Shown here piece by piece: positions 1 through 56,236 of a stretch of DNA of 56,236 bases (within the stretch, counting starts at the first letter, position 1; each line of letters begins with the position of its first letter). A program made the translations under genes and the position numbers. Source of the DNA: Thiobacillus denitrificans (GTDB taxonomy: Bacteria; Pseudomonadota; Gammaproteobacteria; Burkholderiales; Thiobacillaceae); contig DYIY01000019.1 of assembly GCA_020723405.1 (NCBI GenBank), positions 1 to 56,236 on the forward strand, in the 5' to 3' direction. The notes beneath the pieces were generated by a model. It was not told the DNA's origin and searched no databases. It was given only the letters and a program-made list of their open reading frames with translations.

Positions 1-436
1 CTAACGTGTAGTAGCCGACACTTGTCGGCGTAAAAGTCTTATTGGACATGTCCGGTAAGCTGGGGCCATGCGATAACCTCCTGTTTTGTATATGTCACAC
101 TGTCCAATATCCTGGACGGCGCCCAAATTCCGACTTCTTCTGTCAACCATTCGGGTTTCCCGGGTTGCTGAACGTCAGCGCCTGCCTGTCTTGGGGTGAA
201 ACGATACAGCGCCCATTGGCGGAGACGCTAGCGAAATAGGAATGGGGATGGGTTGGGCAGAGCCTGCCAATCCCCTTGCCACGGGTTGGCCTGGCCGAGG
301 GATGGGATTGGGTGTTGGCTTCGTTTCGATGCCCGGCATCCTGCGCGGCAGGGCAGGTGTGGGGCGGGCCGAGCGCTGGTGACCTTGTGGGTCAGCCAGT
401 GCCTGGGCCTGGATTGCGTGTTTGGTTACTGCGGGA
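1..436. other. Intergenic edge region without a supported gene
   Basis: Short open frames exist here, but none has a ribosome binding site or a recognisable product. The region holds two symmetric elements: GCCGACA-CT-TGTCGGC (14-29), and TATTGGACA (40-48) facing TGTCCAATA (101-109); the first copy of that pair overlaps the 10-bp palindrome GGACATGTCC (44-53). These look like regulator sites for a gene beyond the left edge. From about 230 to 420 the sequence is G-rich low-complexity DNA following the ybiT stop codon. Confidence 0.5.
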
Positions 437-2056
437 TCATTCCAGGCCCTGACTGGCCAGATACCCCTCGTAATCGCCCTCATAAACCACGTGGCTGCCG
501 TCCAGCTTGAGTTCGATGATCTTGTTGGCCAGGGAGGACACGAACTGGCGGTCGTGGGAGACGAACACCAGGGTGCCGGTGAAGGCGTCCAGACCGTTGT
601 TCAGGGATTCGATGGATTCCATGTCCAGGTGGTTGGTGGGTTCGTCCATCAGCAGCACGTTGGGGCGGGTGAGCATGAGCTTGCCGAACAGCATGCGGCC
701 CTGCTCGCCGCCGGAGATGACCCGCACCGGTTTCTTCACTTCGTCGCCGGAGAAGAGCAGGCGGCCCAGGGTGCCGCGCACCAGGGTGATCAGGTCTTCG
801 CCGTCGTAGCCGCCGGCCCGCACCCATTCGGAAATCCAGTCGGTGAGGGACTTGTCGCTGTCGAAGTCGGCGGAGTGGTCCTGGGCAAAGTAGCCGGGCT
901 TGGCTTTTTCCGCCCATTTGACGCTGCCTTGCTGGGCTTGCAGTTCGCCCACCAGGAGCTTCAGCAGGGTGGTCTTGCCCACGCCGTTCTCGCCGATGAT
1001 GGCCACCCGGTCGCCGGCGGCGATGTGCACGTTGAGCTTGTTGATGACGTTCTGGCCGGGCTCGTAGCCGAAGCTCAGGTTCTCGATTTCCACGGCCAGG
1101 CGGTGCAGCTTTTCCTTTTCGTCGTAATCGAAGCGGATCCAGGGGTACTGGCGGCTGGAGGGCTTCACGTCCTCGGGCTTGATCTTGTCGATGAGCTTGA
1201 GACGGCTGGTGGCCTGCTTGGCCTTGGATTTGTTGGCCGAGAAGCGGCGCACGAAGTCCTGCAATTCGGCGACCCGTTCCTTGGCCTTGGCGTTGGCGGC
1301 GGACTGGCGTTCCCGGGCCTGGGTGGCGGCTTCCATGTAGTCGTCGTAGTTGCCCGGGTAGACCTTGAGGGTGCGGTAGTCCAGGTCGGCCATGTGGGTG
1401 CAGACCTGATTCAGGAAGTGCCGGTCGTGGGAGATGATGATCATGGTGGAGTCCCGGGCGTTGAGCACGTCCTCCAGCCAGCGGATGGTGTTGATGTCCA
1501 GGTTGTTGGTGGGTTCGTCCAGCAGCAGGATGTCCGGGTTGGCGAACAGCACCTGGGCCAGCAGCACCCGCAGTTTCCAGCCCGGCGCCACTTCGCGCAT
1601 GGGGCCGTTGTGCTTGTCCGAGGGGATGTCCAGGCCCAGCAGCAGTTCCCCGGCCCGGGCCTCGGCGTCGTAGCCGCCCATTTCGCCGAAGTGGGCCTCC
1701 AGTTCGGCGGCCCGCATGTAGTCCTCTTCCGTGGCCTCCGGGTTCATGTAGATGGCGTCTTTCTCGCGCATGCAGGCCCACAGTTGGGCGTGGCCCATGA
1801 GCACCACGTCGAGCACCCGCTCGTCTTCGAAGGCGAACTGGTCCTGGCGCAGGAAGGCCATGCGCTCGTGGGGGTCGATGGAGACGTTGCCGGCGGAGGG
1901 TTCCAGCACCCCGGCCAGGATCTTCATGAGGGTGGATTTGCCGCAGCCGTTGGCGCCGATGAGGCCGTAGCGGTTGCCGTCGCCGAATTTGACGTTGACG
2001 TTCTCGAACAGGGGCTTGGCGCCGAACTGGATGGTGAGGTTGGAAGCGGTGAGCAT
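437..2056 (-). CDS. ybiT: ABC-F family ATPase YbiT
   Basis: A soluble protein of 539 residues with two ABC ATPase domains and no membrane segments, the ABC-F architecture. Domain 1 has Walker [10 protein letters not shown] (about residues 34-42), the unusual signature region [13 protein letters not shown] and Walker [13 protein letters not shown]. Domain 2 has GENGVGKTT, the signature [10 protein letters not shown] and [12 protein letters not shown]. The charged linker between them matches the ABC-F linker. The [13 protein letters not shown] region and the [26 protein letters not shown] stretch are the pattern of Escherichia coli YbiT, which has about the same length. ABC-F proteins bind the ribosomal E site and modulate or rescue translation; the exact role of YbiT is unsettled. 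It is transcribed alone, divergent from the PmrA-boxed locus; its start lies 79 bp from that box. Confidence 0.95.
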
Positions 2057-2134
2057 GGTAAAGCCTTGAAAAGACAGCCCGGCATTCTAACCCGGGGGCG
2101 GCGGTAGGTCCCCTCCGGTGCCGGCTGAAGCTGG

Positions 2135-2151
2135 CTTAAGGTTGTCTTAAG
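2135..2151 (+). promoter_or_regulatory. PmrA/QseB-type response regulator box
   Basis: CTTAAG-GTTGT-CTTAAG is a perfect direct repeat with 11-bp periodicity. It fits the known PmrA box YTTAAK-N5-YTTAAK used by OmpR-type regulators of the PmrA/QseB branch. A possible -10 (CAATAG, 2175-2180) follows, then the small ORF. A regulator of exactly this branch is encoded about 4.8 kb downstream in the same locus, so autologous control is likely. The small hairpin GTGGG-AAA-CCCAC directly follows the box. Confidence 0.75.
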
Positions 2152-2206
2152 GTGGGAAACCCACTGTGCCCTGGCAATAGGCAGGTTGGCAGCGAGGGCA
2201 TTGGGC

Positions 2207-2263
2207 ATGAATCTCCATCTGGACATCACGGGCATGGGCGGCACTGGCATCAGCGACCGCTGA
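2207..2263 (+). CDS. Candidate small peptide gene (18 aa) under the PmrA/QseB-type box
   Basis: Reads MNLHLDITGMGGTGISDR, then TGA. A purine-rich GCGAGGG lies about 9 nt upstream of the ATG and could serve as ribosome binding site. The ORF sits between a perfect PmrA/QseB-type box (2135-2151) and a strong intrinsic terminator (2284-2313), so box, peptide and terminator form a minimal transcription unit ahead of the thermostable-hemolysin operon. A second perfect hairpin (GCATCAGC-GACC-GCTGATGC, 2247-2266) spans the last codons and stop. No family is recognised. It could be a translated leader controlling read-through into the operon, a free small peptide, or a peptide substrate of the enzymes downstream. 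Coding is inferred from context only. Confidence 0.45.
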   Translation: MNLHLDITGMGGTGISDR

Positions 2264-2283
2264 TGCGGTGTTCCTTTCGTTTG

Positions 2284-2313
2284 ACCCGGCCGCTTTCGGG
2301 CGGCCGGGTTTTT
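2284..2313 (+). terminator. Intrinsic terminator after the small ORF
   Basis: ACCCGGCCGC and GCGGCCGGGT form a perfect 10-bp stem with a TTTCGG loop, followed by TTTTT and, a few bases on, TTTT. It lies 20 nt after the small-ORF stop and about 160 nt before the hemolysin-family start, so operon transcription from the upstream promoter must read through it or start afresh. Confidence 0.85.
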
Positions 2314-2442
2314 CCGTTTTCGCGCGCATATCGCCCCCCTCACCATGGCGCGGGGCGGAATTTGGCCGGGACGTCGCGCCAGTTCATTGGCCAACATCGC
2401 GCCCGAACGTGACACCGGGCACGTCCAACTGCCGTTTCTAGG

Positions 2443-2459
2443 TTTAAGTCTGCATTAAT
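2443..2459 (+). promoter_or_regulatory. Second, imperfect PmrA/QseB-type box
   Basis: TTTAAG-TCTGC-ATTAAT matches YTTAAK-N5-YTTAAK at every defined position except one (A instead of Y in the second half-site). It lies only 14 bp before the ATG of the hemolysin-family gene. At that distance it may overlap a core promoter or act on a very short leader. Confidence 0.45.
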
Positions 2460-2473
2460 CCCGGCGTCCCACC

Positions 2474-3097
2474 ATGGGCGCCATGTCAAGCGAACACGCA
2501 CTTTCCACCTGGTTGCGGAGCAGTGTCGCCCCGGGGCTTCCCGAGGCCCTGGCCATTCCCCACGATGCGCCCCGGCGGGCTGAGGCGGAAGCCTTCATCC
2601 GGGAAGTCTTTGCCGAGCGTTATGGGGCCCGGGTCGCCAGTTTCACGCCCCACCTCATGCTCCTGGAACGGCGGGGTGCGCCCCGGGCAGCAGCCGGCTG
2701 GCGCAGTGCGGCCACCGGCACCCTGTTTCTGGAGCGTTACCTGGATCAGCCGGCCGAGGCGCTCATCGCCCGTCTGGCCGGACGCCCGGTGCCCCGGGAC
2801 CGGGTGGTGGAAGTGGGCCATCTGGCCGCCCGGCGATCCGGCGAAGGCGCGCGCATGATCCTGACCCTGGCGCGGCACCTGGATCGTCTGGGCTACGAGT
2901 GGGTGATGTTCACCGCCACCGCCGAGCTCATCGGCATCTTCCGCAAACTGGGCCTGCCCCCCCTGGCCCTGGCCCCGGCTGATCCGGCCCGGCTCGGTGC
3001 GGCGGCGGGGGACTGGGGCCGCTACTACGAGACCCGGCCCATCGTGGTGGCCGGCCCCATCCATCTGGCCCGGGCCTGCCCGCTGGAAGCGGCATGA
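2474..3097 (+). CDS. Thermostable hemolysin family protein
   Basis: 207 residues, close to the usual length of the thermostable hemolysin (T_hemolysin) family, whose members have a GNAT/autoinducer-synthase-like fold. Visible family-like segments are AEAFIREVFAERYGA near the N-terminus, the central FLERYLDQPAE, VVEVGHLA and the C-terminal half with LGYEWVMFTATAELIGIFRKLGLPP. No signal peptide is evident. Despite the name, haemolysis is not implied; in many genomes this family is the first gene of a set with AMP-binding, haem-oxygenase-like and SDR genes, as here, which suggests an acyltransferase-like step in a small-molecule or lipid pathway. An alternative start is the ATG three codons later (2483); neither has a clear Shine-Dalgarno. 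The 198 bp before the next gene are non-coding. Confidence 0.82.
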   Translation: MGAMSSEHALSTWLRSSVAPGLPEALAIPHDAPRRAEAEAFIREVFAERYGARVASFTPHLMLLERRGAPRAAAGWRSAATGTLFLERYLDQPAEALIARLAGRPVPRDRVVEVGHLAARRSGEGARMILTLARHLDRLGYEWVMFTATAELIGIFRKLGLPPLALAPADPARLGAAAGDWGRYYETRPIVVAGPIHLARACPLEAA

Positions 3098-3295
3098 AGC
3101 ACGATGCCGGCAACGGCGGTTGAGCGTGCCTTTCCCCCTGAACCGCTCCATGGCTGCTGACGACTCCCCCCGCGACTGCACACACCCCGCAGGTGCGCCC
3201 GCTACCCACCCGCCGGCCCCTCCGGCCGGGCGCCTGCTTTTCGCCAGACCCCCGCACAGCCACGCCTGGGGGCGTGTCCAACAGAGGCATCAAGG

Positions 3296-4768
3296 GTGAA
3301 CGGCCCGGCGGTTTTCCAGGCCCTGACCGGCCGCGCCTTCGTCCTCCATGATGGCCGCCAGAGCTGGGATGCCAGCCAGGTCGCGGCAGCGGCCCGGGAT
3401 CTGGCGTCCGGGCTGGCGCCCGGCGCCGTGGTGGCGGTCCTGGCGGACAACGGGCCGGCCTGGGTAACGCTGGATCTGGCCTGTCTTGCGGCCGGGGCCG
3501 TGCATCTGCCCCTGCCGGCCTTTTTCACCCCCGCCCAGCTTCGCCATGCCTTGGACAGCGCCGGCGCGGGCGTGGCCTTCACCGACCGGCCGGAGGTCCT
3601 GGAAGCCCTGGACGGGGGCTTCGCGCGCCGGGGCGAGTGGCAAGGCCTGGTCCGCCTGGAACGGCGGGTGGCAGCGCCGGCCTTGCCGGCCGGCACGGCG
3701 AAGATTTCCTTTACTTCCGGCAGCACGGGGGCGCCCAAGGGGGTCTGCCTGCGGGCCGAGGGCCTGCTGTCCACCGCCAGTGCCCTGGTGAATGCCCTGG
3801 CGCCGGTACCCCTGGCGCGGCATCTGGCGGTTTTGCCCCTGGCGCTGTTGCTGGAGAACGTGGCCGGGGTGTACGCCCCTCTGCTGCGGGGCATGGGGGT
3901 GCATCTGCCGCCCCTGGCCAGTCTGGGCTGGCGGGGCATGGCCGGGTTCGATCCGGCGTTGCTGGATGCGGCGGTGCGCCAGACCCGGGTCCAGAGCCTG
4001 ATCCTGGTGCCGGAACTGCTCAAGGCCTGGTGCGGGCACCTGGCCGGAGGGGGCGGCCGGGGGCCGGACGGGGTCCGCTTCGTGGCGGTGGGCGGCGCTG
4101 CCTGCGCACCGCAAATGATCCAGGCCGCCCGGGCTCTGGGGGTGCCCGCCCACCAGGGCTATGGGCTCACCGAGTGCGGTTCCGTGGTCTGCCTGAACCT
4201 GCCCGGCCAGGATCAGCCGGACTCGGTGGGCCGGCCCCTGGCCCATGCCGCTCTGCATCTGGACGAGACGGGCGAGGTTCACGTGGCCACGCCGGCTTTC
4301 GCCGGTTATCTGGGGATGCCGGAGACGGCGGCCACGTCCTTCGCCACGGGGGATCTGGGCCGCCTGGACGATGCCGGCTGCCTGCATCTGGCGGGCCGGC
4401 GCAAACATCTGCTGATCACCGCCTTCGGCCGCAACGTGGCGCCGGAATGGCCGGAATCCCTGCTCAACGCCCAGCGGGAAGTGGCCCAGTCACTGGTCCT
4501 GGGGGAGGGCCGGCCCTATCTGGCCGCCTTGCTGGTGCCCCGGCCGGGCCTGGATGAAGCCGGTCTGGCGGCGGCGGTGGACCGCGTCAACGCGCAACTG
4601 CCCGACTACGCCCGCATCGGCGCCTGGCGGGCCGTTCCCCCCTTCACCCTGGCGGAAGGCCTGGCCACCGGCAACGGCCGGCCCATCCGCACCGCCATCA
4701 CCGCCCGTTACGGGACCTGGGCGGATGAACTGTATCGACTAAAGGAGAATGCCCATGACCTTCACTGA
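3296..4768 (+). CDS. AMP-binding (adenylate-forming) enzyme
   Basis: 490 residues from a GTG start; no earlier start lies in frame. It belongs to the ANL superfamily of acyl/aryl-CoA synthetases and adenylation domains that activate a carboxylate with ATP. Motifs in order: TSGSTGAPKG (A3, about residue 140), GYGLTECG (A5, about 286), TGDLGRLDDAGCLHLAGRRKHLL (A7/A8) and GRNVAPEWPE. In the C-terminal A10 region, where the catalytic lysine of NGK normally sits, the sequence is TGNGRPIRT, so lysine is replaced by arginine; this may reduce adenylation or shift the enzyme to the thioesterification half-reaction. There is no carrier-protein domain and no membrane segment. It overlaps the start of the next gene by 14 bp, indicating translational coupling. 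The substrate cannot be read from the sequence. Confidence 0.88.
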   Translation: MNGPAVFQALTGRAFVLHDGRQSWDASQVAAAARDLASGLAPGAVVAVLADNGPAWVTLDLACLAAGAVHLPLPAFFTPAQLRHALDSAGAGVAFTDRPEVLEALDGGFARRGEWQGLVRLERRVAAPALPAGTAKISFTSGSTGAPKGVCLRAEGLLSTASALVNALAPVPLARHLAVLPLALLLENVAGVYAPLLRGMGVHLPPLASLGWRGMAGFDPALLDAAVRQTRVQSLILVPELLKAWCGHLAGGGGRGPDGVRFVAVGGAACAPQMIQAARALGVPAHQGYGLTECGSVVCLNLPGQDQPDSVGRPLAHAALHLDETGEVHVATPAFAGYLGMPETAATSFATGDLGRLDDAGCLHLAGRRKHLLITAFGRNVAPEWPESLLNAQREVAQSLVLGEGRPYLAALLVPRPGLDEAGLAAAVDRVNAQLPDYARIGAWRAVPPFTLAEGLATGNGRPIRTAITARYGTWADELYRLKENAHDLH

Positions 4769-5423
4769 ACGCCTGACGGCGGCCACGTCCGCCGAACGGG
4801 GCCGGCTCCAATCCGCGCCGGCCATCCAGGCCGCTCTGGGCGGCCGGGCCAACCGCGCCCTCTACCTGGCCTTTCTGGGCCAGGCCTACCATCACGTGCG
4901 GCATACCACCCCCCTGCTCATGGCCCTGGGTTCGCGGCTGCCGGAGCGGTTGTCCTGGCTGTTGCACCCGGTGGCCGAATACATCGAAGAGGAAATCGGC
5001 CATGAACAGTGGATCCTGGACGACATCGCCGCTGCGGGGGGCGACCGGGAAGCCGCCCAACGGGCCGCGCCGGCCCTGGCCACGGAAGTGATGGTGGCCT
5101 ACGCCTATGACCAGGTGGCCCGGCGCAATCCGGTGGGGTTCTTCGGCATGGTCCACGTCCTGGAAGGCACCAGCGTGGCATTGGCCCTGCACGCTGCCGA
5201 CCGTCTGCAAGCGGACCTGGGACTGCCCGACGGGGCCTTCACCTACCTGCGTTCCCACGGCACCCTGGACCAGTCCCACACCCGCCACCTGGCCTCCCTG
5301 CTGGAGCGCATGTCTCCCGAGGACCAGGAGGAGGTGCTGCACGCGGCCCGGGCCTACTACCACCTTTACGGCGACGTGTTCCGCGCTCTGCCGGTGACGG
5401 ACAAGGAGACATCATGGAACTGA
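4755..5423 (+). CDS. Haem-oxygenase-like diiron oxidase family protein (iron-containing redox enzyme)
   Basis: 222 residues, all-helical, TenA/haem-oxygenase-like fold of the iron-containing redox enzyme (HDO) family, whose characterised members (for example UndA and SznF) use a labile diiron centre to oxidise fatty or amino acids. Candidate ligands are visible: the EYIEEEIGHEQW segment (about residues 75-86), glutamate in VHVLEGTS (about 137) and the C-terminal DQSHTRHL (about 172-179). The start at the second in-frame ATG (4755) is chosen because AAAGGAG lies 7 nt before it, whereas the ATG at 4749 is only 1 nt from that site. It overlaps the genes on both sides. Together with the AMP-binding and SDR neighbours it suggests oxidation of an activated or free acyl or amino acid substrate. 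TenA-like thiaminase is less likely. Confidence 0.82.
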   Translation: MTFTERLTAATSAERGRLQSAPAIQAALGGRANRALYLAFLGQAYHHVRHTTPLLMALGSRLPERLSWLLHPVAEYIEEEIGHEQWILDDIAAAGGDREAAQRAAPALATEVMVAYAYDQVARRNPVGFFGMVHVLEGTSVALALHAADRLQADLGLPDGAFTYLRSHGTLDQSHTRHLASLLERMSPEDQEEVLHAARAYYHLYGDVFRALPVTDKETSWN

Positions 5424-6268
5424 CCGGCGCGCGCATTCTCCTCACCGGCGCCAGCGGCGGCCTGGGCCAGGCGCTGGCCCGGGCCTTGGCCGAAGCCGGG
5501 GCGGACCTCTTCCTGCTGGGCCGTGACGCGGAACGTCTGGCCGCCCTGGTCCAGGATCTGGCCGGCACCGGGGCCCGCCTGCACTGTCTGGCCGTGGACC
5601 TGAACCAGCCGGGAACGGTGGAACAGGTGGCCGAGGCGGCCCGCCTGTTCGGCATCAACGTGTTGGTGAACAACGCGGGGATCAATGCCTTCGGCCTTTA
5701 CGCCGAGCAGGACTGGCGGCAGGCGGAAGCCGTGCTGGCCACCAACCTGCTGGTTCCCATGGCCCTGGTCCGGGCCCTGTTGCCCTGGCTGAGCCGCCAG
5801 CCCGCCGCCGCCATCCTCAACGTGGGGTCCACCTTCGGCAGCCTGCCCTTTCCCGGGTTTGCCGCCTACTCCGCCGCCAAGGCCGGTCTGCGCGGCTTTT
5901 CCCAGGCACTGCGGCGGGAACTGGCGGACAGCCGGGTGGAAGTGGTCTATGTGGCGCCACGGGCCATCCGCACCCCCCTCAACAGCGCGGCGGTCAACGC
6001 CTTGAACCGGGAACTGGGCAGCAAGGAGGATTCCCCCGCCCTGGCCGCCCGGCGCATCGTCGCCGCCCTGGCCGCCGGCCGGGCGGAAACCCACCTGGGA
6101 TTCCCGGAAGCCCTGTTTGCCCGCCTCAACGGGGCCCTACCCCGGCTCATCGACCGGGCCCTGGCCGGCAAGCTGCCCAGCATCCGCCGCCATGCCGGTG
6201 CAGACCGTCCGCTGCCGGCCGAACCCCTCTCCCAACCCCTCACCCAACCCGCCAGGAGCCTGCCATGA
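5414..6268 (+). CDS. Short-chain dehydrogenase/reductase (SDR)
   Basis: 284 residues, classical SDR with a Rossmann fold. The cofactor motif TGASGGLG is at residues 11-18, NNAG at 86-89, the active-site serine in NVGSTFGS (about 139) and the catalytic pair YSAAK (Tyr 152, Lys 156). GRD after the second strand (LLGRDAERL) suggests NADPH preference. A C-terminal extension of about 40 residues ends in a proline-rich stretch. An AAGGAG sequence precedes the ATG, which lies inside the end of the diiron oxidase gene, and the stop overlaps the next start (ATGATG). It probably oxidises or reduces a hydroxyl/keto group on the product of this operon; the substrate is unknown. Confidence 0.92.
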   Translation: MELTGARILLTGASGGLGQALARALAEAGADLFLLGRDAERLAALVQDLAGTGARLHCLAVDLNQPGTVEQVAEAARLFGINVLVNNAGINAFGLYAEQDWRQAEAVLATNLLVPMALVRALLPWLSRQPAAAILNVGSTFGSLPFPGFAAYSAAKAGLRGFSQALRRELADSRVEVVYVAPRAIRTPLNSAAVNALNRELGSKEDSPALAARRIVAALAAGRAETHLGFPEALFARLNGALPRLIDRALAGKLPSIRRHAGADRPLPAEPLSQPLTQPARSLP

Positions 6269-6909
6269 TGCCGCGCACCCTCACCCTTCTCCTTCTGTCC
6301 AGCCTGTGCGCCTGGGGTGCCCGGGCCGCTGACGAGACCCTCATCCAGCCCATCCAGGAAGAATGGGCCCTGGTCAAATACCAGGTTCCGGAGAAGCAGC
6401 AGGGAGAGCGCTACCACGACCTGGCCCGGCGTGCCGGCCGCCTGGCGGAAAGCCATCCCGGCTCGGCCGAGGCCCTCATCTGGGAGGGCATCGTCCTGTC
6501 CAGCGAAGCCGGCGCCAAGGGCGGATTGGGCGCCCTGTCCCTGGCCAAGGAGGCGCGGCAACGTTTTGAGGCGGCACTGAAACTGGACGAACGGGCCTTG
6601 CAGGGTTCGGCCTACACCAGCCTGGGTTCCCTCTACTACAAGGTGCCTGGCTGGCCCATCGGCTTCGGCGACAAGGCCAAGGCGGAAAACCTGCTGAAAA
6701 AAGCCCTGGCCATCAACCCGGACGGCATCGATGCCAATTTCTTCTACGCCGACTTCCTGACGGAGCAGGACCGCTACGCCGAGGCCCGCCGGCATCTGGA
6801 CACCGCCCTCAAGGCGGCCCCGCGCCCCGGGCGGGAGATGGCCGACAGCGGCCGGCGCCAGGAAATCCAGGCATTGCTGGCCAAGGTGCGCAAGAATCTG
6901 GAAAACTGA
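6265..6909 (+). CDS. Periplasmic TPR-containing protein
   Basis: 214 residues with a signal peptide (MMPRTLTLLLLSSLCAWGARA, cleavage near residue 21). The mature part is helical, with TPR-like units around ALIWEGIVLSSEAG, QRFEAALKLDERALQGSAYTSLGSLYYK, ENLLKKALAINPDGIDANFFYADFL and EARRHLDTALKAAP. Such repeats mediate protein contacts; no enzymatic motif is seen. The start overlaps the SDR stop by 4 bp and has AGGAG about 7 nt upstream. Its position between the metabolic genes and the sensor pair, and its periplasmic location, make it a candidate accessory factor for export or sensing of the operon product. That role is inference. Confidence 0.78.
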   Translation: MMPRTLTLLLLSSLCAWGARAADETLIQPIQEEWALVKYQVPEKQQGERYHDLARRAGRLAESHPGSAEALIWEGIVLSSEAGAKGGLGALSLAKEARQRFEAALKLDERALQGSAYTSLGSLYYKVPGWPIGFGDKAKAENLLKKALAINPDGIDANFFYADFLTEQDRYAEARRHLDTALKAAPRPGREMADSGRRQEIQALLAKVRKNLEN

Positions 6910-6932
6910 CGCGCTCCCGGAGCCTGGAAGCC

Positions 6933-7592
6933 ATGCGCATACTCCTCGTCGAAGACGATGCCCTGCTGGGTGATGGCACCCGGGCCGGCCTGCGCCTGGC
7001 CGGCTACGCCGTGGACTGGGCCCAGGACGGTGAAGCCGCCAGCGTGGCCCTGCGCGGCCAGAAATATGACGCCATCGTTCTGGACCTGGGTCTGCCCCGG
7101 CGGGACGGCCTGGCCCTGCTCAGGGAACTGCGCGGCAGGGACGTGCTCACGCCGGTACTCATCCTCACCGCCCGGGATACCCGGGAAGACAAGGTGGCCG
7201 GCCTGGATGCCGGCGCCGACGACTACCTGACCAAGCCCTTCGACCTGGAGGAGTTGCAGGCCCGCCTGCGCGCCCTGCTGCGCCGGGCCGGCGGTCCCCC
7301 GGCTGCCGCCCTGGCCCATGGTCCGGTGAGCATGGATCCCGCCGGCCGGCGGGTCCTTCGGGCCGGCCAGCCGGTGGCCCTGTCGGCCCGGGAGTTCACC
7401 CTGCTCCACGATCTGCTTGCCCACAAGGGGCGCATCCGCTCCAAGTCGGAGTTGGAGGAGAGTCTCTACGCCTGGGGTGAGGAGATCGAGAGCAACACGG
7501 TGGAGGTCTACATCCACCATCTGCGCAAGAAGCTGGGCGCCGATTTCATCCGTACCGTGCGGGGCCTGGGCTACGTGGTAGGGGAAAGCTGA
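6933..7592 (+). CDS. OmpR-family response regulator, QseB/PmrA branch
   Basis: 219 residues. The receiver domain carries acidic residues 7-9 (VEDD), phospho-acceptor Asp 51 (VLDLGLP) and lysine in TKPFD (about 101). The C-terminal winged helix has REFTLLHDLLAHKGRIRSKSELEESLYAW and the end motif VEVYIHHLRKKLG...IRTVRGLGYVVG, typical of the QseB/PmrA/TctD group. Members of this group bind direct TTAA-containing half-sites spaced by 11 bp, and exactly such a site opens this locus at 2135-2151. It is followed by its histidine kinase with a 4-bp overlap and preceded by a 23-bp gap, so it probably belongs to the same operon. Confidence 0.94.
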   Translation: MRILLVEDDALLGDGTRAGLRLAGYAVDWAQDGEAASVALRGQKYDAIVLDLGLPRRDGLALLRELRGRDVLTPVLILTARDTREDKVAGLDAGADDYLTKPFDLEELQARLRALLRRAGGPPAAALAHGPVSMDPAGRRVLRAGQPVALSAREFTLLHDLLAHKGRIRSKSELEESLYAWGEEIESNTVEVYIHHLRKKLGADFIRTVRGLGYVVGES

Positions 7593-8944
7593 TCGTCGCC
7601 ATCAAATCCCTGCGCCTGCGCCTGCTGCTGGCCCTGCTGCCGGCCACCACCCTCATCTGGCTGGTGGCCGGGGTGGTGAGCTACCAGAAGGTCAACCACG
7701 AGGCCCTGGAACTGCTGGACGGCCAGTTGTCCCAGTCGGCCAAGCTGATCATGGCCCGGGTCCACCACGAACAGGGGGAAGCCTATGAATCCCCCCATCA
7801 GGTGGAAATGACCCTGGGGGGGGAGCGCCACCCCTATGAACATCCCCTGGAATACCAGGTCTGGAAGGCTGATGGGGATCTGCTGCTGCGGTCCGGTGGC
7901 GCACCGCTCATGCCCCGGGTCGGCGAGGCGGGTTACCAGGTGTTCGACCACCTGGGCCAGCCCTGGCGCATGCTCACCCTCTGGGCGCCGGATCACAGCT
8001 TCCAGGTCCAGGTGGCCCAGTCCCTGGAGGCCCGCCGCCGGGTGGCCCTGGAAGTGGCCACCCGGGTGGTGCAGCCCATGCTGATTGCCCTGCCCCTGCT
8101 GGGGCTCATCATCTACCTGTCGGTGCGCCGGGCCATGCGGCCCATGGATCGCCTGGCCCAGGCCGTGGCCGAGCGCAGTCCGGACAACCTGGACCCCCTG
8201 CCGGGCAACGGTGCCACGCCCACCGAGGTGACCTCCCTGGTGCGCGCCCTGAACCGGCTCCTGGGCCGGCTGCGCGCCGCCCTGGACAACGAACGGCGTT
8301 TCACCGCCGACGCCGCCCACGAACTACGCACCCCCCTGGCGGCCATCAAGATCCAGACCCAGGTGGCTCTGGCCAGCCCCGATGAGGCGGACCGGCAACA
8401 TGCCCTGCGCCAGGTTCTGGCCGGCACCGAGCGGGCCGGCCGCCTGGTGGAGCAGCTCCTGCGCCTGGCCCGGCTCGATCCCCTGCTGGGCCTGGAGCAG
8501 CCCGTGCCGGTCCGGCTCGACCAGCTCGCCGCCCATCTGGCCGGGGAGGTGGCGCACCAGGCCGGCGCGGCGGGTCGGCGCATCGAACTGGCGGAGGGGG
8601 CCGAAGCCGTCACGGTCCAGGGCGACGAGGCCCTCCTCGACGCGGCGCTGCGCAACCTGCTGGACAATGCCTTGCGCCACGTCCCGCAAGGCGGATGGGT
8701 CAGCCTGGGTGCCCGGGCGGTCGGCACGCGACGGGAATTGTGGGTGCGGGACTCGGGCCCCGGCGTTCCCCCCGAGGAATTGGCCCGCCTCACCGAACGC
8801 TTCTTCCGCGGCCGGGACCGGACCGGGGAGGGCAGCGGCCTGGGGCTGGCCATCGTCCAGCGGGTGGCGGAACTCCATGGCGCCAGGCTGGAACTGGCCA
8901 ATCATCCGGAAGGCGGCTTCCTGGTCCGCATCGTCTGGCCCTGA
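7589..8944 (+). CDS. Sensor histidine kinase, QseC-like
   Basis: About 451 residues if translation starts at CTG 7589, which overlaps the regulator stop (CTGA) and has GGGGAAAG just upstream. The first ATG/GTG/TTG in frame is GTG 7664, but starting there would cut the first membrane helix (SLRLRLLLALLPATTLIWLVAGVV), so the upstream start is preferred. Order: TM1, a periplasmic domain of about 130 residues, TM2 (PMLIALPLLGLIIYLSV), HAMP, HisKA with DAAHELRTPLAAIK (His near residue 244), HATPase_c with NLLDNALRH, DSGPGVP and GSGLGLAIVQRV. It phosphorylates the adjacent regulator in response to a periplasmic signal. QseC, PmrB and TctE-like kinases share this architecture; the ligand is not predictable. 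Confidence 0.92.
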   Translation: MIVAIKSLRLRLLLALLPATTLIWLVAGVVSYQKVNHEALELLDGQLSQSAKLIMARVHHEQGEAYESPHQVEMTLGGERHPYEHPLEYQVWKADGDLLLRSGGAPLMPRVGEAGYQVFDHLGQPWRMLTLWAPDHSFQVQVAQSLEARRRVALEVATRVVQPMLIALPLLGLIIYLSVRRAMRPMDRLAQAVAERSPDNLDPLPGNGATPTEVTSLVRALNRLLGRLRAALDNERRFTADAAHELRTPLAAIKIQTQVALASPDEADRQHALRQVLAGTERAGRLVEQLLRLARLDPLLGLEQPVPVRLDQLAAHLAGEVAHQAGAAGRRIELAEGAEAVTVQGDEALLDAALRNLLDNALRHVPQGGWVSLGARAVGTRRELWVRDSGPGVPPEELARLTERFFRGRDRTGEGSGLGLAIVQRVAELHGARLELANHPEGGFLVRIVWP

Positions 8945-8969
8945 CCCTGCCCAAGCCGGGGCAACCTGT

Positions 8970-8996
8970 TGTATAAACGGATCAGCCGTTTATACA
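8970..8996. promoter_or_regulatory. 11-bp perfect inverted repeat upstream of tssA
   Basis: TGTATAAACGG, 5-bp spacer ATCAG, then CCGTTTATACA: a perfect dyad ending 11 bp before the tssA start. There is no T-tract on either side, so it does not look like a terminator for the kinase gene upstream. It is best read as an operator for a dimeric regulator or as an mRNA hairpin next to the tssA start. The arms contain -10-like TATAAA/TTTATA sequences on both strands. Confidence 0.6.
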
Positions 8997-9007
8997 GAGC
9001 GAAAAAA

Positions 9008-10081
9008 ATGGATATCGACAGGTTGGTACGCCCGCTGGATGGGAGCAGCGGGCCATGCGGCGAGGACATGATGTTCTCGCCCGAATTCGACGCCATCCAG
9101 GCAGCCCGCTGTTTCGACGACCCGTCCCTGGCCCAGGGCGAGTGGATCATCGACGTGAAGGAGGCGGACTGGCCCGGGGTCATCCGTTTGTGCGAGGACA
9201 TCCTGGCCCGGCGCAGCAAGGATTTGCGCGTGGCCATCTGGCTGACCGAAGCCCTGGCCAGGACCCGGCGTCTGGCCGGCCTGGCGGAGGGTTTCACTTT
9301 TCTGGCCCGGTTTTGCCGGGATTTGTGGCCGGACCTGCACCCCCTGCCGGATGAAGGGGATCAGGAGGCACGCATCGGCAACCTGGATTGGCTGGTAGCC
9401 CAGAGCGTCAAGCTGGTGCGGGACGCTCCCCTCACCGCCTCGTCCCTGGGCAGTTACACCACCTGCGATCTGGAATCGGCCCGGGCCACCGCCCAGAACA
9501 TGGACCGCCACCCGGCCCAGGCCGAGGAACTGGCACGCCAGGCCCGGGTGACCCTGGCCCGATTCGAGGCGGCCCGCAAGGACACCCCGGGGGAATGGTT
9601 CGTGGCGGCCATGGCCGACGCCGAGGGCGCCCGGGCCGCCGTGGCCGAATTCAAGCTGGTGGTGGACGGTCTGCTGGGCCATGACGCCCCCGCCCTGGGG
9701 GCCCTGTTCGAGGCCCTGGACGGGGTCCATGACGCCTGCCGCCGCTATGCCCAGGATGCGGGTGCCCTGGCGCCTGCCGCCGTGGCCGCCGATGCAGGGG
9801 GCCAGGCCGCACCCCCGCCGGGCCCGGCCGCACCCCCGCCCCTCCCGGAGGGCCCCATCCAGAGCCGGGAACAGGCCGTGCGCCAGTTGCGCGAGATCGC
9901 CGCCTTCTTCAAACACAGCGAGCCCCACAGCCCGGTGGCCTATCTGGTGGACAAAGCCGCAGTCTGGGCCGGCATGCCCCTGCACGAGTGGCTGCGCGCC
10001 GTGCTCAAGGACGACGCCACCCTGTCCCGGGTGGAGGAATTGTTGGGCGTCCAACCAGGCCAGGGCGACGCCCCCCGTTGA
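9008..10081 (+). CDS. tssA: Type VI secretion system protein TssA
   Basis: 357 residues. The N-terminal ImpA_N domain is recognisable from the start (IDRLVRPLDGSSGPCGEDMMFSPEFDAIQ...) through WPGVIRLCEDILARRSKDLRVAIWLTEALARTRRLAGLAEGF and LARFCRDLWPDLHPLPDEGDQEARIGNLDWL. A proline/alanine-rich linker (about 255-285) leads to a short C-terminal helical domain with SREQAVRQLREIAAFFKHSEPHSPVAYLVDKAA, as in TssA proteins of about this size. TssA caps the growing sheath and coordinates tube and sheath assembly at the baseplate. The ATG follows a purine-rich stretch; the preceding TTG (8969) lies in the dyad and is unlikely. It runs towards the other secretion genes, ending 9 bp from the convergent BON-OmpA gene. 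Confidence 0.92.
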   Translation: MDIDRLVRPLDGSSGPCGEDMMFSPEFDAIQAARCFDDPSLAQGEWIIDVKEADWPGVIRLCEDILARRSKDLRVAIWLTEALARTRRLAGLAEGFTFLARFCRDLWPDLHPLPDEGDQEARIGNLDWLVAQSVKLVRDAPLTASSLGSYTTCDLESARATAQNMDRHPAQAEELARQARVTLARFEAARKDTPGEWFVAAMADAEGARAAVAEFKLVVDGLLGHDAPALGALFEALDGVHDACRRYAQDAGALAPAAVAADAGGQAAPPPGPAAPPPLPEGPIQSREQAVRQLREIAAFFKHSEPHSPVAYLVDKAAVWAGMPLHEWLRAVLKDDATLSRVEELLGVQPGQGDAPR

Positions 10082-10090
10082 CGCAATTCC

Positions 10091-10903
10091 TCAGTTGAGC
10101 AGCCGGAACTCGATGCGCCGGTTCCTGGCCCGGCCCGCTTCCGTGCCGTTGTCGGCCACGGGCCGGTCCGGACCGGCCCCCAGGGGCGTGATGGCCGTTT
10201 CGGGGATGCCCTTCTTCACCAGGTAATCCCGTACCGTGGCAGCCCGGGACAGGCTTAGTTCGATGTTGGCCGTGCGGTTGCCCCGGCCGTCGGTATGGCC
10301 GATGACCTGGAGGCGTGGATGGTGGAGCCTGGCGATGGCGGCGGCCATCTCGTCCAGGATGGCGGCCCCGGCGGGGGTCAGGTTGGCGGAACGGCTCTCG
10401 AACTCCACCACCCGGTTGGACAGGGTGTCGTCCAGCACCGACTGGCCGCTGCCCACCACCAGCCGGTTGTCCACGGTGTAGGTGGGATTGAGGCCGGTGG
10501 CCATGTCGCTGACCACCTGCTGGCGCAGGGCCTCGTTGGCCACCTTGCCCTGGACGGCCAGTTGGGTGCCGTTGACCGTGAGCTTGCCCTGGTGCACCTG
10601 TTTGAGACCCGGGCCCAGCAGGCGGGTCATGTATTCGGTCCAGTTGGGGGGCGGCACCACGCCGCCCACTTCCAGGCGATCCACCACCGCCTCGGCGCCG
10701 TAGAGATCCCGCAGCCTGCCCAGGATGGCGGCCCGGGCGGCCTCGTCGGGCACCCGGCCGGCCGCCACCACCTTGCCGGCATCGTCGGCATTGGGCCGGG
10801 TTTCGGGGGTCTGGGCAGCCGCCGGCAGGACGGTCAGGAGGCCCAGGGCGGTGGCGAGCAGGGCGTGGCGGGCAGAGCGGTGCAGTCGGAAGGTCATGGT
10901 CAT
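10091..10903 (-). CDS. OmpA-family protein with BON-like repeats, T6SS-associated
   Basis: 270 residues with a signal peptide (MTMTFRLHRSARHALLATALGLLTVLPAAAQ). The middle holds two BON-like segments (GKVVAAGRVPDEAARAAILGRL... and GKLTVNGTQLAVQGKVANEALRQQVV...NPTYTVDNRLVV), and the C-terminal 110 residues form an OmpA domain with the peptidoglycan-binding pattern VIGHTDGRGNRTANIELSLSRAATVRDYLVKKGI...ADNGTEAGRARNRRIEFRL. It therefore sits in the periplasm and should bind peptidoglycan. It is the last gene of the tssM operon, with its start overlapping the tagF stop (ATGA). Some type VI systems anchor to the wall through an OmpA domain on TssL or through separate TagL/TagN proteins; this protein may fill that role. 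Confidence 0.85.
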   Translation of the reverse strand: MTMTFRLHRSARHALLATALGLLTVLPAAAQTPETRPNADDAGKVVAAGRVPDEAARAAILGRLRDLYGAEAVVDRLEVGGVVPPPNWTEYMTRLLGPGLKQVHQGKLTVNGTQLAVQGKVANEALRQQVVSDMATGLNPTYTVDNRLVVGSGQSVLDDTLSNRVVEFESRSANLTPAGAAILDEMAAAIARLHHPRLQVIGHTDGRGNRTANIELSLSRAATVRDYLVKKGIPETAITPLGAGPDRPVADNGTEAGRARNRRIEFRLLN

Positions 10904-11886
10904 TCTCCCAGGAAGACTTCCCGGAACGTGTTGAGGGCGGCTTCCAGGGGCAGGGCCGGTTGGCCCAGGTAGCTGGACAACTTGGCCACGCCGTAGTCCC
11001 GGGTCAGGTCCGGGTGGGTCTCGATCCATTCCGGATCGGACAATTCGATGAACCGGGCCGGGTCCGGATCGGGGGTGAGGAGGGTCAGCAGGGGGCCGGG
11101 CGTGGCGCCGTTGAAACCGATCACCATGCGCGCCGTGCTCCGCCAGGGTGCCAGCAGCACCTGGACTTCACAGGCCGTGCCGCGCAGGAAGGCGGTGACC
11201 AGATAGAGCCACAGGCCGGCCACCAGATGGCGTTCCCCCACCTCCCCCGGCAGGGGCAGGACCAGTTCCCTGGCGATGGCCATGCCCGGATTGCCCAGCA
11301 GGGGTCGCAGCAGGAGGCCGATGGCCAGGATGATGCGCCGCGGCGCCCCGGCCGGCACGGCTGGGGCCAGGAGGGTGAAGAGGCCGGCCAGGGTGGTGCG
11401 CCGGGCAAAGCGGCCCAGGGGGTCGGCCTGCAGGGCCTCCTCGAAGTCTGCGCCGCTGTCCAGTTGCTCCAGGCTGGCCAGGATGTCACCCAACTCGCCC
11501 CCTTCGGTGCCCGTCCGCACCGACTCGCGCAGCACCTTGAAGGGGCTGTCCAGGCAGGCGGGAGCGCAGCGCAGCATGAGCAGGTCGTCCCGTTCGATGG
11601 TGGCGGCCCCGAGGAAGGGGAAGCGGCGGCCGGAGACGTCCTGGCTGGGGCGCAGGTGGCCGATGACGGACACCCGGCTGCGCGGGCCGACGAACAGGAA
11701 GTCCACGCCGGGCCCCTGGTCGTAGGCCGCTTTCCAGTGGGGATCCTCGGACAGGGACGCCATGCAGTCGGACAGCCAGCCATCCAGCATGGCGATGAGC
11801 TGATGCTGGCCGGGCCCCTTCACGAAATCCCCCCGGGTGGGCAGCTTGCCGAAACAGGTGGCGGGTGCCAGGGCCAGGCCGTTCAT
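10900..11886 (-). CDS. tagF: Type VI secretion-associated protein TagF
   Basis: 328 residues. The N-terminal domain has the family pattern ATCFGKLPTRGDFVKG, a tryptophan-containing LDGWLSDCM and VGPRSRVSVIGHLRPSQDVSGRRFPFLGAA, all typical of TagF (ImpM/SciT). TagF is a cytoplasmic, post-translational repressor of type VI secretion. The start (MNGLALAPA) is chosen because its ATG overlaps the tssM stop (ATGA), the pattern used throughout this operon. The longer frame upstream is tssM read out of frame. No PppA or PpkA gene is visible nearby, so the threonine phosphorylation partners, if used, are elsewhere. Confidence 0.9.
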   Translation of the reverse strand: MNGLALAPATCFGKLPTRGDFVKGPGQHQLIAMLDGWLSDCMASLSEDPHWKAAYDQGPGVDFLFVGPRSRVSVIGHLRPSQDVSGRRFPFLGAATIERDDLLMLRCAPACLDSPFKVLRESVRTGTEGGELGDILASLEQLDSGADFEEALQADPLGRFARRTTLAGLFTLLAPAVPAGAPRRIILAIGLLLRPLLGNPGMAIARELVLPLPGEVGERHLVAGLWLYLVTAFLRGTACEVQVLLAPWRSTARMVIGFNGATPGPLLTLLTPDPDPARFIELSDPEWIETHPDLTRDYGVAKLSSYLGQPALPLEAALNTFREVFLGE

Positions 11887-14800
11887 CGCAGGCCTCCGGT
11901 GGCCGTGGCCGCCTGGGCCGTTCCGGGCTGGGCGGCCGGGACCGCCGGGGCCGGGGTGGCCGGCAGCGTGGCTTCGGCAGGGACGATCGGGACGGGTGGT
12001 CCACCCGCGATCTCGGCGGGCAGGACCACGCCGCCCAGGCCCCGGTTGGCCTGCTGGCCGGCGCTGCCCGCCTGGGCCTGGGGGCTGCTGATGATGCGCA
12101 ACTCCACCGCCACCCCCACCCCCTGGCTGCTCCAGGCCAGGTGGAAGGTGCCGTCCCCCCGGCGGCTGCGCTGGGCGGCATTGATCATCTTCTCCAGGCC
12201 GTAGCGGCCCGGCTGGTTGAGGATTTCCAGGGTGCGGCCGTCGTAGGTGGTGGCGGCAATCCGTGCGCCGGGCACGCCGCTGGCGTTGGGCCAGACGAAG
12301 TTGGCCCACTGCTGGGCTCCGTTACGGTAGTCCAGGCGCTGGCCGTCGATCTCGATGGTGTAGCCGGTGGTGCCCGGCGCCGGGGCCGGGCGCAGCATGA
12401 AGACGGTCTGGGGCTGGCTGGGGCCGCCCCCCGCCGCCCCCCCCAGGGGCGCCACCCACTGGGCGAAGCCGGCCATGAATTCCGGGCGCAGGGTGACGCC
12501 CAGGTCGCCCCAGGTGCTGGGACTCACCGTGTCGCCCCGCCGCACCACCAGGGAGCCCAGGGCGGTCTGGACGTATCTGGCGATGGCGCCTTCCGGGCCG
12601 AACACCTGGGCGATCTCCGTTGGTGAGGCCTCGATGTTGCCCTGGGGGGCGAACGGGTATTTCAGGGCCAGGGTACGGTTGAAGGTTTCGTATATCTGGG
12701 CGTTCCAGGTGCGGTTGAGTTCCTGTTCCGCGGGCCTGACGATGGCCGCGAAACTCTGCTGCAAGGGGCGCAGCAGCAGGGGGCGCAGCACGGCCCGCTG
12801 TTCGTCGGGCATGCCGGTGAGCATCTGCTCGTCCACGAAACGCAGGGCCTCGGCCAGTTCGGACTCCCCGCCCTCCAGGGTGGCGCGCATGAGTTTCACC
12901 GCCCCGGGCCCCGGGTCTCCCTGGTTGTGGATCTGGTTGAGCCGGGTGCGGATTCTGGACAATTGGGCCAGGTAGGTGGCGGACAGGGGCTGGGCGCCAT
13001 CCCGGGCGGCCATGATGCGTACCAGGCCGGAGAATTCGCGGCCGATGGTGCCCATGGCGGCTGCGCCGCCCCCCCCGGCGGCCCCCCCCTGGATGTTGAT
13101 GTCCACCTGCACCCGGCTGGGGGTCATGCCCAGGATGGAGCGCTTGAACCAGGCCACGAAACCTTGCTTGGCCCGATCCAGTCCGGCGGCGGCCACGGAG
13201 GGGTTGTCCCAGGCGGTCTGCTCGAACAGGGTCTTGAGCAGGATGCCAACGGGAGAGGACTGGGGGTCGCCGATGCGGTTCATGGCGGCCACGGCCTGGG
13301 GAAAGGTGGCGAAGCCGGCCACGCTGATGCCCTGGGCAAAGCGTTTCCACTCGGCCGCGTAGTCCTTCTTGTACAGGGCGATGAGGGATTTCTGGATCTG
13401 TTCCGGGCTGCCCTCCAGGGTCAGGTCATCCTTCATGGCGGTCTTCAACACCCAGTCGGTGCCGCTCTGGGCGTTGGTGGCCGCGTCCTTGATGGCCCCC
13501 TGGACGTATTCCCGCCAGGCCGCCTCGGTGAAGGCGCCGGATACGATCTGGCTGCCGGACACGGCGGTGACGTTGTCCGGGCCGACGATGCTGGCCACGG
13601 TCATGGACGGGAAGCGGGTGGCCGCCCGGGCCTTGATCTCGGCATAGACCCGTTCGGCGGCGGGCATGCCGCGCACCACCCGGCGCAGCTTGTCCCGGGT
13701 CTGATCGACGATGGCCAGGTTGTTGTCGATGGTGGGCCAGTCGGCGGCGTTGGCGTGTTCCAGGTGGAAGGTGAGGATGCGCTCGGCGGCGCCGATCATC
13801 TGTTCCCGGCTCATGGTGCCCCGGTTGGCTTCCAGCCAGCCTCGCCAGAAACGGGTGATCTGGTCGGACAGATGACCCACCTCGACGTGTTCGTGGCTGG
13901 CCAGCATCAGGTAGGTCTTCAAGGCGTTGTAGGCGTCCTCCACGTCCCCCGGGGTGGCGGCCTGGTAGGGGCCGGCCTGGGCCGGCGCCTGGGTCTGATC
14001 CGCCGGGGCCGGGGCCAGGGACTGCTGGGCATTCACCTCGGAGAGGAAGACCTCGATGCTTTCCCGCACCGGCTTGAGCATGATGTCCTTCACCCCGGCG
14101 AAGTATTCCCGGCGCAGGGTATCGGCCAGTTGGTCGCCCTGGTACAGGCCCAGGCCCAGGGACAGGGGGTGTTCCGCGTTGAAGCGTTCGATCTGGGCCA
14201 GCCGGGTTTGCAGGATGCCCAGGGCTTCCAGGCGGGATTGCAGGTCCAGCCTGCCGTCCTGGATGCGTGCCGCCTGTTCCAGATCCCGGGCCACGTTGGC
14301 GGTGAGTTCCCGGTTGTTGACCAGGGACCAGCTCCAGCCCCCCAGGGCCAGGCCGAAAGCGGCCAGCAGGCCCAGCAGGGCGCCCTGGCGCAGGCGGATC
14401 TTGCCCCGGCTGGCGTACTGGCGGACCAGATTGCGATCGGCAAAGATGACCTTGGAGAACATCTCCTTCAGGAAGAAGCCCTGGCTGGTGCTCATGCGGC
14501 CCGCAGCGGGGCCGGGGCCGGACAGGCCGAAACGGTGGGAGATGCGCTCGTCGGAGAACGCGCACTTGTCGCCGCTTTGCAGCGCGGAGGTGATGTAGAA
14601 GCCGCGGAAGATGGGCTTGAACTGGAAGGGGTTTTCCTCGAACAGGGTGGCCAGGAAGGCCCGCAGGGAGGGTTTGACGGCGGCGAATTCCGAAGGGAAG
14701 GTCAGCAGGCCGGGGGGCACCTGGTCCCCCTGGCAGCGGGCCATCTGGGCCACGCTCAGGGCCCGCAATCCCTCGTAGAGTTCGTCGAAGCGGGCGTTGA

Positions 14801-15698
14801 ACTCGGCAATGGCGTCACCCTGGCCGGCCGGGTCATAGGGCAGGGTGGAGCCCCACACCCGGTTGCGCTCGTTCCAGTCCAGGTCGGAAAAGAATTCGTG
14901 GAAACCGGGTATCAGGTCGGCCTTGGTGAACAGCACGTAGACCGGGGCGAACACCTCCAGTTTTTCGGTCAGTTCCTGGACCCGCTGGCGCAGGTTCTTG
15001 GCCAGATGGATGGCGAAGGAGGGGGTGCCGGCCATCAGTTCGGCGATGCTGACGGTGACGATGATGCCGTTGATGGGGGCCCGGGTGCGGTGCTTCTTGA
15101 GCAGGCCCAGAAAGCCCAGCCACTCGGATCGGTCCTCCTCGTGGACCGAATAGCGGCCCGCGGTATCCAGCAGAATGCCCTCGGTGGTGAAGAACCAGTC
15201 GCAGTTGCGGGTGCCGCCGATGCCTTTGATGACCGCGCTGCCGCCGTCCTCGAAGGGGAACTTCAGACCGGAGTTGACGATGGCCGTGCTCTTGCCCGCC
15301 GCCGGGTTGCCGATGGTGATGTACCAGGGCAGCTCGTACAGGGCGGCCGCACCGGACAACTGGCCCAGTTTGGAGGTCTTGATGGTCTTCACCGCTGCCT
15401 GCATGCGGGTTTGCAGGGCGGCGATCTCGGCCCGGGCCTCCCCGCCCGTCGCCTTGCCGGCCGACTCGCCGCTTTGTTCCAGCATGGCGCCCAGGGATGC
15501 GGCGGAGGCCTGGGCCCGGCGTCGGCGTACCCACCAGATGCCCAGCCAGGCCAGAACGATCGCCAGGCTGGCCAGCCCGGCCCACAGCAGGGCCACCTGG
15601 AGGGTGTCCGCCGCCAGGAACAGGAAGGCCACCACCGCGGCGATGCCGATGAGGGAGAGGATGCGGGGGTCGCTGAGCAGGGATCGGAGACGGTTCAT
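11883..15698 (-). CDS. tssM: Type VI secretion system membrane protein TssM (IcmF)
   Basis: 1271 residues, the usual size. Two N-terminal membrane helices (about 13-30 and 35-57) are followed by a cytoplasmic NTPase-like domain with intact Walker A GNPAAGKST (130-138) and Walker B-like ILLDTAGRY. A third helix (LLGLLAAFGLALGGWSWSL, about 427-445) leads to a long periplasmic part containing the IcmF-related and C-terminal domains (VFMLRPAPAPGTTGYTIEIDGQRLDYRNGAQQW... and LRIISS). TssM spans the envelope in the TssJLM membrane complex. A proline/alanine-rich tail of about 50 residues closes the protein. Both ends overlap neighbours by ATGA. TssL and TssJ, normally close, are not in this window. 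Confidence 0.96.
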   Translation of the reverse strand: MNRLRSLLSDPRILSLIGIAAVVAFLFLAADTLQVALLWAGLASLAIVLAWLGIWWVRRRRAQASAASLGAMLEQSGESAGKATGGEARAEIAALQTRMQAAVKTIKTSKLGQLSGAAALYELPWYITIGNPAAGKSTAIVNSGLKFPFEDGGSAVIKGIGGTRNCDWFFTTEGILLDTAGRYSVHEEDRSEWLGFLGLLKKHRTRAPINGIIVTVSIAELMAGTPSFAIHLAKNLRQRVQELTEKLEVFAPVYVLFTKADLIPGFHEFFSDLDWNERNRVWGSTLPYDPAGQGDAIAEFNARFDELYEGLRALSVAQMARCQGDQVPPGLLTFPSEFAAVKPSLRAFLATLFEENPFQFKPIFRGFYITSALQSGDKCAFSDERISHRFGLSGPGPAAGRMSTSQGFFLKEMFSKVIFADRNLVRQYASRGKIRLRQGALLGLLAAFGLALGGWSWSLVNNRELTANVARDLEQAARIQDGRLDLQSRLEALGILQTRLAQIERFNAEHPLSLGLGLYQGDQLADTLRREYFAGVKDIMLKPVRESIEVFLSEVNAQQSLAPAPADQTQAPAQAGPYQAATPGDVEDAYNALKTYLMLASHEHVEVGHLSDQITRFWRGWLEANRGTMSREQMIGAAERILTFHLEHANAADWPTIDNNLAIVDQTRDKLRRVVRGMPAAERVYAEIKARAATRFPSMTVASIVGPDNVTAVSGSQIVSGAFTEAAWREYVQGAIKDAATNAQSGTDWVLKTAMKDDLTLEGSPEQIQKSLIALYKKDYAAEWKRFAQGISVAGFATFPQAVAAMNRIGDPQSSPVGILLKTLFEQTAWDNPSVAAAGLDRAKQGFVAWFKRSILGMTPSRVQVDINIQGGAAGGGGAAAMGTIGREFSGLVRIMAARDGAQPLSATYLAQLSRIRTRLNQIHNQGDPGPGAVKLMRATLEGGESELAEALRFVDEQMLTGMPDEQRAVLRPLLLRPLQQSFAAIVRPAEQELNRTWNAQIYETFNRTLALKYPFAPQGNIEASPTEIAQVFGPEGAIARYVQTALGSLVVRRGDTVSPSTWGDLGVTLRPEFMAGFAQWVAPLGGAAGGGPSQPQTVFMLRPAPAPGTTGYTIEIDGQRLDYRNGAQQWANFVWPNASGVPGARIAATTYDGRTLEILNQPGRYGLEKMINAAQRSRRGDGTFHLAWSSQGVGVAVELRIISSPQAQAGSAGQQANRGLGGVVLPAEIAGGPPVPIVPAEATLPATPAPAVPAAQPGTAQAATATGGLR

Positions 15699-17089
15699 GA
15701 TTTTGAGCTTTGTGCTGTGACGGACGAACCCTGGGGCGCGTCGGGCTGGGGGGAGGTGGTCGGGGTGTGGCCCACCAGGAGGACGGCCCGGCGATGGGGA
15801 TGCTGGTTGCTCAGGCAGGCCACCGGTCCACTCCCGGGCCGGGCCCGGGCGGCGGCCACGGCCACGGTCAGCAGATCCCCCGCCGCTCCCGGGGTGCCGC
15901 AGGCGGTGCCCAGGCGCAGGCAGAGTTCGGCCGGATCCCGGTCGTCCAGGAGGCTTCCTAGGGCCTGCATGAGTTCAGCCACGCCCGGCTGCCGGTGGTC
16001 GCCGTCGGCCACCAGGGCCTGCATGTCCTCTGCCGGGGCGCCCCAGGCGGCCAGACGCTGGCCGAGCAAGCCGGCCACGGTGGCGCCGACGCCCCGTCCG
16101 GCGGGGGGCGGCGCTGCCGCTTCGCCGAGGGACGTCCGGCTGATCCGCAAAGGGCCGGGGCCTGAAGCCAGCAGCAGGGCGACGGCCCCTTCCCCGGGCA
16201 CCTGTCCGGCTGGGCGGGCCGGGCCGAACAAGCGGCCCCGGGCCTGCCAGTCGGCCACACTGGTTTCACCCACGTGGGAGTCGGCGGCGCACAGCAAAAG
16301 CAGATCCGGGTTGCCGGCGGCATCGCCGGCCGCCAGAACCAGGCGGTCCAGGGCCTGTAATCCGTCAGCCTCGGCCACGACGGGATGCAGTTCGATCACG
16401 GTGGGCAGGCGGGCGGGGAGCAGGCCCGCCAGCCAGCGCGCCAGGTCGGGGTGATGGGCCGTGGCCCAGCGGGCGGGCACCAGCCAGTGCAGGCGCAAGC
16501 GGGCACCTTCCGGGCGCGGGCCCAGGTGCTCGCCGGCCTGATCCAGCAGTTCGGGCAGGATGCCGGCCAGCAGAGCCAGGGCCCGTCGGGCTTCCCCCTC
16601 CCGGAAAGCCGGGGGCAGGCCGGCGTTGGCCGATTGGGCGGTGAAGGCGGCCGGGTCCAGGTCCGCGACCCGGGCGGTGTAGATCGGGAAGCCGGCCTCG
16701 TCCCGCAACACCGGGTCCAGGCCCGGACGATGGCCGGCCGCCAGGGCGTCCAGGACGGCATCGGCGGAGCGGCCCGGGGCGCTGGCCAGGGCGGCCCCCA
16801 GCAGGCTCAGGGACAGGCGGTCCTCCCGGGAGGGCACGCCGGGATCCCGGGCAGGGCCGAGGGCTTGGGCCGCCGGTGCGCTGGGGGCCTGGAGGTGGCC
16901 GATAAAGCCGCGCAACAGGCCATAGCCCCCCAGCAGGGCCAGGGGCAGCAACAACAGGTACAAGGCCAGGTCCCGGGCGCCGGGCTGGACGTCGTTGGCC
17001 TGCCACCAGCCCAGCACCAGGGCCCATACCAGCAGCAGGGTCAGCAGACCGGCGCCCAGGCCCAGGGGAACGCGCATGCGCATCGCCAT
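15695..17089 (-). CDS. Membrane-anchored, ketosynthase-like T6SS accessory protein
   Basis: 464 residues, not a named T6SS component that I recognise. Two N-terminal hydrophobic helices (about 9-28 and 41-59) precede a soluble domain whose pattern resembles the thiolase/beta-ketoacyl synthase fold: LLLCAADSHVGETSVADWQARGRLF...GQVPGEGAVALLLASG matches the ketosynthase GEGA region, LRLGTACGTPGAAGDLLTVAVA the GHTLGAAG region, and VACLSNQHPHRRAVLLVG the C-terminal SNSFGFGG strand. The residues needed for condensation are not conserved (CGTPGAAG in place of GHTLGAAG, NQHPHRR in place of the glycine-rich loop), so it is probably a structural pseudo-enzyme. It overlaps tssM by ATGA and lies 16 bp after PAAR, so co-expression with the secretion apparatus is certain enough. 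The fold assignment is inference from motifs. Confidence 0.6.
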   Translation of the reverse strand: MAMRMRVPLGLGAGLLTLLLVWALVLGWWQANDVQPGARDLALYLLLLPLALLGGYGLLRGFIGHLQAPSAPAAQALGPARDPGVPSREDRLSLSLLGAALASAPGRSADAVLDALAAGHRPGLDPVLRDEAGFPIYTARVADLDPAAFTAQSANAGLPPAFREGEARRALALLAGILPELLDQAGEHLGPRPEGARLRLHWLVPARWATAHHPDLARWLAGLLPARLPTVIELHPVVAEADGLQALDRLVLAAGDAAGNPDLLLLCAADSHVGETSVADWQARGRLFGPARPAGQVPGEGAVALLLASGPGPLRISRTSLGEAAAPPPAGRGVGATVAGLLGQRLAAWGAPAEDMQALVADGDHRQPGVAELMQALGSLLDDRDPAELCLRLGTACGTPGAAGDLLTVAVAAARARPGSGPVACLSNQHPHRRAVLLVGHTPTTSPQPDAPQGSSVTAQSSKS

Positions 17090-17105
17090 GGTGTCGGAAA
17101 GGGCT

Positions 17106-17372
17106 TCAGTCGGTGGTCAGGGACTGGCTGGCCAACAAGGTGGCCCCGCAGGCGGTCTTGTCTCCGTCCCGGGCAGCCGGTTTGCCATCGATGAGGGCCG
17201 TGGGGTCGCCGGTGACGATGGTGGTGACGCCGCCATGGCCCTTTTTCGGACAGGTGACCTGATCGCCGACCCGGGCTATGCCCTTGCCGTCGCAATCAGT
17301 GGTCTCCGAGGCACTGATGACGGTGCCCCCATGGCTGCTCTTGTCACCCAGCAGAATGAAGGGTCGAGACAT
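17106..17372 (-). CDS. PAAR-domain protein (T6SS spike tip)
   Basis: 88 residues made of one PAAR domain without effector extension. It shows the repeated short-strand pattern and metal-site residues: DKSSHGGTVISAS, DGKGIARVGDQVTCPKKGHGGVTTIVTGDP, LIDGKPAARDGDKTACGATLL, with the His/Cys residues that bind zinc at the tip. PAAR proteins cap the VgrG spike and sharpen or deliver cargo. It is encoded between the tagX-like peptidase and the ketosynthase-like protein in the same direction. No VgrG or effector gene is adjacent, so this may be the general tip of the system. Confidence 0.93.
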   Translation of the reverse strand: MSRPFILLGDKSSHGGTVISASETTDCDGKGIARVGDQVTCPKKGHGGVTTIVTGDPTALIDGKPAARDGDKTACGATLLASQSLTTD

Positions 17373-17442
17373 GTGAAACTCCCTGTTGTCGAATTTTTTC
17401 GTGACTCCGTCATGCCCGGGCGGAGGCCCCCCGGGCCGTGGC

Positions 17443-18276
17443 TCAGCCCGAGCCCCGGCCCAGGGGGCCGCCCCGGCGCAATTCCACGTGGCCGTAGTCC
17501 TGCATCTTCCAGCGGCCGCCCCAGTTCAGGCCGGCCATGCCGGCCACCTGGCCGTACAACTGGTAACCGCGCATGGCCCAGGGGTCCCGTTCCGAGATCA
17601 CGATGCGGCCCTCGCGCAGGAAGGCGCAATCGGCAGCCAGGCCGTATTGGTGGTAACTCAGGTGGGCGCCGGCCTGGGTCACGTGGGGGCCCAGGGCCGC
17701 CAGACGGGCCTGCCGTTCCGGGCTGCGGTAGCCCTCGATGAGCACCAGTTCGTAGCCGTGCTGTTCCCGCAGGGTCTTCATCACCCACAGCAGGCGCTGG
17801 GCGAATTCCCCGTCCAGCAGGGCCCAATCCCGGCTGGCGTGGACGATGTCGGGGCGCACCAATTCCACTTCCCGGGTGGTGAACACCTCCGGTGGCAGGG
17901 CTGCCGGGGGGGCCAGGTGTTCCCCATCCAGGAGGCCGAGGATTTGCCGGTCCGGCGCGCCCGTCTCTTCCACGAAGGCGAACAGGGCAGGTCCGCCGGC
18001 CAGCAGGGCGATGAGGGAGGGGGTGGCCAGCAGCAGCAGGGCCGGTGGAGCCAGGCGGCGGTGGTCCTGCACGAAACCGGCAAGCCATGTCCGCGTCCGG
18101 GTCAGGGCCTGGCCCGAGCGGACCACCCCGGCGGACGCTGCCAGGGTGGAATGGCCGATCTGCCGCTGGGCACCGTCCAGGAGGGCGGCCAGGCGCAAGC
18201 GCAGGCCGGGAAAGGCCAGCAACAGCACGGTCGAGGCGACCAGCAGGAAAAAAGCGAAGACGATGAGCAGTACCAC
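17443..18276 (-). CDS. tagX: TagX-like peptidase (M15 family, T6SS-associated)
   Basis: 277 residues. An N-terminal membrane helix (residues 1-23), a second hydrophobic stretch (about 76-100, APPALLLLATPSLIALLAGGPALFAF) and a C-terminal M15/VanY-type zinc peptidase domain. Catalytic elements visible: IEGYRSPERQ, the zinc motif SYHQYGLAADCAF (His...Asp) and the final GHVELRR histidine with the preceding MAGLNWGGRWK. In Acinetobacter, TagX is an M15 peptidoglycan L,D-endopeptidase needed to let the type VI apparatus through the wall. The same domain order and the location as first gene of the PAAR-tssM operon support an orthologous role. It is divergent from the proline-rich gene at 18404. Confidence 0.84.
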   Translation of the reverse strand: MVLLIVFAFFLLVASTVLLLAFPGLRLRLAALLDGAQRQIGHSTLAASAGVVRSGQALTRTRTWLAGFVQDHRRLAPPALLLLATPSLIALLAGGPALFAFVEETGAPDRQILGLLDGEHLAPPAALPPEVFTTREVELVRPDIVHASRDWALLDGEFAQRLLWVMKTLREQHGYELVLIEGYRSPERQARLAALGPHVTQAGAHLSYHQYGLAADCAFLREGRIVISERDPWAMRGYQLYGQVAGMAGLNWGGRWKMQDYGHVELRRGGPLGRGSG

Positions 18277-18403
18277 CCTGAACCTTTATGTATTATCCGG
18301 CTTGCGTCGGTTTGATTGGAGTCATGGACCGGGATGTCCGGTTGCTCCATGGGGCGTATCTTAATGTATCCATGTGTTTTTTTGGTGCATCACCGGTGAA
18401 ATC

Positions 18404-19141
18404 ATGACAAGAAAATCTGCGCGGACTCCGGGCGGCATGCCCAGTTTGCTGACAGAGGAAAGACAGGGAGAACATCATGCTCAGGCGAGCATCCTGCGGG
18501 ATCTGGATCCCCAGGCTGCCCGACTCGGCAAGCTGCGTCCGGGTGTTCGGCGTTCCCGCCTGCCTCTGCTGGCCGTGCTTGCGGCGGGGCTGTCCGCCGT
18601 CGGTTTGAGCTTCGGACCATGGGGCGAGGGAGAGCCCGGCATGCCGGCCAGCCCCCCGCCGGATCAGGCCGGGCTGACCGGGAGCCGGGAGGCGCCACGT
18701 CCACCCTCCGTCACTTCCCGGGCCGGCCAGGCCGCTCCTGCGGAGCCCTCCGGCTTGGACAAACCGGGCAGCGGCCCCGCCATCATCCTCACGCCCACCC
18801 GGGAATCCACGCCAGCGCCGGCCAATCCTCTCAAGGCCCTGGCCGCCGACGCAACGGCGGCGCCTGCCGCCCGGGCGGCCCCTTCCCCCGCCAGGCACGC
18901 AGGCCAGACGATGGCACCGGTGACGGCACCGGCAAAGGGGCCGCTGCCGGCTTCCCCACATTCCGGGGAACCGGGTCAGTCCCGGCCTGGGGCGCCCCGG
19001 CAGGCAACCGCCGCGGCCGTCCCCAAGGCGGGGGATGGCGGAACGGGAGGGGGGGCGGGAAATCCCGGCCAGCCACCGGCCGCCAAGCAGGCGGCCCAGC
19101 GGGACGTGGACATCATCACCGCCATCGTCAAGGACAGATAG
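18404..19141 (+). CDS. Proline/alanine-rich single-pass membrane protein of unknown function
   Basis: 245 residues starting at an ATG with GGTGA 6 nt upstream. The first 40 residues are charged (EERQGEHHAQASILRDLDPQAARLGKL), followed by one membrane helix (about 42-60, LPLLAVLAAGLSAVGLSFG), then about 170 residues rich in Pro, Ala and Gly with no predicted structure, and a short more ordered tail ending RDVDIITAIVKDR. No domain is recognised. The topology suggests a small cytoplasmic N-terminus with the low-complexity part in the periplasm. It is divergent from the tagX-like gene by about 127 bp, so it may belong to the secretion locus, or be unrelated. Confidence 0.6.
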   Translation: MTRKSARTPGGMPSLLTEERQGEHHAQASILRDLDPQAARLGKLRPGVRRSRLPLLAVLAAGLSAVGLSFGPWGEGEPGMPASPPPDQAGLTGSREAPRPPSVTSRAGQAAPAEPSGLDKPGSGPAIILTPTRESTPAPANPLKALAADATAAPAARAAPSPARHAGQTMAPVTAPAKGPLPASPHSGEPGQSRPGAPRQATAAAVPKAGDGGTGGGAGNPGQPPAAKQAAQRDVDIITAIVKDR

Positions 19142-19168
19142 CCCGGCAGCCGGGCCGGGGGGCGTCTG

Positions 19169-19975
<807 letters not shown>

Positions 19976-20001
19976 CTACAACCCTTTTCCAGGAGCCCGT
20001 C

Positions 20002-20325
20002 ATGATCAACCTGACCCCCAAAGCCCAGTCCGCCATCGCCAACTTCATCAAGGGCTCCGCCACCCCCGTGGCCGGCCTGCGCATCGCCATCTCCGGTGGG
20101 GGGTGTTCCGGCTTCCAATACGGCATGAGCCTGGAAGAAGCCAAGGGGGAGGACGACGTGGTGGTGGAATGCGGCGGTGTGACCCTGTTCGTGGACCCCT
20201 TCTCCGCACCTCTGCTGTCCGGCGTCACCGTGGACTTCGTGGACAGCCTGAACGGTTCCGGCTTCAAGTTCGAGAACCCCAACGCCAGCAGCTCCTGTGC
20301 CTGCGGATCTTCTTTCTCCGCCTAA
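20002..20325 (+). CDS. A-type iron-sulfur carrier, nif-specific IscA (HesB-like)
   Basis: 107 residues, full HesB/IscA length. The three cluster-binding cysteines are present: GGGCSGFQYGM (about residue 35) and the C-terminal SSSCACGSSF pair. The A-type carrier strand order is visible in GLRIAISGGGCSGFQYG...VTLFVDPFSAPLLSGVTVDFVDSLNGSGFKFENPNA. It delivers Fe-S clusters assembled on NifU. The ATG (MINLTPKAQSAI) follows AGGAG by about 8 nt, and the operon promoter lies just upstream. As in Azotobacter nif clusters, the gene precedes nifU and nifS. Confidence 0.93.
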   Translation: MINLTPKAQSAIANFIKGSATPVAGLRIAISGGGCSGFQYGMSLEEAKGEDDVVVECGGVTLFVDPFSAPLLSGVTVDFVDSLNGSGFKFENPNASSSCACGSSFSA

Positions 20326-20344
20326 CCGCCTACCCTTCACCCCA

Positions 20345-20369
20345 CCCCTTTGCCCGGCGGGGAAAGGGG
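20345..20369 (+). repeat. Hairpin between iscA-nif and nifU
   Basis: CCCCTTT and AAAGGGG enclose an inner CCC-GGC-GGG, making one nearly continuous stem with a GGC loop. No T-tract follows. It resembles the hairpin before nifS and may adjust mRNA stability or expression ratio in the operon. Confidence 0.6.
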
Positions 20370-20391
20370 GCCCAGATAAAGGAAATTCGCC

Positions 20392-21285
20392 ATGTGGGAC
20401 TACTCCGAAAAGGTCAAGGAACACTTCTTCAGCCCCCGCAACTCCGGCGCGCTGGAAGACGCCAACGCCATCGGCGACGTGGGCTCCATCAACTGCGGCG
20501 ACGCCCTGCGCCTCATGCTCAAGGTGGACCCGGAGTCCGAAACCATCCTGGACGCCCGTTTCCAGACCTTCGGCTGCGGTTCCGCCATCGCCTCCAGCTC
20601 GGCACTGACCGAGATCATCAAGGGCAAGAAGCTGGACGACGCCCTGAAGGTCAGCAACCAGGACATCGCCGACTACCTGGACGGCCTGCCCCCGGAGAAG
20701 ATGCACTGCTCGGTCATGGGCCGGGAAGCCCTCCAGGCCGCCGTGGCCAACTACCGGGGCGTGGAGTGGAAGGATGACCACGAGGAAGGCGCCCTCATCT
20801 GCAAGTGCTTCGCCATCGACGCCGTGCTCATCGAAGAGACCATCCGCGCCAATGACCTGTCCACCGTGGAAGAGGTGACCAACTACACCAAGGCCGGCGG
20901 CGGCTGTTCCTCCTGCCATGAAGGCATCGAGGAAATCCTGGTGAAGGTGCTGGCCGAGCGGGGCGAAACCTTCAACCCCATCCCGGTGAAGGCCAAGAAG
21001 GTGGACCCGGCCGCCAAGATGACCAATCTCCAGCGCATCAAGCGCATCGAGATGATCCTGGATTCCATCCGCCCCCAACTGCAACGGGACCACGGCGACA
21101 TCGAACTGGTGGACGTGGACGGCAAGACCATCTACGTGAACATGATCGGCGCCTGCGCCGGCTGCCAGATGGAAGCCATGACCCTGCAAGGCATCCAGCA
21201 GCGGCTCATGGAAGACCTGGGCGAGTTCGTCAAGGTGGTGCCCAGCCGGGCCGGTTCCTACGCCCGGGCCGCCAGCCACGTTTAA
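20392..21285 (+). CDS. nifU: Nitrogenase Fe-S cluster scaffold NifU
   Basis: 297 residues with the three-part NifU structure. The N-terminal IscU-like scaffold (about 1-125) has its cysteines in [16 protein letters not shown] and MHCSVMG. The central permanent [2Fe-2S] domain has ICKCFAID and [10 protein letters not shown]. The C-terminal Nfu domain has the CAGCQM pair. All nine cysteines are in place. NifU receives sulfur from NifS and assembles clusters for nitrogenase maturation. It follows iscA-nif in the same sigma-54/NifA-controlled operon; AAAGGAAATTCGCC precedes the ATG. Confidence 0.97.
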
Positions 21286-21290
21286 CCCTC

Positions 21291-21311
21291 CCCTCTCCCG
21301 GCGGGAGAGGG
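21291..21311 (+). repeat. Hairpin between nifU and nifS
   Basis: CCCTCTCCC-GGC-GGGAGAGGG is a perfect 9-bp stem with a 3-nt loop, without a T-tract. It resembles many dispersed proteobacterial intergenic hairpins and could act as an mRNA processing or stability element. Confidence 0.65.
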
Positions 21312-21331
21312 AGTAAATCAAAGGAATCCCC

Positions 21332-22540
21332 ATGGACGGCATCTACCTCGACAACAACGCCACCACCCGCGTCGACGACGCCGTGGTGGCCGCCATGCTG
21401 CCCTTCTTCACCGAGCAGTTCGGCAACCCCTCTTCCATGCACAGCTTCGGCAACAAGGTGGGGCTGGCCCTGAAGAAGGCCCGCATGCAGGTCCAGGAAC
21501 TCCTGGGCGCAGAGCACGAGTCGGAGATCATCTTCACCTCCTGCGGCACCGAAGCCGATTCCACCGCCATCCTCTCCGCCTGCAAGGCCCAGCCCGAGCG
21601 CAAGGAGATCATCACCACCACCATCGAGCATCCGGCGGTGCTGAACCTGTGCGACCACCTGGAGAAAGAGGGCTACACCATCCACAAGCTCAAGGTGGAC
21701 AACCGGGGCCGCCTGGACCTGGAGGAATACAAGAAGCTGCTCAGCGACAAGGTGGCCGTGGTGTCCGTCATGTGGGCCAACAACGAGACCGGCACCCTGT
21801 TCCCCGTGGAAGAGATGGCCGACCTGGCTTCCGAAGCCGGGGTCATGTTCCACACCGACGCGGTCCAGGCCGTGGGCAAGGTGCCCATCGACCTGAAGGC
21901 CACCAGCATCGACATGCTGTCCCTGTCCGGCCACAAGCTCCACGCGCCCAAGGGCGTGGGGGTGCTGTACCTGCGCCGTGGCGTGCGCTTCCGTCCCCTG
22001 CTGCGCGGCGGCCACCAGGAACGGGGCCGCCGGGCCGGCACCGAGAATTCCGCCTCCATCGTGGGCCTGGGCCTGGCCTGCGAGCAGGCCCTGCAACACA
22101 TGCACTTCGAGAACACCGAGGTGAAGCGCCTGCGCGACAAGCTGGAAGCCGGCATCCTGGCCAAGGTGCCCCGGGCCTTCCCCACCGGCGACGTGACCAA
22201 CCGCCTGCCCAACACCAGCAACATCGCCTTCGAGTTCATCGAGGGGGAAGCCATCCTGCTGCTGCTCAACAAGTTCGGCATCGCCGCCAGCTCCGGCTCC
22301 GCCTGCACCTCCGGCAGCCTGGAACCCAGCCACGTCATGCGCGCCATGGGCATACCCTACACCGCCGCCCACGGCACCATCCGCTTCTCCCTGTCCCGCT
22401 ACAGCACCGAAGCGGAAGTGGACCGGGTCATCCAGGTGGTGCCGGAAATCGTCGCCCAGTTGCGCAAGCTGTCGCCCTACTGGGGCGAGAACGGCCCGGT
22501 GGAAGAGCCGGACAAGGCGTTTGCGCCGGTGTATGCGTAG
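21332..22540 (+). CDS. nifS: Cysteine desulfurase NifS
   Basis: 402 residues, class V aminotransferase fold. It begins with YLDNNATTRVD, the family start. The PLP-stacking histidine region is TIEHPAVLN, the aspartate/glutamine pair lies in FHTDAVQAVGK, the PLP lysine in SLSGHKLHAPKGVG (about residue 202), the RAGTEN motif follows, and the persulfide cysteine is in ASSGSACTSGSLEPSHVM, the short NifS/IscS loop. It mobilises sulfur from cysteine for cluster assembly on NifU. It is the last gene of the iscA-nifU-nifS operon and converges on the NYN-domain gene, with a hairpin at the junction. Genes nifV to nifM, usually contiguous with it, resume 3.5 kb downstream. Confidence 0.97.
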   Translation: MDGIYLDNNATTRVDDAVVAAMLPFFTEQFGNPSSMHSFGNKVGLALKKARMQVQELLGAEHESEIIFTSCGTEADSTAILSACKAQPERKEIITTTIEHPAVLNLCDHLEKEGYTIHKLKVDNRGRLDLEEYKKLLSDKVAVVSVMWANNETGTLFPVEEMADLASEAGVMFHTDAVQAVGKVPIDLKATSIDMLSLSGHKLHAPKGVGVLYLRRGVRFRPLLRGGHQERGRRAGTENSASIVGLGLACEQALQHMHFENTEVKRLRDKLEAGILAKVPRAFPTGDVTNRLPNTSNIAFEFIEGEAILLLLNKFGIAASSGSACTSGSLEPSHVMRAMGIPYTAAHGTIRFSLSRYSTEAEVDRVIQVVPEIVAQLRKLSPYWGENGPVEEPDKAFAPVYA

Positions 22541-22552
22541 AGACTGAAACGT

Positions 22553-22578
22553 GAAGTCAGTGGGTTTCCACTGACTTC
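22553..22578. terminator. Hairpin at the convergent nifS / NYN-gene junction
   Basis: GAAGTCAGTGG-GTTT-CCACTGACTTC is a perfect 11-bp stem. It begins 13 bp after the nifS stop and covers the last codons of the opposite gene. A T-tract is lacking on both sides, so it may be a weak bidirectional terminator or 3' end stabiliser. Confidence 0.5.
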
Positions 22579-23303
22579 CGGGTGTCTCTCACGTAGAGGC
22601 CCTTTTCCCGTTTTTCTGTGGTGAACAGGTCGATCTCAGCGAACAGGTCGCCGAGTTTGGCAAACCCATAGTTGCGCTGGTCGAAGGATGCCTGCTTGGT
22701 GATGTGTTGGCCGACGGCGCCAAGATGCGCCCAGCCACTGTCGTCGGTTGCAGCTGCCACCGCATTGCGGAGCAGCGTCATCAGCTTGGTATCGCCCTTG
22801 AGTTGTTTGGCGGTTTTTCGAGCAGGCGTGGACGGCTTGCCATTGCTTGGCTGGACGTCCAGGGTCTGTGTACCCAATTTCTCAAGGTAGAGGAAACGGG
22901 AGCAGGCGTTGACGAAAGGAGTGGGGGTTTTCTCCTCTCCGAAGCCATAGACTTGAAGCCCATTGGCCCGCAATCGCATGACCAGGGGCGTGAAATCCGA
23001 GTCGCTGGACACCAGGGCAACGCCCGACAGATGCTTGGTGTAAAGCAAATCCATTGCATCAATGGCCAGCGCCATGTCAGTCGCGTTCTTGCCTTTGCTA
23101 TAGGCGAACTGCTGGATCGGTTGTATGGCATAGTCGTGCAGCACGGCTTCCCAACCGGCGAGATGGGTGCTTTTCCAGTTGCCATAGGCCCTTCGGATGT
23201 TGATGACGCCAAACTTGGCCAGTTCGTCCAGCACATCCTCGATCTTGCTCGCGGGGCTATTATCTGCATCGATCAGCAACCCGATGCTGTTGTCGTGGCT
23301 CAT
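22557..23303 (-). CDS. NYN-domain (LabA/DUF88-like) protein with C-terminal LOTUS/OST-HTH domain
   Basis: 248 residues. The N-terminal NYN domain (PIN-like nuclease fold) carries the acidic residues expected for metal binding: LLIDADNSPAS at the start, GKNATDMALAIDAMDLLY, and ALVSSDSDFTPLVMRLRANGLQVYGFGEEKTP. The C-terminal third (MTLLRNAVAAATDDSGWAHLGAVGQHITKQASFDQRNYGFAKLGDLFAEIDLFTTE) fits an OST-HTH/LOTUS RNA-binding domain. Such proteins are predicted RNases or RNA-binding regulators. It lies in an oppositely oriented block between nifS and nifV, next to a toxin-antitoxin pair, which suggests an accessory insertion. The base composition looks slightly lower in GC than the nif genes. Confidence 0.85.
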   Translation of the reverse strand: MSHDNSIGLLIDADNSPASKIEDVLDELAKFGVINIRRAYGNWKSTHLAGWEAVLHDYAIQPIQQFAYSKGKNATDMALAIDAMDLLYTKHLSGVALVSSDSDFTPLVMRLRANGLQVYGFGEEKTPTPFVNACSRFLYLEKLGTQTLDVQPSNGKPSTPARKTAKQLKGDTKLMTLLRNAVAAATDDSGWAHLGAVGQHITKQASFDQRNYGFAKLGDLFAEIDLFTTEKREKGLYVRDTRKSVETH

Positions 23304-23339
23304 GCTGTTTTCCTCCGGGTTTGATGGTCGCCGGTTCCG

Positions 23340-23651
23340 TCAGGCCGCCAGCGGCTGAACTTCAGCCTCGATTTTCTTTGCCAATTCCTTCTGGGCCCGC
23401 TTGATTTCATAGGCCGTTTGCAAATTCATCCAGCTCTGTACGTCGCCGCCAAAGTAACGCACCAGCCGCATGGCGGTGTCCACGGTGATGCCGCGCCGCT
23501 CCAGGACGATGTCGTTGATGCGCGAGGCGGGCACTTTCAAGGCCTGGGCCAGGCCATTGGCGCTGAGCCCAAGGGGTTTGAGATAGTCCTCCCGGAGGAT
23601 TTCTCCGGGATGGATGGGGCGCATGCCATTGATGGGGGTCGGGATGGTCAT
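23340..23651 (-). CDS. higA: HigA-family antitoxin
   Basis: 103 residues. It opens with NGMRPIHPGEILREDYLKPLGLSANGLAQALKVPASRINDIVLERRGITVDTAMRLVRYFGGDVQSWMNLQTAYE, the full XRE/HigA (VapI-type) helix-turn-helix pattern, and ends in a helical tail. It neutralises the toxin by direct contact and represses the operon. It lies 24 bp downstream of the toxin gene, the toxin-first order of higBA systems. GAGG lies before the ATG. Confidence 0.93.
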   Translation of the reverse strand: MTIPTPINGMRPIHPGEILREDYLKPLGLSANGLAQALKVPASRINDIVLERRGITVDTAMRLVRYFGGDVQSWMNLQTAYEIKRAQKELAKKIEAEVQPLAA

Positions 23652-23675
23652 GGTGGATTCCTCAAGATAAGGACG

Positions 23676-23954
23676 TCAGTGGTAGTCCACGATCTGCACG
23701 TCGTGGACGCCATCTTCCTTCCAGACAAAACACAGACGCCATTGTTCGTTGATACGGATACTGTGTTGCCCCTGACGGTCACCGGAAAGCGCTTCCAAAC
23801 GATTTCCCGGGGGTGAACGCAAAGCGTCCAGGGTGGCTGCGCAGTCCAGTTGTTGCAGCTTGCGTTCGGCGACCACTGCAATGTTGGCGAAGCGCTTTAC
23901 CCGCTTTCCAGCGAAGAGTTCGGCGGTTGGCTTGTCCGCGAAGGAAAAGATCAT
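23676..23954 (-). CDS. higB: HigB-family toxin (RelE/ParE superfamily)
   Basis: 92 residues from ATG (MIFSFADKPTAELFAGKRVKRF); a TTG two codons upstream is a less likely start. The HigB pattern is plain: IAVVAERKLQQLDCAATLDALRSPPGNRLEALSGDRQGQHSIRINEQWRLCFVWKEDGVHDVQIVDYH. HigB is a ribosome-dependent mRNA interferase. The operon promoter region carries a short dyad (23967-23981), a likely HigA operator. The pair may stabilise the inserted block between nifS and nifV. Confidence 0.94.
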   Translation of the reverse strand: MIFSFADKPTAELFAGKRVKRFANIAVVAERKLQQLDCAATLDALRSPPGNRLEALSGDRQGQHSIRINEQWRLCFVWKEDGVHDVQIVDYH

Positions 23955-23966
23955 GGGCAAAATATA

Positions 23967-23981
23967 TACCGTTTACCGGTA
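23967..23981 (-). promoter_or_regulatory. Probable higBA operator
   Basis: TACCG-TTTAC-CGGTA is a perfect 5-bp inverted repeat located 13 bp before the toxin start. It overlaps a TATATA-like stretch that could be the -10 region on the minus strand. HigA antitoxins bind such dyads to autorepress. Confidence 0.55.
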
Positions 23982-24007
23982 AGCGACAAATTGCATTCGC
24001 GTTCTGG

Positions 24008-25213
24008 CTACCGATACAACAACATCCCGCCAATCTCCTCCAGCCAGGCCGCCTCATCGGCCCGCGCCAGGGCCCCCAGGTCGCCGGGCAGGGCGGCGGG
24101 GTCGTCCACCCATTCCCGCAGGGCCGGGCTGCCGTTGATCAGGTCGATGGCCAGCCGGTCGTGTTCGTATTCGTAGGGGAAATCCCGCCACAGGGGGTAG
24201 TCCGGGCGCAGCTTGCGCAGGGCCTTGAAGGCCAGGGCCATGAGCCGCCAGGGGCGGAAGGCGGCGTGGTCGTAGGCGCCGTCCTCCACGTGGATCTGCA
24301 CCCCGGCGCAGAGCTGGCCCGCGTGCTTGTGGAAGGTGGGCTCGAACCAGCATGCCCGCAGGCGGCAGCCGGCCAGCCAGGAGGGGGAGAGGTGGCGCAT
24401 TTCGGCCAGGAGCTGGCGGGTGTCCAGATCCGGGGCGCCGAACAGTTCCAGGGGGCGGGTGGTGCCCCGGCCTTCCGACAGGGTGGTGCCTTCCAGCATG
24501 ACCGTGCCAGCGTAGGCCCGGGCCATGGCCAGGTTGGCAGCATTGGGGCTGGGGTTCACCCAGTTGCGTTGCCCCAGGGGCCAGCCGTATCCGGGGGCGG
24601 CCTCCGGCTGCCAGCCTTCCAGGGCGATGACCCGGTAGTCCACGTCCAGTTTGAAGTGGCGGATGAACCAGTGGCCCATCTCCCCCAGGGTGAGGCCGTG
24701 GCGCATGGGCATGGGGCCGGCGCCGACGAAGCTCTCCCAGCCGTCCTTGAGGGCCAGGCCTTCCACCGGGCGGCCAGCCGGGTTGGGGCGGTCCAGCACC
24801 CACACGGACTTGCCGCGCCGGGCGCAGGCTTCCAGCACGTAACGCAGAGTGGTGATGAAGGTGTAGATGCGGCAGCCCAGGTCCTGGAGGTCCACCAGCA
24901 GCACGTCGAAGCTGTCCAGCATGGCGTCGGTGGGGCGGCGCACTTCACCGTAGAGGCTGTACACGGGAATGCCCAGTTCCGGATCGTGGAAGTCCGGGGA
25001 TTCCATCATGTTGTCCTGCTTGTCGCCGCGCAGGCCGTGCTGGGGGCCGAAGGCGGCGGTGAGGTGCAGGTCCGGCAGGGCGGCCAGGGCGTCCAGGGCG
25101 TGGGTCAGGTCCGGGGTCACCGAGGCGGGATGGGCCAGCAGGGCCACCCGGCGGGTCCGCAAGGGGGCGCGCAGGGCAGGGTCGGCGAGGAGGCGGTCGA
25201 GGCCGGTCTTCAT
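24008..25213 (-). CDS. namZ: DUF1343 family exo-beta-N-acetylmuramidase (NamZ-like)
   Basis: 401 residues, start MKTGLDRLLADPA chosen because its ATG overlaps the stop of the upstream DOMON-like gene (ATGA). The DUF1343 pattern is clear: RRVALLAHPASVT, FGPQHGLRGDKQDNMMES...PVYSLYGEVRRPTDAML, DVLLVDLQDLGCRIYTFITTLRYVLEA, VLDRPNPAGR, GLTLGEMG, and WVNPSPNAANLAMARAYAGTVMLEGTTLSEGRGTTRPLELFG. Characterised NamZ removes terminal MurNAc from peptidoglycan fragments. No signal peptide is visible from this start, so it probably acts in the cytoplasm on recycled muropeptides, or its export signal is missed. Confidence 0.9.
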   Translation of the reverse strand: MKTGLDRLLADPALRAPLRTRRVALLAHPASVTPDLTHALDALAALPDLHLTAAFGPQHGLRGDKQDNMMESPDFHDPELGIPVYSLYGEVRRPTDAMLDSFDVLLVDLQDLGCRIYTFITTLRYVLEACARRGKSVWVLDRPNPAGRPVEGLALKDGWESFVGAGPMPMRHGLTLGEMGHWFIRHFKLDVDYRVIALEGWQPEAAPGYGWPLGQRNWVNPSPNAANLAMARAYAGTVMLEGTTLSEGRGTTRPLELFGAPDLDTRQLLAEMRHLSPSWLAGCRLRACWFEPTFHKHAGQLCAGVQIHVEDGAYDHAAFRPWRLMALAFKALRKLRPDYPLWRDFPYEYEHDRLAIDLINGSPALREWVDDPAALPGDLGALARADEAAWLEEIGGMLLYR

Positions 25214-25755
25214 GGTCGGGCGTGGGGCAGGTCCAGGGAAAGGGTGAATGTAGCAGGGTGATGGAAGTCCGGCTTGCCCGGGGCGTGGGCCAGGGCCCAG
25301 TAGCTGATGCCGCCGCTGGATTCCTCCAGTACGACCGTGAGGCCCAGGGCCAGGTGGCGGCCGGCGGGCAGCAGGGGGGTGGGCAGGTCCACGGTCAGGC
25401 TGAATCCCGACTCGTCCAGGTGGCGGCGGATGTCCGGGGCGGCGCCGGCCTCCAGGGGCCCGCCCTGGCGGTAGGCGGCGAAGGCGAAGGCCTGCCACTG
25501 GCCCGAAGGGGAGAAGTTGAACTCCCGGTAGGGGCCGCCGGGGGCCGGGGCGGCGAACAGTTCGCAACAGGTGTGTCGCCACAGGCCGTCGCAGCGGGAC
25601 GGGGGTGCGGGGTCCGGCAGGCGCAGGCGCCGGGGGTCGGCCTGCACCCGGTAGTGGAGGGCCAGGCCGCCGCTGCCATGGCGGTGGACGGTGACCTGGA
25701 TGGCGCAGGGAAAGCCGGCGGGGGTGTCGGGGTGGCAGACCAGGGCGTGGGGCAT
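25210..25755 (-). CDS. DOMON-like domain-containing protein
   Basis: 181 residues, one beta-sandwich of the DOMON_DOH-like type. Typical segments: LALHYRVQADPRRLRLP, RCDGLWRHTCCELFAAPAPGGPYREFNFSPSGQWQAFAFAAYR, GFSLTVDLPTPLLP and LGLTVVLEESSGGISYWALAHAPGKPDFHHPATFTLSLD. DOMON folds bind haem or sugars; here the ligand is unknown. No signal peptide is visible. It overlaps the NamZ-like gene by 4 bp, a conserved pairing that suggests a shared role with sugars or wall fragments. The ATG abuts a heptanucleotide repeat, with no Shine-Dalgarno visible. Confidence 0.85.
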   Translation of the reverse strand: MPHALVCHPDTPAGFPCAIQVTVHRHGSGGLALHYRVQADPRRLRLPDPAPPSRCDGLWRHTCCELFAAPAPGGPYREFNFSPSGQWQAFAFAAYRQGGPLEAGAAPDIRRHLDESGFSLTVDLPTPLLPAGRHLALGLTVVLEESSGGISYWALAHAPGKPDFHHPATFTLSLDLPHARP

Positions 25756-25800
25756 GGGATGGGGGATGGGGGATGGGGGATGGGGGATGGGGGATGGGGG
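25754..25800. repeat. Heptanucleotide tandem repeat (ATGGGGG)6 at the DOMON-like gene start
   Basis: Six perfect copies of ATGGGGG run from 25759 to 25800, preceded by a partial copy that merges with the start codon on the minus strand. On the coding strand the leader reads CCCCCAT repeated. Seven is not a multiple of three, so slippage would move promoter and leader relative to the start. The G-rich strand offers six G5 tracts, enough for G-quadruplex formation. Confidence 0.9.
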
Positions 25801-25841
25801 ATGAAGCCATGGCCGGTTTGCTATCGCAAGGCATAAGACCT

Positions 25842-25857
25842 TGTCACGAACGCGACA
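25842..25857 (+). promoter_or_regulatory. NifA upstream activator sequence of nifV
   Basis: TGT-CACGAACGCG-ACA is an exact TGT-N10-ACA site, extended to the dyad TTGTC...GACAA. It lies 94 bp upstream of the nifV -24 element, the same distance as at the iscA-nif promoter. Confidence 0.8.
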
Positions 25858-25951
25858 ATCCCCTCCGGGGGTAGGGCATCACACATGGAGTTGGACCGAT
25901 TCAAGATGTAAAAGTCCTTTGTGCACAAGGGCTTGTGGAGGATTCGGGGGG

Positions 25952-25967
25952 TGGCATGGGCCTTGCA
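25952..25967 (+). promoter_or_regulatory. Sigma-54 promoter of the nifV operon
   Basis: TGGCATGGGCCTTGCA has the invariant GG and GC with correct spacing and matches TGGCAY-N5-TTGCW. It lies 35 bp before the nifV ATG and gives nifV-nifM its own nitrogen-fixation promoter. Confidence 0.9.
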
Positions 25968-26002
25968 AATGTCTGAGCAAGGAGACCATCCGGACCACCG
26001 CC

Positions 26003-27148
26003 ATGAGCCGCACCATCATCATCGACGACACCACCCTGCGGGACGGGGAGCAGACCGCCGGGGTGGCCTTCACCCTGGAGGAGAAGCTGGACATCGCCCG
26101 CCGGCTGGATGCCCTGGGGGTGCAGGAGCTGGAGGTGGGTATCCCGGCCATGGGTCCCGCCGAATGCGACGGCATCCGCGCCGTTGGCTCCCTGGGCCTG
26201 AAGGCGAAACTGGTGGCCTGGAGCCGCATGCGCCTGCCGGACATCGAGGCCTGCCGCAACCTGAAGGTGGACCTGATCGACGTGTCCATCTCCGTCTCCG
26301 ACATCCACCTGGCCAGGAAGCTGAAGAAGGATCGGGCCTTCGTGCTGAAGAGCATCGCCGACCTGGTGCCCCGGGCCCTGGACCAGGGGCTGGAGGTCAT
26401 CGTCGGCTGCGAGGACGCTTCCCGGGCCGATCCCGAATTTCTCATGCGGGTGGCCGATGCCGCCCAGAACGCCGGGGCCCGGCGCCTGCGCTTCGCCGAC
26501 ACCCTGGGGGTCATGGAGCCCTTCGGCGTGTTCGAGGCCATTTCCAACCTGCGTTCCGTGGTGGATCTGGAGATCGAGATGCACGCCCACGACGACCTGG
26601 GCCTGGCCACGGCCAACACCCTGGCCGCCTGCCGGGCCGGGGCCAGTCACGTGAACACCACGGTGAACGGCCTGGGTGAACGGGCCGGTAACGCTCCTCT
26701 GGAAGAAGTGGCCCTGGGCCTGTCCAAGCTTTACGGTTTCAGCACCGGCGTGGACCTGTCCGGCTTCCCCGCCCTGTCGGAACGGGTGGCCGCCGCTTCG
26801 GGCCGGCCCATTCCCTGGCAGAAGAGCGTGGTGGGTGAAGGGGTGTTCACCCACGAAGCGGGCATCCACGTGGACGGCCTGCTCAAGGATCCGGAAACCT
26901 ACCAGGGCTTCGATCCCCGGGAAGTGGGCCGGGATCACAAGCTGGTGGTGGGCAAGCATTCCGGTTCCCACGGGGTCATCGCCGCCTACGCCCGCATGGG
27001 CCTCAACCTGAGCCCCGCCGAAGCCCGGGAACTGCTGCCCGACATCCGCGCCTTCGCCGAGAAGGCCAAGCGCTCCCCCGCCGACCATGAGCTGGTGTTC
27101 ATCTACCAGAGGCTCATCGGTCGCAGCGCGCCGGGTGCCATGCACTGA
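26003..27148 (+). CDS. nifV: Homocitrate synthase NifV
   Basis: 381 residues, DRE-TIM metallolyase family. It condenses acetyl-CoA and 2-oxoglutarate to homocitrate, the organic ligand of FeMo-co. The N-terminal [18 protein letters not shown] carries the DRE-type Arg-Asp metal motif, [46 protein letters not shown] the metal histidines and the second signature, and [30 protein letters not shown] the C-terminal part. Length matches NifV rather than the longer LeuA, and there is no regulatory domain. The ATG is the first plausible start; AAGGAG lies about 19 nt upstream, rather far. It is the first gene of the nifV-cysE-orf-nifW-nifZ-nifM operon. Confidence 0.96.
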
Positions 27149-27173
27149 GGAGATGGGGATGATCGCGGTGTTC

Positions 27174-27290
27174 AAATCCCCCCTATCCCCCCTGTTGCAA
27201 AGGGGGGGGCCCTTGGATGGCGGGCTCCTGGTGGACGCCCCCCTTTGCAAAAGGGGGGCCGGGGGGGATTTCGCCTCGGCCGAAATCCCC
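27174..27290. repeat. Compound palindromic element between nifV and cysE/nifP
   Basis: The left arm (27174-27208) begins AAATCCCCCC and contains TTGCAAAGGGGGG; the right arm (27238-27271) is its near-perfect inverse, starting CCCCCCTTTGCAAAA and ending GGGGGGATTT. Each arm can also fold on itself. A second perfect 10-bp stem follows: GGGGATTTCG (27264-27273) with CGAAATCCCC (27281-27290). The element fills nearly the whole gap. It resembles non-autonomous dispersed palindromic repeats; no transposase gene is present. Confidence 0.85.
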
Positions 27291-27308
27291 AAAGCGTCAG
27301 GCTAAACC

Positions 27309-28082
27309 ATGGACACCGCCATGCCCCCCCTCACCAAGGTCCCCGAGCCCGGCCTGCTGGCCCTGCTGAAGGAAGACGTGGCCTGCGTCTTCCAGCGGGA
27401 TCCGGCGGCCCGTTCCACCTTCGAGGTGGTGACCACCTACCCGGGCGTCCACGCCATCCTGCTGCAACGCATCGCCCATCGCCTGTGGCGGGCGGGACTG
27501 CGCTTTCCGGCCCGTTTCCTGTCCTGGCTGGCCCGCTTGCTGACCAACGTGGACATCCACCCGGGCGCCCGCCTGGGCCGGCGTTTCTTCATCGACCACG
27601 GGGCCGGGGTGGTGATCGGCGAGACCGCCGAGATCGGCGACGACGTGACCCTGTACCACGGCGTCACCCTGGGGGGTACCACCTGGAACAAGGGCAAGCG
27701 CCATCCCACCCTGGAGGACGGGGTGGTGGTGGGGGCCGGGGCCAAGATCCTGGGGGCCATCACCCTGGGCAAGGGGGTGCGGGTGGGGGCCAATTCCGTG
27801 GTGGTCAAGGACGTGCCCGCCGAACGCACGGTGGTGGGCATTCCCGGGCGCATCGTGCTGCGCCAGGACGACCCGGGGCCGGACAACATCTATGGCATCA
27901 ACCTGGACCACCACCTGATTCCCGATCCGGTGGGCCGGGCCATCGCCTGCCTGATGGAACGCATCGAAGTGCTGGAAGGGCGGCTGCGCCAGCAGGGCGG
28001 GGAAGTGGAAGGCCAGTGTTCCACCTGTGCCGCCGACGACCTGTGCGGCACGGAAATCGCAAAAAAAATGAAGAGGGGATGA
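27309..28082 (+). CDS. nifP: Serine O-acetyltransferase, nif-linked (CysE2/NifP)
   Basis: 257 residues. It makes O-acetylserine from serine and acetyl-CoA for cysteine synthesis, boosting sulfur supply for nitrogenase clusters. The left-handed beta-helix hexapeptide repeats are evident in [70 protein letters not shown]...[24 protein letters not shown], with the catalytic His/Asp in IDHG and YHGVTLGG. The C-terminal tail after the usual end carries a cysteine group ([12 protein letters not shown]). A less likely start is the ATG at 27321 (MPPLTK). It belongs to the nifV operon, as cysE1 does in Azotobacter. Confidence 0.93.
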
Positions 28083-28088
28083 GGACCC

Positions 28089-28604
28089 ATGGACCTGATG
28101 GATTTCGACCAACCCACGCTCTACTACGACGACCCGGTGAGCCCGGAGGTAGAAGCCTTGCTCAAGGAAGCCAGCGCCCTCTACGGTGAGGACGGCGCCG
28201 AGGCCGCCCTGCTGCGGGCCTACTTCCTGGCCCCGGAGCAACTGGTGGTGCTGGTGGCCCTGTACCGCTACTACTTCTACCAGCACCGGCTGGAGGACGC
28301 CCTCATCGTGGCCGACCGGGCCATGGCCGTGGCCGGCCGGCGCCTCAATCTGCCCGGCGACTGGCGCCACCTGCAAGCCGACCACGTGGGCCACGCCGTG
28401 CTGCGTTCCATGGGCCTGCTGCGCTTCTACCTGATGGTCCTCAAGGCGGCGGGCTACATCAACATGCGCCTGGAGCGCTTCGACACCGGCCATGCCATGC
28501 TGGTGAAACTCACCGAACTGGACAGCCACGACCGCCTGGGCGGCAAGGCCCTGCTGGACGTGATCACCGCCGCCGTGGCGGCCCGCATCGAGGAGGCGGC
28601 CTGA
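28089..28604 (+). CDS. Helical (TPR-like) protein of unknown function in the nif operon
   Basis: 171 residues, wholly helical, starting 6 bp after nifP with GAGGGGATGAGGAC before the ATG. Degenerate tetratricopeptide-like helices are visible: EVEALLKEASALYGEDGAEAALLRAYFLAPEQLVVLVALYRYYFYQHRLEDALIVADRAMAVAGRRL and INMRLERFDTGHAMLVKLTELDSHDRLGGKALLDVITAAV. No signal peptide, metal motif or catalytic residues are seen. Genes of this size occur between cysE and nifW in some betaproteobacterial nif clusters, so it is probably an accessory assembly factor or chaperone. I cannot name it. Confidence 0.75.
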   Translation: MDLMDFDQPTLYYDDPVSPEVEALLKEASALYGEDGAEAALLRAYFLAPEQLVVLVALYRYYFYQHRLEDALIVADRAMAVAGRRLNLPGDWRHLQADHVGHAVLRSMGLLRFYLMVLKAAGYINMRLERFDTGHAMLVKLTELDSHDRLGGKALLDVITAAVAARIEEAA

Positions 28605-28640
28605 CGCCTGCCCAACCCCATTCAACCTAGGAGAACGGAA

Positions 28641-29066
28641 ATGGACGAACTGACCCTGGACGAAGCCCTGGAAGACCTGTCTTCCGCCGAGGATTTCCTC
28701 GACTACTTCGGCATTGCCTATGACCCGGCGGTGGTTCACGTGAATCGCCTGCACATCCTGCAACGCTTTCATGACTACATCGCCAAGTCCGGGCCCCTGC
28801 CCGAAGAGGAACAGGCCCGGCGCGCCCTCTACACCAGCCTGCTGGCCCAGGCTTACCAGGACTTCGTGAAGTCCGACGCCCTCACCGAGAAGGTGTTCAA
28901 GGTGTTCCACATGCACGAGCCCCAGACCACCTTCGTGCCCCTCACCGCCATCGCCATCGCCGGCAAGAGCGGGGAACTGCCCATGCTTCAGGCCGGCAGC
29001 GGCGGCGGTTGCGGCTGCGGCAACAGCGGCTCCTGCCACAGTTCCGAAGCGGCTGCCGCAAGCTGA
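28641..29066 (+). CDS. nifW: Nitrogenase-stabilising protein NifW
   Basis: 141 residues; AGGAGA lies before the ATG. The NifW domain occupies about the first 108 residues: LTLDEALEDLSSAEDFLDYFGIAYDPAVVHVNRLHILQRFHDYIAKSG...EQARRALYTSLLAQAYQDFVKSDALTEKVFKVFHMHEP. NifW protects or helps mature the MoFe protein. A tail follows that the shorter family members lack: AGSGGGCGCGNSGSCHSS, with three cysteines in a Gly/Ser context, which could bind metal or a cluster. The gene lies between the helical orf and nifZ. Confidence 0.92.
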   Translation: MDELTLDEALEDLSSAEDFLDYFGIAYDPAVVHVNRLHILQRFHDYIAKSGPLPEEEQARRALYTSLLAQAYQDFVKSDALTEKVFKVFHMHEPQTTFVPLTAIAIAGKSGELPMLQAGSGGGCGCGNSGSCHSSEAAAAS

Positions 29067-29083
29067 CAGAAAGGGCCCAGGCC

Positions 29084-29575
29084 ATGCAGACCCGCTTCGA
29101 CTACGGCGACCAGGTTCGCCTCACCCGCAACGTGCGCAACGACGGCACCTATCCGGGCATGGATCCGGGCAACCTGCTGATCCGGCGCGGCTCCGTGGGC
29201 TTCGTCATGAACGTGGGCACCTTCCTCCAGGACCAGATCATCTACACGGTGAACTTCCTGGAGCAGGACCGCATTATCGGCTGCCGGGAAGAGGAACTGA
29301 TTCCGGCCGACGAACCCTGGACCCCCAGCCAGTTCGAGACCCGGGAAAGGGTCCGCTGCCGGCTCAACCTGTCGGTGGGCGGGGAGATTCGCGTGCCCCT
29401 GGGTGCCATCGGCGAAGTGATGAAAGTGATCCGCAACGAAGAGGCGGTCCAGTACCACGTGCACTTCTCCGGCGGCCAGGTGCTCCAGGTGCCGGAAAGC
29501 GTCCTGGAAGCGGCCCCGGCGGATGCCGAGATGGTGGCCAGCGTCACCCACGCCACGGAGGTCCGCCATGGTTGA
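29084..29575 (+). CDS. nifZ: Nitrogenase maturation protein NifZ
   Basis: 163 residues. The NifZ domain runs from FDYGDQVRLTRNVRNDGTYPGMDPGNLLIRRGSVGFVMNVGTFLQDQIIYTVNFLEQDRIIGCREEELIP. A second, related SH3-like module follows: ERVRCRLNLSVGGEIRVPLGAIGEVMKVIRNEEAVQYHVHFSGGQVLQVPESVLE. NifZ assists P-cluster formation in one half of the MoFe protein. The stop overlaps the nifM start by 8 bp. The start at MQTRFDYG is chosen over upstream in-frame codons, which overlap nifW. Confidence 0.93.
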   Translation: MQTRFDYGDQVRLTRNVRNDGTYPGMDPGNLLIRRGSVGFVMNVGTFLQDQIIYTVNFLEQDRIIGCREEELIPADEPWTPSQFETRERVRCRLNLSVGGEIRVPLGAIGEVMKVIRNEEAVQYHVHFSGGQVLQVPESVLEAAPADAEMVASVTHATEVRHG

Positions 29576-30434
29576 AACCGCGCGGCAGGACGGTGAGCTG
29601 GCCTATCTGCTGCTCAAGACCGCCAACAGCCTGTTCGGACGGAGTCCCGCTGCATTGGCCGGCGAAGAGCGGGGCCGGGTGGAAACCCTGGCCCGTCGCC
29701 AGCACCGCCTGGAAACCCTGGTGCTGTCCGCCCCCGAGGCCCGCGACGTGGTGGTGCCCCAGGCGACCCTGGAGGCGGCCCTGGCGGAGATCCGCAGCCG
29801 CTACCCGGACGAGGTGGAACTGCACAACGATCTGGCCGACAACGGCCTCACCCTGGCCGGCCTGACCCAGGCCATGGAGCGGGAGCTGAAGGTGGAAGCC
29901 ATCCTGGACAAGGAAGCCTCCCGGGCCGCCACGGTCAGCGACATCGACGTGGAGCTCTACTACCACTACCACCCGGAACAGTTCACCCGGCCGGAAACCC
30001 GCCGGACCCGGCACATCCTCGTCACCATCAACGAGGACATGGCCGAGAACCACCGGGACGCGGCCCGCCAGCGCATCGACGGCATCGCCGCCCGACTCGC
30101 CAAGGACCCGCGCCGCTTCGAGGAACAGGCCCTCAAGCATTCCGAATGCCCCACCGCCCTGAACGGCGGCCTGCTGGGTGACGTGAAGCGGGGCCAGCTC
30201 TACCCGGAACTGGACGCCCAGTTGTTCACCCTGGAAGCCGGCCAGATCGGACCGGTGGTGGAATCCCCCGTGGGCTTCCACGTGTTGTTCTGCGAGGCCA
30301 TCCAGCCCGAGGGCAAGGTGCCCCTGGGGCCCATCAAGGCCAAGGTCCGGGAAATGCTGGAAAACCGCCGCAAGCAGATCTGCCGCAAGGCCTGGCTGAA
30401 GCGCCTGGGGGAAGCGCAACGGGAAGCGGCCTGA
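29568..30434 (+). CDS. nifM: NifM, parvulin-type peptidyl-prolyl isomerase for the Fe protein
   Basis: 288 residues. The N-terminal helical part contains DGELAYLLLKTANSLFGRSPAAL. The C-terminal PpiC/parvulin domain (about 125-245) shows RRTRHILVTINEDM, AARLAKDPRRFEEQALKHSECPTALNGGLLGDVKRGQLYPELDAQLFTLEAGQIGPVVESPVGFHVLFCEA. NifM is needed to fold and activate the nitrogenase Fe protein NifH. It overlaps nifZ by 8 bp and ends the operon; the next gene is on the opposite strand. No clear terminator was found in the 78 bp that follow. Confidence 0.94.
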   Translation: MVETARQDGELAYLLLKTANSLFGRSPAALAGEERGRVETLARRQHRLETLVLSAPEARDVVVPQATLEAALAEIRSRYPDEVELHNDLADNGLTLAGLTQAMERELKVEAILDKEASRAATVSDIDVELYYHYHPEQFTRPETRRTRHILVTINEDMAENHRDAARQRIDGIAARLAKDPRRFEEQALKHSECPTALNGGLLGDVKRGQLYPELDAQLFTLEAGQIGPVVESPVGFHVLFCEAIQPEGKVPLGPIKAKVREMLENRRKQICRKAWLKRLGEAQREAA

Positions 30435-30512
30435 GTCCTGCCGGCCGGCACCGGGCTTCGGCCTGGGCAGTCAGGGCGTGGCGGGCCCGCTTCTCCCCTG
30501 CGACGGAAGCAG

Positions 30513-31142
30513 TCAGCGGATCAATCCATTCTTCAGCGCATAGTAGGTGAGCTCGCTGTTGCTGGAGAGCTTGAGTTTTTCCAACACCCGGCTCCGGTAG
30601 GTGCTGACCGTCTTCACGCTCAGGAACAGACTGTCGGCCACCCGGCCGATGCTTTCGCCCCGGGCCAGACGCAGAAACACCTGCAATTCCCGCTCCGAGA
30701 GGTATTCGTGGGCTGGCCGTGCCCCCCCGCCCAGGCTGTCGGCCATGAGTTCCGCCACGGCCGGGCTGATGAAGCGGCGGCCCCGGGCCACCGTGCGGAT
30801 GGCGCGGATGATGTCATCGGGCTCGCATTCCTTGTTGAGGTAGCCACTGGCACCCTGGCGGAGCAGGGCGATGGCGAAATGCTGTTCAGGATAGCCACTG
30901 AAGATCAGCACCGGCAGGTCCGGATAACGTACCCGGATGGCCGACAGGGCATCCACGCCGCTTTGGCTGGGCATGGCGATGTCCATCAGCAGCACGTCGA
31001 TGCCGCCCTGGCGGGCCAGATCCAGCGCTTCCCTGCCGTTGGCCGCTTCTCCGGTAACTTGCAGGTCCAGGTGGCTGGCGAAGAACTGCCTCAGGCCTGC
31101 CCTTACGATGGCGTGGTCGTCCGCGATGCCGATTCGGATCAT
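30513..31142 (-). CDS. NarL/FixJ-family response regulator
   Basis: 209 residues. The receiver has acidic residues at IADDH, phospho-acceptor Asp about 55 in VLLMDIAMP, and lysine in YLNKECEPDDI (about 105). The LuxR-type DNA-binding domain is LSERELQVFLRLARGESIGRVADSLFLSVKTVSTYRSRVLEKLKLSSNSELTYYALKNGLI, of the GacA/UvrY type. No kinase is adjacent; the HisKA_3 kinase that fits such regulators is encoded 5 kb away at the other end of the stress cluster. The regulator is divergent from the BON lipoprotein gene, and a motif shared with the csbD promoter lies between them. Confidence 0.93.
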   Translation of the reverse strand: MIRIGIADDHAIVRAGLRQFFASHLDLQVTGEAANGREALDLARQGGIDVLLMDIAMPSQSGVDALSAIRVRYPDLPVLIFSGYPEQHFAIALLRQGASGYLNKECEPDDIIRAIRTVARGRRFISPAVAELMADSLGGGARPAHEYLSERELQVFLRLARGESIGRVADSLFLSVKTVSTYRSRVLEKLKLSSNSELTYYALKNGLIR

Positions 31143-31207
31143 GGGGGTTCTCCCTGGTTGTTTTCATGAGTTTACGGCTTTCCTCAAGCCCCTGGGCAAG
31201 CAACGCC

Positions 31208-31226
31208 GTCGGCGTATTCCTACGCC
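31208..31226. promoter_or_regulatory. Putative operator GTCGGCGTATTCCTAC between regulator and BON gene
   Basis: GTCGGCGTATTCCTACGCC; its 3' part is the dyad GGCGTA-TTCC-TACGCC. A near copy (GTCGGCGTTGTCCTAC) occurs in the csbD/hemerythrin intergenic region on the opposite strand. It lies about 65 bp from the regulator start and 110 bp from the BON gene start. A binding site for the adjacent LuxR-type regulator is the simplest reading, but this is inference. Confidence 0.5.
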
Positions 31227-31336
31227 AGGATGGGCCGGGGGCCGATGGGCGCGGGGTGGCGGGACTCCCAGCATGGGGGGCGTGGCCGGGGCAATGCCGC
31301 CCCGCCGCGAACCCAAACCTTGCAAAGGAGATACCT

Positions 31337-31651
31337 ATGAAATCCAGGTTCATACTGGCACTGCTCGCCGGTGCGTGCAGCCTGCTGGCCGGCACGGGAT
31401 GCGCCGTCGTGCGCGAACAGCAGACCGTGGGCGAATACGTGGACGATGCCGCCATCACCGCCCGCATCAAGGCCCGTTTCGCCGAGGATCCCACCGTCAG
31501 CGCCCTGGCCATCAGCGTGGAAACCCTGAACGGCACGGCCCAGTTGTCCGGTTTCGCCAAGACGGCGGAGGAGCGGATGCGGGCCGAACGTCTGGCCCGG
31601 GACACGCCCGGCGTGCGCCAGGTCAACAACGGCATCCAGGTGGGCCACTGA
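31337..31651 (+). CDS. BON-domain lipoprotein
   Basis: 104 residues, with AAGGAG about 6 nt before the ATG. The signal peptide ends in a lipobox (SLLAGTGC, Cys about 22). The rest is a single BON domain: TVGEYVDDAAITARIKARFAEDPTVSALAISVETLNGTAQLSGFAKTAEERMRAERLARDTPGVRQVNNGIQVG, as in half of OsmY. Such proteins bind phospholipids and protect the envelope under osmotic or general stress. It is the first gene of the forward-reading stress set next to a LuxR-type regulator. Confidence 0.9.
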   Translation: MKSRFILALLAGACSLLAGTGCAVVREQQTVGEYVDDAAITARIKARFAEDPTVSALAISVETLNGTAQLSGFAKTAEERMRAERLARDTPGVRQVNNGIQVGH

Positions 31652-31688
31652 AGCCAGCCCGAGCCCACCCGTCGAAGCGGGATGCCGT

Positions 31689-33785
31689 TCAGCCGGGTGG
31701 GGGTTCCCGGTCCGGGTGCCGATGCCGGGACAACAGGCGCAGGAAGGTGTCCCCATCCCCCGGTCCGAGCAACGCCACCCCCGCCAGGGCGGCGGCCGGA
31801 GCGATACCCAGGCGACCGAGCAGCAGGGCCGGGTCTTGTCCCTCCCCGGCCAGCAGACCCAGGGTTTTGCCGTGGCGATGATGTTCCCGGACGAAATCCC
31901 TCACCCAGGCAAGACCGGCCAGCACCCCCAGGGAGACCGGGTCGGCGGGAAGCAGCACGGCATCGAAGAGGACCGGCGGGCTCGCATCGGCGCTGGCGTC
32001 TGCCACCAGGGACCGCTTGCCCGCCAGGCTGATGCTGCCCAATCGGGGCGCCACGACGCGCGGCACGGCACCGGCTGCTGCCAGGGTTTTCGCTAGACCA
32101 GGCAGGGCCCGGCCTTCCACGCCGTCCGCCACCAGGATCGCCACCTTGCGGGTGGCCACGCTGCCATCCCCGGGATAGGCGGTCTGGGAGAGGCGGGGGG
32201 AGTGGGGGTAGTTGGGGGCCCCGGCGGCATCCCCCTCTGCGGGTTGGGGCAGATCCATGCCCAGGGCGGCGGCCAGCCGCCGGGCCATCCCGTCGTCCAC
32301 GTGGCGCAGACGGGCCACGACCCGGGCGCGGATGGCGGGGACGGTCACCCGGGCCAGCTCAAAGCGGAAGGCTTCCTCCACGTGGGCCTGTTCCGCCGGG
32401 TCCAGGCTGGCGAGGAAGAGGCGGGCCTGGGCGTGATGCTCGGCGAAGCGGGCCGGCTTTTCCCGCAATTTCCGGGCGTCCGGCAGAGGGGCGGGCCAGG
32501 TGGCGAAGCCGGCTCCGCCGGCCTGGAAGGGGCAGCCTCCGGCCAGGCTGTTGGGTTCGTAGGCCACCCGCCCCTGGGGGACCATCTGGCGCTGGATGCC
32601 ATCCCGCTGGTTGTTGACGGGTGGAAGCCGAGGTGCGTTGACGGGCAGCTCATGAAAGTTCGGCCCCCCCAGACGGGACAACTGGGTATCCAGGTAGGAG
32701 TGGTGGCGCCCTGCCAGCAGGGGGTCTTCGCTGAAGTCGATGCCCGGCACCACGTGGGCGGTGCAGAAGGCGACCTGCTCGGTCTCGGCGAAGAAATTGT
32801 CCGGATTGCGGTGCAGCACCAGCCGCCCCACCCGGCGCAGGGGGCAGAGCTCCTCCGGGATGAGCTTGGTGGGGTCCAGAACGTCGAATGGCCAGTCTGC
32901 CGCCTCCGCGTCGCTGAATACCTGCAACCCCAGTTCCCATTCGGGAAAACAGCCGGCCTCGATGGCTTCCCACAGATCCCGGCGGTGGAAATCCGGATCG
33001 GCGCCGGCCAGTTTGACCGCCTCGTCCCAGACCAGGGAGTGCACGCCGGCCCGGGGCGTCCAGTGGAACTTGCACATCCGGGCCTCCCCGGCCGCGTTGA
33101 CCAGGCGGAAGGTATGCACCCCGAAGCCCTGCATCATCCGGTAGGAACGGGGGATGGCCCGGTCGCTCATCAGCCAGCACAGCATGTGGGTGCTCTCGGG
33201 CATCAGGGAGACGAAATCCCAGAAGGTGTCATGGGCGGAGGAGGCCTGGGGCATGCCATGGTGGGGCTCGGGGCGCACCGCATGCACCAGGTCGGGGAAT
33301 TTCATGGCGTCCTGGATGAAGAATACCGGCATGTTGTTGCCCACCAGGTCCCAGTTGCCTTCCTCGGTGTAGAACTTCACCGCGAAGCCGCGCACGTCGC
33401 GCACCGTGTCGCTGGATCCCCGTTCGCCGGCCACGGTGGAGAAGCGGACGAATACGGGGGTGCGCTTGCCCGCTCCGGCGAAAGGTGCGGCCCGGGTCAG
33501 GGCGCGCAGATCGGCTTCGCATTCGAAGTAGCCGTGGGCGGCGGATCCCCGGGCGTGCACCACCCGCTCCGGTATCCGCTCGTGATCGAAGTGGGTGAGC
33601 TTCTCCCGCAGGATGAAATCCTCCAGCAGCAGGGGGCCCTGGGGGCCGGCCTTGAGGCTGGTCTGATTGTCGGCGATGGGGACGCCCTGGTTGGTGGTGA
33701 TGGGGGCCGTGGCCGGGCCGTCAGGTCCGGCGGCGGATGCGGTGGGGTGGCGGGCTTGGGGGCTGCGCTTGGTGCGGATGGTCAT
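31689..33785 (-). CDS. katE: Large-subunit (clade 2) catalase, KatE/HPII type
   Basis: 698 residues. The catalase core shows the distal histidine in [18 protein letters not shown], the asparagine in [11 protein letters not shown], and the proximal haem-ligand tyrosine in [21 protein letters not shown]. The C-terminal 150 residues form the flavodoxin/DJ-1-like domain of large-subunit catalases ([40 protein letters not shown]...[13 protein letters not shown]). It breaks down hydrogen peroxide and is normally a stationary-phase or stress enzyme. The N-terminal 40 residues are Pro/Ala/Thr-rich. GGGAG lies before the ATG. It is 23 bp from the hemerythrin gene and probably cotranscribed with it. 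Confidence 0.96.
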
Positions 33786-33808
33786 GGCTTCGATCTCCCA
33801 GTGGAGGC

Positions 33809-34375
33809 TTATCTGGCCGCCGTGGCCGGGCCGCGGTGGGCTTGGGAACGCGGATGGGCATCAGCGCCGCTCCGGCGCGCCTCCGCCCGGGCCCGGCCCT
33901 GGTCCAGCCGGGACTTCAGCGCAGCGCTGTCCAGTTCCTTGGTCTGACGGGCCTGGGGGAACATCTCCCCTTCCTCTTCCTTGACGTGGTGCTCCACGTA
34001 TTCGCACAAGACGATCACCCGGGCATCGAACTTGTCATCGCCCGGCGCCGTGGCCTCGATCCGGGCGATCAGATCCCGGGCCGTGGCGTGTTCCACGTCC
34101 GCCTCGTCCATCAGGTGGCTGTCCAGGCCTGCAGCGCGCAGAGCCGGATAGAGAACGCGCTCCTCCAGGTCGGCATGGGCGGCGATGGCCGCGCACAACT
34201 GGCGGGCCAGGCTCTCCCGGTCGGCGGCGGTCCGGCCGGCTTCCCCGGCGTCGAGCAGGCGGCGGTACTGCCGGTACAGTTTGCGTACCAGCCGATGCTC
34301 GGCAATCAGGTCGGCGAAGGGGTCGTCATCCTGGCGTTTACGGGGTTTGGGTGAGCGTTCGGTGGAATTCGGCAT
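33809..34375 (-). CDS. Hemerythrin HHE domain protein
   Basis: 188 residues. The start MPNSTERS is chosen because GAGGAG lies 7 nt upstream. Iron ligands of the HHE fold are visible in order: IAEHRLVRKLY, IAAHADLEERVLYPAL, DEADVEHATARDLI and VLCEYVEHHVKEEEGEMFPQA. Such four-helix proteins bind a non-haem diiron site and sense or bind oxygen or reactive species. The C-terminus is basic and unstructured (RLDQGRARAEARRSGADAHPRSQ). It precedes katE on the same strand and is divergent from csbD. Confidence 0.9.
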   Translation of the reverse strand: MPNSTERSPKPRKRQDDDPFADLIAEHRLVRKLYRQYRRLLDAGEAGRTAADRESLARQLCAAIAAHADLEERVLYPALRAAGLDSHLMDEADVEHATARDLIARIEATAPGDDKFDARVIVLCEYVEHHVKEEEGEMFPQARQTKELDSAALKSRLDQGRARAEARRSGADAHPRSQAHRGPATAAR

Positions 34376-34678
34376 GGCGTGTCTCCTCATGAGGGGGTGA
34401 GGCGGGGCGATCCCGCCGGACCAATCTGGTCCGATTCCCCACCCTTGGGCAGCGGCGTTACTCCCGTCTCCAGGTAGGACAACGCCGACACGTTTCCAGG
34501 ACGAAGCGTTCCTACGCGCGGACCTCCGCTTGTCCTACAGACCCCTTCCGGCCCACCGCCCTAGAGTGGGGGTACGACCCGGACACCCGCCAGGGTGGTA
34601 TTCGAGGTCGCCGCCGGTGGTCCGAACAGGCGCGTGCCGCCGGTGGTTGTCCGACACATTTCGCCGCGGGAGCAAGTG
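34376..34678. promoter_or_regulatory. Divergent stress promoter region with repeated GTCCTAC motifs
   Basis: About 300 bp without a gene. Three related elements cluster here: GTAGGACAACGCCGAC (34474-34489, inverse of GTCGGCGTTGTCCTAC), AAGCGTTCCTACGC (34504-34517) and CTCCGCTTGTCCTAC (34524-34538). The first and last form the inverted pair GTAGGACAA...TTGTCCTAC. They resemble the element between the NarL-type regulator and the BON gene. The rest, up to the csbD Shine-Dalgarno (GGGAG), shows nothing specific. Confidence 0.55.
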
Positions 34679-34918
34679 ATGAACTGGGATCGCATCGAAG
34701 GAAACTGGAAACAGCTCAAGGGCAGGGTGAAGTCGCAGTGGGGCCGGCTGACGGACGACGACTTCGACGTGGTGGCCGGCCAACGGGAGCAAATGGCCGG
34801 CAAGCTCCAGGAGCGCTATGGCATCGCCCGGGACGAGGCGGAAAGGCAAATCCAGGAGTGGGAGGGTGGCTATACCGACCAGTGGCTGGAGCAGGACGAG
34901 CGGTCCCCCCGCCTTTGA
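34679..34918 (+). CDS. CsbD family stress protein
   Basis: 79 residues. MNWDRIEGNWKQLKGRVKSQWGRLTDDDFDVVAGQREQMAGKLQERYGIARDEAERQIQEWEGGY is the CsbD (YjbJ) pattern throughout. These small helical proteins are strongly induced by general stress and in stationary phase; their biochemical role is unknown. The ATG has CGGGAGCAAGT upstream. It leads a forward set with DUF1328, YqjD-like and YqjE-like genes, a common proteobacterial envelope-stress grouping. Confidence 0.94.
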   Translation: MNWDRIEGNWKQLKGRVKSQWGRLTDDDFDVVAGQREQMAGKLQERYGIARDEAERQIQEWEGGYTDQWLEQDERSPRL

Positions 34919-34974
34919 ACCCGGGTTCCCCCCGGGCTTGTCAGCCCGGAGGGGGCCGCCACCGGAGCGCCACC

Positions 34975-35142
34975 ATGCTGAATGCCACCGTCGTCTTCCT
35001 GATCATCGCCATGATCGCCGCCCTGCTGGGCTTCACAGGCATTGCCGCCAGCGCCGCCGGACTCGCCAAGCTCGTCTTCGGCGTGTTCCTGGCGCTGGCC
35101 ATCGCCACCTTCATCCTCGGCCATCTGCGCCGGGACTCGTAA
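34975..35142 (+). CDS. DUF1328 (YtjA-like) small membrane protein
   Basis: 55 residues, two membrane helices: LNATVVFLIIAMIAALLGF and GLAKLVFGVFLALAIATFILGHL, with the family's GFTGIAASAAGLAK between them. DUF1328 proteins are small inner membrane proteins seen with CsbD and BON genes in stress regulons. CGGAG lies about 9 nt before the ATG. Its role is unknown. Confidence 0.92.
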   Translation: MLNATVVFLIIAMIAALLGFTGIAASAAGLAKLVFGVFLALAIATFILGHLRRDS

Positions 35143-35200
35143 AGCCTGCCATGTGCACCACCTGGTGCACCGCCACTTTTCCACACCAAGGAGACTTGCC

Positions 35201-35479
35201 ATGAATCCCCAACAAGAAGCCGCCGGCCGGGTCGATGCCCGGTTCGGCAACCCATCCGATCCGGCCGCCAGCAGCAACGCCCCCAGCGAAGGGGGGGCGG
35301 CTGGCGCCGCCGGCCGCCTGGCCGGACAGATGGCCGAACAAGCCCGGGAACGGGCGCGTCAGGCCCTGGGCAGCACCACCGCTGCCATCCGGGAAGAGCC
35401 CTTCCGGGCCATCCTCATTGCGGCCGTGGTGGGGGCCGCTCTGGCCATGCTCTTCAAGCGCTGCGGCCGGGGTGGTTGA
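35201..35479 (+). CDS. YqjD/ElaB-like (DUF883) membrane-anchored protein
   Basis: 92 residues, AAGGAG 8 nt before the ATG. A low-complexity N-terminus rich in Ala/Gly/Ser is followed by an amphipathic helix (GQMAEQARERARQALGSTTAAIREEP) and one C-terminal membrane helix (FRAILIAAVVGAALAMLFKR), the plan of the YqjD/ElaB/YgaM family. YqjD is an inner membrane protein that can bind ribosomes in stationary phase. The following gene encodes a YqjE-like protein, as in the E. coli yqjCDEK operon. Confidence 0.85.
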   Translation: MNPQQEAAGRVDARFGNPSDPAASSNAPSEGGAAGAAGRLAGQMAEQARERARQALGSTTAAIREEPFRAILIAAVVGAALAMLFKRCGRGG

Positions 35480-35512
35480 GGCAGCCAGTCTGCGCCGGCC
35501 AGGGAGGGTGCC

Positions 35513-36148
35513 ATGATCCGGCCGTTGCCGGGACAGCGGGCGGCGACGGCCAAGGCCGGCGGGGACCGGGCAGACGATCCGGAGAGCCGGGCGGGCGGCG
35601 ATGCCCATGCCAGCCTGGCCACGTTGGGGCGCCGGGCAGTCCTGTGGGCGCTGCTGGTCAGCGCGCTGCTGTTCGCCATCCTGTTTGGTGGGCTGGCACT
35701 GCTGCTTGTGGCGCTGCTGCCGCCCGCCAGCCTGCATGCACCCTGGCTGCTCTGGCTGGCGCCCGGCTTGCCGGCCTTGCTGGCCCTGGCCGCTTCCCTG
35801 GGCCTGGCGCGGCGGCCCCACGGCCGGCCGGCCGGCGCAGCCGGAGAAGGCGGCTCCCCAGCCGGATCCGGGGCTGGGCCGGGCTTGCCGGATTCGCTGG
35901 CCCGGATCTTCGGCCTGGGTGACGGAACTTGGGCGCGAAGTGGCACGTCCACGGCCCTGGCGCGGTTGCTTGCCGACAGTCTGGCCCGCCGTTGGACCCG
36001 CCATCCCTGGCGCACGGTCCTGCTGGCCGCCGGCATCGGCGCGCTCCTGGCCTGGCTGGGCCCCCGGCGGCTCCTGGCCGCCTGGCCATGGGGTCTGCGG
36101 CGGGTCCCCGGAGCATTGCTGGCCGCGCTGCTGCGTCGTTGGGTTTGA
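35513..36148 (+). CDS. YqjE-like (phage holin family/DUF1469) membrane protein
   Basis: 211 residues. The first part resembles YqjE: SLATLGRRAVLWALLVSALLFAILFGGLALLLVALLPPASLHAPWLLWLAPGLPALLALAASLGLARR, two to three membrane helices. A Gly/Ala/Pro-rich linker leads to a second region with basic SLARRWTRHPWRTVLLAAGIGALLAWLGPRRLLAAWPWGLRRVPGALLAALLRRWV, which resembles a further YqjD/YqjK-type tail. It may be a fusion of two small components of the yqj cluster. Length exceeds YqjE alone (about 130). Confidence 0.65.
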   Translation: MIRPLPGQRAATAKAGGDRADDPESRAGGDAHASLATLGRRAVLWALLVSALLFAILFGGLALLLVALLPPASLHAPWLLWLAPGLPALLALAASLGLARRPHGRPAGAAGEGGSPAGSGAGPGLPDSLARIFGLGDGTWARSGTSTALARLLADSLARRWTRHPWRTVLLAAGIGALLAWLGPRRLLAAWPWGLRRVPGALLAALLRRWV

Positions 36149-36189
36149 AGGATGAGAATACGGGGGGAGGGACATGTCATGAGGAGTCG

Positions 36190-37515
36190 ATGATGCTGGA
36201 CGTGCTGCGAAGCCTGACGCGCATACCCCATGCGCCGGTCATCCTGATGCTGCTGGCGGGGATCCTGCTCAGCGCCAACGAGGTGGTCCATCGGCGATCC
36301 CTGGCCCTTCTGGAGAATGGCATCGCCCTGAGCGATTCCCGTTTTTCCGCCATGCGGGTCCTGCAACTCATGTCCGATGCCGAGGAGGGGGTCCGGGAAT
36401 TCTTTCTCGACGGACACGAATTCCACCTGGCCGGCCTGCGCCAGGCGGAACGGGACTTGCCCACCGCCAGTCGCGGCGCCCATTCCCTTCTGGCCCGGAT
36501 CGACCCCGGGGATCCCGGGCTGGTCACGGCCCTGAACGGACGTTTGAGCGCCCGTCTGGAGGATTTGTCCCGGGTGGAATGGCTCGCCCGGCAGGGCCGG
36601 CGGGAGGAGGCCTGGGCCACCCTGGTGAGCAGCGATACCCACAGGCAGCGGGACGCCTTGCGTGGGGCGATCCAGGGGGTGCTGGGCAAGGTCGCGGTGA
36701 TGCAAGGGCAGATGCGCGAGTCTCTCAGGCAGGACATAGACTTCAATCGCTGGGTGGTCAACGCCTTCATCCTCCTTTCCGCCCTGGGCATCCACCGGCT
36801 GTTGCGCGGTGCCCAGATGGCCGCCACCCGCCAGCACAGCGAAAAGATCTGCCTGGAAGCGGAGGTGGCCCGCCGTACCCGGGACCTGCGGGCCCTGGCC
36901 AGTTACCTGATCCACACCCGGGAGGATGAGCGCTACCGCATGGCCAGGGAGCTCCACGACGAGCTGGGGGGACTGCTTTCGGCGCTTCGTCTCGATGTGG
37001 CCCGCTGCCTGCGCATCCAGCTCCTGCCGGCCCAGGCCCGGCAACTGGGTGAATCCATATCCGCGAGCCTGGCGGAAGGCATTGCCCTGAAACGTCGGAT
37101 CATCGAGAACCTGCGCCCCTCCACGCTGGAGCATCTGGGCCTGATGGAAAGCCTGACCCAGTTGTGCCGGGAGACCGCCCGGCTGCTGGAGATTCCGGTC
37201 CAGGAGAATCTGGTTTCCGTGAAACTGGATCGGGAAGTGGAACTGACCCTCTATCGCGTCACCCAGGAGGCTTTGAACAACGTGCGCCTTCACGCCCAGG
37301 CCCGGGAGGTCCGGGTCAGTCTGGAGCGGGTGGAGAACCGGGTGGTCCTGGAGGTGCGCGACGACGGGCGGGGCTTCGCTCTGGATCAGGTGCCCCTGGG
37401 ACACCATGGCCTGGCCGGCATGCGCCTGCGCGTGGAAAGCCATGGCGGCGAACTGCTCGTCCAATCCGCGCCGGGCCAGGGGTGCCGCATCACGGCGCGC
37501 ATTCCGGCGTCGTGA
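36190..37515 (+). CDS. Sensor histidine kinase, HisKA_3 type, with CHASE3-like sensor
   Basis: 441 residues; GAGGAG precedes the ATG. TM1 (APVILMLLAGILLSANEVVH) is followed by about 180 helical periplasmic residues resembling CHASE3 (ALSDSRFSAMRVLQLMSDAEEGVREFFLDGHEFHLAGL), then TM2 (VNAFILLSALGIHRLL). The HisKA_3 dimerisation domain has REDERYRMARELHDELGGLLSALRLD with the phospho-histidine, then RRIIENLRPSTLEHLGL. HATPase_c shows TLYRVTQEALNNVRLHA, LEVRDDGRGF and HHGLAGMRLRVESHGG. Kinases of this class pair with NarL/LuxR-type regulators; the only such regulator here is at 30513-31142, at the opposite end of the stress genes. Confidence 0.93.
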   Translation: MMLDVLRSLTRIPHAPVILMLLAGILLSANEVVHRRSLALLENGIALSDSRFSAMRVLQLMSDAEEGVREFFLDGHEFHLAGLRQAERDLPTASRGAHSLLARIDPGDPGLVTALNGRLSARLEDLSRVEWLARQGRREEAWATLVSSDTHRQRDALRGAIQGVLGKVAVMQGQMRESLRQDIDFNRWVVNAFILLSALGIHRLLRGAQMAATRQHSEKICLEAEVARRTRDLRALASYLIHTREDERYRMARELHDELGGLLSALRLDVARCLRIQLLPAQARQLGESISASLAEGIALKRRIIENLRPSTLEHLGLMESLTQLCRETARLLEIPVQENLVSVKLDREVELTLYRVTQEALNNVRLHAQAREVRVSLERVENRVVLEVRDDGRGFALDQVPLGHHGLAGMRLRVESHGGELLVQSAPGQGCRITARIPAS

Positions 37516-37547
37516 TGGCAGACCCTTCCCTCTGCTAACCTGGGGGC

Positions 37548-37763
37548 ATGGCCAAGCAGAAATTCCCCCTCCATCCCCGCCACCCCGAGCGCATCTGCTG
37601 GGGCTGCGGCAAGTATTGCCCGGCCGATGCCCTGATCTGCGCCAACGGGTCGGGACGCACCGAACACCCCTGCGAGGTGCTGGGCAACGACTGGTACACC
37701 TGGGGGGATTGGGCCCGGGATTACGCCGACCCGGCGGGCCTGCCCGACGATCCCACCCGGTGA
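37548..37763 (+). CDS. DUF3079 family protein
   Basis: 71 residues, KFPLHPRHPERICWGCGKYCPADALICANGSGRTEHPCEVLGNDWYTWGDWA, the whole-length DUF3079 pattern. Four cysteines in CWGCGKYCPADALIC suggest a zinc or other metal site. The function is unknown. It is a single gene between the kinase and the convergent diguanylate cyclase gene. Confidence 0.9.
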   Translation: MAKQKFPLHPRHPERICWGCGKYCPADALICANGSGRTEHPCEVLGNDWYTWGDWARDYADPAGLPDDPTR

Positions 37764-37787
37764 CGGGGCGGGTGAGGCCCCGGGACC

Positions 37788-38693
37788 TTACTCTTCGCTG
37801 TTGAAACCATCCCGCCACAGACAGACCCGGTTGCCGCCTTCCGAACGGGCGATGAGCTGGGCCCGTTCCACCCGTTCCAGGGTCTCGTCGATGAAGAAGA
37901 TGGGGTCCAGGCTGACCACGCCGAAGGAGGCGGTGAGGCGGATGGTGCGGTCTTCCACCGGAAAGCCCGTGGCGGCCAGTTCCTCGCGCAGGCGGTTGAG
38001 CAGGTTGCCGGCCTGGTCCAGGTCGGTGGTGGGCAGGCAGAGCAGGAATTCCTCTCCCCCCAGCCGGTAGATGGTGTCGTAGCCGCGCAGGTGGCCGGCA
38101 AAGAAGGCGGCCACGGCCTTGAGTACCGCATCCCCCACCCGGTGGCCGTGCTCGTCGTTGATGCGGGCAAAATGGTCCAGGTCCACGAAGCAGATGGTGC
38201 AGGGCTGGCGGGTGCGCTGCACCCGTTCCACTTCTTCGGCCAGGCGCAGGTTCACGGCCTGGCGGTTCCACACGCCGGTGAGCTTGTCCACGGCCCCCAG
38301 GCGTTCCATGAGTTCCTGTTCCAGGCGGCGTAGCAGTTGGCGGATGCGGCCGGCCACGGCCACCAGGGCGTCGTAGTCGTCGGGAGCGATGGGCTGGCCG
38401 GCGCTCTGGGCCAGCAGCAGGTGGCGGGCGATGCCGTGCAGGGACTGGTGGACCACTTGCAGGGCGGCCAACCCGGGTTCGCCGTGCAGCCGGGTGCCCC
38501 CCTCGCCGTGCAGCCAATGGCCCAGACCGCAGCGCAGGTGGGCATCCTCCACCAGGTCGTCCGGGCTGGGGGTGCCGCCGCAGATCAGTTGGCGGTTGAG
38601 GCGGGACAGCCATTGGGTGTGGCTGGCCAGGGCCCGGTCCACTTCGTGGAGATGGGCCAGGGTTTCCGCGTGCAGGGCTTCAGGCTGGGGCAT
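37788..38693 (-). CDS. dgcZ: Diguanylate cyclase with N-terminal CZB zinc-sensor domain (DgcZ-like)
   Basis: 301 residues, no membrane segment. The N-terminal chemoreceptor zinc-binding domain has HTQWLSRLNRQLI, the characteristic DLVEDAHLRCGLGHWLHGEG (Cys/His) and VVHQSLHGIARHL. The C-terminal GGDEF domain (about 140-295) has an intact active site YRLGGEEFLL and an RxxD product-inhibition site (RGYD) five residues upstream. E. coli DgcZ has the same plan and is inhibited by zinc. It makes cyclic di-GMP. Its start overlaps the end of the GGDEF-EAL gene by 14 bp, so both are in one operon with the binding protein upstream. Confidence 0.93.
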   Translation of the reverse strand: MPQPEALHAETLAHLHEVDRALASHTQWLSRLNRQLICGGTPSPDDLVEDAHLRCGLGHWLHGEGGTRLHGEPGLAALQVVHQSLHGIARHLLLAQSAGQPIAPDDYDALVAVAGRIRQLLRRLEQELMERLGAVDKLTGVWNRQAVNLRLAEEVERVQRTRQPCTICFVDLDHFARINDEHGHRVGDAVLKAVAAFFAGHLRGYDTIYRLGGEEFLLCLPTTDLDQAGNLLNRLREELAATGFPVEDRTIRLTASFGVVSLDPIFFIDETLERVERAQLIARSEGGNRVCLWRDGFNSEE

Positions 38694-41484
38694 GATGGGT
38701 TTCCTCTTGTTGTTCCAGCGCCGGATGGCGGGCCTGGGGCCGATCCAGGTGATAGCCCTGGGCCTTGTCCACGCCCAGGTCGGCCAGCAGTTTCAGAGTG
38801 GCTTCGTCCTCCACGCATTCAGCCACGGTGGTCTTGCCCAGGCCCCGGGCCACTTCCACCATGCCGCGCACGAACACCTGGTTGTCGTGGTCGTGGGGCA
38901 GGTTGCGGATGAACATGCCGTCCAGTTTGATGGTGTCCACCCGGATGTGCTTCAGGTAGGCGAAGGAGGCGAAGCCGGCGCCGAAGTCGTCCAGGCAGAC
39001 GCCGCAGCCGGTCTGCTTGATGGCCTCGATGAAGCGTTCCGCGTCGGTCAGGTCGGAGACGGCCGCCGTCTCGGTGATTTCGATGAGCAGCCGGGCCGGA
39101 TCGGCACGGAACTCCCGCAGCAATTCGCTGATGAAGGCCGGCAGGCCCGGGTCGTCGAAGGAGCGCCCGGAGATGTTCACGGCGATGGGGGGGGCGTGGG
39201 GCCGCTCCGCCAGGAGGCGCACGGTCTGGCGCAGCACCCAGCGGTCGATCTCCAGGATCTTGTTGCTCTTTTCCGCCACCGGGATGAACAGACCGGGGGG
39301 GACCAGGTCGCCGCTGTGTTCGTCGCGCAGGCGGATGAGGGCCTCCAGGTGGGCCAACCGCCGGGTGCCGCTGTGATAGACCCCCTGGTAATGCAGTTCG
39401 AACAGGCCGTGTTCCAGGGCCCGGGAGAGCCGGTCGTTCCAGGACAGGCGATTGACCATTTCCGGAGTGGTGTCCAGATCGGCCCGGTAGGCCCGCCAGG
39501 CATTCTTGCCGGCTTGCTTGGCCTGGTACATGGCGGCGTCGGCGCAGGCCACCAGTTGATCCTGGTCGGCGGCGTGCTCGGGATAGACGGCGATGCCCAG
39601 GCTGGAGGAGATGTGCAGGGACTGGCCCTCGAAGCGGAAGGGCACCTGGGCGATGGCCCGGACGATGCGTTCCGCCAGGGCTTCGGCCTGGGCCCGGTCG
39701 GCGTTGGGCATGAGCACGGCGAATTCGTCGCCTCCCAGGCGGAACAGCAACTCGTTGCGCCGGGTGAGGCCGGACACCTCTCCGGCCACCCGGATGAGCA
39801 GGGCGTCGCCGGCCTTGTGGCCGAAGTGGTCGTTGATGGTCTTGAATTCGTCCAGGTCGAAATAGAGGAGGGCGGAGGGGGCCCGGTGGCGGCCCGATTC
39901 GGCCAGCATGCGTTCCAGTTCCACCTGGAAGCGGTGGCGGTTGAAGAGGCCGGTGAGGGAGTCCCGCTCGGCCAGGTAGAGGAGTTGTTCGGCGGTCTGC
40001 CGTTCGCTGGTCACGTCCTCGTAGATCCACAGGTGGCCGATGAAGCGGCTTTCCCGGTCGCGCACGGCGTAGCTCAACTGGGTGACCACCCGGCCGTCCA
40101 GCATGTGGATCTCATGGCTGTCGGCGTCGTCCCGGTGGCTGAGGATGCCGGCCAGATGGGTCTGGTAGTGGTCCAGATCGGCGATTTCACAGCGGGTGTT
40201 GTTGAACACCGCGGTGGATTCCAGGCCGATGAGCACACTGCGCTCGGGGATCAGCCAGATGTGGCTGAAGGCCGGGTTGTGGTAGATCACCCGGCCATCG
40301 GTGCCGACGAACAGGATGCCCAGGTTCATGGCCGACAGGAGGGCCATCAGGCGGGCCCGCTCGGCCTCGGTGCCGGCCAGGTATTCCAGGGCCCGCTCTT
40401 CCGTGGCCTTCAGGTCGGAAATGTCGCGGATGCTGGCGCGGATGCCCTGGAAGCGGTTTTCCCGGCTGAAGATGGGATGCCAGTTCACGGCCGCCCAAAA
40501 GCGGCTGCCGTCCTTGCGCAGCATGCGGAACTGGTAGCCTTCCCCGCTGGCCCCGGACAGGGCGCTGTGGAAGCGCCGCTCCGCCTCCACCCGGTCCAAG
40601 GGGTCCACCAGGCCGAGGGGGAATTCCCGTTCCCGCAGGCATTCGTCGGGGGAGAAGCCGGTCATCCGCTCCACCGAGGGGTTGACCCAGATGGTCCGGC
40701 CCGAGGGTTCGATCCACAGTTCCATGTCATAGGTGTAATGGGCAATGGCGAAGAAGCGCTCCTCGCTGTCCTGGAGTTCTGACAGCCGGGCGCGCAGTTG
40801 CCTGGCCATGTCGCGGAAGGCTTCCACCAGTTGGCCCACTTCATCCCGGCCCGCAGGGGGGAGCAGGGCGTCGAAATCCCGCTCCACCAGGCGTCGGCTG
40901 GCCTGGGTGAGGCGGACCAGGCGTCGGGTCAGCAGCCAGCCGATGAAGGCCAGGATGACGAAGGTGACGAGGAAGCCGGCCAGACCGATGATCAGGTTCT
41001 GCCGCAGCACCCGGGCGCGGGCCTGGGCCAGGAAGTCGATGCCGATGCCGAAACGCAGCTCACCGTACGAGGCGCCGGCCAGATTGATGGGGATGCGGGT
41101 GTCGTACACCCCGTCCCGGCTGTCGGCGTCGATGACTTCATCCAGGGCCGGAAGGGGCCGGTTGGTGGGCAGGCCCGAAGCGGCCACGGGGAAGCCCGCT
41201 TCGTCCAGCAGCACCAGATAGGCATAGCTGTTGTCCCGCCGGGCGCCGTCCAGGATGTCCTGCAAGGCGGCGTAGTCCCGTTGCATGAGGGGGGCGGCCA
41301 GGGCGGCGTTGAGCAGGGGGATGGCGCTTTCCACCCGCAGCCTGGCCTTGTTCAGGAGCTCGCTCTCGGTGATGCGCTGGTTGCCCAGGGTCAGCATGGT
41401 CAACACCAGTCCCTGGACCAGGATGCCGGCCAGAGTGAGCTTGATCCAGAGGGGAAAGCGGGGGGAGGGGGGGTTGGGGTTCAA
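38680..41484 (-). CDS. Membrane GGDEF-EAL protein with HAMP and PAS domains
   Basis: 934 residues. TM1 (LWIKLTLAGILVQGLVLTMLTL), a periplasmic domain (about 35-165), TM2 (NLIIGLAGFLVTFVILAFIGWLL), HAMP, PAS (RFFAIAHYTYDMELWIEPSGRTIWVNPSVERMTGFSPDE) and PAC, a second PAS (ILFVGTDGRVIYHNPAFSHI), GGDEF (FRLGGDEFAVLM, intact; the I-site position is RRNE, degenerate) and EAL (LEALIRL, NISGRSF, EITETAA, DDFGAGFASFAYLK, KLDGMFI, AECVEDEA, all catalytic positions present). It is probably a bifunctional or phosphodiesterase-dominant cyclic di-GMP enzyme. The start overlaps the stop of the PhnD-like gene by ATGA, which suggests that binding protein feeds its periplasmic domain. Confidence 0.94.
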   Translation of the reverse strand: MNPNPPSPRFPLWIKLTLAGILVQGLVLTMLTLGNQRITESELLNKARLRVESAIPLLNAALAAPLMQRDYAALQDILDGARRDNSYAYLVLLDEAGFPVAASGLPTNRPLPALDEVIDADSRDGVYDTRIPINLAGASYGELRFGIGIDFLAQARARVLRQNLIIGLAGFLVTFVILAFIGWLLTRRLVRLTQASRRLVERDFDALLPPAGRDEVGQLVEAFRDMARQLRARLSELQDSEERFFAIAHYTYDMELWIEPSGRTIWVNPSVERMTGFSPDECLREREFPLGLVDPLDRVEAERRFHSALSGASGEGYQFRMLRKDGSRFWAAVNWHPIFSRENRFQGIRASIRDISDLKATEERALEYLAGTEAERARLMALLSAMNLGILFVGTDGRVIYHNPAFSHIWLIPERSVLIGLESTAVFNNTRCEIADLDHYQTHLAGILSHRDDADSHEIHMLDGRVVTQLSYAVRDRESRFIGHLWIYEDVTSERQTAEQLLYLAERDSLTGLFNRHRFQVELERMLAESGRHRAPSALLYFDLDEFKTINDHFGHKAGDALLIRVAGEVSGLTRRNELLFRLGGDEFAVLMPNADRAQAEALAERIVRAIAQVPFRFEGQSLHISSSLGIAVYPEHAADQDQLVACADAAMYQAKQAGKNAWRAYRADLDTTPEMVNRLSWNDRLSRALEHGLFELHYQGVYHSGTRRLAHLEALIRLRDEHSGDLVPPGLFIPVAEKSNKILEIDRWVLRQTVRLLAERPHAPPIAVNISGRSFDDPGLPAFISELLREFRADPARLLIEITETAAVSDLTDAERFIEAIKQTGCGVCLDDFGAGFASFAYLKHIRVDTIKLDGMFIRNLPHDHDNQVFVRGMVEVARGLGKTTVAECVEDEATLKLLADLGVDKAQGYHLDRPQARHPALEQQEETHHAPA

Positions 41485-42302
41485 GGCTTCAGGACCTTGC
41501 GGGTTTCCTTGAGGTACGGGTCGGCCCGCCGCATGCTGGCTTCGCTGGTGGCGCGCAGGCCGGTGTAACCGGTGTGGCCCAGGAAATCGATGCCTTCCGC
41601 TTCACCCGGAAAGGCCAGCAGCAGGTCGCGCAGGCGCTGCAAGTCGGCTCCGGGCATGTCCGGCCTGGCCAGGAAGACGAAGGCGGGGATGTCGGCGATG
41701 TGCTTGATGACCGCCAACCGGGCGCGCATGTCCTCGGGGATTTGCATCAGGCCCTGGCTGGTGGTCACGGCGGCCGACGACAGGCCGTTCACCAGGGAAT
41801 GGGCGGCGCTGGCATGGGTACGGTGTTCCACCACCCGGTAATCCCTGTCCGCCTCCAGGCCCTGTTCGTCCAGATATTGCAGGGCGGCCATGACGGTGAT
41901 GGCCAGCCGGTCGATGACTGCCAATTGCCTGCCGCGCAGGTCAGCGGGGCTGGCCAGGGGCTGCCTGGCGCTGTAGATGAGCAGGGCGTCATGGTCGGGC
42001 GTGAACTGGGCCAGGGGCTGGAGGCCCCGATCCTTCTGAGCCATGCGGGCGAAATGGGCGGCGGTGATGGTCAGGTCGAAATCTCCGCGCAGGGTGCGTT
42101 GCTGGAAGCGGGCGAAATCCGGCGCGCTTTCCACCCGCACCGGCTGCTTCAGGCTGCGTTCCAGGTAGACGCGCAGGGGCTCATAGCGCTCCACCAGCAC
42201 CCGGGAACTGTGCACGGGCAGGATGCCGATGGTGAAGGCCAGGGCCGGCGCCGCCGGCAGAAGCAGGATCAGCAGCCAGAGTGGCCAGGCGCCTCGCTTC
42301 AT
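41481..42302 (-). CDS. PhnD-like periplasmic substrate-binding protein
   Basis: 273 residues with a signal peptide (MKRGAWPLWLLILLLPAAPALAF). The mature protein follows the phosphate/phosphonate (PhnD) binding fold: TIGILPVHSSRVLVERYEPLRVYLERSLKQPVRVESAPDFARFQQRTLRGDFDLTITAAHFARMAQ, then SPADLRGRQLAVIDRLAITVMAALQYL. No ABC permease or ATPase is nearby; instead it is translationally coupled to a membrane GGDEF-EAL protein. It therefore probably serves as a ligand-sensing input to cyclic di-GMP signalling rather than uptake. It lies 1 bp from the argA stop on the same strand. Confidence 0.85.
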   Translation of the reverse strand: MKRGAWPLWLLILLLPAAPALAFTIGILPVHSSRVLVERYEPLRVYLERSLKQPVRVESAPDFARFQQRTLRGDFDLTITAAHFARMAQKDRGLQPLAQFTPDHDALLIYSARQPLASPADLRGRQLAVIDRLAITVMAALQYLDEQGLEADRDYRVVEHRTHASAAHSLVNGLSSAAVTTSQGLMQIPEDMRARLAVIKHIADIPAFVFLARPDMPGADLQRLRDLLLAFPGEAEGIDFLGHTGYTGLRATSEASMRRADPYLKETRKVLKP

Positions 42303-42303
42303 A

Positions 42304-43626
42304 TCAGGCCGCCTCCAGGTCCTTGACCAGCACCTTGGAGCGGCGTTGCCAGTTGTACATGGCCTTGCGCGGCGCCGGCAGGTCGTCCGGGCCACCCAGC
42401 ACGAAGCCCCGCTCGATGAACCAGTGGGCGGTGCGGGTGGTGAGTACGAAGATGTGCTTGAGGCCCTGTTCCCGGGCCGCCTCCTCCACGGCCGCCAGCA
42501 GGCCGTCGCCCCGGCCGCCGCGGCGGAAGGTGGGGTCCACGGCCAGGCAGGCCATTTCCCCGGCCCGGACCTCGGCGAAGGAATAGAGGGCCACGCAGCC
42601 GACGATGCGGCCGTCCAGTTCGTCCACGAAGAAGTTGTCGATCTCCTGTTCCAGCCGTTCCCGGGAGCGGCGTACCAGTACCCCCTCGGTCTCCAGGGGC
42701 TCGATCACCGACAGGATGCCGCCCACGTCGTCGATGCCGGCGGGGCGGATGTTCTCCACCGACATGCGCGTCACCATGGTGCCGACGCCGGCGTGGGTGA
42801 ACAGTTCCATGAGCAGGGCCCCGTCCACGTCGGCACTCACCAGGTGGGCCTTGCCCACCCCCTTCTTGCAGGCCTGGGCGGCGAAGGGCAGGTAGAGCTT
42901 CATGTCCCCCTCGGGCAACTCCTTCAACAGCCGCTGGGCCTGGCTGGCGGTGAGCCGGCTCACCCGCCGCCCCTGGGCGTCCACCGTGTCGCCGTGGTCC
43001 AGGATGAACACCAGCTTGTCGGCTTCCAGGGCCATGGCGGCGTGGGTGGCCACTTCCTCCAGGGTCAGGTTGAACACCTCGCCGGTGGGGGAATAGCCGA
43101 TGGGCGACAGCAGCACGATTTCCCCGGCCGCCAGCCGGTCCCGGATGGCGGCCACAGCCACCTTGCGGACCTCGCCGGTGAACAGCAGGTCCACCCCGTC
43201 CACCACCCCGGCCGGCTGGGCGGTGACGTAATTGCCTGAGGCCACGCGGATCTCCGCCCCGGCCATGGGGGTGTTGGGCAGGCCCACGGAGAGCAGGCTT
43301 TCCAGGTCCACCCGCACCGAGCCCACGGCGTCCTTCACGTGCTCCAGGGTGGCCGCGTCGGTGACCCGGCGCCCGCGCACGTACTGGGCTTCCTCGCTGA
43401 TCCGCTCCTCCACCTGGGGACGCACCCCGTGGACCAGCACCAGCCGGACCCCCAGGGCGTTGAGCAGGTTGATGTCGTAGACCAGATCGACGAAGTCCGG
43501 GCGCAACAGGCTGTCGCCGCCGAAGGCCAGCACGAAGGTCTTGCCACGAAAAGCGTGGATGTAGGGGGCGGCCGCCCGGAACCATTCCACGAAGGCATCG
43601 GCATCCGCCTCGCCCGTTTTCGCCAT
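42304..43626 (-). CDS. argA: Amino-acid N-acetyltransferase (N-acetylglutamate synthase) ArgA
   Basis: 440 residues. An amino acid kinase-like domain (about 20-285: KTFVLAFGGDSLL, LVLVHGVRPQVEERI, GEIVLLSPIGYSPTGEVFNLTLEEVA) is fused to a C-terminal GNAT domain (about 295-430: GGILSVIEPLETEGVLVRRSRERLEQEIDNFFVDELDGRIVGCVALY, EMACLAVDPTFRRGGRGDGLL). This is the classical ArgA layout. It makes N-acetylglutamate, the first step of arginine synthesis, and is usually inhibited by arginine. It appears to head the operon with the PhnD-like and GGDEF-EAL genes. Confidence 0.96.
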   Translation of the reverse strand: MAKTGEADADAFVEWFRAAAPYIHAFRGKTFVLAFGGDSLLRPDFVDLVYDINLLNALGVRLVLVHGVRPQVEERISEEAQYVRGRRVTDAATLEHVKDAVGSVRVDLESLLSVGLPNTPMAGAEIRVASGNYVTAQPAGVVDGVDLLFTGEVRKVAVAAIRDRLAAGEIVLLSPIGYSPTGEVFNLTLEEVATHAAMALEADKLVFILDHGDTVDAQGRRVSRLTASQAQRLLKELPEGDMKLYLPFAAQACKKGVGKAHLVSADVDGALLMELFTHAGVGTMVTRMSVENIRPAGIDDVGGILSVIEPLETEGVLVRRSRERLEQEIDNFFVDELDGRIVGCVALYSFAEVRAGEMACLAVDPTFRRGGRGDGLLAAVEEAAREQGLKHIFVLTTRTAHWFIERGFVLGGPDDLPAPRKAMYNWQRRSKVLVKDLEAA

Positions 43627-43719
43627 GACCGGATACTCCTTACCGAAAATGGATGGATGGCCCGGGTTTCGGCCGGGCCGGGAAAAACTTGAGCTTACAG
43701 CGTGGGCTCAGGGAAGCGA

Positions 43720-44448
43720 CTAACGAAAATCCCCCCAGCGCGCCTGGAAGGCGGCCAGGGCCGCCAGGGCCGCCGTTTCGGTGCGCAGGATGCGCCGCCC
43801 CAGGCGCAGGGGGCGGAAACCCGCCGCCAGGGCCGCCTGCCGTTCCGCCGGGTCGAAGCCCCCCTCGGGGCCGGCCAGGAGCCACACCGGTCCGGCCGGG
43901 GGCGCCACATCGTCCAGGCCCACGGCCCCTTCCGGATCCAGGATGAAACGCCCGGCAGGCCCGTCCTGGTCCCGGGCGAGCCAGGTCAGGCCGTCGCGGA
44001 TGGGAGACACCGGGGGCAGCCGGTTGCGCCCGCACTGCTCGCAGGCCGCCGTCACCACGCCCCGCCAGTGGCGCAGGCGCTTGTCTTCCCGGTCCCCGTC
44101 CAGGCGCACCACGGTGCGCCGCAGCATGAGGGGCTGGATGCCGGTCACCCCCAGTTCCACCGCCTTCTGCAGGGTCAGGTCCATGCGCTCGCCGCTGGAA
44201 ATGCCCTGGGCCAGGCGGATGTCCAAGGGCGACTCCCGTTCCGGCTCAGCCCGTTCGGCCAGGGCGACGAAGGCCGCCTTGCCGCGCAATTCCAGAATCC
44301 CGGGATACTCGCCGCCGTCGCCGTTGAACAGCACCAGGGTATCCCCGTCGCGCAGGCGCAGGGCGCCGATGGCATGGCGGGCCGCCTCGGGGGGCAGTTC
44401 CACCCGGCGGCCGGCGTACAGGGGAAGGTCGCAGTGGAAGCGGGGCAT
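43720..44448 (-). CDS. rsmE: 16S rRNA m3U1498 methyltransferase RsmE
   Basis: 242 residues, full length. An N-terminal PUA-like domain (RFHCDLPLYAGRRVELPPEAARHAIGALRLRDGDTLVLFNGDGGEY) precedes a SPOUT methyltransferase domain with LAQGISSGERMDLTLQKAVELGVTGIQPLM, the knot motif VWLLAGPEGGFDPAE and LRLGRRILRTETAALAALAA. It methylates U1498 in the decoding region of the small subunit. Its start is 62 bp from the divergently transcribed thioredoxin-like gene. The 93 bp towards argA hold a GGCCCGG/CCGGGCC hairpin without T-tract. Confidence 0.96.
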   Translation of the reverse strand: MPRFHCDLPLYAGRRVELPPEAARHAIGALRLRDGDTLVLFNGDGGEYPGILELRGKAAFVALAERAEPERESPLDIRLAQGISSGERMDLTLQKAVELGVTGIQPLMLRRTVVRLDGDREDKRLRHWRGVVTAACEQCGRNRLPPVSPIRDGLTWLARDQDGPAGRFILDPEGAVGLDDVAPPAGPVWLLAGPEGGFDPAERQAALAAGFRPLRLGRRILRTETAALAALAAFQARWGDFR

Positions 44449-44510
44449 GGCGGTCTTTTCGCGGTGTTATGATCCGGCCGCTAGTATCAACCCGAAGGGG
44501 AGTCGGTGGC

Positions 44511-45089
44511 ATGGTAAGGATGGAAACCCCGGTCTGCGATTTCGGCTGGAAGGCGGTGGACTTCACCCTGCCCGGCGTGGACGGCAAGACCTATTCCCTG
44601 AAAGACGTGGCGGGTCCCAACGGCCTGCTGGTCATGTTCATCTGCAATCACTGCCCCTACGTGAAGGCGGTCATCGAGCGCATCGTCAGGGACGTGCGCG
44701 AATTGCAGGCCCTGGGTGTCGGCGCCGTGGCCATCATGGCCAACGACCCCACGGAATACCCGGAAGACAGCTTCGACAACATGCAAGCACTGGCCAGGCA
44801 CCTGGATTTCCCCATGCCCTATCTGCTGGACGAAAGCCAGGCCGTGGCCCAGGCCTACGGCGCCGTATGCACCCCGGACTTCTTCGGCTTCAACCGGGAC
44901 CTGGAACTGCAATACCGGGGCCGCCTGGACGAGTCGCGCAAGGAAACCGCCCCCGAAAGCGTGCGCCGGGACCTGTTCGAAGCCATGAAACAGGTGGCCG
45001 AGACCCAGCGGGGCCCCGCCGAGCAGATTCCCAGCATGGGCTGCTCGATCAAGTGGAAGGAGTCGGTAGTCGGTAGCGGTAGTCTGTAG
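44511..45089 (+). CDS. Thioredoxin-like (AhpC/TSA-type) family protein
   Basis: 192 residues. AGGGGAG lies 8 nt before the ATG (MVRMETPV). Family pattern: FGWKAVDFTLPGVDGKTYSLKDVAGPNGLLVMFICNHCPYVKAVIERIV, with CNHC as redox centre near residue 47, then GVGAVAIMANDPTEYPEDSFDNMQALARHLDFPMPYLLDESQAVAQAYGAVCTPDFFGFNRDLELQYRGRLDES and PSMGCSIKWK. Such proteins act as thiol peroxidases or reductases of unsettled substrate. After KWK the final residues (ESVVGSGSL) are encoded inside an intergenic heptad repeat, so the natural C-terminus appears to have been replaced by repeat-derived codons. Confidence 0.88.
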   Translation: MVRMETPVCDFGWKAVDFTLPGVDGKTYSLKDVAGPNGLLVMFICNHCPYVKAVIERIVRDVRELQALGVGAVAIMANDPTEYPEDSFDNMQALARHLDFPMPYLLDESQAVAQAYGAVCTPDFFGFNRDLELQYRGRLDESRKETAPESVRRDLFEAMKQVAETQRGPAEQIPSMGCSIKWKESVVGSGSL

Positions 45090-45175
45090 CCTGTGTTTCC
45101 GCGCCTTCGGCGCGCAAGCAAAGCTACCGTTACCAACTACCGACAACCGACTACCGACTACCGACTACCGACTAG
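45061..45175. repeat. Heptad-armed inverted repeat R1
   Basis: The left arm has AGTCGGT units ending in GCGGTAGTCTGTAGCCTG; the core is a perfect CGCGCC-TTC-GGCGCG hairpin (45100-45114); the right arm is a run of TACCGAC units (with TACCAAC and AACCGAC variants) reaching to within 2 bp of the next ATG. The arms can pair over about 45 nt. It overlaps the end of the thioredoxin-like gene. Confidence 0.92.
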
Positions 45176-45177
45176 CC

Positions 45178-45963
45178 ATGGATCCCCGCCTGGACCAGAT
45201 CATCGCCGCCTGCCGCAAGGTGGGGCGCGAAGAGATCATGCCCCGCTATCTGAAGGTGGCCCACCAGCGCAAGGTGGACGGCAGTCTGCTCACCGAGGCG
45301 GATCTGGTGGCCCAGGAAGCCCTGGTGCGCCTGCTCCAGGACATCGCCCCCCTGCCGGTGCTGGGGGAGGAGATGAGCGACGCCGAGCAGCACGACGTGT
45401 GGAACCTGGGGGAGGCCGGCTTCTGGTGCGTGGACCCCATCGACGGCACCAGCAACTTCGTCAACGGCCTGCCCTTCTTCGCCGTGTCCGTGGCCCTGGT
45501 CCGCAACCGGCGCAGCATCCTGGGGGTGGTCTACGACCCGGCCGCCGATGAGGCCTTCTATGCCGAGGCCGGCCAGGGGGCCTGGATGAACGGCGAGCGC
45601 CTGCCCCTCAAGACGCCGCCCACCGAGTTGCGCCGCTGCATGGCCGGCATCGAACTCAAGCGCATCGACCGCACCCTGGCCGGCCGCCTGGCCTTCGAGC
45701 ATCCCTTCAGTTCCCAGCGCAATCTGGGCGCCAGCACCCTGGACTGGTGTTACGTGGCCGCCGGGCGCCTGCACGTCTACCTGCACGGCGGACAGAAACT
45801 CTGGGACCATGCCGCCGGCAGCCTGATCCTCCATGAGGCAGGGGGAGCGGCCTGCGCCCTGGATGGGCAGGATTTCGCCGCCTGCGACCCCTGGAACCGG
45901 TCCGTGCTGGCGGCCCTGACCCCGGAACTCCTGCGCCAGTGGCGGGCTTGGGTGGGGGTCTGA
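45178..45963 (+). CDS. Inositol monophosphatase family protein
   Basis: 261 residues. Metal-binding motifs of the FIG superfamily are present: VLGEEMSD (Glu), the signature WCVDPIDGTSNFVNGLPFFAVSVAL, and the C-terminal LWDHAAGSLILHEAGG. It hydrolyses small phosphate monoesters such as inositol-1-phosphate, 3'-phosphoadenosine phosphate or histidinol phosphate; the substrate cannot be fixed from motifs. The ATG directly follows repeat R1, and no Shine-Dalgarno is visible, so initiation may depend on the repeat structure or on coupling. Confidence 0.92.
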   Translation: MDPRLDQIIAACRKVGREEIMPRYLKVAHQRKVDGSLLTEADLVAQEALVRLLQDIAPLPVLGEEMSDAEQHDVWNLGEAGFWCVDPIDGTSNFVNGLPFFAVSVALVRNRRSILGVVYDPAADEAFYAEAGQGAWMNGERLPLKTPPTELRRCMAGIELKRIDRTLAGRLAFEHPFSSQRNLGASTLDWCYVAAGRLHVYLHGGQKLWDHAAGSLILHEAGGAACALDGQDFAACDPWNRSVLAALTPELLRQWRAWVGV

Positions 45964-46314
45964 AGGCCGGGGCGCTCCGTCCTGGCTGTTGAAATCGGGG
46001 CGTTTTCAAGAAAATTCCCCTGAAAGGCCAAAATCCACAAGACTAAGGGGGTCATGGGGTTCAAGACGCCCTTTGTGCGCCGCACAAATCACACTTTCCA
46101 TAAGCGTCAGAGGGTTGAATATAAAAATATTTTAATTTTTACGGGCAACCTGTCCCAACCCGCGTAAATCCAGGAAACACCAGGGTTTGAGGGCGGTCAC
46201 GGGGGATTTTCCCCCTGCTCGTCACCTTGCTCTTGAATTGCCGGCTACGACATAATCAAAGCTTTCCGCCCAACTGGGCCAAGATTTCGGTTTTTTCTTC
46301 AAGGAAACAAAGAC
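45964..46314. other. Intergenic region upstream of tkt, with a 17-bp palindrome
   Basis: About 350 bp without a gene. It contains the perfect palindrome TTTGTGCG-C-CGCACAAA (46072-46088), an unusually AT-rich tract with AAAATATTTTAATTTTTA (about 46124-46141) that could serve as an UP element, and a GGGGGA-TTT-TCCCCC hairpin (46201-46215). Together these look like the control region of the tkt-gap-pgk-pyk-fba cluster. No confident -35/-10 pair was identified. Confidence 0.55.
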
Positions 46315-48297
46315 ATGGCAACCCGTTCCGACCTCGCTAATGCCATCCGCGCCCTTGCGATGGATGCCGTCGAGAAAGCCAAATCCGGTCACCCCGGTGC
46401 CCCCATGGGCATGGCGGAAATCTCCGAAGTGGTGTGGAACCACCACCTGCGCCACAACCCGGCCAACCCCAAGTGGCCCGACCGGGACCGCTTCGTGCTG
46501 TCCAACGGCCACGGCTCCATGTTGATCTACTCCCTGCTGCACCTGACCGGCTATGACGTCACCATCGACGACATCAAGCAGTTCCGCCAGTTGCACTCCC
46601 GCACCCCGGGCCACCCGGAGTACGGCTACACCGCCGGCGTGGAGACCACCACCGGCCCCCTGGGCCAGGGCATCACCAACGCCGTGGGCATGGCCCTGGC
46701 CGAGAAGCTGCTGGCCGCCGAGTTCAACAAGCCCGGCCACGAGATCGTCAACCACCACACCTACGTGTTCCTGGGCGACGGCTGCATGATGGAAGGCATC
46801 TCCCACGAAGCCTGCGCTCTGGCCGGCACCTGGAAGCTGAACAAGCTGGTCGCCATCTGGGACGACAACGGCATCTCCATCGACGGCCACACCGACGGCT
46901 GGTTCACCGAGGATGTCTGCGGTCGCTTCGAAGCCTACGGCTGGAACGTGGTGCGCAATGTGGACGGCCATGACTTCGCCGCCCTGGAAGCCGCCGTGCA
47001 GAAGGCCAAGGCCTCCGGCGACAAGCCCACCCTGATCCAGGCCAAGACCATCATCGGCAAGGGCTCCCCCAACAAGCAGGGCGGCCACGACTGCCACGGC
47101 GCCCCCCTGGGCGACAAGGAAATCGCCGCCGCCCGGGAAACTATCGGCTGGCCCCACGCCCCCTTCGAGATTCCCGCCGACGTGTACGAAGGCTGGAATG
47201 CCAAGGTGAAGGGCGAGGGGCTGGAAAAGCTGTGGAACAACAAGTTCGCCGAATACGCCGCCGCCTTCCCCGCCGAAGCCGCCGAGTTCACCCGGCGTAC
47301 CCAGGGCGACCTGCCCGCCGACTGGTCCGACCGGGTGAAGGCTGCCCTGGCCACCACCCTGGAGAAGGCCGAGACCGTGGCCACCCGCAAGGCCAGCCAG
47401 TTGGCCATCGAGCGCCTGGTTTCCACCCTGCCCGAGCGGGTGGGCGGTTCCGCCGACCTGACCGGCTCCAACCTGACCAACTGGCCCAACTGCCAGCCCA
47501 TCCACCGCCACGACAAGGCCAACTACATCTCCTACGGCGTGCGTGAGTTCGGCATGAGCCACATCATGAACGGCATGGCCCTGCACGGCGGCCTGTTCCC
47601 CTTCGGCGGCACCTTCCTGATGTTCTCCGAATACGCCCGCAACGCCCTGCGCATGTCCGCCCTGATGAAGCAACGCGTGGTCTACGTGTTCACCCACGAC
47701 TCCATCGGCCTGGGCGAGGACGGCCCCACCCACCAGCCCGTGGAACAGACCGCCACCCTGCGCATGATCCCCAACATGTCCGTCTGGCGTCCCTGCGACA
47801 CCACCGAGACCCTGGTGGCCTGGGCTTCCGGCGTGGAGAAGAAGGACGGTCCCACCAGCCTGATCCTGTCCCGCCAGAACCTGCCCTTCATGGCGCGCAG
47901 CGAAGCCCAGATCGCCGACATCGCCAAGGGCGGCTACGTGCTGTCTGACGCCGAGGGCGCCAAGCTGACCTTCATCGCCACCGGTTCCGAGGTGGAACTG
48001 GCCGTGAAGGCCCAGGAAGCCCTGAAGGCCGAAGGCATCGCCGCCCGGGTGGTGTCCATGCCCTGTACCAACACCTTCGACAAGCAGGACGCCGCCTACA
48101 AGGCCGCCGTCCTGGGCACCGGCAAGCGGGTGGCCATCGAGGCCGGCGTCACCGACGCCTGGTGGAAGTACGTGGGCCTGGACGGTGCCGTCATCGGTCT
48201 GGACCGCTTCGGCGAGTCCGCCCCCGCCGGCCTGCTGTTCAAGGAATTCGGTTTCACCGTGGAGAACGTGGTCGCCAAGGCCAAAGCGGTTCTGTAA
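46315..48297 (+). CDS. tkt: Transketolase
   Basis: 660 residues, thiamine diphosphate enzyme moving two-carbon units in the pentose phosphate and Calvin pathways. Seen in order: [39 protein letters not shown], the ThDP/Mg motif [32 protein letters not shown], the pyrimidine-domain glutamate region [59 protein letters not shown], and the C-terminal domain. CAAGGAAAC lies before the ATG. It heads a cluster with gap, pgk, pyk and fba in the order known from betaproteobacteria, where copies are also called cbbT. Confidence 0.97.
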
Positions 48298-48300
48298 TTA

Positions 48301-49420
<1,120 letters not shown>

Positions 49421-49422
<2 letters not shown>

Positions 49423-49524
49423 GTCTGTAGTTGGTAGTTGGTAGCTGGTAGTCGGTAGTCGGTAGCTTTGTTTGCGCGCCTTCGGCGCGGAAATTCAGGC
49501 TACCGACTACCGCTACCGACTACC
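49421..49524. repeat. Heptad-armed inverted repeat R3 (gap-pgk), opposite core orientation
   Basis: Left arm AGTTGGT-AGTTGGT-AGCTGGT-AGTCGGT-AGTCGGT-AGC, core hairpin CGCGCC-TTC-GGCGCG (49475-49489), right arm CTACCGACTACCGCTACCGACTACC. The core flanks read TTTG...GGAAATTCAG, the reverse complement of the R2 flanks (CTGAATTT...CC / GCAAA). The element therefore lies in the opposite orientation to R1 and R2. Confidence 0.92.
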
Positions 49525-49594
49525 TGCTTCACCACTGAGTCGTAAGAAATAGGCTCCCCTATCTCTTACCGCTTAACTCTCCAAGGAGCACCAA

Positions 49595-50779
49595 ATGGCC
49601 AAATTCCTGCGCATGACCGACCTGGACCTGAAGGGCAAGCGCGTCTTCATCCGCGCCGACCTGAACGTGCCCGTCAAGGAAGGCAAGGTCACTTCCGACG
49701 CCCGCATCACCGCTTCCATGCCCACCATCGAGCACGCCCTGAAGGCCGGTGCCAAGGTCATGGTCACTTCCCACCTGGGCCGGCCCACCGAGGGCGAGTG
49801 GACCGAGGAGGTCTCCCTGGCTCCCGTGGCCGCCGTCATGTCCGCCAAGCTGGGCAAGCCGGTGCGCCTGATCAAGGACTGGGTCAACGGCGGTTTCGAC
49901 GTGGCCGAGGGTGAAGTGGTCCTGCTGGAGAACTGCCGGGTCAACAAGGGCGAGAAGAAGAACGTGGAGGAAACCGCGAAGAAGTACGCCGCCCTGTGCG
50001 ACGTCTTCGTCATGGACGCCTTCGGCACCGCCCACCGGGCCGAGGCCTCCACCTACGGCGTGGCCCAGTTCGCCCCCACCGCCTGCGCCGGCATGCTGGT
50101 TTCCGAGGAACTGGAAGCCCTGGCCAAGGCCCTGGCGGCCCCCGCCCGGCCCATGGTGGCCATCGTCGGTGGCTCCAAGGTGTCCACCAAGCTCACCGTG
50201 CTGGAAGCCCTGTCCGAGAAGTGCGATCAACTGGTGGTGGGCGGCGGCATCGCCAATACCTTCCTGGCCGCCACCGGCAAGAACGTGGGCAAGTCCCTGT
50301 GCGAGAACGACCTGATCCCCACCGCCCAGTCCCTCATCGAGAAGATGAGCAAGCGGGGCGCCACCATCCCCATCGCCGTGGACGTGGTGTGCGGCAAGCA
50401 GTTCGACGCCAACGAGCCTGCCGTGGGCAAGGATGCCGGTGCCGTGGCCGACGACGACATGATCTTCGACATCGGACCCAAGTCCGCCCAGGAACTGGTG
50501 GACATCATCATGAAGGCCGGCACCGTGGTGTGGAACGGCCCCGTGGGCGTGTTCGAATTCGACCAGTTTGGCGAAGGCACCAAGGCCATCGCCAAGGCCA
50601 TCGCCGAGACCAAGGCCTTCACCCTGGCCGGCGGCGGCGACACCATCGCCGCCATCCAGAAGTACGACATCTACGACAAGGTGTCCTACATCTCCACCGC
50701 CGGCGGCGCCTTCCTGGAATACCTGGAGGGCAAGGTTCTGCCCGCCGTGGACATCCTGGAAAAGCGGGCGGCCGGCTGA
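49595..50779 (+). CDS. pgk: Phosphoglycerate kinase
   Basis: 394 residues. Substrate-binding N-terminal domain with [31 protein letters not shown] and [10 protein letters not shown]; nucleotide domain with [39 protein letters not shown] and the ATP loop [14 protein letters not shown]. It forms ATP from 1,3-bisphosphoglycerate, or the reverse in CO2 fixation and gluconeogenesis. AAGGAGC precedes the ATG. Gene order gap-pgk is standard. Confidence 0.97.
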
Positions 50780-50781
50780 TG

Positions 50782-50872
50782 CGAGTGAGGAGAGAGGAGT
50801 GAGGAGTGAGGGAAAACCCATCCTGCCTCTTCGCTCCTCACCCTACACCCCTCACTCCTCACTGCGCACTCT
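50782..50872. repeat. Heptad-armed inverted repeat R4 (pgk-pyk)
   Basis: Left arm of GAGTGAG-GAGAGAG-GAGTGAG-GAGTGAG units, right arm of CTCCTCA-CCCTACA-CCCCTCA-CTCCTCA units. The heptad sequence differs from R1-R3, and the central CGCGCC hairpin is absent, but the 7-nt periodicity and inverted layout are the same. The right arm ends within a few bases of the pyk start codon. Confidence 0.88.
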
Positions 50873-50874
50873 CC

Positions 50875-52308
50875 ATGCTCCGTAGAACCAAAATCGTTGC
50901 CACCCTGGGCCCGGCCTGTTCCGACCCCAAGGTGCTGGACCGGATGATCGAGGGCGGGGTGGACGTGGTCCGCCTCAACTTCTCCCACGGCACTCCGGAA
51001 GAACATCAACAGCGTTGCGAACTGGTCCGTTCCCTGGCCAAGACCCGGGGCCGGGCCGTGGGCGTGCTGGTGGACCTGCAGGGCCCCAAGATCCGCATCG
51101 GCAAGTTCAAGGACGGCAAGATCACCCTGAGCCCGGGGGACAAGTTCGTCCTGGACGCCACCTGTGAACTGGGCGACCAGGGCCGGGTGGGCCTGGACTA
51201 CAAGGAACTGGTCCAGGACGTGGCCCGGGGCGCCACCCTGCTGCTGGACGACGGCCGCATCGAGATGTGGGTGGAAGAGGTGGTCGGCACCGAGGTCCAC
51301 TGCAAGGTGGTCCAGGGCGGCACCCTGTCCAACAACAAGGGCATCAACCGCAAGGGCGGCGGCCTGTCCGCCGCTGCCCTGACCGAGAAGGACATCGAGG
51401 ACATCAAGACCGCCGCCTTGATCAAGGCGGACTATCTGGCCGTGTCCTTTCCCCGCTCCGCCGCCGACATCCAGCAGGCCCGGGAAATCCTCCGGGCCGC
51501 CGGCGGCAAGGCCTGGATCGTCTCCAAGATCGAACGGGCCGAGGCCATCGAGGCCCTGGAGGAAATCATCGCCGCCTCCGACGCCATCATGGTGGCCCGG
51601 GGCGACCTGGGTGTGGAAGTGGGCGACGCCGCCGTGCCGGCCCTGCAAAAGCGCATGATCCGGGCGGCCCGGGACCAGAACAAGGTGGTCATCACCGCCA
51701 CCCAGATGATGGAGTCCATGATCTCCAGCCCCATCCCCACCCGGGCGGAAGTGTCCGACGTGGCCAACGCCGTGCTGGACGGTACCGACGCGGTGATGCT
51801 GTCGGCGGAGACCGCCGCCGGCAAGTATCCGGTGGAGGCCATCCAGGCCATGCACCGGGTCTGTCTGGAGGCGGAGAAGGAATACGACTCCATGGCCGGG
51901 GCCCGGGGCATCGACCAGGGGTTCCTGCGGGTGGACGAGGCCATCGCCATGTCCGCCGCCTTCACCGCCCTGCACCTCAACATCAAGGCCATCGCCGCCA
52001 TGACCCAGTCCGGGTCCACGGCCCTGTGGATGTCGCGGATCAGCACCCACGTGCCCATCTACGCCTTGACGCCCGAGGTGGATACCCGTAGAAAAGTCAC
52101 CCTGTTCCGGGGCGTCTACCCGGTCAACTTCAAGCCCGCCACCAACGACCGGGACGTGTTGCTGGCCGAGGCGGAAGACGAACTGCGGCGCCGGGGTGCG
52201 GTGCGCAACGGCGACCTGATCCTGCTCACCATCGGCGAACCCATCGGCAAGCCGGGGGGCACCAACACCATGAAGATCGTTCGCGTGGGCGAACGGAAGA
52301 AGGCTTGA
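50875..52308 (+). CDS. pyk: Pyruvate kinase
   Basis: 477 residues. Start MLRRTKIVATLGPAC matches the family N-terminus; longer in-frame starts would translate the repeat. Motifs: VVRLNFSHGTPEEHQ, VDLQGPKIRIG, the signature with catalytic lysine AWIVSKIERAEAIEALEEI, MVARGDLGVEVG, TATQMMESMI and DGTDAVMLSAETAAGKYPVEAI. It makes pyruvate and ATP from phosphoenolpyruvate. No Shine-Dalgarno is visible, because repeat R4 abuts the start. Presence in this cluster points to glycolytic use rather than a dedicated CO2-fixation operon. Confidence 0.96.
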   Translation: MLRRTKIVATLGPACSDPKVLDRMIEGGVDVVRLNFSHGTPEEHQQRCELVRSLAKTRGRAVGVLVDLQGPKIRIGKFKDGKITLSPGDKFVLDATCELGDQGRVGLDYKELVQDVARGATLLLDDGRIEMWVEEVVGTEVHCKVVQGGTLSNNKGINRKGGGLSAAALTEKDIEDIKTAALIKADYLAVSFPRSAADIQQAREILRAAGGKAWIVSKIERAEAIEALEEIIAASDAIMVARGDLGVEVGDAAVPALQKRMIRAARDQNKVVITATQMMESMISSPIPTRAEVSDVANAVLDGTDAVMLSAETAAGKYPVEAIQAMHRVCLEAEKEYDSMAGARGIDQGFLRVDEAIAMSAAFTALHLNIKAIAAMTQSGSTALWMSRISTHVPIYALTPEVDTRRKVTLFRGVYPVNFKPATNDRDVLLAEAEDELRRRGAVRNGDLILLTIGEPIGKPGGTNTMKIVRVGERKKA

Positions 52309-52391
52309 TGGAGTCCAGAGTGGAGAGTCGAGAGCCGAGAGAAAAACCTCTCTGCCCCCTTCTCTCGACTCTCGACTCTCCACTCTCGACT
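52309..52391. repeat. Heptad-armed inverted repeat R5 (pyk-fba)
   Basis: Left arm GAGTCCA-GAGTGGA-GAGTCGA-GAGCCGA-GAG, right arm TCTCTCG-ACTCTCG-ACTCTCC-ACTCTCG-ACT. A third heptad family with the same architecture; the loop contains CCTCTCTGCCCCC. It begins 1 nt after the pyk stop and precedes the fba ribosome binding site. Confidence 0.9.
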
Positions 52392-52411
52392 GATTGATCA
52401 AGGAGAAAACG

Positions 52412-53479
52412 ATGGCTCTGATTTCACTGCGTCAACTGCTGGACCACGCTGCCGAGCACGGCTATGGCCTGCCCGCCTTCAACGTCAACAACATGGAACA
52501 GGTCCAGGCCATCATGCAGGCCGCCGCCGCCACCGACAGCCCGGTGATCCTGCAAGGCTCCGCCGGTGCCCGTTCCTACGCCGGTGAGCCCTTCCTGCGC
52601 CACCTGATTCTGGCCGCCATCGAGCAATATCCCCAGATTCCCGTGTGCATGCACCAGGACCACGGCGCCTCCCCCAGCATCTGCTTCCGCTCCATCCAGT
52701 CCGGCTTCTCTTCCGTGATGATGGACGGCTCCCTGGGCACCGACGGCAAGACCCCTTCCACCTATGAATACAACGTCAACACCACCCGCCACGTGGTGGA
52801 ACTGGCCCATGCCTGCGGCGTGTCCGTGGAAGGCGAACTGGGCTGCCTGGGCTCCCTGGAGACCGGCAAGGCCGGCGAGGAAGACGGCCACGGCGCCGAA
52901 GGCGTGCTGGACCACTCCTCCCTGCTGACCGACCCCAACGAGGCCGCCGACTTCGTCAGCAAGACCCACGTGGACGCCCTGGCCATCGCCATCGGCACTT
53001 CCCACGGCGCCTACAAGTTCACCCAGAAGCCCACCGGCAAGGTGCTGCGCATCGACCGGGTCAAGGAAATCCACGCCCGCATCCCCAGCGTCCACCTGGT
53101 CATGCACGGTTCCTCCTCGGTGCCGGAAGACTGGCTGGCCATCATCAACAGCTACGGCGGCGACATGGGCCAGACCTACGGCGTGCCGGTCAGCGAGATC
53201 GTCGAAGGCATCAAGAACGGCGTGCGCAAGGTGAACATCGACACCGACCTGCGCATGGCCTCCACCGGTGCCATCCGCAAGCACCTGGCCGAAAACAAGT
53301 CCAACTTCGACCCGCGCAAGTTCCTCAAGGAAGCCACCAAGGCCATGAGCGGCATCTGCTCCGCCCGCTACGAAGCCTTCGGCGCCGCCGGCAAGGCCAG
53401 CAAGATCGGCAAGATCTACAACCTGGAAGACATGCAGAAGCGCTACGACAAGGGCGAGCTGGATCCCAAGGTGAACTGA
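52412..53479 (+). CDS. fba: Fructose-1,6-bisphosphate aldolase, class II
   Basis: 355 residues. Zinc ligands and phosphate-binding motifs: [31 protein letters not shown] (first His/Asp), [34 protein letters not shown] (His) and [15 protein letters not shown] (His). The later [36 protein letters not shown] matches the CbbA-type subgroup of class II aldolases common in betaproteobacteria. CAAGGAG lies before the ATG. It works in glycolysis, gluconeogenesis and the Calvin cycle (also sedoheptulose bisphosphate). Confidence 0.96.
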
Positions 53480-53480
53480 G

Positions 53481-53545
53481 CGAGTCGGTAGTCGGTAGTC
53501 GGTAGTATGCAGCCGGTAGCGGGGGCCCCAGCCCTCCTACCGGCT
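53481..53545. repeat. Heptad-armed inverted repeat R6 (fba-purC), degenerate
   Basis: AGTCGGT-AGTCGGT-AGTCGGT-AGT on the left and only a short right arm: AGCCGGTAG (about 53511-53519) pairs with CTACCGGCT (53537-53545). The core CGCGCC hairpin is missing. It looks like a decayed or partial member of the R1-R3 family. Confidence 0.8.
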
Positions 53546-53565
53546 TAACCATTTGTGGAAGCCCT

Positions 53566-54450
53566 ATGAACGCGGATGCCCTATACGAATCCTCCATCAA
53601 GAGCCTGCCCCTGATCCATCGCGGCAAGGTGCGCGACATCTACGCCATCGACGACCGGCGCATGCTCATCGTCACCACCGACCGGCTGTCGGCCTTCGAC
53701 GTGGTCCTGCCCACCCCCATCCCGGACAAGGGCAAGGTGCTCACCGCCGTGGCCGATTTCTGGTTCGCGCGGTTGGCCCCCATCCTGCCCAACCAGTTGA
53801 CCGGCGACGCGCCGGAATCGGTGGTGGCCCCGGAGGAACGCCCCCAGGTGGCCGGCCGGGCCGTGGTGGTGAAGCGCCTCAAGGCCCTGCCGGTGGAAGC
53901 CATCGTGCGCGGCTACCTGGTGGGCAGCGGTTGGGCCGACTACCAGAAGACCGGCCAGGTGTGCGGCATTCCCCTGCCCCCCGGCCTGCGCCAGGCCGAC
54001 AAGCTGCCCGAGCCCCTGTTCACGCCGTCCACCAAGGCCGCCGTGGGGGCCCATGACGAAAACATCAGCTACGCCCAATGTGCCGACCTGCTGGGCGCCG
54101 ACCTGGCCGCCCGGGTGCGGGATGCGGCCATCGCCCTGTACAAGGCGGCGGCGGACTACGCCCTGACCCGGGGCATCATCATCGCCGACACCAAGTTCGA
54201 GTTCGGCCTGGATGAAGCGGGCACCCTGACCCTCATCGATGAGGTGCTCACCCCCGACTCATCCCGCTTCTGGCCAGCCGACCAGTACGCCGTCGGCAGC
54301 AACCCCCCCAGCTACGACAAACAATACGTGCGCGATTGGCTCACTGCCTCCGGCTGGAACAAGCAGGCTCCGGGGCCGGCGTTGCCCGCCGAGGTGGCGG
54401 CCCGCACCGCCGAGAAATACCGGGAGGCCCTGCGCCGCCTGACCGGTTGA
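53566..54450 (+). CDS. purC: Phosphoribosylaminoimidazole-succinocarboxamide synthase
   Basis: 294 residues, the longer form of SAICAR synthase. Motifs: [114 protein letters not shown]. It joins aspartate to CAIR in purine synthesis. TGTGGAAG precedes the ATG. The gene is separated from fba by repeat R6, and no other pur gene is in the window. Confidence 0.97.
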
Positions 54451-54457
54451 CCGGCCC

Positions 54458-54478
54458 GGCCCCCCGGCACCGGGGGCC
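54458..54478 (+). terminator. GC-rich hairpin after purC
   Basis: GGCCCCC and GGGGGCC pair around a 7-nt loop, 8 nt after the purC stop, followed by TGTCCTTCCC. The T-tract is weak, so termination is only probable. Confidence 0.5.
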
Positions 54479-54500
54479 TGTCCTTCCCTCCAGACGACAC

Positions 54501-54527
54501 TCAAGAACCCATCGGGCCTGCCGATAA
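54501..54527 (+). promoter_or_regulatory. Sigma-28 (FliA)-like promoter
   Basis: TCAAGAAC, exactly 11 bp, then GCCGATAA. The -10 element is a perfect match to the enteric FliA consensus (TCAAGTTT-N11-GCCGATAA), and the -35 keeps TCAAG. It lies about 75 bp before the chemoreceptor start, so that gene is probably in the late flagellar regulon. Confidence 0.75.
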
Positions 54528-54603
54528 GACCCGGGTGAATCTCGTTAAGCCCGGGCCTGGTGAGGGGTCGGGGTGCCTGAGTTGCTTTGGTAAGGAAGAA
54601 AAC

Positions 54604-56236
54604 ATGAGCGTACTGCTGCGCCCGGGCCGCAAGCTGGTGGATCGTCTCGGCTTCACCCAGAAACTGCTGCTGCTGGGCGGGCTCTTCCTGGTCCCCCTGC
54701 TGATTCTCCTGAAAACGGTGATTTCAGCGGAGTTGGAGGTGATTGACTTCGCTTCCCGGGAACGGGAGGGCGTGCAACTGATCCTCCCCCTGCGGGACTT
54801 GCTGCAAGCGGCCCAAGGCCACCGGGGCACGGCCCAACTGGTGCTGGGGGGCAACCCGGAGGCCCGGGCCAAGCTGGCTGATTTCCAGGCCCGGGCCCAG
54901 GCCGCCCTGGCCAAGGGGGATCAGGTGGATCAGGCTGCGGGTGCCCGCCTGGAGACCACGGCGACCTGGAAGGCGGTCAAGACCGCCTGGGAAGACACCC
55001 GCAACAACGCACTGCTGGGCAGCCAGGGGGACAGTTTCGCGCGCCATGGCGTGTTCATCGACGCGGTGCTTGCCGCCATTACTGCGGTGGCGGACGCTTC
55101 CTACCTGACCCTGGATCCGGAACTGGTGTCCTATTACCTGATGGACAGCCTGACCGTACGCCTGCCCCGGCTGGCCGAGACGGCCGGTAAACTGCGGGGC
55201 CTGGGCAGCGGCATCCTGACCCGGGGCGCCGCTACCCAGGAAGAACTGGTGACGGTGAACCTGCTGTTGAGCCGTATCCAGGAGGATAGGGCTTCCCTGG
55301 AGGGCAATTTCAGCAAGGTGTTCGGCGCCAGCCCGGAAAGCCGGGAAGCCCTGGCCACTGCCGTCAGCCAGGCCAGGTCCCAGTTGGATGCCCTGGCCGG
55401 CCTGGTGGAAAAGGAGGTGCTGGGCAAGGGCCGCACCGGCCTTGAGCCGGCGGCCTATTTCGCCAAGGGCACGGCGGCCGTGGACGGTGTCTATGATCTG
55501 TTCGATCGCGCCGCGCCGGAATTGGACCGGCTGTTGCTCAAGCGCGTCACCGACAACCAGGCCAGGATGACGGGCACCCTGGCCATGTTGGCCCTGGCCA
55601 TGCTCCTGGTGGCCTACCTGTTCTGGAGCCTGCGTGACGGCCTCATGGAAGCGGTTCACCATGTCCACGATGGAGCCCGGCGCATGTTGCAGGGGAAATT
55701 CGACGAACCCTTCGCCGTGGCCAGCCGGGACGAACTGGGCAGTATTGGCGCTTCCCTGGATGAGATGCAGAGCCAATTGCGAGCCAGGATCGAACAGGAG
55801 CGGGCGGAAGCCGCCGCCAACCTGCGCATCCGCATCGCCCTGGACAGTTCGGCGGTGGGCATCACCATATCGGACGAGCGGGCCCTGCTCATCCACATGA
55901 CCCCCAGCGCCCGATCCCTGCTGCAACTGTTGTTGGGCCGGGGGGGCAACGTGGACGGCCTGCCCGGCACCAAGCTGTCGGCCATCTTCACCGATCCGGC
56001 AGCGGCGGAGCGCTTCGACCACGCCGTGGTGTCTGGCGAGGAGGTGGACCTGGTGTTCAACGGCCGGCACCTGCGCCTGGTGGCCCGGCCCATCCGGGAC
56101 CAGGCTGGCAACGTGCTGGGCCGGGTCACCCAATGGCTGGACCGTACCGAAGAAGTGTCGGTGGAGAAGGCGGTGGCGGGACTGGTGGAGGCGGCGGCGG
56201 CCGGCGACTTCAGCCAGCGTCTGGACGCCACGGGCA
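54604..56236 (+). CDS. Methyl-accepting chemotaxis protein, N-terminal part (cut by window edge)
   Basis: 544 complete codons without a stop, running off the right end. AAGGAAG lies 6 nt before the ATG. TM1 (KLLLLGGLFLVPLLILLKTVI) is followed by a large helical periplasmic domain (about 45-320: LRDLLQAAQGHRGTAQLVLGGN, LDPELVSYYLMDSLTVRLPRLAETAGKLRGLGSGIL), TM2 (MTGTLAMLALAMLLVAYLFW), a HAMP domain with DELGSIGASLDEMQSQL, a PAS-like segment (NLRIRIALDSSAVGITISDERALLIHMTPSARSLLQ) and the beginning of another HAMP-like repeat (VEKAVAGLVEAAAAGDFSQRLDATG). This order precedes the signalling domain in many betaproteobacterial chemoreceptors; the signalling hairpin itself lies outside the window, so the class is inferred. 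Confidence 0.82.
   Translation, partial: MSVLLRPGRKLVDRLGFTQKLLLLGGLFLVPLLILLKTVISAELEVIDFASREREGVQLILPLRDLLQAAQGHRGTAQLVLGGNPEARAKLADFQARAQAALAKGDQVDQAAGARLETTATWKAVKTAWEDTRNNALLGSQGDSFARHGVFIDAVLAAITAVADASYLTLDPELVSYYLMDSLTVRLPRLAETAGKLRGLGSGILTRGAATQEELVTVNLLLSRIQEDRASLEGNFSKVFGASPESREALATAVSQARSQLDALAGLVEKEVLGKGRTGLEPAAYFAKGTAAVDGVYDLFDRAAPELDRLLLKRVTDNQARMTGTLAMLALAMLLVAYLFWSLRDGLMEAVHHVHDGARRMLQGKFDEPFAVASRDELGSIGASLDEMQSQLRARIEQERAEAAANLRIRIALDSSAVGITISDERALLIHMTPSARSLLQLLLGRGGNVDGLPGTKLSAIFTDPAAAERFDHAVVSGEEVDLVFNGRHLRLVARPIRDQAGNVLGRVTQWLDRTEEVSVEKAVAGLVEAAAAGDFSQRLDATG

What the first reader, a model, noticed from the sequence alone, without database searches (positions are those of the whole stretch)
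45061..53545. Six neighbouring junctions carry inverted repeats whose arms are heptanucleotide tandem arrays
Between the genes from the thioredoxin-like gene to purC, six gaps are filled by long inverted repeats. In all of them the arms are built of 7-nt units, but the unit differs: AGTCGGT-type (R1, R2, R3, R6), GAGTGAG-type (R4) and GAGTCGA-type (R5). The left array and the right array are complementary, so each gap could fold into a long hairpin in DNA or mRNA. Tandem heptads are known as STRRs in heterocystous cyanobacteria; heptads organised as opposed, complementary arms with different sequence families but the same period are not something I can match to a named element class. The constant period with varying sequence suggests a copying mechanism (hairpin templating or slippage) rather than simple dispersal.
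Basis: partly seen in the sequence, partly recalled or inferred. Interest (0 to 1): 0.82.

Follow-up and report, generated by a model that had tools for sequence, protein, structure and literature searches.

The report
Seven-letter-repeat hairpins between operon genes
Between genes of some of its operons this bacterium carries hairpin-forming DNA whose two arms are stacks of seven-letter repeats; related species carry similar hairpins at the same places but written in different seven-letter words, which points to a little-studied kind of spreading repeat element.

Summary
R1-R5 are inverted repeats with opposed 7-nt arrays; R6 has a left array only. In 740 kb drawn at random from this genome, period 7 is the commonest array period (11; next is period 9 with 9), but only 9 of 339 gaps carry it, so six of seven gaps here is exceptional. 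All three unit families recur elsewhere.

Period-7 gaps lie between co-directional genes (58 of 61; none convergent), starting a median 3.5 nt after the upstream stop. At orthologous junctions, congeners and other proteobacteria carry heptad arms in other units, other palindromes, or no insert. Units are shared within a genome more than at the same junction across genomes (0.30 vs 0.06, p=0.0005). The 5' arm is G-rich in 87 of 88 heptad hairpins.

I read these as lineage-specific dispersed elements fixed at intercistronic sites, with arms changing by 7-14 nt slippage. Hairpin templating failed in the one family tested; an mRNA role finds no strand bias; no Y1 transposase and no target-site duplication were found, so the copying agent is unknown. 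Opposed heptad pairs are known from Xanthomonas (GGGAATC); unit dialects and orthologous swapping were not in the papers my searches listed.

The parts
45061..45174 (.). R1: left array AGTCGGT (45061-45089), core CGCGCC-TTC-GGCGCG (45100-45114), right array (45131-45174). The left array supplies the last codons and the stop of the upstream ORF.
   Evidence: 18 congeners' ORFs end 2-6 residues after the shared KW, this one 10 residues after it
48299..48395 (.). R2 (tkt-gap): left array AGCTGGT-type 48299-48332, core CGCGCC-TAC-GGCGCG 48341-48355, right array 48367-48395
49422..49524 (.). R3 (gap-pgk): left array 49422-49467, core CGCGCC-TTC-GGCGCG 49475-49489, right array 49499-49524
   Evidence: the orthologous site in sister genome G010 holds GAGTCGA-type arms
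50783..50871 (.). R4 (pgk-pyk): GAGTGAG arms 50783-50811 and 50834-50871, no core palindrome
52311..52391 (.). R5 (pyk-fba): GAGTCGA arms 52311-52343 and 52360-52391, no core palindrome; among the 20 congeneric junctions read, only here and in G010
53483..53545 (.). R6 (fba-purC): left AGTCGGT array 53483-53506 only, plus a separate 9-bp hairpin 53511-53519 / 53537-53545; not an opposed heptad pair
25756..25803 (.). unpaired perfect GGGATGG array (6.9 copies) in a divergent gap; same period, no inverted partner found

Best explanation
The features are members of dispersed, lineage-specific intercistronic repeat elements that share an architecture rather than a sequence. Each has a G-rich array of 7-nt units on the 5' side, a short centre (in some families a GC palindrome with a variable 3-nt loop), and the complementary C-rich array on the 3' side.

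In each lineage one or a few unit families multiply and settle at gene junctions inside operons, usually directly after the upstream stop codon. Related genomes use other families or leave the site empty. Once in place, arms gain or lose whole units by slippage.

Shown here: architecture, period, polarity, genome-specific units, empty versus filled orthologous sites, unit-step indels. Inferred: that the spread is by copying in trans. Inferred too: that the operon position reflects tolerance (no coding, promoter or terminator loss) rather than a required function. The copying agent is unknown.
For: Genome dialect: 46 heptad junctions in 13 congeneric genomes, mean unit similarity 0.303 within a genome (102 pairs), 0.063 at the same junction between genomes (115), 0.029 otherwise (818), permutation p 0.0005. 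Empty sites: pyk-fba is 22-49 nt in 18 congeners and 103-109 nt with heptad arms in this genome and G010 only; iscS-iscU, iscA-hscB, gcvT-gcvH and gcvH-gcvPA also range from 3-19 nt to about 100 nt or more. Lineage-specific amplification: GTAG arms plus CGCGCC-NNN-GGCGCG core 35 times here, one site in one other of 399 order-level genomes; the backwards control pattern hits once in each of 3. Core palindrome in 40 of 93 heptad hairpins against 2.2 expected from shuffled loops. Operon position: period-7/14 gaps are 58 of 261 co-directional, 3 of 70 divergent, 0 of 27 convergent (p 2.7e-6); in the random tiles 9 of 244, 0 of 63, 0 of 32 (p 0.066). Neighbours of such gaps include dnaK, iscS, iscU, gcvT, nifD, nifK, leuB and ilvC. 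Unit-step indels.
Against: No target-site duplication (mean longest match of 14-nt flanks 3.24, random pairing 3.23; 58 elements). No Y1_Tnp match in this genome, the class of RAYT and IS200/IS605 transposases. Most elements of the GAGTCGA, GTGAGG and GGGAAAC families have no core and unrelated loops, so whole-element transposition is not shown for them. 17 of the 61 period-7 gaps have no inverted repeat over the threshold. The unit-similarity test does not tell transposition from a genome-specific mutational process that makes the same units anew. No match to R1 in plasmids or phages, though BLAST masks simple repeats.
Confidence: 0.58

Rival explanations
1. Local origin: a chance heptad expands by polymerase slippage and the second arm is copied from the first by template switching at the hairpin.
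For: Indels of 7 and 14 nt between same-unit orthologues. Some families share no core or loop. Heptad tandem repeats are reported as over-represented in bacteria and slippage proposed (Mrazek 2007, as cited in PMC4679880 and PMC4692102).
Against: Units follow the genome, not the site. Arms of one GTAG hairpin are not significantly more alike than randomly paired arms (mean score 12.2 against 11.1, p 0.17, 25 hairpins); other families were not tested. A shared core palindrome runs through the GTAG copies.
Confidence: 0.17
2. Selected mRNA hairpins: intercistronic stems act as RNase III or RNase E processing sites or as mRNA 3'-end stabilisers, and sequence turns over freely because only the stem matters.
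For: Strong folds. Median z is -3.1 in 74 heptad junctions against -1.1 in 247 others. Non-homologous hairpins recur at the same junction: gap-pgk z below -3 in 15 of 20 genomes of the genus, this one included. Nearly always inside operons.
Against: No G-U bias on the sense strand: G.T 56 against A.C 73 in 51 hairpins here, 73 against 80 in 68 elsewhere; the antisense strand folds slightly better (p 0.036 and 0.005). Covariation is weak: 35 double changes that still pair against 25.6 coincident changes expected, and 149 broken pairs of 968 (27 alignments). Many congeners keep several of these junctions at 0-30 nt with no hairpin. No terminator-like site at R1-R6.
Confidence: 0.17
3. Members of the GTAG REP superfamily mobilised by RAYT transposases, with an expanded head.
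For: The commonest R1-R3 and R6 units contain GTAG, and the GTAG family has a GC palindrome with a 3-nt loop, as many GTAG REPs do (PMC3733652, section 5).
Against: 0 Y1_Tnp in this genome, G010, G020 and G021, all with heptad junctions. The 7 genomes with at least 4 heptad junctions average 1.0 Y1_Tnp against 3.4 in the other 14 (Mann-Whitney p 0.011; Spearman over all 21 is weaker, -0.42, p 0.06). Other families lack GTAG. GTAG is iterated on both sides instead of sitting at one end.
Confidence: 0.05

Closest known systems
GGGAATC heptameric repeats of Xanthomonas (Rehm et al. 2015, PMC4692102)
   Same: G-rich 7-nt units, intergenic, close to the 5' neighbouring ORF, few in divergent gaps (7-8%), 70-75 pairs per genome in convergent orientation able to form stem-loops; length varies between species at the same genes
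   Different: One unit family described there; here several families per genome, other units in congeners at the same junction, a core palindrome in some families, units without G-triplets, and 0 of 59 convergent gaps with period 7 (the two samples overlap in part) against 16% of repeats in convergent gaps there
STRR / LSSR heptanucleotide repeats (cyanobacteria; TAACTGA of Beggiatoaceae, PMC4679880; GGACCGG of Geobacter metallireducens, PMC2700814; passages seen)
   Same: Tandem 7-nt units, dispersed in many copies, TAACTGA mostly intergenic
   Different: The TAACTGA sets are direct arrays, with one inverted pair reported in the Maribeggiatoa genome; the GGACCGG elements are four-unit arrays found within genes as well
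GTAG-tagged REPs / REPINs (PMC3733652, abstract and section 5; REPINs from a search listing)
   Same: Palindromic, intergenic, downstream of coding regions, GC stem with short variable loop
   Different: No Y1 transposase match in this genome, GTAG iterated at both sides, arms of heptads of about 14-45 nt, several families without GTAG
MITEs (definition recalled)
   Same: Short inverted repeats without genes, dispersed
   Different: No target-site duplication, no conserved interior in several families, no identified transposase

Membership tests
Heptameric simple-sequence repeats (STRR/LSSR) | tandem 7-nt units in many intergenic copies | tested here: met
Heptameric simple-sequence repeats (STRR/LSSR) | unit-number change by slippage | tested here: met
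   7- and 14-nt gaps between same-unit orthologues of different species; strain-level variation not tested
Xanthomonas GGGAATC convergent pairs | opposed (convergent) G-rich heptad arrays | tested here: met
   87 of 88 heptad hairpins have G>C in the 5' arm
Xanthomonas GGGAATC convergent pairs | unit GGGAATC | tested here: not met
   0 matches to two GGGAATC units in the window with up to 1 mismatch
GTAG REP / REPIN | single unpaired GTAG tag at one end of a 20-40 bp palindrome | tested here: not met
   GTAG iterated in both arms; absent from the R4 and R5 units
GTAG REP / REPIN | RAYT (Y1_Tnp) gene in the genome | tested here: not met
   0 matches to PF01797 at E<=0.001 in this genome, 99.3% complete
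MITE | target-site duplication | tested here: not met
   flanks no more alike than random pairing, 58 elements; ends were set by the arrays, so a duplication hidden inside them would be missed
MITE | related autonomous transposon | not tested
   only PF01797 and PF00078 were searched
Intrinsic terminator | GC stem followed by U-tract | tested here: not met
   no terminator-like site at R1-R6; 5 elsewhere in 44500-54200 against 7.5 expected; the scan allows loops of 3-8 nt only
RNase III processing site | cleavage of the intercistronic duplex | not testable with these tools
   no RNA data; sense-strand G-U bias absent

The most novel reading that the evidence does not exclude
Each lineage may carry an activity that writes its own G-rich 7-nt word onto DNA ends, as telomerase does. 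Addition at the two 3' ends of a break, followed by joining, would give exactly the invariant layout seen: G-rich array, junction, C-rich array, like a head-to-head telomere fusion, with a unit shared across one genome and replaced in the next species. It need not be a reverse transcriptase of the RVT_1 family: G010, G020 and G007 have heptad junctions and no RVT_1 match.
Probability: 0.05. Interest if true: 0.93.

Novelty: new variant of a known kind. Interest (0 to 1): 0.67.

Why it matters
The mechanism behind the excess of 7-nt tandem repeats in bacteria is open. Here the period, the G-first polarity and the operon position stay fixed while the sequence is swapped from species to species at the same junction. 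That gives dozens of matched filled, empty and re-filled sites in one genus, so dispersal, slippage and selection can be told apart by comparing strains. If a dedicated agent spreads these elements, it is unidentified; if none does, a process able to give one genome its own heptad word would be new.

Tried and rejected
Intrinsic terminators: rejected, no terminator-like site at R1-R6 and no period-7 gap between convergent genes (0 of 27; 0 of 32). Known RNA family: 0 Rfam matches at gathering thresholds in the window. RAYT/IS200: rejected for this genome. Reverse transcriptase as required agent: no correlation with RVT_1 counts (rho -0.02, 21 genomes). Hairpin-templated arm copying in the GTAG family: not supported. 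Target-site duplication: none seen. Plasmid or phage carriage of R1: no match.

Corrected on re-reading: the 400-kb sample had been taken partly knowingly (two C42 stretches held hits listed, and the C5 stretches stop short of a known hit), so its period counts and the '8 of 176' gap rate are biased. I replaced them by 40 random tiles. The odds of the explanations do not rest on those counts and are unchanged.

Less informative: indel lengths over 279 loosely aligned pairs were alignment noise. The stricter set (37 pairs) still contains cross-unit pairs; 22 of its 86 gaps are 7 or 14 nt, against 100 of 1125 in the 155 other pairs (sum). In the eight same-unit pairs that I picked by eye from that list, 12 of 14 gaps are 7 or 14 nt. 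The eye-picking is a weakness.

Caveat: at p<=0.02 about 7 of the 330 tested junctions would be significant by chance. Three of the 15 significant gap-pgk junctions of the genus (L078, L082, L083) come mainly from a conserved hairpin before pgk and not from an inserted element, so I count 12 of 20. In one search, rplL-rpoB signals come from a conserved native pyrimidine run without an inverted repeat; that junction was dropped, as were the last 62 nt of each gap-pgk gap. The three L247 gaps (around rplL, rpoB, secE and tuf) are of that kind too but are counted in the 61. The heptad and transposase counts per genome were typed in; genomes absent were set to 0.
Full report
What is there. Folded alone they are far more stable than shuffles (z -5.8 to -9.6). 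R6 has a left array but its right side is a single 9-bp arm, and its fold is near chance. The imp-tkt gap between R1 and R2 has no significant period-7 array. In R1 the left array runs into the upstream ORF and supplies its last codons and stop: the ORF ends 10 residues after a shared KW, those of 18 congeners 2-6 residues after it.

Genome-wide. In 40 tiles drawn at random (739,652 bases), arrays over the threshold number 11 with period 7, 9 with period 9, 6 with period 14 and 0-3 for each other period; shuffled sequence has none. Of 339 gaps of at least 40 nt in those tiles, 40 are significantly periodic; period 7 leads with 9, ahead of 6 with period 6. So period 7 is the commonest period but present in only 2.7% of gaps, and six of seven gaps in this operon is exceptional (binomial 2e-9). 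An earlier sample of mine was partly chosen on known hits and is not used for rates. Exact patterns over the whole genome give 81 GTAG-type sites (backwards control 0), 7 GAGTCGA-type (control 0) and, with one mismatch allowed, 107 GTGAGG-type (control 40) (sites overlap within an array).

Where they sit. I called genes with a small codon-usage script and tested gaps in 0.82 Mb of this genome, part of it chosen because it holds arrays. Of 358 gaps of at least 40 nt, 61 are significantly 7- or 14-periodic, 44 of them with an inverted repeat: 58 of 261 co-directional, 3 of 70 divergent, 0 of 27 convergent (Fisher 2.7e-6). The rate is inflated by the choice of regions; orientation was not used in choosing. 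In the random tiles all 9 such gaps are co-directional (of 244; 0 of 95 others; p 0.066). A separate hairpin-based count gives 36 co-directional and 1 divergent of 37. The 58 elements start a median 3.5 nt after the upstream stop and end a median 10 nt before the next start; 17 overlap the upstream coding end as called. Of 40 flanking genes scanned against NCBIfam, 38 matched, among them dnaK, gcvT, gcvPA, iscS, iscU, hscB, fdx, nifD, nifK, leuB, ilvC, murG, dnaG, yajC, flgE, glyA and peptide deformylase.

Orthologous junctions. With the eight proteins of this operon I extracted 422 junctions from the window and 99 loci (20 congeneric regions and 79 named records; L088 dropped because its contig has the same length, and its genes the same spacing, as L071). 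Ninety-two are shorter than 40 nt. Of the 330 tested, 90 are significantly periodic at p<=0.02 (about 7 expected by chance): 63 with best period 7, 11 with 14, 8 with 9, 3 with 10, 5 others. The units differ between species: GTGAAAC, GGGAAAC, AGTGGCA, GGTTCAA, GTGAGCG, GTAGCGG, TCAGGGG, AGTTGCA, CGGTGAA, CAGTCAG, GATGGGC, AGTAGGG and others. In sister genome G010 the sequence after the R3 hairpin is nearly identical while the hairpin itself is GAGTCGA-type. Four junctions in the isc and gcv operons show the same swapping, with period-7 or -14 arrays in 4-11 of 18-21 genomes and short empty gaps in others; iscU-iscA has none in 26, and rplL-rpoB shows only a conserved native run.

Dialects. If units arose locally, sites would not agree within a genome. 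They do: similarity of unit content is 0.303 between different junctions of one genome, 0.063 between genomes at the same junction, 0.029 otherwise (46 junctions, 13 genomes, permutation p 0.0005). The GTAG element with its core occurs 35 times here and once in one other of 399 genomes drawn from the order (backwards control: once in each of 3 genomes); that draw held 6 of the 23 genomes of the genus and lacked G015 and G020, which carry the element at junctions I read.

Anatomy. The 5' arm is G-rich in 87 of 88 heptad hairpins (47% G, 11% C); the exception is a G=C case that does not look like a heptad array. Non-heptad inverted repeats at the same kinds of junctions are less uniform (36 G-rich, 5 equal, 10 C-rich). 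The GTAG family carries CGCGCC-NNN-GGCGCG with 12 different loop triplets in 25 copies (the search itself required the two arms). G010 and L112 show GCGCGC-NNN-GCGCGC; TCAGG elements and two GTGAAA elements have other GC palindromes; most GAGTCGA and GTGAGG elements (one exception each) and all GGGAAAC elements have none. Overall 40 of 93 heptad hairpins have a perfect GC palindrome of at least 5 bp with a 3-5 nt loop, against 2.2 expected from shuffled loops.

Mechanism tests. Slippage: same-unit orthologues differ by exactly 7 or 14 nt, for example L071 and L073. Hairpin templating: arms of one GTAG hairpin are not significantly more alike than randomly paired arms (p 0.17). RNA selection: mismatches show no G-U excess on the transcribed strand (56 G.T against 73 A.C here; 73 against 80 elsewhere), and the antisense strand folds slightly better; double changes that keep pairing exceed coincidence only modestly (35 against 25.6) and 149 of 968 pairs are broken. 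Known mobilisers: no Y1_Tnp in this genome, and heptad-rich congeners tend to have fewer, not more (p 0.011 by group, 0.06 by rank correlation); RVT_1 counts are uncorrelated; no target-site duplication.

Known kinds. Opposed heptad pairs are not without precedent: Rehm et al. 2015 report 70 and 75 convergent GGGAATC pairs in two Xanthomonas genomes, intergenic, close to the 5' neighbouring ORF, rare between divergent genes (PMC4692102, sections 10 and 16 read). Geobacter metallireducens has 49 four-unit GGACCGG elements (PMC2700814, passages) and a Beggiatoaceae genome has TAACTGA direct arrays with one inverted pair (PMC4679880, passages). REPs share position and palindromy but fail two defining tests (PMC3733652, abstract and section 5). 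A betaproteobacterial repeat of Bordetella (PMC3110155, passages) is a tandem repeat of another kind as far as I saw. A search for six sequence strings of this genome's units gave 0 papers, and the rows listed by six keyword searches (lists are capped) held nothing on multi-family heptad hairpins or on their swapping at orthologous junctions. Papers outside that library were not searched; Mrazek 2007 is known to me only as cited.

Verdict. The feature is real, part of a broad phenomenon, and a new variant of a known kind. The most likely account is dispersal of architecture-defined elements with later slippage. What copies them, why the period is seven, and why the G-rich arm comes first remain open. 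One plain reason for the polarity, untested here, is that a G-rich arm just before a start codon would mimic ribosome-binding sites.

Noticed in passing
window 27174-27271; also L052, L058, L059, L060, L062: Inverted repeats of the form AAATCCCCCC..CCCCCCTTTnnnAAAGGGGGG, several within about 6 kb in L059; they resemble intrastrand-triplex repeats (PMC4666352, seen only as a search listing).
   Followed up: no
window 25756-25803: Perfect GGGATGG array of 6.9 units in a divergent gap with no inverted partner found.
   Followed up: partly
G000 contigs C2 (start), C4 (end), C12 (start), C36 (end), C38 (both ends): Six contig ends of the assembly lie in or within 20 nt of GTGAGG-type heptad arrays, so the longest arrays are probably unassembled.
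   Followed up: no
L068, L069, L075, L082 and L289-L291: Four congeners (G006, G011, G016, G019) hold long GTAGGTTGGGCAAAGCG-type or GTAGGTCGGGTTAG-type palindromes at the gap-pgk or iscA-hscB junctions where others have heptad hairpins; these genomes have 4-6 Y1_Tnp matches each.
   Followed up: partly
L089, L097, L101, L132, L157: Hairpins whose arms have period 9 or 10 (CGCGGAGTT, CACGAAAGA, ACGCAAATGA types) at the same operon junctions in other proteobacteria.
   Followed up: no
window 49542-49569 and the same place in congeners: A second hairpin just before pgk, recurring within the genus (GTAAG...CTTAC), possibly an old degenerate heptad element.
   Followed up: no
G000:C5:245399-245818 (inside L056): The genome's only RVT_1 match, in a 317-codon open frame.
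   Followed up: no
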